Positions 1 through 7,439 of a stretch of DNA of 7,439 nucleotides are shown here, one piece after another; positions within the stretch are counted from its first letter, which is position 1, and every line of letters starts with the position of its first letter. A model generated the notes under the pieces. The model did not search any database, was not told the origin of the DNA, and worked only from the letters and a program-made list of their open reading frames with translations. Position numbers and translations under genes: made by a program. This stretch comes from Pedobacter sp. UBA1654 (GTDB taxonomy: Bacteria > Bacteroidota > Bacteroidia > Sphingobacteriales > Sphingobacteriaceae): assembly GCA_002320935.1 (NCBI GenBank), contig DCLG01000095.1, positions 43,848 to 51,286 on the forward strand, written 5' to 3'.

Positions 1-604
1 TGAAATCTGTTTCAAACAGGTAACCGCTACCTACAGCAATACCCAAAGCAACTACTCTTTCGTAAGCTTTACCAGTTGCATCCTGGAAGATCGCATAGCT
101 AGAGTTTAAACCACGGCCTTGTAAGAACATGCGGCGTAGGGAAGTACCTGAGCCTTTCGGTGCCACAAGGAATACATCAACGTCTGCAGGTGGGATAATA
201 CCAGTCTGCTCATTGAAGGTGATACCAAAGCCATGTGAGAAGTATAGTGCTTTACCTGGAGTAAGGTGCTTTTTAACTGTAGGCCACAATTCAATTTGGG
301 CGGCGTCACTCAATAAGTAGCAAATGATGGTTCCGCGCTCCAGCGCTTCTTCAATTTCGAACAGGGTCTCTCCGGGAACAAATCCATCGGAAATTGCTTT
401 ATCCCAGGTTTTTGATTCTTTGCGTTGGCCAACAATAACATTGATGCCATTGTCTTTTTGATTAAGCGCTTGTCCAGGCCCTTGTACGCCATAACCAATG
501 ATTGCTACGGTTTCATTTTTCAGGACTTCCTGTGCTCTTTCCAATGGAAATTCATCACGTGTTACTACATTTTCGTCTTTACCGCCGAAATTTAATACTG
601 CCAT
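1..604 (-). CDS. ilvC: Ketol-acid reductoisomerase, N-terminal part (cut by window edge)
   Basis: IlvC rearranges and reduces 2-acetolactate or 2-aceto-2-hydroxybutyrate to the dihydroxy acids, using NAD(P)H and Mg2+, in the cytoplasm. The frame opens with ATG at 604 and stays open to the window edge, giving 201 residues of a protein usually near 330-350. The Rossmann nucleotide motif GYGVQGPGQA lies at residues 37-46, the cofactor-specificity loop GQRKESKTW at 59-67, LLSD at 97-100, the conserved SHGFG with its histidine at 123-127, and APKGSGTSLR at 148-157. The stretch GSGTSLRRMF...GRGLNSSYA resembles the fungal (Ilv5) and Bacteroidetes form more than the E. coli form. Arg, Ser and Thr in the loop suggest NADPH preference, which is inference. 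It is the last ilv gene visible in the operon, 65 bases after ilvN. Identity is very secure; the C-terminal metal-binding domain lies outside the window. Confidence 0.96.
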   Translation of the reverse strand, partial: MAVLNFGGKDENVVTRDEFPLERAQEVLKNETVAIIGYGVQGPGQALNQKDNGINVIVGQRKESKTWDKAISDGFVPGETLFEIEEALERGTIICYLLSDAAQIELWPTVKKHLTPGKALYFSHGFGITFNEQTGIIPPADVDVFLVAPKGSGTSLRRMFLQGRGLNSSYAIFQDATGKAYERVVALGIAVGSGYLFETDF

Positions 605-669
605 AATTTTGGTTTTATAAGTTTTGGTTAATCTATGTTTTAGTATGTTTAGTTATTTAGATACCACCA

Positions 670-1281
670 CTACATGGTGAATACATCTTTTTTGGTGTCA
701 GCGTGTTCGAGCTCAACAACATCCTGTCCTGGCTCTTCACGTTCAAACTCGCGTAATTTTTTATTGAAGCCCTGGCTGTTTTTGATGATTGCCACTCTGG
801 CACTTCGAACAAATTCAATCAGGCCGTAGGGTTGAAGTACTTCGATGAGTTTGTCGGTTTCTTCACGGTGCCCTGTGGTTTCGAAAACGGTATAATCTTT
901 ACGGATCACGACTGCTCTTGCGCCATTCTCGCGAAGCAAGCGCTCCACGTAAACCTTCTCGGCAATGACGTCGGTCGGCACTTTGTATAGCGCCATTTCC
1001 TGCCAGATAATATCATCATTGGTATTGAAATATACTTTCAATACTTCAACCTGCTTCTCAATTTGCCTGGCAACTTTACGCACCGTATCTGGTGTTTCAT
1101 TAACAACAATGTTAAAGCGGTGGATATGCTGGATCTCGGAAGGCGAAACATTCAAACTTTCGATGTTGATCTTTCTTCTGGAGAAGATTATCGCGATGCG
1201 GTTTAACAAGCCTACCTGATTTTCTGTATAAACCGAGATGGTGTATTCCTGCTTTTTATCTATGAATTCTGCGTCTTTCAT
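670..1281 (-). CDS. ilvN: Acetolactate synthase small (regulatory) subunit
   Basis: The regulatory subunit of acetohydroxyacid synthase binds IlvB, raises its activity and normally confers valine feedback inhibition. From ATG at 1281 it has 203 residues. An N-terminal ACT domain covers about residues 12-85, with the typical ENQVGLLNRIA (20-30) and FSRRKINIESLNV (33-45); N21 and G24 sit where the valine-contacting Asn and Gly lie in characterised homologues. A second domain runs from about 95 to 165 (MALYKV, then ATP-synthase-unrelated alpha/beta sequence typical of IlvN/IlvH C-termini). A charged tail of about 35 residues follows, longer than the roughly 160-residue E. coli IlvH. A TTG at 1287 directly follows the ilvB stop and could add two residues; I prefer the ATG, which leaves a 6-base gap and implies translational coupling to ilvB. 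Confidence 0.95.
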   Translation of the reverse strand: MKDAEFIDKKQEYTISVYTENQVGLLNRIAIIFSRRKINIESLNVSPSEIQHIHRFNIVVNETPDTVRKVARQIEKQVEVLKVYFNTNDDIIWQEMALYKVPTDVIAEKVYVERLLRENGARAVVIRKDYTVFETTGHREETDKLIEVLQPYGLIEFVRSARVAIIKNSQGFNKKLREFEREEPGQDVVELEHADTKKDVFTM

Positions 1282-1287
1282 GTCCAA

Positions 1288-3027
1288 TTATTTAAGTCTG
1301 ATTTCACTTACGCTGCAACCTTGCGGTACCATCGGAAATACGTTAAGTTCTTTTTCTACCATCACCTCCAGTACGAAGGATCCTTTATGTTCAAGCATCT
1401 GTGTTAGTGCCGGGATCAACTCTTCACGTGCAGTAACTTTCTTCCCGGCAATGTAATAGGATTCTGCAAGCTTGATGAAATCCGGACTGGTGATGTCTAC
1501 AAAGGAGTATCGTTTCTCATTGAACAGCTGCTGCCACTGGCGCACCATGCCTAAAAACTGGTTGTTTAGGATCATGATCTTCACATCGACACCACTTTGC
1601 ATGATGGTGCCAAGTTCCTGTAAGGTCATCTGGAAACCGCCGTCGCCAATTACAGCAACTACCGTGCGATCTGGTCTGCCGAACTTAGCACCGATTGCCG
1701 CTGGAAGGCCAAAGCCCATGGTACCCAATCCACCGCTGGTAACGTTGCTGCGGGTGTGGTTCAGTTTTGCGTAGCGGCAGGCAACCATCTGGTGCTGACC
1801 AACATCACTTACAATGATGGCTTCACCATTGGTAAGCTGATTCAGCTGGTGGATCACTTCACCCATGGTCAGTTCTCCGCTTTCTGGCTCCAGTTCTTTT
1901 TGTATCAACTGCTCCTGTTCAATCTTTTCAAATACCTTGAACTCAGCGAGCCAATCGGTATGTGTACGTTCTTCAATAAGCGCAGTCAATAATGGAAGTG
2001 TGTCTTTACAGTCTCCCCAAACCGGAACATCTGCTTTCACGTTCTTATCGATCTCTGCCGGATCGATGTCCAGGTGTACAACCTTAGCCTGAGTAGCATA
2101 TTTATCTAATCTGCCTGTTACGCGATCGTCAAAGCGCATTCCGATGGCAATCAGCACATCGCAGGAATTGGTCTGCACGTTAGGTCCATAGTTGCCATGC
2201 ATACCCAGCATACCCACATTTTGCGGGTGATCGGAAGGAATTGCACCGGCACCTAAAATGGTCCATGCAGCAGGGATACCACTCTTTTCTACAAAGGCCT
2301 GGAATTCTTTTTCAGCACTGCCCAGTAGTACACCCTGTCCAAAAAGGATGAAAGGCTTTTTTGCTGCATTGATCATTGCTGCCGCTTGTTCAATATATTC
2401 CATTCGAACATTTGGCTTTGGACGATAGCTCCGGATGTGATTACAAGGGGTATAACCTTCGTAGGCGATCTTCTGAATCTGCGCATCTTTGGTAATGTCG
2501 ATCAATACAGGTCCCGGGCGGCCGCTTTTAGCAATGTAAAAAGCTTTTGCCAGTACCGCAGGGATCTCGTTTGCATCGGTCACCTGATAATTCCATTTGG
2601 TTACTGGTGTGGTGATGTTGATTACATCTGTTTCCTGGAAGGCATCGGTACCAAGCAGGTGACTGAATACCTGACCAGTGATACACACCAATGGTGTACT
2701 ATCAATTTGTGCATCAGCCAGACCAGTTACCAGGTTGGTTGCGCCTGGGCCGCTTGTGGCGAATACCACTCCAACTCTACCTGATGTTCTCGCGAAACCC
2801 TGCGCAGCATGTGTTGCACCCTGCTCATGGCGCACCAGGATATGCTGAAGTCGCTCTTTGAAGTCATATAAGGCGTCATAAATTGGCATGATTGCTCCAC
2901 CTGGATAACCAAAGACCACTTCGGTTCCTTCAGTAATTAATCCCTCCAATAATGCCACAGAGCCGCTCACTGTCTTAAGTTCTTTCGGCGCTGCCGGGCT
3001 GATTGTTTCTTCAATTGATAATTCCAT
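1288..3027 (-). CDS. ilvB: Acetolactate synthase large (catalytic) subunit
   Basis: This ThDP- and FAD-dependent enzyme condenses two pyruvates to 2-acetolactate, or pyruvate plus 2-oxobutyrate to 2-aceto-2-hydroxybutyrate, the first common step of valine/leucine and isoleucine synthesis. With the ATG at 3027 it has 579 residues, a normal length. The N-terminal ThDP domain holds VFGYPGGAIMPIYDAL (38-53) and RHEQGATHAAQG with catalytic Glu68. The central FAD domain carries GMRFDDRVTG (296-305). The C-terminal ThDP domain has GDG at 461-463 and NN at 488-489, the GDG-x(24)-NN ThDP/Mg2+ motif. The frame stays open back to 3090, but that stretch overlaps the end of ilvD and is low-complexity ([13 protein letters not shown]), so I place the start at MELSIEET, 22 bases after the ilvD stop, preceded by AAGAAG. 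It ends 6 bases before ilvN, its partner subunit. Confidence 0.97.
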   Translation of the reverse strand: MELSIEETISPAAPKELKTVSGSVALLEGLITEGTEVVFGYPGGAIMPIYDALYDFKERLQHILVRHEQGATHAAQGFARTSGRVGVVFATSGPGATNLVTGLADAQIDSTPLVCITGQVFSHLLGTDAFQETDVINITTPVTKWNYQVTDANEIPAVLAKAFYIAKSGRPGPVLIDITKDAQIQKIAYEGYTPCNHIRSYRPKPNVRMEYIEQAAAMINAAKKPFILFGQGVLLGSAEKEFQAFVEKSGIPAAWTILGAGAIPSDHPQNVGMLGMHGNYGPNVQTNSCDVLIAIGMRFDDRVTGRLDKYATQAKVVHLDIDPAEIDKNVKADVPVWGDCKDTLPLLTALIEERTHTDWLAEFKVFEKIEQEQLIQKELEPESGELTMGEVIHQLNQLTNGEAIIVSDVGQHQMVACRYAKLNHTRSNVTSGGLGTMGFGLPAAIGAKFGRPDRTVVAVIGDGGFQMTLQELGTIMQSGVDVKIMILNNQFLGMVRQWQQLFNEKRYSFVDITSPDFIKLAESYYIAGKKVTAREELIPALTQMLEHKGSFVLEVMVEKELNVFPMVPQGCSVSEIRLK

Positions 3028-3049
3028 CTTCTTAGGTATTATGTGCAGA

Positions 3050-4747
3050 TTAATCGGTATAGGCATCGGTAACGCAGCCTTCACTGGCATTGCTTACCTG
3101 TTTCAAATATTTATAAAGTACACCGCCTTTTACTGGTGGTGGTAACTGCTTCCAGTTTGCACGGCGTGCCGCAAGTTCTTCATCTGAGATCAGGACGTCG
3201 ATGGTGTTGTTCACCGCATCAATCCGGATGATGTCATTGTCTTGTACAAGTCCGATGTTGCCCCCGGACCAGGCTTCTGGCGTGATGTGACCTACCACAA
3301 ATCCGTGGGTTCCACCGGAGAAACGGCCGTCAGTGATCAGCGCGACAGATTTCCCCAATCCGGCACCGATAATGGCAGAGGTTGGTTTAAGCATTTCAGG
3401 CATCCCAGGTGCGCCTTTCGGACCTACCTGACGGATTACGACCACATCACCCTGGTGAACCCTGCCGCTTGAAATACCTTCTATCAGCTGTTTCTCGCCG
3501 TCAAATACCCTGGCTGGCCCTTCAAACCGTTCACCTTCTTTACCACTGATTTTGGCAACAGCACCTAATTGTGCCAGATTGCCATAAAGCATTTGCAGGT
3601 GGCCGGTTGCTTTGATCGGATTCTCGATAGGTAAAATCACCTTCTGCTGTTCAAAATCAAGTTCAACAGCATCAGCTACGTTTTCGGCTAATGTTTTTCC
3701 GGTTACGGTCAGGCAATCTCCATGGATCAAGCCCACCTTTAATAAGTACTTTAACACTGCTGGTATACCACCAATGGTATGTACATCTTCCATCAAATAC
3801 TGACCACTAGGTTTTAAGTCTGCCAGTACCGGAGTATTGTCGCTGATGTGTTGAAAGTCTTTTAGTTCCAGGTTCAGTCCAACTGATTTTGACATTGCAA
3901 TCAGGTGTAGTACAGCATTTGTACTTCCGCCAAGAACCATCACCGTTACAATCGCATTGTGAAATGCTTTCTCCGTCATGATATCTGATGGGAGGATATT
4001 TTTTTCAAGCAGTACTTTAATCGCTTCACCGGCGCTTAAACATTCTGCTTTTTTCTCTTCGCTAAGTGCAGGATAGGAGGAGCTGTAAGGCAAGCTCATA
4101 CCCAATGCCTCGATTGCCGAAGCCATGGTGTTTGCCGTGTACATACCGCCGCATGCGCCTGCACCCGGACAGGTATGCCTGATGATCCCCTGATAATCTT
4201 CTTCTGAAATCTTTCCCGCAATTTTTTCACCCAATGCTTCGAAAGCGGAAACCATATTTAGTGATTTTCCTTTATAGTTCCCCGAGTGAATACTTCCACC
4301 ATAAACCATGATCGAAGGACGGTTCAAACGCCCCATTGCCATGATAGATCCTGGCATATTCTTGTCGCAACCAGGTAAAGCAATCACCGCATCGTAATAC
4401 TGCCCGCCACAAATGGTCTCTATCGAGTCTGCAATTACGTCCCTGGAGATGAGAGAGTAACGCATGCCGTCTGTGCCGTTAGACATTCCGTCACTCACCC
4501 CAATGGTGTTGAAGGTTAAGCCTACCATATCATTTTTCCAGACACCTTCTTTAACAAGCTTTGCTAAGTCATTAAGGTGCATGTTGCAGGTGTTGCCATC
4601 ATAGCCCATACTCGCTATGCCCACCTGTGCTTTCTGCATATCTGCAGTAGTAAGACCAATTCCATAAAGCATGGCTTGTGCGCCAGCCTGGGTTGGATCT
4701 TGTGTGAAGGTTTTACTGTATCGGTTTAGTTCTAAAGTGTCTGACAT
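3050..4747 (-). CDS. ilvD: Dihydroxy-acid dehydratase
   Basis: IlvD dehydrates 2,3-dihydroxy-isovalerate and 2,3-dihydroxy-3-methylvalerate to the corresponding 2-oxo acids, using an iron-sulfur cluster and Mg2+. It has 565 residues from ATG at 4747, the usual IlvD/Edd family length. Three cysteines sit in the expected contexts for cluster ligation: C54 in GNTCNMHL, C127 in the signature GCDKNMPGS, and C199 in [20 protein letters not shown]. The second family signature is represented near the C-terminus by [27 protein letters not shown] sequence (aligned over plus-strand 3260-3350), with the Ser of RFSGG as the expected catalytic base. The three-cysteine arrangement suggests a [2Fe-2S] enzyme; this is inference. 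It starts 21 bases after the ilvE stop and ends 22 bases before ilvB. The assignment to IlvD rather than a sugar-acid dehydratase is supported by the operon. Confidence 0.97.
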
Positions 4748-4768
4748 GTTGTGGTTCGGTATGATCTC

Positions 4769-5659
4769 TTATATAAAAACTTCGTAATTCTGCTTTTCTA
4801 ATACCAGGCTTTTGTAGGTACGCTGTAAGGTTGAACCCAGGCTATCTGACCATTTCAGCGGGAAGGTGGTCTCATCAATTGACTTCATGCCGATGATTTC
4901 TGCTGCCGTTCCGCACAGAAAGGCACTGTCTGCCTGTTTAAGATCTCTGGCAGTGATTTGCTTCTCAATGTATTCGATATCAAGGCTTTTACATAGCTGG
5001 ATTACAGTTTCACGCGTAATCCCAGGTAAGATATGTCCCAAAGACGGCGTGTATAGTTTACCTGATTTTTCGATGAAGATATTCGCGCCGGGTGCTTCTG
5101 CTACAAATTCATTCTGGTCCAGTAACAAGGCTTCATCGTAACCGCGGCCTTTGGCTTCCGTTGTTGCCAGGATGGAGTTAACATAATGTCCGCTTACTTT
5201 TGCTTCCATTGGGGTTGACTTGGGATTTGGCCGCTGATAAGAAGAAATGCAAACCCTAACCTGCTTGTCACCAAGGTATGCACCCCATTCCCAGGCGCAG
5301 ATCATAATGTTTACACTTGCTGGCTCAGAAAGCGTCATGTTTGGGCTGCAATACACTAAAGGACGGATGTACGCGTCCTTTAGGTTATTCAACTCCAGTA
5401 ACTTGTAGGTTTGTCTTACCAGGTCGTCAACATTCCATTCAAATGGAATATGTACCAATTCACAGGAACGCTTTAGGCGTTCGTAGTGGCGTTTGGCTTT
5501 GAAAATCCTGGTGCCATTATGGGTGTTGTATGCACGGATTCCTTCGAATACGGCATAGCCATAATGTAAGGACTGACTGTAAAGGTCAGTGCTGGCATCC
5601 TTTGCGGGAACAAACTCGCCGTTTAAGTAAAGCTGGGTAGATGAATTGTAGTATTGCAT
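4769..5659 (-). CDS. ilvE: Branched-chain amino acid aminotransferase
   Basis: This PLP fold-type IV transaminase moves an amino group between glutamate and the 2-oxo acids of valine, leucine and isoleucine, the last step of all three pathways. It has 296 residues from ATG at 5659, close to the E. coli IlvE length of about 309. Family marks include LYLNGEFVPAKDA at the N-terminus, YAVFEGIRAY (35-44), AYIRPL with Arg99, MEAKVSGHYVNS with the probable PLP-binding Lys154, NEFVAEAPGANIF (183-195, Glu188), LPGITRETVI (211-220) and LCGTAAEI (248-255). It is the first enzyme gene of the operon, 33 bases after the T-run of the leader terminator, so its transcription would depend on read-through of that terminator. 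D-amino acid aminotransferase or aminodeoxychorismate lyase share the fold, but the EGIRAY motif and the ilv context favour IlvE. Confidence 0.96.
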   Translation of the reverse strand: MQYYNSSTQLYLNGEFVPAKDASTDLYSQSLHYGYAVFEGIRAYNTHNGTRIFKAKRHYERLKRSCELVHIPFEWNVDDLVRQTYKLLELNNLKDAYIRPLVYCSPNMTLSEPASVNIMICAWEWGAYLGDKQVRVCISSYQRPNPKSTPMEAKVSGHYVNSILATTEAKGRGYDEALLLDQNEFVAEAPGANIFIEKSGKLYTPSLGHILPGITRETVIQLCKSLDIEYIEKQITARDLKQADSAFLCGTAAEIIGMKSIDETTFPLKWSDSLGSTLQRTYKSLVLEKQNYEVFI

Positions 5660-5692
5660 GGTCTAGGTTGGGATTTCAAAAAGCTGGTTATT

Positions 5693-5720
5693 AAAAAAGC
5701 GCCTCTTTGCTGGGGCGCTT
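5693..5720 (-). terminator. Intrinsic terminator in the ilv leader (attenuator)
   Basis: Read on the minus strand, AAGCGCC (5720-5714) can pair with GGCGCTT (5703-5697) in a perfect 7-bp stem around a 10-base loop. The run of six T covers 5698-5693, its first two bases closing the stem. It lies between the leader peptide stop (5748) and the ilvE start (5659), inside what should be one transcription unit, so it would stop the operon's own transcript rather than end a gene. Its 5' arm is also the target of a competing upstream pairing, as expected of an attenuator. Confidence 0.85.
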
Positions 5721-5757
5721 GTAAATATTCTGGGTTTAAATTCTCGTTTACAGCGCC
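5714..5757 (-). promoter_or_regulatory. Predicted antiterminator stem competing with the leader terminator
   Basis: In the minus-strand RNA, GGCGCUGUAAA (5757-5747) can pair with UUUACAAGCGCC (5725-5714): 6 bp, a single bulged A at 5720, then 5 bp, with a 21-base loop. The right arm uses the 5' arm of the terminator, so the two structures exclude each other. The left arm spans the last leader codons and includes the stop codon UAA at 5750-5748. A ribosome at that stop would mask it and let the terminator form; one stalled earlier would leave it free. The pairing is seen by eye; folding energies were not computed. Confidence 0.75.
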
Positions 5758-5831
5758 TTGTTCTTCTGAATGATCAGGAGAAGAATATTGTTAATCAGGT
5801 TGTTGACGTTGTTGAGAATTGTTGTGTTCAT
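5748..5831 (-). CDS. Leader peptide of the ilv operon attenuator
   Basis: A 27-codon frame runs from ATG at 5831 to TAA at 5748. Twelve of its residues are Ile, Leu or Val: I5, L6, V9, L12, I13, then the uninterrupted I16-L-L-L-I-I21, and the final L27. Eight more are Asn, often paired (NN at 7-8, 10-11, 14-15), giving the pattern NNVNNLINNILLLII. It ends QKNKAL. Such a peptide has no obvious function as a protein; as in E. coli ilvL/leuL, its translation would sense charged Ile, Leu and Val tRNAs. It sits between the putative promoter and the terminator ahead of ilvE, and its last codons form one arm of the antiterminator. No clear Shine-Dalgarno is seen (weak AAGAGA about 18 bases upstream), normal for Bacteroidetes. 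It could be called ilvL, but no established name is known to me for this lineage. Confidence 0.85.
   Translation of the reverse strand: MNTTILNNVNNLINNILLLIIQKNKAL
5761..5785 (-). promoter_or_regulatory. Hairpin over the Ile/Leu codon run of the leader (possible pause site)
   Basis: In the minus-strand RNA, UUCUUCU (5785-5779) and AGAAGAA (5767-5761) are perfectly complementary, giving a 7-bp stem with an 11-base loop. The stem covers the I16-I21 codons and ends just before the antiterminator arm, with which it does not overlap. By analogy with the first hairpin of trp and his leaders it could pause RNA polymerase until a ribosome loads; that role is inference. The stem is A/U-rich and may be only moderately stable. 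Confidence 0.45.
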
Positions 5832-5862
5832 ATCGTTTTTACTATCTCTTGTTTCTTGAAAT

Positions 5863-5893
5863 ACAATTTAGATTTTGAGGAACGCAAAGGCAA
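5863..5893 (-). promoter_or_regulatory. Candidate promoter of the ilv leader/operon
   Basis: On the minus strand TTG (5893-5891) is followed after 20 bases by TAAATTGT (5870-5863). This approximates the Bacteroidetes arrangement TTG, N17-23, TANNTTTG, though the last two positions of the -7 box do not fit. Read as a general bacterial promoter it is TTGCCT, 17 bases, TAAATT. It would start RNA near 5856, about 25 bases before the leader ATG. Other TTTG boxes nearby (around 5885-5888 and 5897-5901 in the complement) make the exact site uncertain. Confidence 0.35.
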
Positions 5894-6191
5894 TAGCAAA
5901 TGAAAATAAATTGAAAAAAAATTTATGACTTCATAATGCTTTCAAAACAGAATAAAAAATGGTAAGGATTGGTTTTTTGATACAAATCGCTACTGTGACT
6001 ATACCAAAAGTGTTTTCGGTATTCGGTCTACATGCTATGCGTGCATTGTAAAAAACTCGAAATTCTGCGTGAAATGCTGGTGAGTCTAAAAAAATGTGTC
6101 AAAATCAGGTAGAAATTTCGCGTATAAACCAGCATGGTTTTAGAGGAACTCGGTCTGTCATTTGCTGACGTGGAGTTCGGGAGAAAAGTGC
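5894..6191. other. Intergenic stretch with no convincing gene
   Basis: About 300 A/T-rich bases separate the atpDC terminator from the ilv promoter. I see only very short frames (26 codons on plus at 6032-6112; 35 codons on minus at 6028-6135) with no recognisable content. The stretch holds an 8-bp inverted repeat (ATGCTGGT at 6074-6081 with ACCAGCAT at 6128-6135) and a two-part stem at 6146-6178 (GAACTC/GAGTTC outside, GTCA/TGAC inside). On the plus strand TTGATA (5977-5982), 17 bases, TATACC (6000-6005) looks like a generic -35/-10 pair. A small plus-strand RNA ending at the bidirectional hairpin at 6195-6223 is possible but unproven. Confidence 0.5.
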
Positions 6192-6223
6192 AAAAAAAAT
6201 CCCCCGAATTACGGGGGATTTTT
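6192..6223 (-). terminator. Strong rho-independent terminator after atpDC (potentially bidirectional)
   Basis: AAAAATCCCCCG (6195-6206) and CGGGGGATTTTT (6212-6223) form a perfect 12-bp stem with loop AATTA. On the minus strand the hairpin is followed by a T-run totalling eight bases (6199-6192) and lies 23 bases after the atpC stop, so it ends the atp unit. On the plus strand the right arm ends in five T, so it could also stop transcripts from the opposite direction. Confidence 0.93.
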
Positions 6224-6246
6224 AAACCTAGGGGTGGATCGATTAC

Positions 6247-6492
6247 TTAAAGGGCAACGCCTTCTGCAAGCACCACTATTTTATTTTTCAAAACTTCTAC
6301 AACGCCACCTTTGATATTAAAGGTTTGTTCATCAGTTTTGTTTTTAATGATAACCGGACCATCTTCTAAAGTTGAGATGATAGGGGCATGGTCTCTCAGG
6401 ATCTGAAAAGAACCCATTGTTCCCGGTACAGTAACCGCAGTTACTTCTCCTTCAAAAACTTTTTTATCTGGGGTTAATATCTCTAATGTCAT
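6247..6492 (-). CDS. atpC: F1F0 ATP synthase epsilon subunit, short form
   Basis: Epsilon is part of the central stalk of F1 and couples gamma to the c-ring at the cytoplasmic face of the membrane. The 81 residues from ATG at 6492 match the N-terminal beta-sandwich: MTLEILTPDKKVFEGEV at the start, VPGTMGSFQILRDHAPI (22-38, equivalent to the G-x-HAP region) and GGVVEVLKNKIVVLAE (62-77). The protein stops right after this domain, whereas E. coli and most homologues (about 130-140 residues) continue with two helices that can inhibit ATP hydrolysis. The reading frame ends cleanly with a strong terminator behind it, so the short form looks genuine and not broken; short epsilon subunits are usual in Bacteroidetes as far as I know. 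The gene starts 2 bases after the atpD stop, indicating translational coupling. Confidence 0.95.
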   Translation of the reverse strand: MTLEILTPDKKVFEGEVTAVTVPGTMGSFQILRDHAPIISTLEDGPVIIKNKTDEQTFNIKGGVVEVLKNKIVVLAEGVAL

Positions 6493-6494
6493 AA

Positions 6495-7439
<945 letters not shown>

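Follow-up and report, generated by a model that had tools for sequence, protein, structure and literature searches.

Described leader-peptide attenuators

The closest described systems are the attenuators of enteric bacteria. In E. coli, ilvL, leuL and ivbL are short open reading frames (ORFs) with runs of Ile, Leu and Val codons, which lie before genes of branched-chain amino-acid (BCAA) synthesis and in which an antiterminator and a terminator exclude each other. Ribosome-mediated attenuation requires that the ribosome keeps pace with RNA polymerase, and how widely transcription and translation are coupled beyond the enteric group is a matter of debate. Lyubetsky and co-workers, cited by Korolev 2016 (PMC4833913), and Vitreschak et al. 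have reportedly predicted classic attenuators of amino-acid operons on a genome-wide scale.

Several precedents concern Bacteroidota, according to the accessible parts of the articles. The Bacteroid-trp RNA (RF01692) is a predicted cis-regulatory RNA of Bacteroidetes (Weinberg 2010, PMC2864571); it lies upstream of the trp operon of Flavobacterium psychrophilum, where it was likened to the E. coli trp leader (PMC6414381). For F. psychrophilum, Guerin 2021 (PMC9723704) describes "strong clues" that operons for amino acids are preceded by leader-peptide attenuators; as distinct from the present case, "ilv" has 0 occurrences in the main text of that article, and no antiterminator appears in its section on 5' cis-regulatory RNAs. 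Small ORFs of Bacteroides thetaiotaomicron were described as reminiscent of leader peptides (Ryan 2020, PMC7366714), and leader genes were treated in general by Korolev 2016 (PMC4833913). Bacteroidota mRNAs are devoid of Shine–Dalgarno sequences (Baez 2019, PMC6847099), and neither "ilv" nor "attenuation" was found in the accessible text of that study.

An earlier note on the DNA considered here knew of no characterised case in Bacteroidetes. This stands for ilv operons as far as titles and abstracts go: none of them revealed an ilv attenuator in this phylum, and comparative surveys of attenuation may hold an earlier prediction. It does not stand for attenuation as such, which had already been suggested for operons of F. 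psychrophilum and for Bacteroid-trp.

The ilv locus of the window

The window, that is, the whole stretch of 7,439 nucleotides from Pedobacter sp. UBA1654 that was analysed, contains on its minus strand, in this order, atpD, atpC, a hairpin terminator (6218–6201), an AT-rich gap, a short leader ORF, an intrinsic terminator and ilvE-ilvD-ilvB-ilvN-ilvC. Judging from the sequence, the ORF, a pairing segment in its last codons (region 2) and the terminator very probably form a ribosome-mediated transcription attenuator of the BCAA operon. Leader-peptide attenuation ahead of the ilv operon is what the earlier note had claimed, and it is supported, as a prediction, by the frame, the pairing, the spacing and the conservation described below.

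The likeness to the enteric ilv, leu and ivb attenuators lies in the short ORF with its Ile/Leu/Val run, in the hairpins, predicted to be mutually exclusive, and in the position before BCAA genes. Contrary to the enteric systems, the antiterminator strand lies here in the last leader codons, before the stop codon, the promoter motif looks like that of Bacteroidota, and one leader precedes an operon to which, in the nearest relative, leuCD, leuB, leuA and ilvA belong as well; Flavobacteriaceae, moreover, have two or three leaders in series. The window leader and Bacteroid-trp are both cis-regulatory predictions in Bacteroidetes, but the operon and the amino acid differ.

The leader ORF (5748–5831, minus strand) starts with ATG at 5831, has 27 codons followed by TAA (5750–5748), and translates as MNTTILNNVNNLINNILLLIIQKNKAL. 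Ile, Leu or Val occupy 12 of the 27 codons, and codons 16–21 (5769–5786, minus strand) form the run ILLLII, which the sequence, the leader alignment and the predicted switch point designate as the expected stall site; the frame of 27 codons, with 12 Ile/Leu/Val codons of which six are consecutive, is thus exactly as previously claimed. The perfect hairpin with a T-run that had been seen between this frame and ilvE is also there (5693–5720, minus strand), with ilvE starting at 5659. Sequence, fold and counterparts in relatives all point to an intrinsic terminator, whose stem, AAGCGCC (5720–5714) with GGCGCTT (5703–5697), has 7 perfect base pairs, a 10-nt loop (5713–5704) and a T-run (5698–5693). 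This hairpin is absent from the list produced by our pattern scan, probably due to the 8-nt loop limit of the scan. It was considered as the terminator of the atp operon, and rejected as such, as that operon has its own hairpin at 6218–6201.

The 541-nt intergenic stretch is not unusually structured overall (z of −1.69; 11 of 200 shuffles fold equally well). When it is shuffled with dinucleotide content kept, an ATG ORF with six consecutive Ile/Leu/Val codons appears in 12 of 2000 shuffles on the same strand and, in a second set that considers both strands, in 40 of 2000. Such an ORF together with a downstream terminator appears in 1 of 2000 (same strand) and 0 of 2000 (both strands), and pure chance was rejected on these counts as the origin of the pair.

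The first gene downstream is ilvE, coding for the branched-chain aminotransferase (4769–5659; NCBIfam NF005146/TIGR01122), followed by ilvD (dihydroxy-acid dehydratase, 3050–4747; TIGR00110), ilvB (large subunit of acetolactate synthase, 1288–3090; TIGR00118), whose true start may be an internal ATG, and ilvN (small subunit of the same enzyme, 670–1287; TIGR00119), all on the minus strand and all scoring above the family cut-off. The ketol-acid reductoisomerase gene ilvC (2–604, minus strand) gives a partial match to TIGR00465, below the cut-off because the gene is truncated by the end of the window.

The best named genome match in one scan is Pedobacter quisquiliarum, whose IlvE is 94% identical. 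There the operon continues, on a single strand and with gaps of at most 65 nt, with leuC, leuD, a gene for an ABC-type ATPase, leuB, leuA and ilvA, so that the leader precedes genes of the whole Ile/Leu/Val pathway and a single leader would sense all three end products. This content matches all three amino acids, in line with the remark of the earlier note that all three branched-chain residues of the leader fit the operon. The ATPase gene between leuD and leuB of this nearest relative (L214:6703–8130, minus strand) is ModF-like.

Occurrence among relatives

The main comparison set consists of the ilvE loci of the window and of 80 relatives, 81 in all; the loci are related, so that counts are not numbers of independent events. 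An ATG ORF of 10–60 amino acids in which at least 5 of 8 residues are Ile, Leu or Val occurs within 420 nt upstream of ilvE in 78 of the 81. A stricter definition, which combines a dense Ile/Leu/Val run, a terminator, pairing of region 2 with region 3 (the 5' arm of the terminator) and spacing, retains 67 of the 81 loci; of the controls, it accepts 6 of 968 tiles taken within operons, none of 405 upstream regions after shuffling and none of the 81 reverse strands. The short frame and the terminator, whose conservation in close relatives was proposed as a check, are therefore conserved, and the Ile/Leu/Val runs are retained in relatives whose N-terminal codons vary, as had been anticipated.

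Fourteen loci fall outside the strict definition. A 27-codon leader is clear in five of them (L002, L015, L020, L042 and L045). Among loci of Pedobacter and its family, L052 has a weak candidate only, and L051 is ambiguous. Among the 81 loci, the arrangement is absent from L041, L058 and L059. The contig of L059 is labelled as a Limnohabitans MAG, and Limnohabitans is a betaproteobacterium; its ilvE is close to those of Bacteroidota, and the label probably results from a binning error. In L041, from P. montanisoli, the last 300 nt before ilvE contain a promoter-like motif, TAAATTGG, and a terminator-like hairpin, and no leader ORF was found there. It is possibly a natural loss of the sensor.

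Regarding transcription, the window contains a putative promoter upstream of the leader, with a −33 element TATTG (5891–5895, minus strand) and, 20 nt further, a −7 element TAAATTGT (5863–5870, minus strand), 39 nt ahead of the leader ATG. In 29 chosen upstream regions (L041 was looked at besides), CTATTG was found in 27 and followed 17–23 nt later by TAAATTG in 26; we read this pair as a putative −33/−7 promoter of the Bacteroidota type. In 28 of the 29 regions, 25–54 nt lie between TAAATTG and the ATG of the leader, L039 having TACATTTG in place of TAAATTG; L002, L034 and L039 each lack one of the two promoter-like motifs. The earlier note implied a start ahead of the leader, and the upstream position of this promoter-like motif in 26 of 29 regions suggests that transcription may indeed begin there.

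Predicted alternative pairing and position of the ribosome

Region 2 (GGCGCU, 5752–5757, minus strand) lies in the last leader codons, (K)AL, codons 25–27. It is complementary to region 3 (AGCGCC, 5714–5719, minus strand), the 5' arm of the terminator, which also pairs with region 4, the 3' arm (5698–5703, minus strand). Regions 2 and 3 are predicted to form an antiterminator that excludes the terminator. In the centroid structure of the window, a possible region 1 (5805–5820, minus strand) is base-paired, when the RNA is not translated, to region 2 and the sequence beside it.

The proposed mechanism would be as follows. Transcription would start just upstream of the leader at TATTG-N20-TAAATTGT, and the ribosome would follow the polymerase along the leader, coupling of transcription and translation in this phylum being assumed. 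With ample supplies of charged Ile-, Leu- and Val-tRNAs, the ribosome would reach the stop codon and cover region 2 (5757–5752), region 3 would pair with region 4, and transcription would end near 5693. When any one of these charged tRNAs is scarce, the ribosome would stall at Ile, Leu or Val codons up to codon 21, with its leading edge just short of region 2; the free region 2 would capture region 3 before region 4 is made, no terminator would form and the operon would be transcribed.

The pairing was examined in the 71 of 81 ilvE loci that have a dense leader and a terminator, and the controls are mixed. The score of region 2:3 pairing is at least 15 in 66 of the 71, a value reached by 8.6% of dinucleotide-shuffled segments, and in 57 of the 71 at most 5% of shuffles of the same locus reach the observed score. 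When region 3 is swapped among terminator classes, 673 of 3066 combinations still score at least 15, probably because several classes have GC-rich cores in common. Redrawing the last codons synonymously is not decisive: only in 10 of the 71 loci do no more than 5% of the redraws match the observed pairing, because the amino acids largely fix region 2. In alignment A1, region 2 is nearly invariant, and therefore no covariation is visible there.

Regions 2, 3 and 4 change together from group to group. They read GGCGCU/AGCGCC/GGCGCU in the Pedobacter group of the window and GGAGACG/CGUCUCC/GAGACG in L033, whose ORF falls outside the strict definition. In Pedobacter leaders of the KGSL type, region 2 is of the type GGGUCGCU, with one mismatch to region 3, AGCGUCCC. 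Regions 2 and 3 are CGAGUGAGUCAGGCU/AGCCUUUCUCAUUCG in Flavobacteriaceae and GGAGGA/UCCUCC in Chitinophaga. The terminator stems of relatives thus differ in compensating ways, which is the kind of hairpin change that had been suggested as a check.

We modelled the position of the ribosome by folding the RNA downstream of it for each A-site codon (ViennaRNA, 25 °C), the first free base being 13 nt past the first base of that codon. In the window, an A site at any of codons 13–21 gives the antiterminator a predicted probability of 0.92, which falls to 0.51 at codon 22 and to 0 from codon 23, and at the same codons the equilibrium probability of the terminator rises from 0.02–0.03 to 0.81–0.86. 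Among 70 loci (the 71 above minus L055, which has no predicted antiterminator), the median offset of the predicted switch codon past the Ile/Leu/Val run is 1 codon, and the switch lies within 3 codons of the end of the run in 66; random placement of the switch gives a mean of 21.6 and a maximum of 36 such loci in 2000 draws. Region 2 and the last codon of the run are 6–15 nt apart in 65 of the 71 loci, with a median of 11, the six others being L006, L023, L034, L051, L055 and L061. The model therefore predicts a stall site so placed that a stalled ribosome would leave the antiterminator free and a ribosome finishing the leader would block region 2. This ruler is the strongest mechanistic evidence, since it links codons and RNA structure by a distance that matches a ribosome, in groups with unrelated RNA sequences.

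Equilibrium folding was modelled individually in 12 chosen loci. The flip is clear only in the window and L001, and partial in L010 and L062; in the eight others (L004, L021, L036, L039, L044, L065, L068 and L077), the finished terminator is favored at every ribosome position, which means that the mechanism there must depend on the formation of region 2:3 before region 4.

It may be argued that the leader acts on translation or RNA stability, the ribosome altering the folding near ilvE or protecting the mRNA, with a hairpin that does not terminate in vivo. The second hairpins of the Bacteroidales-like loci (see below), behind many of which the sequence is T-rich but forms no clean T-run, would suit this explanation. 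In the window and related loci, on the contrary, a T-run does follow the hairpin; that of the window ends 33 nt before ilvE, so that the ilvE start is not included, and region 2 competes for the terminator's own arm. We consider action on translation or stability to be very unlikely, compared to transcription attenuation.

Coding constraint on the leader

The attenuation model supposes that the leader is translated. Exactly 27 codons make up the leader in the window and in 30 other loci. In these 31 leaders, codons 11–13 and 15–21 are Ile, Leu or Val in 74–100% of the sequences, and codons 17–21 in 84–100%. Over codons 9–22, pairwise differences at codon positions 1, 2 and 3 amount to 1738, 1017 and 2268, the third position being the most variable and the second the least, and, among codons that differ by a single base, the share of synonymous changes is 0.515 when read in frame, as against 0.248 and 0.061 when read in the two shifted frames. 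Codons 2–8 show no coding-type pattern (1549, 1621 and 1567 at positions 1, 2 and 3) and drift freely. These figures are pairwise counts across related sequences, which describe a pattern and not independent events. They indicate that the frame is under coding-type constraint, which supports the translation of the putative leader peptide. Codon 26 is GCG in 30 of the 31 leaders, though Ala has four codons, which fits a part played in RNA pairing.

A small hairpin within the ORF (5761–5782, minus strand, codons 17–24), detected by pattern scan and fold, may be a pause hairpin. Six of the 7 pairs of its stem, CU-CUGA/UCAG-AG, are held in 26–31 of the 31 leaders, mostly through invariance, and the central pair (third base of Leu18 with first base of codon 23) in just 9 of 31; we therefore do not claim this hairpin by covariation.

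A hydrophobic peptide with a conserved central part, as seen here, would be expected if the ORF coded for a small functional hydrophobic protein, the hairpin being an ordinary terminator or a processing site without regulatory link. We give this explanation hardly any credit: the N-terminal codons have no coding-type constraint, the length varies by clade while the Ile/Leu/Val content and the pairing end are retained, other families carry unrelated peptides of the same residue type, and a plain terminator before a biosynthetic operon would keep the operon off.

Leader and terminator layouts are also known from other sensors, such as a T-box, a riboswitch or a nascent peptide whose arrest responds to another signal, but a different sensor at this place is just as improbable as a small protein, since an arrest peptide would conserve its sequence, and not residue type and codon position as is the case here, and since no Rfam family matches the window or seven representative loci at gathering score. 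A T-box or a known riboswitch is rejected on that basis (0 matches), and the covariance model of Bacteroid-trp (RF01692) likewise gives no match at gathering score in the window and these seven loci.

Other families and leaders in series

The layout predicted to work by ribosome-mediated attenuation in the window recurs, in unrelated RNA sequences, in Chitinophaga and Flavobacteriaceae. In a wider set of the phylum, where ilvD matched in 183 of 247 genomes, 76 upstream regions were taken from the lower-scoring part of the matches listed; the strict definition retains 27 of these 76 and 0 on the reverse strand.

Thirty top-scoring ilvD loci (L084–L113) form a Bacteroidales-like set, the assignment to Bacteroidales being deduced from protein scores. 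A leader with an Ile/Leu/Val-rich tail, ending 126–177 nt before the ilvD match, is present in 29 of the 30, and 24 of these 29 leaders have 51–59 codons; no leader was seen in L110 in the scan of this set. In an alignment of 28 of the 30 loci (A2, from which L110 and L103, which has a leader, were left out), pairing is seen between the segment just past the stop codon and, about 50 columns further downstream, the 5' part of a hairpin. Paired cells amount to 87.2% (mean of shuffles 81.9), cells changed on both sides to 23 (10.4) and the covariation score to 0.309 (0.209), each value being reached by 0 of 500 shuffles, and 7 pairs are changed on both sides, which 5 of 500 shuffles reach; the columns were picked by scanning the same alignment, which biases the count towards structure. 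The number of further pair types, 12, is reached by 208 of 500 shuffles and shows nothing. Slid versions of the pairing are lower in every measure, and the pair of columns 87–143 fails in 17 of the 28 loci. Rc:Rd pairing was also looked at in this set, where gaps in the alignment prevent a count. The last Ile/Leu/Val codon and the post-stop segment are a median of 11 nt apart (10–19, 28 loci). In many of these loci a second hairpin precedes a T-rich stretch, often with no clean T-run.

Two or more strict leaders are present in 9 of the 81 ilvE loci. A looser scan of 1000 nt in 13 loci of the Flavobacteriaceae type finds at least 2 leaders in 10 of them and three in five (L060, L062, L063, L064 and L070). 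The outermost, third leader lies about 425–480 nt upstream of ilvE, ahead of the two others; it is Ile-rich, of the type MNNLNIIPSIIIANVIITAAEGML, and has its own terminator-like hairpin and a weaker region 2 pairing. In L062, 18 nt separate the first T-run from the next ATG, which is too short for a promoter, so that the units seem to work one after another along a single transcript. The leader arrays in series in Flavobacteriaceae are the novel aspect of this work.

We are inclined to accept, with moderate confidence, the general picture of phylum-wide BCAA leader attenuators that operate without Shine–Dalgarno sequences, on family-unrelated RNAs sharing a ruler of about 11 nt, and as serial multi-stage switches in Flavobacteriaceae. 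In this picture, the breadth of the attenuators would imply a functional coupling of polymerase and ribosome at such leaders throughout the phylum. A conserved attenuator with a near-fixed, ribosome-sized spacing offers a direct and cheap test of coupling in Bacteroidota. The putative attenuator would serve directly as an expression switch that responds to amino acids, and it would account for how the entire Ile/Leu/Val pathway is regulated in species of the environment and possibly of the gut. How stacked attenuators sharpen a response is a question posed by the series arrays; these arrays, together with the common ruler and the implied coupling of polymerase and ribosome in a phylum without Shine–Dalgarno sites, make experiments worthwhile.

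In Chitinophaga (L068, L071–L077, L079 and L080), CCTCC is found directly before the leader ATG in 9 of 10 loci, and two bases further up in L072. This motif can pair with the GGAGG of region 2, which suggests that the start region may serve as region 1.

Last, we note that in Pedobacter the principle may extend to another pathway. Among 26 genomes of the genus with a hisG match, all 12 loci fetched (L190–L201) carry a short ORF of the type MNLTLNHHLHLHHRR upstream of hisG, a possible candidate for a histidine attenuator as far as its sequence goes. These ORFs are His-rich (HH[LV]HLHHR), and most of them start 135–142 nt before the hisG match.
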